Assembly (NCBI GenBank): GCA_937906765.1
Contig: CALCUV010000025.1
Location: 1-15,281 of the forward strand
Direction of reading: 5' to 3'
Length of the DNA: 15,281 bases
Source: an uncultured Prevotella sp.
GTDB lineage: Bacteria > Bacteroidota > Bacteroidia > Bacteroidales > Bacteroidaceae
Below are positions 1 to 15,281 of the stretch, piece after piece. The notes below the pieces were generated by a model. The model had not been told where the DNA came from and searched no databases. It saw nothing but the letters and a program-made list of their open reading frames with translations. The position numbers and the translations under genes were made by a program. Every line of letters starts with the position of its first letter. Positions within the stretch are counted from its first letter, which is position 1.

Positions 1-831
1 CTCATCACTTCGGCCGACGCCGATCACCTTGACATTTACGGCACAGAGGAGGCTTATCTCGAAAGTTTCAGTCATTACACCTCGTTGGTGCAACCCGGTG
101 GCGCCTTGGTGGTGCATAAGGGATTGAAATTCGAGGAACGCTTGCAAGAGGGTGTGCGTCGCTACGACTACTCTCGCCATGAGGGCGACTTCCATGCTGA
201 AAACATTCGCATCGGTGGCGGACGCATCATTTTCGACCTCGTTTCGCCCATCGAGAATGTGAAGGACATTGAATTGGGAGTGCCTGTGAGCATCAACATT
301 GACAATGGCATCGGTGCATGCGCCTTAGCGCAGTTGGCAGGACTGACTGCCGACGAAATCCGTGAGGCCATGCAAACATTTGGTGGCGTTGACCGTCGCT
401 TTGATTTCAAAATCAAGACCGACAAATGCGTTCTCCTCAGCGACTATGCCCACCACCCCGAAGAAATTCGCCAAAGCATTCTCTCCATCCGTGAAGTATT
501 TGCAGGACGTAAAATCTCGGGTATCTTCCAACCCCACTTGTTTACCCGCACTCGTGACTTCTACAAGGATTTTGCCGATGCGCTCTCGCTTCTTGACGAA
601 GTGTGGCTCACGGAGATTTACCCCGCTCGCGAACTTCCCATTGAAGGTGTCACCAGTCAACTCATCTTTGACAACCTCAGGGCAGACATGAAAAAGGCGC
701 TCTGCATGAAGCAAGACTTGCCCACAATCGTTGCCGAGGAAGACTTGGATGTGCTCGTTGTTTTGGGAGCGGGCGACGTGGAAGACTATATGGAGCAGTT
801 CCGAAAGATATTGGAAGAAAAACATATCTAA
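1..831 (+). CDS. murC: UDP-N-acetylmuramate--L-alanine ligase, C-terminal part (cut by window edge)
   Basis: MurC adds L-alanine to UDP-N-acetylmuramic acid using ATP, the first peptide step of cytoplasmic peptidoglycan precursor synthesis. The frame is open from base 1, so the true start lies outside the window; 276 residues are visible. They begin with the Mur ligase central-domain motif LITSADADHLDIYGTEEAYL, and the C-terminal ligase domain follows with SDYAHHPEEI and FQPHLFTRTRDF, both typical of MurC rather than MurD/E/F. The gene ends in TAA. It sits upstream of ftsQ as in other Bacteroidales division clusters, but a 207-bp gap with repeats separates the two. Nothing in the visible part looks damaged. 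Confidence 0.95.
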   Translation, partial: LITSADADHLDIYGTEEAYLESFSHYTSLVQPGGALVVHKGLKFEERLQEGVRRYDYSRHEGDFHAENIRIGGGRIIFDLVSPIENVKDIELGVPVSINIDNGIGACALAQLAGLTADEIREAMQTFGGVDRRFDFKIKTDKCVLLSDYAHHPEEIRQSILSIREVFAGRKISGIFQPHLFTRTRDFYKDFADALSLLDEVWLTEIYPARELPIEGVTSQLIFDNLRADMKKALCMKQDLPTIVAEEDLDVLVVLGAGDVEDYMEQFRKILEEKHI

Positions 832-845
832 CTTACGACATTCAG

Positions 846-900
846 TTTGAGACTTTGGCGCCCCTGTTTGGGTACTTAAGGACGCGAATTTGAGACTTTG
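846..900. repeat. Copy 1 of a dispersed ~35-bp repeat, with a 12-bp direct repeat
   Basis: The murC-ftsQ gap (832-1038) has no gene. Positions 866-900, read on the minus strand, match 7756-7790 at 32 of 35 bases; the core CGTCCTTAAGTACCCAAAC is identical. TTTGAGACTTTG also occurs twice, at 846-857 and 889-900, and a related CAGTTTGAGAC is at 4656-4666. Slightly downstream, GATTTCCCCT is tandemly duplicated (926-945). No terminator hairpin was seen, and no convincing promoter, although TTTG elements are present. Confidence 0.7.
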
Positions 901-1038
901 TTTTAACCCCTAAAGACGCGCTCACGATTTCCCCTGATTTCCCCTGCAGAGAAACGCTCCAAGCAACCGCTCATTCAGACATTCACACTCTTTCAAAACG
1001 GGCATTGCCCCGCAAGAAGCATTTAGACCATTATCATC

Positions 1039-1788
1039 GTGCCTAAAATATACAGAACCATATTCCGACTCATCGTCGTAGTCCTTTTCATAGGTTACTT
1101 GGTATATGCCTTTAAAGACCTAACGGGTAAGGGAGATAAGAGCGTCTGTCAGAAGATAAACATCAAGATTGCCAACGACACGTGTGGATTCGTAAATCCA
1201 AATGAAATTATTGCTACGCTTCAGGAAAACCAAATTTATCCCATCGGGAAAACTATGGACAGCATCAGCAGTAATACGATTGCCGCCACACTCCGTGAAA
1301 ATCCGTATATCAGTGACATCGTTTGCTATAAATCTCCTGGGGGCAACGTCAACATTCTTATTGACCAATACATCCCCATTATGCGCGTGATTCCCGATTC
1401 AGGAAGTTCGTTTTACTTAGATGAAACGGGCGTTTGCTTACCCACTCGCGACTACGTTGGTAATTTCCTTGTTGCTACGGGAGACATTGACACCGCTTAT
1501 GCAAGCAAGGAACTCATAAAGTTGGCACAATTTGTGCGCAACAACAACTTCTGGAACCAGCAGTTGGAGCAAGTACACGTAAATCCTAACAAAAAGGTGG
1601 ACCTTTACCCACGCGTGGGCAAACAAATCATTCGTATGGGCAGAATTGAGGATATTGAAACGAAATTTGAGAACCTCAAACTCTTTTATGACAAAGTTAT
1701 GCCCGTCGTGGGGTGGAACAAATATTACGAACTGAACATTGCTTTCACCAATCAGGTGATTGGCAAAAAGCATATCAAAAAGAAGTAA
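1039..1788 (+). CDS. ftsQ: Cell division protein FtsQ
   Basis: FtsQ is a single-pass inner membrane divisome protein that links early cytoplasmic division proteins to the late periplasmic ones. The 249 residues start with a short cytoplasmic tail, then one membrane segment at about residues 8-25 (rich in I, V, L), then an extracytoplasmic domain. Typical FtsQ beta-domain text is visible, such as FYLDETGVCLP near residues 118-128. The start is GTG at 1039; an in-frame TAG at 1024-1026 leaves only ATT or ATC codons as alternatives. Sequence identity within this family is low, so the name rests on the membrane topology, the FYLD..G..LP motif and the position directly before ftsA. Confidence 0.88.
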   Translation: MPKIYRTIFRLIVVVLFIGYLVYAFKDLTGKGDKSVCQKINIKIANDTCGFVNPNEIIATLQENQIYPIGKTMDSISSNTIAATLRENPYISDIVCYKSPGGNVNILIDQYIPIMRVIPDSGSSFYLDETGVCLPTRDYVGNFLVATGDIDTAYASKELIKLAQFVRNNNFWNQQLEQVHVNPNKKVDLYPRVGKQIIRMGRIEDIETKFENLKLFYDKVMPVVGWNKYYELNIAFTNQVIGKKHIKKK

Positions 1789-1868
1789 CCCCACTTCTGA
1801 ATGCCTCAACGGCAACCGCCACTTAAAACAAACCCTTTAACCGAACACTATAAACACACACATAAGCC

Positions 1869-3284
1869 ATGGCAGATATAAAAGACTTCATTGTAGCCAT
1901 CGACCTAGGTTCGTCGAAAGTTACAGCCATAGCCGGACGTAAACAACCAGACGGCGCAATCGAGGTGCTTGCTTACATGCAGGAACCCTCACATACCTTC
2001 ATCCGCAAGGGGCGCATCAGCAACATTGATAAGATGACGCAGTGCGCAAAGAATATCAAGGAACACTTTGAGAAAAAACTCAACAAGCGCATCTCAAAAG
2101 CCTACGTGGGTATCGGAGGTATGGGCATGCATACCGTAACTAATACGTTGCAACGCACCTTCAGCGAGAAGCATGTTATTTCTCAAGACATCATGGAGGC
2201 ATTACGCGTCGAAAACCTTCAGAAGGCAACTCCCGAACGTCACATTCTCGGAACCATTCCTCAGGAATTTAAAGTTGGGCCTCAGTTAACCAACGAACCC
2301 GTAGGCATGCTTTCCGACACGATTGAGGCACGCTACCTCAACATTGTGGCAAACAGTAGCATGTCTGACCAAATTCGCAACTGCTTCCGTGCTGCAGGCA
2401 TCGAAGTGGCAGAAATGCCCATCACCGTGCTTCGCTTGGCTGACGTTATGCTTACCGAACCAGAAAAACGTAGTGGCTGTGTGTTCGTAGATATGGGCGC
2501 AGAAACAACTTCTGTAGCCATTTTCAAAAATAACATGCTTCGCCACTTGGCCGTAATTCCCCTCGGTGGCGCTAACATTACCCGCGACATCACTTCTCTT
2601 CAAATTGAAGAAGATGAAGCTGAAACGCTCAAACTTAAGTGGGGCGCTGCCATCACTAATGGAGGAGAAAATCCCCCTATCGCCGTAAGCGACGGACGTG
2701 AGTTCCCCTACAGCGAATTTGCTGGACTTATCGAGGCGCGCGTTGAAGAAATCGTGCTCAACATCGAAAACCAAATCAAACTTTCACGTTACGAAAAGAA
2801 CCAGATTATTGCCGGAATTATCCTTACTGGAGGCGCATCTATGCTTAAGAATATGGAAAGCGTTGTCGCTAAACTTGTAGGTTTGGATAAGTTACGCATT
2901 GTCAAAAACACACGCTTCTCAATTCGCGGTCACAAAAGCATGAACGTCAATGAAGTGCGTGAGGGTGACTACGCTGCGGCACTTGCGCTCATCGAACAGG
3001 CAGACCAGAACTGCTGTGGCGGAGAGTTGGGTAGCGAAAACTTAGAACTTTTCGAAGAAAAGGTTGAAGAGGACACTGCTGTGCAAGTTGACACTACGAC
3101 AGACACAACAATAACCACTCCCATCACTGATAATCCTCCCACCCCCGAACCTGAAGACGACACTGAGGAGAACGCTGAAGAGCAGGAGGAAGAAAGTGAA
3201 GAAAAGGAGAAGAAGCCCAATGCCATCACCGGAATCTTTAAGAAAGTGGGCAAATTTATTGGCGGATTAGTTAATGATGATTAA
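1869..3284 (+). CDS. ftsA: Cell division protein FtsA, actin-like membrane anchor for FtsZ
   Basis: FtsA is an actin-fold ATPase that tethers FtsZ to the inner membrane and recruits later divisome proteins. The 471 residues show phosphate-1 motif AIDLGSSKVTAIAG near the N-terminus, a phosphate-2-like segment FVDMGAETTSVAIF at about 206-219, and the adenosine motif GIILTGGASML near 314-324. After the core comes a very acidic, Thr/Pro-rich linker (about 396-450). The last 20 or so residues (AITGIFKKVGKFIGGLV) form a likely amphipathic membrane-targeting helix, as expected for FtsA. It starts at ATG after an A-rich leader, 80 bp from ftsQ and 60 bp before ftsZ, so co-transcription is likely. The acidic linker makes it longer than E. 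coli FtsA. Confidence 0.96.
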   Translation: MADIKDFIVAIDLGSSKVTAIAGRKQPDGAIEVLAYMQEPSHTFIRKGRISNIDKMTQCAKNIKEHFEKKLNKRISKAYVGIGGMGMHTVTNTLQRTFSEKHVISQDIMEALRVENLQKATPERHILGTIPQEFKVGPQLTNEPVGMLSDTIEARYLNIVANSSMSDQIRNCFRAAGIEVAEMPITVLRLADVMLTEPEKRSGCVFVDMGAETTSVAIFKNNMLRHLAVIPLGGANITRDITSLQIEEDEAETLKLKWGAAITNGGENPPIAVSDGREFPYSEFAGLIEARVEEIVLNIENQIKLSRYEKNQIIAGIILTGGASMLKNMESVVAKLVGLDKLRIVKNTRFSIRGHKSMNVNEVREGDYAAALALIEQADQNCCGGELGSENLELFEEKVEEDTAVQVDTTTDTTITTPITDNPPTPEPEDDTEENAEEQEEESEEKEKKPNAITGIFKKVGKFIGGLVNDD

Positions 3285-3344
3285 CCGCTACTGAGTAATT
3301 ATACTGACCCAGCGTCATTCCATTTACAGCAAAAAACTGAAACA

Positions 3345-4649
3345 ATGAACGAAGATACGCTTATCGACTTGGGAGTGCCTACAGCAACCCCCTCTATCAT
3401 AAAAGTAATCGGTGTAGGTGGCGGTGGTGGTAACGCCGTGAACTATATGTATCGCGAAGGAATCCACGACGTCAACTTTGTTATCTGTAACACCGACTCA
3501 AAAGCCCTTCAAGACTCTCCAATTCCCGTTCGCTTGCAATTAGGAAGCGAAGGTCTCGGAGCAGGTAACCGTCCGGAACGCGCAAAAAACGCTGCCGAAG
3601 AAAGCATTGAGAGCATCCGAAACATGCTTAACGATGGCACAAAAATGGTATTCATCACCGCCGGAATGGGTGGCGGTACGGGCACCGGAGCAGCACCAGT
3701 AATTGCACGCGAAGCAAAGGCAATGGACATTCTTACCGTAGGTATTGTCACCATTCCTTTCCTTTTTGAAGGCGCACGTAAGATTGACCAAGCTCTTGAC
3801 GGTGTAGAAGAAATTGCGAAGCATGTAGATGCCCTTCTTGTTATTAACAACGAACGCCTTCGCGAAATCTATCCCGACCTTAACGTACTTTCTGCCTTCG
3901 AACGCGCAGATAATACCCTCTCTGTGGCAGCGCGAAGCATTGCTGAGATTATCACGATGCACGGGGTAATTAACCTTGACTTCCGTGACGTATGTACGGT
4001 GCTCAAAGACGGAGGTGTGGCCATCATGTCAACGGGTTATGGCGAGGGAGAGAATCGTGTGACGGCGGCAATCCAAGATGCGCTCCACTCTCCGCTGCTT
4101 AACAGCAACGACATCTTTAACTCGAAGAAGGTATTGCTCTCTATTTCATTCTGTGCCCAACATGAAGGCGACACTTTGATGATGGAAGAAATGAATGAGG
4201 TGCATGAATTCATGGGACAGTTCCGCGAAGATGTCGAAACGAAATTTGGTCTTTCTGTTGACTCTTCTCTTGGCAAGAAGGTGAAGATTACGATTCTCGC
4301 AACCGGATTTGGCATCACCAATGTGCCTGGCATCAAGGAAAAACTGGATCTTGAGGAACAGGAACGCTTGCGCGAACTCGAGGAAAAGGCGGAAGAAAAC
4401 GATATCCGTCGCGAACTCTTCTACGGACCTAACGATAGCAAGGGCACAAGCAAGAAACGCCCCAAGGTTTACCTCTTTGGCATCGAAGACCTCGACAACG
4501 AAGAAATCATCTCTTTGGTGGAAATCACACCCACTTACAAACGCACAAAGGAACAACTCAACGACATCAAGGCAAAAGTTGAAGGCGCGATGATTATTGA
4601 GCCCGAGACGTCTGCAATTGACATGAGCAGTCCCATCTCCTTTACTTAG
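3345..4649 (+). CDS. ftsZ: Cell division protein FtsZ (copy 1, canonical position)
   Basis: FtsZ is the tubulin-like GTPase that polymerises into the cytokinetic ring. The 434 residues show the N-terminal nucleotide loop VGGGGGNAV (24-32), the tubulin signature GGGTGTG (109-115), and the T7 loop NLDFRDV (210-216) with both catalytic aspartates. The C-terminal region is unusual: a charged helix (about 334-356) is followed by a structured-looking segment, KVYLFGIEDLDNEEIISLVE, then PTYKRTKEQL and a short tail ending SSPISFT. I see no clear canonical IPAFLR-type docking peptide. This copy directly follows ftsA, the usual place in Bacteroidales, so it is probably the ancestral housekeeping FtsZ. 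A full paralogue lies 133 bp downstream. Confidence 0.97.
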   Translation: MNEDTLIDLGVPTATPSIIKVIGVGGGGGNAVNYMYREGIHDVNFVICNTDSKALQDSPIPVRLQLGSEGLGAGNRPERAKNAAEESIESIRNMLNDGTKMVFITAGMGGGTGTGAAPVIAREAKAMDILTVGIVTIPFLFEGARKIDQALDGVEEIAKHVDALLVINNERLREIYPDLNVLSAFERADNTLSVAARSIAEIITMHGVINLDFRDVCTVLKDGGVAIMSTGYGEGENRVTAAIQDALHSPLLNSNDIFNSKKVLLSISFCAQHEGDTLMMEEMNEVHEFMGQFREDVETKFGLSVDSSLGKKVKITILATGFGITNVPGIKEKLDLEEQERLRELEEKAEENDIRRELFYGPNDSKGTSKKRPKVYLFGIEDLDNEEIISLVEITPTYKRTKEQLNDIKAKVEGAMIIEPETSAIDMSSPISFT

Positions 4650-4681
4650 TAAAAACAGTTTGAGACAGAAGCGCTCTTATG

Positions 4682-4712
4682 TTTTACATAATCGCGCGAC
4701 TTTCTAACTTTG
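4682..4712 (+). promoter_or_regulatory. Bacteroidetes-type promoter before the second ftsZ
   Basis: TAACTTTG at 4705-4712 fits the Bacteroidetes sigma -7 consensus TAnnTTTG perfectly. The expected -33 position, 19 bp upstream, holds TTTT (4682-4685) rather than TTTG. Transcription would start near 4718-4722, giving a leader of about 60 bases. The same -7 octamer drives the tRNA at 7418-7425 with identical spacing. The second ftsZ may therefore be expressed separately from ftsQAZ. Confidence 0.55.
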
Positions 4713-4737
4713 TGCGCTCCATAACTAACCAACGAAC

Positions 4738-4767
4738 GATAGCCTCCCTCTCGCGGAGGAACCTATC
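4738..4767 (+). promoter_or_regulatory. Leader hairpin upstream of the second ftsZ
   Basis: GATAG (4738-4742) pairs with CTATC (4763-4767), and the inner CCTCC (4743-4747) pairs with GGAGG (4755-4759); loop 7 nt, 3-nt bulge on the 3' side. No U-run follows, so it is not an intrinsic terminator. It lies between the predicted transcription start and the ATG at 4783. GGAGG resembles a Shine-Dalgarno sequence but is 23 nt from the start codon, too far for normal use. A regulatory role is inference. Confidence 0.4.
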
Positions 4768-4782
4768 TTAAACACTCAACTC

Positions 4783-5991
4783 ATGCTCGACGATTCACTC
4801 ATCCAAATAACGGCCCCTGCCACCAACACCTTGATTAAAGTTATCGGGGTGGGAGGTGGTGGCGGTAATGCCGTAGCCAACATGTATAATGACGGGATGT
4901 ATGACGTGAGTTTCTTGGTTTGTAACACGGATAAGAAAGCCCTTGACGACTCCCCCATTCCTTCGCGCATCCAATTCGGACCAGGGTTGGGAGCAGGTGG
5001 CAAACCCGAAATCGGCAGACAGTTGGCCGAGAGAGAAGAATCCTTAGCCGCCATTTATGATGCCATTGACAAGGAAACAAGAATGGCATTCATCACCGCA
5101 GGTATGGGTGGCGGCACAGGAACTGGGGCAGCGCCCGTTGTGGCACGCGAAGTGAGAGCACGCGGCATTCTCACCGTGGGCATTGTTACGCTCCCCTTCC
5201 TTTTTGAAATGCGAAAGCAAATCGACAAGGCCCTTGACGGACTGGAGGAATTGACGAAGGAGGTGGACTCACTCATTGTTATTAACAACGAACGCATGCT
5301 TAGCGTTTACCACAACAAGAGTGTGGTGGATGCCTTCCAATCTGCTGACCGCACACTCACAAATGCCGTGCGCAGTGTGGTAGATATTATCAAAATGCAC
5401 GGAGTTATCAACCTTGACTTCAATGATGTGAGCATGGTGCTCCGAGAAGGGGGCATCTGTGTGATTTCTACGGGCATGGCACGCGGAGATAATCGCATCA
5501 CAGCCGCAATCCACAACGCCCTAAACTCTCCCTTGCTCAACCAAAACGACATCTACACGGCGCGTCGCATGGTTATGTGCATCTCTTTCCCTGAAACTCA
5601 CGACTCGCTCCAAATGAATGAACTGGCTGAGGTAAACGAATTCATCGATGGCTTTAAGCGCAAGGATTTGGAGTATAAGTGGGGACTTGCAAAGGATGAT
5701 TCGCTTGACGGAGACGTGAAGGTGACGATTATAGCCTCAGGTTTCGGTCTCGTTCAGGAAGATGTTGAGGAGGATTTGGAAGAAGGCATCAATCGCGACG
5801 AACTTCGCAACAGGTATTACGGAAAGACGCTTAAGCCTCGCTCGAAACCGCGCACTCCTGTTTACATATTCAAACCCGAAGATCTGAACAACGAACTGCT
5901 CATTGACCAAATAGAAGCGATTCCTACGGCACGCCGCTCGCGCGAACAGTTAGTCAAACTCAAGGAATTTACGCAACAACCAACCGCATAG
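4783..5991 (+). CDS. Second FtsZ paralogue, tandem duplicate
   Basis: This is a complete tubulin/FtsZ-family GTPase of 402 residues, clearly homologous to the 434-residue FtsZ just upstream. It keeps VGGGGGNAV (23-31), GGGTGTG (109-115) and the T7 loop NLDFNDV (210-216) with both catalytic Asp residues, so GTP binding and hydrolysis should be intact. Core segments align without large gaps. The C-terminal region is shorter: it shares the VYIFKPEDLNNE and PTARRSREQL segment with copy 1 but stops soon after, lacking copy 1's last ~20 residues. Third codon positions differ widely between the copies while codon preference is similar, which suggests an old resident duplication. It lies between ftsZ and yqeY, which are often neighbours. 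Its role, as second ring component or regulator of copy 1, is unknown. Confidence 0.93.
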   Translation: MLDDSLIQITAPATNTLIKVIGVGGGGGNAVANMYNDGMYDVSFLVCNTDKKALDDSPIPSRIQFGPGLGAGGKPEIGRQLAEREESLAAIYDAIDKETRMAFITAGMGGGTGTGAAPVVAREVRARGILTVGIVTLPFLFEMRKQIDKALDGLEELTKEVDSLIVINNERMLSVYHNKSVVDAFQSADRTLTNAVRSVVDIIKMHGVINLDFNDVSMVLREGGICVISTGMARGDNRITAAIHNALNSPLLNQNDIYTARRMVMCISFPETHDSLQMNELAEVNEFIDGFKRKDLEYKWGLAKDDSLDGDVKVTIIASGFGLVQEDVEEDLEEGINRDELRNRYYGKTLKPRSKPRTPVYIFKPEDLNNELLIDQIEAIPTARRSREQLVKLKEFTQQPTA

Positions 5992-6045
5992 TAACCCATA
6001 GTTGCTCCACGCACTATCGTTACGCTAAATCACTCACAAACCGCT

Positions 6046-6501
6046 ATGACTCTCTTTGAAAAAATCTCACAAGATATTCCTGTGGCCATGAAAGCCAAGG
6101 ACAAGGTGCGCCTTATGGCACTCCGCAACATCAAGAAGTTGTTTATTGAAGCACAAACCGCACCCGGTGCGAACGAAGAACTTTCTGACGCTGACGCTCT
6201 CAAAATCTTAGCAAAATTAGCCAAGCAGGGACGCGACACCGCCGCACTCTACACCGAGCAAAACCGACCCGACCTCGCGGAAGAGGAAATGGGACAGGTG
6301 CTTGTCGTAGAAGAATACCTCCCCAAGCCTCTTACGGAAGACGAACTCCGTGCCGCTCTCACCGAAATCATTGCTGAAGTGGGCGCAACGAGTCCTAAGG
6401 AAATGGGTAAGGTGATGGGTGCTGCCTCTAAGAAGTTGGCAGGCAAGGCAGACGGAAAGGCCATTTCGGAAATGGTAAAACAAATGCTCGCCGCGCAGTA
6501 A
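6046..6501 (+). CDS. GatB/YqeY domain-containing protein
   Basis: This 151-residue protein belongs to the YqeY family, small cytosolic proteins resembling the tRNA-binding C-terminal domain of the amidotransferase subunit GatB. The biochemical role is not established. Family hallmarks are the opening LFEKISQDIPVAMKAKDKVR, the central EEEMGQVLVVEEYLPKPLTE, and the Ala/Gly-rich end KEMGKVMGAASKKLAGKADG. Length is normal for the family. It starts 54 bp after the second ftsZ and is probably the last gene of the division transcription unit. The adjacency to ftsZ is a common Bacteroidales arrangement rather than evidence of a division role. Confidence 0.93.
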   Translation: MTLFEKISQDIPVAMKAKDKVRLMALRNIKKLFIEAQTAPGANEELSDADALKILAKLAKQGRDTAALYTEQNRPDLAEEEMGQVLVVEEYLPKPLTEDELRAALTEIIAEVGATSPKEMGKVMGAASKKLAGKADGKAISEMVKQMLAAQ

Positions 6502-6509
6502 GCGCGACC

Positions 6510-6778
6510 GGGGAAAGGTGAAAGGTTAATGGTGAAAGGTTAACATTTAACGGTGAAAGGTTAAAGGGGAACGGTTAACCATTAATGATTAACATTTAAA
6601 GAGGAACGAGGAAGGGGGATAGGCGAAAAGCATGTATCATAACCCCTTCCTCGTTAATTATTCTCCATAAACCCATCGCCGTTAAACGTTCACCCCTCAC
6701 CGTTAACCTACAACCGTTCACCGTTTCTCGTTCACCGTTCACCTTTAACCTTTAACCGATCACCTTTAACCGTTCCTC
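6510..6778. repeat. Heptad-periodic inverted repeat filling the intergenic gap
   Basis: The whole gap between yqeY and the next gene is a degenerate 7-bp repeat in two inverted halves. The left half (6510-6628) is 17 purine-biased heptads such as GGTGAAA, GGTTAAC and GGTTAAA. A 10-bp centre (6629-6638) follows. The right half (6639-6778) is 20 heptads of the complementary type, such as GTTCACC, TTTAACC and GTTAACC, ending at the base before the ATG at 6779. Near the centre AACGAGGAAGGGG (6605-6617) pairs perfectly with CCCCTTCCTCGTT (6643-6655). The register holds throughout without insertions. The RNA could form a long snap-back structure that also acts as a terminator or barrier between the two genes. 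I do not recognise a named repeat family. Confidence 0.85.
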
Positions 6779-7309
6779 ATGCAATTCAAACTCAGCTACG
6801 ACTACCAAATCTCCACAGACGTTTTCCAATTACGCTTTGAGCGGGGAAATGAACCTCATGCCACGATAAAACGTACTCCCGAAAGCGCTACGATTTATAT
6901 GCCGCGCGGATTTCAGTTTGAAGGACCGGCAAGCATGACATGGGCAAACAAGGTGATGAGTGCCGCCATGCGGAATAACGCACAAGTGATTCTCACCAAG
7001 CGCCTGCGTGCCATTGCAGATGCTCACAACATAGCGTTTAACCGCCTCACGATAAAGGACGTTTCGACGCGCTGGGGCAGTTGTTCCTCATTGCGCAATG
7101 TCAACCTCAGTTTGTGGCTCTTGCTCTTGCCTTCCCATCTCATCGATTACGTAATCTGTCACGAACTCTGCCATCTTAAGGAACTCAATCACAGTCCTGC
7201 CTTTTGGAGGGAGTTGGACACACTCTGCGGAGGCACAGGTGTGGCAAAGCGATTGGACAAAGAACTCAGCACTTTGGAACGCACCATCATGGCAGAGCGT
7301 ATCAAGTAA
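6779..7309 (+). CDS. YgjP-like (M48-type) zinc metallopeptidase
   Basis: This 176-residue protein belongs to the YgjP/DUF45 family of predicted cytosolic zinc-dependent hydrolases related to M48 and WLM peptidases. The family motif RWGSCS is at 98-103, followed by a conserved hydrophobic stretch, and the zinc site HELCH at 128-132 with the third ligand His138 in NHSPAFW. No signal peptide or membrane segment is evident. The substrate is unknown. The ATG directly abuts the heptad repeat, so there is no ordinary leader or ribosome binding site; translation would start within or at the edge of the repeat-derived RNA. No promoter motif was seen upstream, so expression may depend on readthrough from yqeY. 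Confidence 0.88.
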   Translation: MQFKLSYDYQISTDVFQLRFERGNEPHATIKRTPESATIYMPRGFQFEGPASMTWANKVMSAAMRNNAQVILTKRLRAIADAHNIAFNRLTIKDVSTRWGSCSSLRNVNLSLWLLLLPSHLIDYVICHELCHLKELNHSPAFWRELDTLCGGTGVAKRLDKELSTLERTIMAERIK

Positions 7310-7394
7310 GGCGCTATGCCACTCCACAACGCCACTTTCCGCAAGGAGTCACCCCCACAATGCATTACCAGGAAAAAACAAAAACACGAAACGG

Positions 7395-7425
7395 TTTGCA
7401 GTTTCCACTTTTTTTCCTAACTTTG
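7395..7425 (+). promoter_or_regulatory. Bacteroidetes promoter for the tRNA
   Basis: TTTG (7395-7398), 19 bp, then TAACTTTG (7418-7425) match the -33 and -7 elements (TTTG / TAnnTTTG) of the major Bacteroidetes sigma factor. Transcription should begin near 7431, about 23 bp before the tRNA. Confidence 0.85.
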
Positions 7426-7453
7426 CACACAAATAACAACTTATAAGTTATTT

Positions 7454-7527
7454 GGGCTTATAGCTCAGTTGGTTAGAGCAACGGACTCATAATCCGGAGG
7501 TCCTTGGTTCAAGCCCAAGTTGGCCCA
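7454..7527 (+). tRNA. tRNA with anticodon CAT (elongator Met or lysidine-type Ile2)
   Basis: A complete 74-nt cloverleaf is visible: D arm GCTC/GAGC, anticodon loop CTCATAA with anticodon CAT at 7488-7490, T arm CTTGG/CCAAG with loop TTCAAGC, discriminator A at 7527. CCA is not encoded. The loop is not that of an initiator tRNA. The same loop occurs in elongator tRNA-Met and in tRNA-Ile2, whose C34 is modified to lysidine by TilS, and I cannot separate them by eye. The acceptor stem has a T6-T67 mismatch and a T5-G68 wobble, and the anticodon stem an A27-G43 mismatch. The gene has its own promoter and terminator. Confidence 0.93.
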
Positions 7528-7529
7528 CA

Positions 7530-7573
7530 CGTTGAGTGAATATCAATCTTTGGTATTCACTCAACGCTTTTTT
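7530..7573 (+). terminator. Intrinsic terminator after the tRNA
   Basis: A perfect 13-bp stem, CGTTGAGTGAATA (7530-7542) with TATTCACTCAACG (7554-7566), has an 11-nt loop and is followed by six T (7568-7573). It begins 3 nt after the tRNA. Confidence 0.93.
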
Positions 7574-7611
7574 ATACCTACGGGGATTTCTGTCGGAAGG
7601 CGTGAGAGGAG

Positions 7612-7711
7612 TTAGACAGAAGAACAGAAGGACATAAGCATGAAAGGGAATGGACGTACTCCTACTGCCTTACAATCAAAAATAACTTTGTGCTTATGTT
7701 CTTATGTCTAA
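7612..7711. repeat. Octad-periodic inverted element, copy B1
   Basis: The left arm TTAGAC is followed by 8-bp units AGAAGAAC (7618), AGAAGGAC (7626) and ATAAGCAT (7634). The right arm has the complementary units GTGCTTAT (7690) and GTTCTTAT (7698), then GTCTAA. The left arm has one more octamer than the right. The central region contains TAACTTTG (7683-7690), a -7-like motif without a matching -33. The outer 19 bases of the right arm match those of element B2. Confidence 0.75.
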
Positions 7712-7755
7712 ACCCACCCAGCACCTGCTCACAGCGCAATCTGGCATCCCTCTCA

Positions 7756-7812
7756 CAAACTCTCAAATTGTCGTCCTTAAGTACCCAAACTGTTTTTCTT
7801 AAGTACCCAAAC
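7756..7812. repeat. Copy 2 of the dispersed ~35-bp repeat plus a partial third copy
   Basis: Positions 7756-7790 match the reverse complement of 866-900 with three differences. A partial copy, TTAAGTACCCAAAC, follows at 7799-7812. The two full copies are nearly 7 kb apart, both in gaps without genes and in opposite orientation. Confidence 0.75.
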
Positions 7813-7876
7813 AATTTTGCGCATTAGGCGTTACTGTTTTCAGAGAGAAGTAGAAAAGGCGGATGGTGTCGATTTG

Positions 7877-7973
7877 TTTAGACAGAAGAACAGAAGAACA
7901 AAAGAACTTTTTGGGGGATAAGAGCAGTAAGAAAACACCTATCCCCTTTTGTTCTTATGTTCTTATGTCTAAA
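7877..7973. repeat. Octad-periodic inverted element, copy B2
   Basis: The left arm TTTAGAC continues with AGAAGAAC (7884), AGAAGAAC (7892) and AAAAGAAC (7900). The right arm has CCCCTTTT (7943), GTTCTTAT (7951), GTTCTTAT (7959) and GTCTAAA. An inner GGGGATA (7914-7920) pairs with TATCCCC (7940-7946). As in B1, left-arm units carry G (AGAAG) where the complement of the right arm carries T (ATAAG), so the arms share the same mismatch in both elements. Confidence 0.78.
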
Positions 7974-8030
7974 AACTCAGTGTGTCTGTCTAAAATCCCA
8001 GTGTGTCTGTCCGAAAACTCGACGTCAGAC
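7968..8030. repeat. Three 21-bp tandem units
   Basis: Units lie at 7968-7988, 7989-8009 and 8010-8030. The first two differ at two positions and share CAGTGTGTCTG; the third is more diverged (begins TCCGAAAACTC). The array overlaps the right end of element B2 and shares its TGTCTAAA boundary. Confidence 0.75.
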
Positions 8031-8039
8031 AGTCGTATT

Positions 8040-8080
8040 AAAAAGAAAACGCCAACGTACGGACTTGTACGCTGGCGTTT
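8040..8080 (-). terminator. Intrinsic terminator of the minus-strand unit ending in radA
   Basis: A 14-bp stem (8067-8080 with 8047-8060) has a 6-nt loop. On the minus strand the one imperfect pair is a G-U wobble, while on the plus strand it is an A-C mismatch, which supports minus orientation. It is followed on the minus strand by a T-rich tract (8040-8044). It lies 22 nt past the radA stop. Confidence 0.87.
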
Positions 8081-8102
8081 CTTGCTTTATGCGGGATATA
8101 TC

Positions 8103-9488
8103 CTATCCAAACAGTTCGCGCAGGGCATGTTCTACGCGGGCTACTGGAACGAGTTCGATGTTGTATTGCTTAGGGTCGATTGACTTCATGTTAGCCTCGG
8201 GCAAGAGGAAGCGGCGGAAGCCTAACTTTTCAGCCTCAGCAATGCGTTGAGCAATGCGGTTGACGGGGCGTATTTCTCCGCTCAGCCCTACTTCTCCCGC
8301 CATACATACATTACGCTCAATCGCCGTATCTACGTTACTTGAAAGCACTGCAGCAATAACCGAAAGGTCTATGGCAGGGTCGCTCACGCGGATGCCTCCT
8401 GCGATGTTGAGAAAGACGTCCTTCTGAACAAGTTTAAACCCTACGCGCTTCTCCAAGACGGCAAGAAGCATGTTTAAGCGGCGAAGGTCGAAGCCTGTGG
8501 CAGAACGTTGGGGCGTTCCGTAAGCAGCAGTGGAAACTAAGGCTTGCGTTTCGATAAGGAAGGGGCGAACGCCTTCGATGGCAGCAGAAATGGCGATACC
8601 TGAAAGTTCTTCTCCGCTCTGCGTGAGGAGTAAGCCCGAGGGATTATCTACGGGGCGTAGTCCGTCAGCGTTCATTTCGTAGATGCCAATCTCAGAGGTG
8701 GAACCGAAACGGTTTTTAATGCTGCGCAAAATGCGATAGAAATAGTGGCGGTCGCCTTCAAATTGCAAGACAGTATCAACAATGTGTTCCAAAACCTTAG
8801 GTCCGGCGATGCTTCCCTCCTTCGTGATGTGGCCAATGAGAATTACGGGCACGTTGCTCTCTTTGGCATACTTCAAGATGGCGGCTGCACACTCGCGAAT
8901 CTGAGTGACGCTACCGGGTGAGGATTCTACGGTCTCGGTGGCGATAGTCTGTATGGAGTCAATGATTACAAGTCCAGGCTGAGTGTTCTTAATGTGCGTG
9001 AAGATGGCTTCAAGATTCGTTTCACACACAAGGAGGCAGTCGGAAGGTTCTTGCGTGATGCGGTCAGCGCGTAGTTTTATTTGGCGTTCGCTTTCTTCGC
9101 CGCTCACATAGAGTATGCGGCGCTCCTTCATGGCGAGCACGGTTTGCAATAAGAGTGTAGATTTCCCGATACCGGGTTCTCCGCCCAACAGAATGAGCGA
9201 CCCGGGCACGAGTCCGCCACCTAAAACGCGATTTAACTCAGCGTCGTGGGTGTCAATGCGAGGTTCTTCTTCTGCCGACACGTTACGCAGCGCAACGGGT
9301 TGCGTACGCTGACCGTCAAGTCCCGTCAAGGCATGACGCGCTTGGACTTCGGCTTGGCGAGAAGAAGCATTGTGAATGCGGAGTTCCTTAAACGTGTTCC
9401 ACTGTCCGCAAGCCGGACATTTCCCTTGCCATTTAGGAGATTCCTGTCCGCAATGTTCACAGACATATACTGTTTTATCTTTGGGCAT
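8103..9488 (-). CDS. radA: DNA repair protein RadA
   Basis: RadA (Sms) is a RecA-like ATPase and helicase that promotes branch migration of recombination intermediates and helps process stalled forks. The 461 residues show the N-terminal zinc finger CEHCG...CPAC (Cys10, 13, 24, 27), Walker A GEPGIGKST (103-111), the RadA-specific KNRFG motif near 260, and a Lon-like C-terminal domain ending LRELFG. The start at 9488 was chosen because MPKDKTVYVCEHCG is the typical family N-terminus; the frame extends upstream to 9551 only through the octad repeat and is unlikely to be translated. It lies 112 bp downstream of mutS on the same strand and is followed by a good terminator. Confidence 0.95.
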   Translation of the reverse strand: MPKDKTVYVCEHCGQESPKWQGKCPACGQWNTFKELRIHNASSRQAEVQARHALTGLDGQRTQPVALRNVSAEEEPRIDTHDAELNRVLGGGLVPGSLILLGGEPGIGKSTLLLQTVLAMKERRILYVSGEESERQIKLRADRITQEPSDCLLVCETNLEAIFTHIKNTQPGLVIIDSIQTIATETVESSPGSVTQIRECAAAILKYAKESNVPVILIGHITKEGSIAGPKVLEHIVDTVLQFEGDRHYFYRILRSIKNRFGSTSEIGIYEMNADGLRPVDNPSGLLLTQSGEELSGIAISAAIEGVRPFLIETQALVSTAAYGTPQRSATGFDLRRLNMLLAVLEKRVGFKLVQKDVFLNIAGGIRVSDPAIDLSVIAAVLSSNVDTAIERNVCMAGEVGLSGEIRPVNRIAQRIAEAEKLGFRRFLLPEANMKSIDPKQYNIELVPVARVEHALRELFG

Positions 9489-9494
9489 AAGTCT

Positions 9495-9600
9495 CTTTAA
9501 GGTTTTGAGGTGATGAGGTTTTAAGGTGATGAGGTTCTGTCCGGTCTGCAAGTCTTAAACCCTTAAAACCTCATCACCTAAAAACCTAAAAACCTATTTA
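9495..9600. repeat. Octad-periodic inverted repeat filling the mutS-radA gap
   Basis: The left half (9495-9534) is five 8-bp units: CTTTAAGG, TTTTGAGG, TGATGAGG, TTTTAAGG and TGATGAGG. An 18-bp centre (9535-9552) follows. The right half (9553-9600) is six units such as CCTTAAAA, CCTCATCA and CCTAAAAA (twice). A perfect 19-bp inverted repeat links 9508-9526 with 9561-9579. The right half stops exactly at the mutS stop codon (9601), and the left begins 6 bp from the radA ATG. Transcribed RNA would fold strongly just before the radA start. Confidence 0.85.
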
Positions 9601-10446
9601 CTACTTCCCCGTTACAATACGCTTCAGCGTGTCCAACTTATTAAGCGCCTCCATGGGGGTAAGGTTGTTGATATCTACCTGAAGCAGTTCGTCGCGTATT
9701 TGCATCAGAACGGGGTCATCAAGTTGGAAAAATGAAAGTTGGGTACTTCCCGAGGCAATGGTGTCAGACATTTGTTGCACAGCCTCTGCTGGACTTCCAT
9801 TTGCATGATTACGTTCCAGTTGTTTAAGTACAACTTCCGAGCGGTCAACTATTGTACGCGGCATTCCTGCCATTCTTGCCACGTGAATACCAAAGGAATG
9901 TTCCGAACCTCCTCTCATAAGTTTGCGCAAGAAAATAACTTTGTTGCCCGACTCCTTAACCGAGACGTTAAAGTTTTTAACGCGCGGATAAAGTTCTTCC
10001 ATTTCGTTGAGTTCATGGTAGTGAGTGGCAAAAAGAGTACGCGCAGGCGCCACAGGGTTTTCGTGAAGGTATTCTACAATAGACCAAGCAATAGATATCC
10101 CATCGTAAGTGCTCGTTCCGCGCCCAAGTTCGTCAAACAAGACTAATGAGCGCTCCGTGATGTTATTCATAATATTCGCCGCCTCACTCATTTCCACCAT
10201 AAAGGTACTTTCACCCACAGAGATATTATCACTTGCGCCCACACGAGTGAAGATTTTGTCCACCACACCGACACGTGCGCTTTCGGCAGGCACAAACGAA
10301 CCGATTTGAGCGAGAAGCGTGATGAGTGCAGTCTGACGTAGGAGCGCCGATTTACCTGCCATGTTCGGCCCAGTGATAATGATAATCTGCTGACTGGTAG
10401 TGTCGAGATGGACATCGTTAGCGATGTATTCCTCACCCACTGGCAT
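9601..10446 (-). CDS. mutS: MutS C-terminal part: ATPase and dimerisation domain
   Basis: This open part of 281 residues follows the nonsense codon and has an ATG six bases after it. It holds the whole MutS domain V: Walker A GPNMAGKS (26-33 of this part), Walker B with DELGRGTST (105-113), and FATHYHEL, followed by the usual C-terminal end ([14 protein letters not shown]). The ABC-type ATPase is complete but lacks the mismatch-binding and clamp domains. Whether it is made as a separate protein is unknown; no Shine-Dalgarno sequence was seen before its ATG. Confidence 0.75.
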
Positions 10447-10452
10447 GAGCGT

Positions 10453-12225
10453 TTAAATTACGGGGTGGCGACCCTGAACGATATCTAAGGACATTGTTTC
10501 GTCAACTACGGGGCGCACATAGCGATGGAGTGCCGCCACATGGGCTAATGAATGAAGGCAATCGAGAGTGGAGAGCGCACGAGCGTTACGCTGGAGCAAG
10601 GCAATGAAACCAAGGGCGTATTGTGCAAGTTCGTTGTAGAGGCGGGTCTCAAGTGCAAGAATGCGATCCTCAGCACCGAGGATTTTTTCCTCATATTCCT
10701 TCAACTCTTGGGTAATGTAGCGCTCGGCTTGGGCTAATGTTTGCTTGCGAATCCATTCGGCGGGCACATTATCCTTATACGTGTTGCGCACTTCGATATA
10801 GTAACCAAACACATTGTTGAAGCCTATCTTCAAACTGGGAATTCCCGTCTGCTGACTCTCACGTTGTTGCATCTGCAGGAGATAGTCTTTTCCCGATGTG
10901 GAAATGGCGCGTAAATCATCAAGTTCTTCGTTTACCCCAGCGCCAATTACGCCTCCCTTAGCTACTAACGCGGGTGGGTCAAGGCGAAGATCGTGGAGTA
11001 TTCGAGACCTAAGTTCCTCGCAACAATCAAGACGGAGCCCTAACTGGCGAATAAAGTCATCAGACGTATTCGCGCAGGCTTCTTTTAGGCGTGCAACGCT
11101 ATCAAGGGCAATTCGCAGTTGCTGCATTTCTCGAGGATTGACGCGCCCTACTGCTACTTTTGAAACAATGCGTTCCAAATCGCCAATTCTTTCTAACTCC
11201 TGCTGACAAAGGTCACGAAAATCGGGTTGTCGGAAAAAACATTCTACGCCGTTCTGTCGTTCTTCGATTTCTCGAACGGAACGAAGGGGGAACATGAGCC
11301 ATCTGCTGAGCAAACGTGCTCCCATCGGTGTGAGCGTATGGTCAATAACGTTGAGCAACGACCTTCCGCCCTCGTTCATCGGGCGAACGAGTTCAAGGTT
11401 GCGAGTTGTAAATTTGTCTAAACGTACGTAGCGCTCTTCCTCAATAGGCTGGAGGCGCGTAATGTGGGAAACCTGTGTGTGCTGGGTCTGTTCCAAGTAG
11501 ATGAGAATGGCACCTGCTGCCACCGTAGCGGCTTGAAGATGCTCCACACCGAAACCCTTGAGATTCTTGACGTCGAAGTGTTTCAGGAGTTTCTCACGCC
11601 CCGTTGTGTCATTGAAAGCCCAGTCGTCGAGTTCGAAGATAAAGTATTTCGCTCCGTAAAGTCCCACGAAGCGGTCCTTACGTCCGCGCTCCACCAATAC
11701 TTCCTTTGGTGCAAACCCGCCTAAGAGTTTGTCGATAGTCTCAGGCGTGCCCTCGGTGAGCAGAAATTCGCCTGTAGAGATGTCTAAAAGGGAAAGCCCA
11801 ACGGCAGTTTTTCCGAAATGCACGGCAGCCAGGAAGTTGTTTTCGCGACTTGTCAACACATTGTCGGCAATCGCTACGCCTGGAGTTACGAGTTCGGTGA
11901 TGCCACGCTTTACAAGTTTCTTCGCCAACTTAGGGTCTTCCAATTGGTCGCAAATGGCGACACGATAACCTGCTCTGACAAGGCGCGGCAAGTAAGTGTC
12001 GAGCGCATGATGGGGAAAACCGGCCATTTCTGTCTGTGTGGTCGTTGCGCTTTTGCCATTGTTACGACGCGTCAAGGTGATGCCGAGCACCTGAGCGGCA
12101 ATCACGGCATCATCACAGTAGGTTTCATAGAAGTCTCCGCAACGAAACAGCAACACAGCGTCAGGGTGTTTCGACTTTAAGTCGTAAAACTGCTTCATCA
12201 TCGGGGTTAATTCTTCTTTCGCCAT
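10453..12225 (-). CDS. mutS: MutS N-terminal part: mismatch-binding, connector, core and clamp domains
   Basis: This 590-residue open part starts at an ATG typical for MutS ([17 protein letters not shown]). The mismatch-reading Phe-X-Glu motif is present as GDFYE (F32, E34). Domains I to IV follow without a gap, and the part ends at GRHPVI, immediately before the conserved Glu and about 25 residues before the Walker A motif. Alone it could not hydrolyse ATP or signal to MutL. It lies 65 bp downstream of pdxB. Confidence 0.85.
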
Positions 12226-12290
12226 GGAGATTTATTCAAGTAAAGGGAACGGTGTAGCGCCTACCGCTCTCTCATGTTAGACAAATTATT

Positions 12291-13322
12291 TTAGCATTCG
12301 CGGCGCAAGGGATAGTCGCCACGAAGTTTTTCAAAATTTTCGGGATGTGCCTTTAGGACTTCACTATCTCGAAGGGGATTGTAAAGACGTAGGGGAGAAT
12401 CGGGCGCCACCGCCATTTCGGGATAATAGGAAAAGCCTTCGGGGAGCGCAGGTGCGGAAACCTCAAAGGTAACCTCCTTATTGAAATGACGGGCTACGGC
12501 CTCAAGCGCCATGCGTGTGCCATTCGCCTTGCCGTCTGCCGAATAACCGGCAATATGGGGCGTTCCGAGAAATACCTTACGGAGCAATTCGCGATTGATT
12601 GCGGGTTCGTTTTCCCAGGTATCAATAACCGCCGCACTCACCCACCCTTCGTCGAGCGCCTGACTCAGGGCCGCGCCATCAACCACCTCTCCGCGCCCCG
12701 CATTTATCAAAATAGGGCGACGCTTTAAGCCTTTGAGGAAAGCGGCATTCACAAGGTGATGCGTGGGATGCGCACCGTCCATGACAAGAGGCGTATGAAT
12801 CGTAATCACATTACATTCCGCTTGCAACTGTGAGAGCGAAGCGGCATGCTTTGCGAAATCCGCCTCCTTTTCAGCCCTTGGGGGGTCATTCAGAAGCACA
12901 CGGCAACCCATACGTTCCAATCGCTCCACCACACGTCGGCCTACGTTGCCCACACCTACGACTCCGACGGTGCAATCCGAAAGTTCAACCTTCCCTTCTT
13001 TCGCAAGGAGGAGCAGGGATGTCTCTACATATTGCGCCACACTCGTTGCGTTACACCCAGGACAGTTTGTCCAGGCAATATCCGCCTCACGCAGGTAGTC
13101 AACATCCAGATGGTCAAAACCAATCGTAGCGGTGGCGATAAACTGCACCTTAGCGCCTTCGAGCAATGCCTTATTGCACAAAGTGCGTGTGCGCGTAATG
13201 AGCACATCTGCCTCACGCACATCCTCAGCCGTGATTTTCGCACCGGGAAGATAGACCGTCTCACCCAACTTCTCGGCTTCGCCACGGATGAAAGGTATTT
13301 TGTCGTCGATGATGAGTTTCAT
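12291..13322 (-). CDS. pdxB: 4-phosphoerythronate dehydrogenase PdxB
   Basis: PdxB oxidises 4-phospho-D-erythronate to 2-oxo-3-hydroxy-4-phosphobutanoate, the second step of the DXP-dependent pyridoxal phosphate pathway, in the cytosol. The 343 residues show the D-2-hydroxyacid dehydrogenase fold: ATIGFDHLD, the NAD-binding VGVVGVGNVGRRVVERLERMG, and catalytic residues Arg in NAGRGE, Glu in WENEP and His in TPHIAGYS. TPHIAGYSADGK is characteristic of PdxB. The short C-terminal region fits the small dimerisation domain. The ATG overlaps the stop codon of the DUF3108 gene by one base (TAATG), indicating translational coupling. Confidence 0.94.
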   Translation of the reverse strand: MKLIIDDKIPFIRGEAEKLGETVYLPGAKITAEDVREADVLITRTRTLCNKALLEGAKVQFIATATIGFDHLDVDYLREADIAWTNCPGCNATSVAQYVETSLLLLAKEGKVELSDCTVGVVGVGNVGRRVVERLERMGCRVLLNDPPRAEKEADFAKHAASLSQLQAECNVITIHTPLVMDGAHPTHHLVNAAFLKGLKRRPILINAGRGEVVDGAALSQALDEGWVSAAVIDTWENEPAINRELLRKVFLGTPHIAGYSADGKANGTRMALEAVARHFNKEVTFEVSAPALPEGFSYYPEMAVAPDSPLRLYNPLRDSEVLKAHPENFEKLRGDYPLRREC

Positions 13323-14113
13323 TATTTGTGTCTGACGCCTTTTGCCGTTTTCAAGAATGCCTTTGCCGAACCGAATTTGAGGTTCAGGTCAAGGCGTACG
13401 GGAAGGTGGTTTTTATCATTGGTTACGTAAAAGGTCACGATGTCTTTTTCCTTCTTGCCCTTCTTTTCCACGAAGGAGAAGACAAGGCAGTCAAACGTTT
13501 CATCCGTATAATCATTCGTGAATTTCTCACGCCCGCGATAGACAATGTATTGGCGTTCGCAATGCTTGCCTTCGGCCATCATGAAAGAGATGCGGTCGCC
13601 CACTTTAAACTTACTTCCGTCAAACGAGCGCGCCTTAAGGAGCATGCTAATCATGTCATAGGGGCATTCGTTTACCGTGACCGTCTTCTTCGTTGCGGGT
13701 TTGTCATTCTTTTGATAACTGAGGTTCAAATGCGCTATGCCATTCTCGTAATTGTAATGCACAATCTCGTTGCGATACGTGTTTCCCTCATACGCCGCCT
13801 TCTGATAGAACAGCGGAACTATGTCAGTCGTGACATAGGAAGTGAGCGTGTCGCGCATCACAAAGTAACGGTCGGCCTGCTTTGAGCCTCGCGTAATGAG
13901 ATAAGCACGATAGGCATCCTGACCTTTATACTGCGTCTGCTTAATATCCATTTGCGCAGAACCCACCTTTATCCAAATAAACTTCCAATTGAAATAAAGG
14001 TCATAATCCAAGTGTTCACCACTCTTGAATGCCGTGTTCACGACAGGACATTGCGCTCCAGCGCTGCATGCAAGCAACAGGGCGCTGATGAGAAGTAGGA
14101 GTTTGTGTTTCAT
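13322..14113 (-). CDS. DUF3108 domain secreted protein
   Basis: This 263-residue protein starts with a signal sequence (MKHKLLLLISALLLACSAGA). AGA before Gln suggests signal peptidase I cleavage, but LLAC could also be read as a lipobox, so a lipoprotein is possible. The mature part is a beta-rich DUF3108 domain (GEHLDYDLYFNWKFIWIKVG; PVRLDLNLKFGSAKAFL), expected in the periplasm or at the inner face of the outer membrane. The function is unknown. The start at 14113 is preferred to an in-frame ATG at 14164 because only 14113 places the signal peptide at the N-terminus, and the upstream stretch is a hairpin-forming leader. The stop overlaps the pdxB start. Confidence 0.88.
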   Translation of the reverse strand: MKHKLLLLISALLLACSAGAQCPVVNTAFKSGEHLDYDLYFNWKFIWIKVGSAQMDIKQTQYKGQDAYRAYLITRGSKQADRYFVMRDTLTSYVTTDIVPLFYQKAAYEGNTYRNEIVHYNYENGIAHLNLSYQKNDKPATKKTVTVNECPYDMISMLLKARSFDGSKFKVGDRISFMMAEGKHCERQYIVYRGREKFTNDYTDETFDCLVFSFVEKKGKKEKDIVTFYVTNDKNHLPVRLDLNLKFGSAKAFLKTAKGVRHK

Positions 14114-14128
14114 AAGTAGAGAATCAAA

Positions 14129-14168
14129 CGGTGTGTCAGGAAAGACAGCAGTCCGTCTTGACACACCG
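14129..14168 (-). promoter_or_regulatory. Strong hairpin in the DUF3108 leader
   Basis: CGGTGTGTCA (14129-14138) and TGACACACCG (14159-14168) form a perfect 10-bp inverted repeat; AGAC (14143-14146) and GTCT (14155-14158) can extend it inside after a 4-nt bulge. It ends 15 nt before the start codon. A -7-like CATCTTTG (plus 14177-14184, one mismatch to TAnnTTTG) could place the hairpin at the 5' end of the mRNA, but no -33 element sits at normal spacing. The rest of the 14169-14372 gap shows nothing convincing. Confidence 0.5.
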
Positions 14169-14372
14169 TAATTTTACAAAGATGATTCCACGTTTTTGAC
14201 TCACATCTGCAAGGGGCTTTAAAAGCAAAAAATCAAGAAATTAGATTTAGCCAAAATAAAACCTTAAACAGGAAAAACAATGAGAGACTTTGCGCGCACA
14301 ATTAGTAACTTCAGGCGCGCTATGTCTTAAATTGTTTTCAGAGGGTGAAGGTGAGTCAGAAATGAGTGGTGA

Positions 14373-15224
14373 TTACTTGTTGCGCTCACGCTCTATGTTG
14401 CGCTGGCGTGCGGTTTGTTTTTCCTTGTTGTTCGTCTTCGCCTTGCGCAAAGGTTCAGGTTTTTGCTTCAACAGAGGAACGGCATTGAGTTTCCAAGTTA
14501 TTTCAGCATCCCAATTGGCACGCACGGTGAAGGCTTCGGGGAAGTAATACGTCATTTCGGGATGGCGCAACTGGGCATACTCACCCGTGTCCCACTTTCC
14601 GTTACCGTTGACATCGTCAAAGACACGCGCATAGTATTCTCCGGGTTCTACGTAGAAGAAGTCGGCACGCTGGTCTTGCAGTTTCACTTGTGCCACCGCC
14701 TTCTTGTCGTCCTTCAACAACTGAACGACTGCCGTTTTGGGTGCATCGGGAAGCAGGAAGAAGACAGAACCATAGTTTTCCGACGTTCCGATTGAGAAGC
14801 GGAATTTCAAATTATCCGTGTGGCGGCCTGAGATACCCGTGACGGCGGCGGAGTCAATGTGTACTTCATAATCCTGACCGGGGCGCCATTCGCCCATGAT
14901 TTTAAATTTGCGAATATCATAGGGGTCGGAGAGTAAGCGGAAGGGCACCTCGATGGAGGTAGTGTCTGACGTCATACGGAGTAAGTGGATGGCGGCAGTG
15001 TCGAGTCGCAAGAGGGGTTCATCAAACTCGATGGGCTGATTCTGAACGGGCGAAATCAAACTGTTTCGGCGTCCGCCAATTTTGAGGAAGTTGGGGGGCA
15101 TTTGCGCTTCTGCTGCTTCGCCCTTCTTGCGGCGCTTCTCCTGTGCCTTTGCCCATTTTTTACAGTACGGACTTTCTTTGGAAGAACGGGCCATGTATCG
15201 CGTGGCGGCGCCGGAACTGGGCAA
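14373..15224 (-). CDS. Ig-like domain lipoprotein-type protein, C-terminal part, probably frame-disrupted
   Basis: The visible 270-280 residues resemble the C-terminal part of large Bacteroidales Ig-like (Big_5-type) envelope proteins: FDEPLLRLDTAAIHL, an EWRPGQDYEVHIDSAAVTGI segment, and a Ca-loop-like DVNGNGKWDTGEY near a basic C-terminal tail. Homologues, as I recall them, have several hundred more N-terminal residues with a lipoprotein signal. Here the frame is closed by TGA at 15233-15231, leaving only TTG (15224) or ATG (15194) as starts, with no signal peptide. Another frame is open from the window edge and gives DTWPVLPKKVRTV up to an A6 run (T6 at 15156-15161, plus). Adding one A there would join it to KKWAKAQEKRRKKG. 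The gene therefore probably continues past the edge and carries a frameshift or sequencing error. Confidence 0.6.
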   Translation of the reverse strand: MPSSGAATRYMARSSKESPYCKKWAKAQEKRRKKGEAAEAQMPPNFLKIGGRRNSLISPVQNQPIEFDEPLLRLDTAAIHLLRMTSDTTSIEVPFRLLSDPYDIRKFKIMGEWRPGQDYEVHIDSAAVTGISGRHTDNLKFRFSIGTSENYGSVFFLLPDAPKTAVVQLLKDDKKAVAQVKLQDQRADFFYVEPGEYYARVFDDVNGNGKWDTGEYAQLRHPEMTYYFPEAFTVRANWDAEITWKLNAVPLLKQKPEPLRKAKTNNKEKQTARQRNIERERNK

Positions 15225-15281
15225 TTTATATCATATGGCACTGGAACTTTTTCCATGCCACAATCGAGCCTCAGTGGCATA

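Follow-up and report, generated by a model that had tools for sequence, protein, structure and literature searches.

Mutators are present in bacterial species at varying prevalence and, according to a review, are more prevalent in clinical than in environmental populations (PMC8875331). A hypermutator due to a mutS nonsense mutation has already been reported in Bacteroidota: the Elizabethkingia anophelis outbreak isolate CSID 3015183688, whose mutS nonsense change is itself one of the transversions that arose on a mutY-defective background (PMC5458099). The locus described here lies on a contig of an uncultured Prevotella sp., in a stretch of 15,281 nucleotides that was analysed as a whole (hereafter, the window). 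Like the Elizabethkingia case, it is a mutS nonsense change in a member of Bacteroidota, apparently recent and private to one isolate. However, hypermutation in CSID 3015183688 was shown by a long branch and by the mutation spectrum among many isolates, whereas the window is known from one contig. A natural interruption of mutS, there with mutator consequences, is also described for Vibrio splendidus 12B01; in that case the interruption is an excisable mobile element that works as a switch (PMC5296598), while in the window there is no insertion, and one codon only is affected. We found no report of a mutS mutator in Prevotella-like bacteria in the open-licence literature, searched by titles and the starts of abstracts, and a search for split or truncated MutS, also by title and abstract start, returned no paper on split MutS. 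The case is ordinary: it is nothing new in kind and gives no pointer to a new type of system.

The mutS frame is on the minus strand, from an ATG at 12225 to a TAG at 9601, and comprises 874 codons. Translation revealed a sole internal stop in it, a TAA at codon 591 (10453..10455, minus strand). The stop divides the frame into a 5' part of 590 codons plus the stop (10453..12225, minus strand), in which the Pfam profiles of MutS domains I, II, III and IV are matched, and a 3' part of 281 codons counted from the first ATG past the stop (9601..10446, minus strand), which holds the whole of Pfam MutS domain V, the ATPase (profile positions 1-188 of 188). Six bases (10447..10452, minus strand) separate the stop from this in-frame ATG, which is a possible re-initiation point. 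Domains I-V are encoded in order, but not in one protein, since the stop parts I-IV from V. In the alignment with Escherichia coli MutS, piece 1 (the 5' part) ends at residue 588 and the match of piece 2 (the 3' part) begins at 593 (593-852). Both pieces are MutS by the NF003810 model, with scores of 632 and 361 bits. Set against the model cut-offs, piece 1 is above that of NF003810 (632.4 vs 480) and below that of TIGR01070 (557.3 vs 641.7); piece 2 alone is below both (360.5 and 333.7, respectively). The column of codon 591 is Glu in all 120 of the best listed full-length homologues, and the next one is Thr, again in 120 of 120. The original prediction had described the same anatomy, namely a frame open from 12225 to 9601 save for one TAA, a conserved Glu at that codon, and pieces of 590 and 281 residues with an ATG six bases past the stop; the translation, the homologues, and the list of open reading frames together with the Pfam domains bear it out. 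In piece 2, the GPNMAGKS motif, which we take to be Walker A, and a further stretch of 12 residues are intact, as judged by the runs of invariant columns across 25 aligned sequences, the window among them. The fold predicted for piece 2 alone, from a shallow alignment of 25 sequences, was uninformative (mean pLDDT 48.1). The adjoining genes, radA downstream of mutS (8103..9485) and a pdxB-like 2-hydroxyacid dehydrogenase gene upstream (12291..13322), both on the minus strand, are open.

Intact relatives of this gene were found, all with a sense codon at the position of the stop. The nearest genome found in the genus search (G026, from the same genus as G002, Prevotellaceae bacterium Marseille-P2826) is that of a sister species with an intact mutS, located at L091 5283-7904 on the minus strand. 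Its product is 96% identical to P0001, an intact protein of 874 residues from a cluster of 191 members, which in turn is 97% identical to the window over piece 1. The window frame differs from the G026 protein at 40 of 874 positions, counting the stop, and from P0001 at 35. Both intact proteins are like the window frame in length (874) and align to it without gaps; unlike it, they have no stop. Given the equal length and the gapless alignment with the sister gene (874 codons in each), the frame with its stop is not a chance arrangement. At the DNA level, identity between the window and G026 is 82% in mutS and 75-87% in the remaining long matches. Two further proteins, P0121 and P0122, both encoded on contigs of about 1 kb, are 99% and 96% identical to piece 2. 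The genome contigs searched for close relatives gave none above 71% protein identity among the 80 loci listed, the window had no megablast match to phages, and an exact 23-base pattern had no match in viral contigs; G026 emerged from the genus search alone. It had been proposed that reads or sibling strains with GAA at this codon would expose the stop as an assembly or sequencing error. Relatives with a sense codon do exist; however, they belong to different species or are known from short contigs of no known date, and these comparisons show the stop to be private to this contig, which falls short of showing an error.

The protein sequence beyond the stop is as conserved as that before it. In the comparison with G026, dN values of 0.038 for the part preceding the stop and 0.039 for the part following it (dS, which is saturated, is 1.22 and 2.26) point to no relaxation after the stop. 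Piece 2 differs from the intact P0121 at 2 of 281 residues (611 and 824). If piece 2 had been freed of constraint since the stop arose, it would have accumulated at most ~0.01 substitutions per non-synonymous site (Poisson 95% upper bound, with the number of sites approximated), a minor part of its divergence from the sister species. Since piece 2 is undecayed by this measure, the stop must be very young or not real. The claim that the event is recent is therefore backed both by the dN values and by the P0121 comparison. Other counts of residues on the two sides of the stop are less consistent. Window-specific residues polarised by G016 alone number 10 before and 1 after the stop, while a comparison of six sequences gives 8 residues before and 8 after the stop that only the window has, the count after the stop exceeding those of four of the five other sequences (3, 1, 18, 5 and 0). 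All 8 of these residues beyond the stop recur in P0121, a protein without the stop, and so predate the stop. As the two before/after counts disagree, the age rests on the P0121 comparison, and not on the before/after contrast. In the stretch 570-593, not counting the start codon that forms its first residue, the window and P0121 are distinguished by 4 residues in addition to the stop. In a broader comparison, lineage-specific residues summed over 13 gene stretches (two of them from mutS) amount to 126 in the window and 146 in G026, suggesting that the window lineage is not evolving fast; the one clear exception is ftsQ (21 window-specific residues vs 10 specific to G026). The window is without acceleration, yet a very young mutator would show none.

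Conservation of piece 2 as strong as in functional copies is also what would be expected if the TAA stemmed from an error in sequencing or in the assembly consensus, or from a minority variant carried into that consensus, with the living cells having an intact mutS. We regard this as a serious contender, if somewhat short of an even chance. A single substitution is enough to make the stop, and intact copies exist at 97% (piece 1) and 99% (piece 2) identity. In addition, the window differs at residues 63, 577, 578 and 652 from five homologues that agree with each other, and the two window-private residues 577 and 578 are no more than 15 codons away from the stop, which would be consistent with a minor local misassembly. 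Since T577 is also found in 6 and M578 in 23 of the 120 listed relatives, we read this cluster as ordinary variation, although a small local assembly problem may be the alternative. Against an error, the rest of the window is clean, with no N and with the other genes open (murC is cut by the window edge). Moreover, stop-making substitutions are 3.7% of those possible in mutS (293 of 7857), and an isolated nonsense codon is not the commonest type of error.

The frequency of broken mutS in related assemblies bears on both readings. Of the 399 genomes sampled from the family, 375 had a mutS match at 1e-120 (149 from the family listing, 11 from the genus search, and 215 from three further listings of 76, 68 and 71). 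All counts given here cover these 375 genomes, the rows of all of which were inspected; matches cut at contig ends or N runs span only part of mutS, and one second match of G266 was unlisted. A lone in-frame nonsense codon in mutS was found in none of the 375. Nonsense in mutS is by this count a rare event, and the same zero speaks against an error, as it limits the rate of nonsense errors no less than that of nonsense mutations. Frameshifts inside a contig, away from N runs, were found in four of the 375 (G126, G315, G372 and G376), so that mutS is apparently broken by frameshift in about 1% of the family assemblies; these four may be natural mutators or sequencing errors. The stops in the mutS genes of G126 and G376 fall past their frameshifts. 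The frameshifted genes (L101 in G126, L102 in G376, L103 in G372 and L105 in G315) are hit at different places. Other incomplete matches are beside N runs (G403, G382) or at contig ends (G157, G317, G153, G319), and the remaining short ones (G114, G313, G323, G409 and some slightly shortened) were judged by coordinates only. The survey, with its four frameshifts and no lone nonsense codon, provides a rough measure of broken-looking mutS in species-level assemblies, errors included. Within the genus, 53 of 58 genomes have a near-full-length mutS, none with an internal stop, and a second full-length MutS was found in none of these 58. The remaining genus matches were of three kinds: to the ATPase region at 25-31% identity, to a short N-terminal stretch (about 100 residues), or fragments from the ends of mutS itself. 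The short matches to the first ~100 MutS residues, the domain I region (G006:C1:2400761-2401042, G022:C5:2353-2619, and similar ones in G011, G029 and G058), are in open frames apart from mutS, some of only 108 and 128 codons, and are perhaps stand-alone domain-I-like proteins.

The original prediction had also raised the possibility that the stop is tolerated, and had left open a split MutS. In such a system, translation would terminate at the TAA and resume at the nearby ATG, six bases further along; alternatively, piece 2 would have a start of its own. The two pieces would then assemble. The ATG is indeed near and in frame, and piece 2 has the whole Pfam domain V with no decay; the youth of the stop, however, explains the undecayed sequence equally well. 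Five of the 120 listed C-terminal MutS pieces (P0125, P0126, P0132, P0135 and P0195) begin at residue 594, that is, at the same Met. These five are ~74-77% identical and thus from other species, one of them on a 159-kb contig, and the 120 pieces as a whole have many different starts, from residue 385 to 594, as cut-off genes do. The Met at 594 is kept in all 120 of the best listed full-length homologues; the ATG thus encodes a long-standing residue of MutS and gives no sign of a new start. Upstream of the stop, the promoter scan gave one weak site (10505-10478, 9/12, with 0.2 expected by chance) of sigma-70 pattern, a pattern that is presumably not the Bacteroidota promoter type. Apart from the anatomy and this weak site, the five pieces that begin at 594 are the only hint of a split. 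The start also lacks an A at -3, but carries one at -12 and another at -13. In Flavobacterium johnsoniae, an A at -3 is reported to favour initiation, and A at -12 and -13 to help as well (PMC6847099). Among 11 other starts compared, A at -3 was found in 4, two of those 11 coordinates not being at a start codon. Finally, the family survey showed no split at codon 591 in any of the 375 genomes that had a mutS match. A functional split MutS has accordingly little support, and we consider it improbable; that re-initiation at the domain IV/V boundary yields two polypeptides serving as a working or tunable split mismatch-repair ATPase is, if anything, a shade more doubtful.

Conservation on both sides of the codon would also be seen if the TAA were read as an amino acid, by readthrough or under a changed code. 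However, of 11 other genes compared, 8 terminate in TAA, including murC, ftsQ, ftsA, yqeY and the pdxB-like gene, which makes a changed genetic code very unlikely, and no homologue examined has a stop at this position. We give decoding of the TAA practically no chance.

The explanation that we put at even chances is that an ordinary mutS has very recently acquired a nonsense mutation, with loss of mismatch repair and a transient mutator state; such a knock-out is a familiar route to the mutator state in bacteria. The observation is true and its recency supported, and a real null allele is about as likely as an error. In favour of the null allele, the 874-codon frame is open apart from this one lesion, and broken mutS recurs in the family (the four in-contig frameshifts, though these are possibly errors); against it, all homologues compared at codon 591 carry a sense codon there (the 120 listed full-length ones, P0121 and P0122). 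As the record reads, the stop stands before domain V, and the lesion takes away an essential part of MutS. A MutS without domain V cannot bind ATP. If the base is real, the product would end after domain IV without the ATPase domain, and from general knowledge of MutS the allele would be null: no working mismatch-repair clamp would form, which would leave the cell without mismatch repair and make it a transient mutator. The mutator state is a fair inference on that premise. It would then be another natural mismatch-repair mutant, in a Prevotella-related bacterium and caught almost at its origin, which would help to estimate how often such bacteria turn mutator, rather than reveal a new mechanism.

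The window has other features of note. A palindromic repeat (9496-9595, with arms of 31 nt that are 94% complementary) lies between mutS and radA, and has many copies on other contigs of G026 and G016, being an interspersed repeat of these genomes. A second repeat family, inverted and direct (7876-7973, and 7678-7713), is near a tRNA gene and has matches on several G026 contigs; the tRNA is a tRNA-Met (CAT) at 7454-7528 on the plus strand. Following murC, ftsQ and ftsA, there are two complete tandem ftsZ genes (3345-4649 and 4783-5991), both with PF00091 and PF12327. The second is less conserved with respect to G026 (80%, vs 90% for the first). An adjoining FtsZ pair on one contig was found in 36 of the 58 genus genomes, so the tandem is widespread there.
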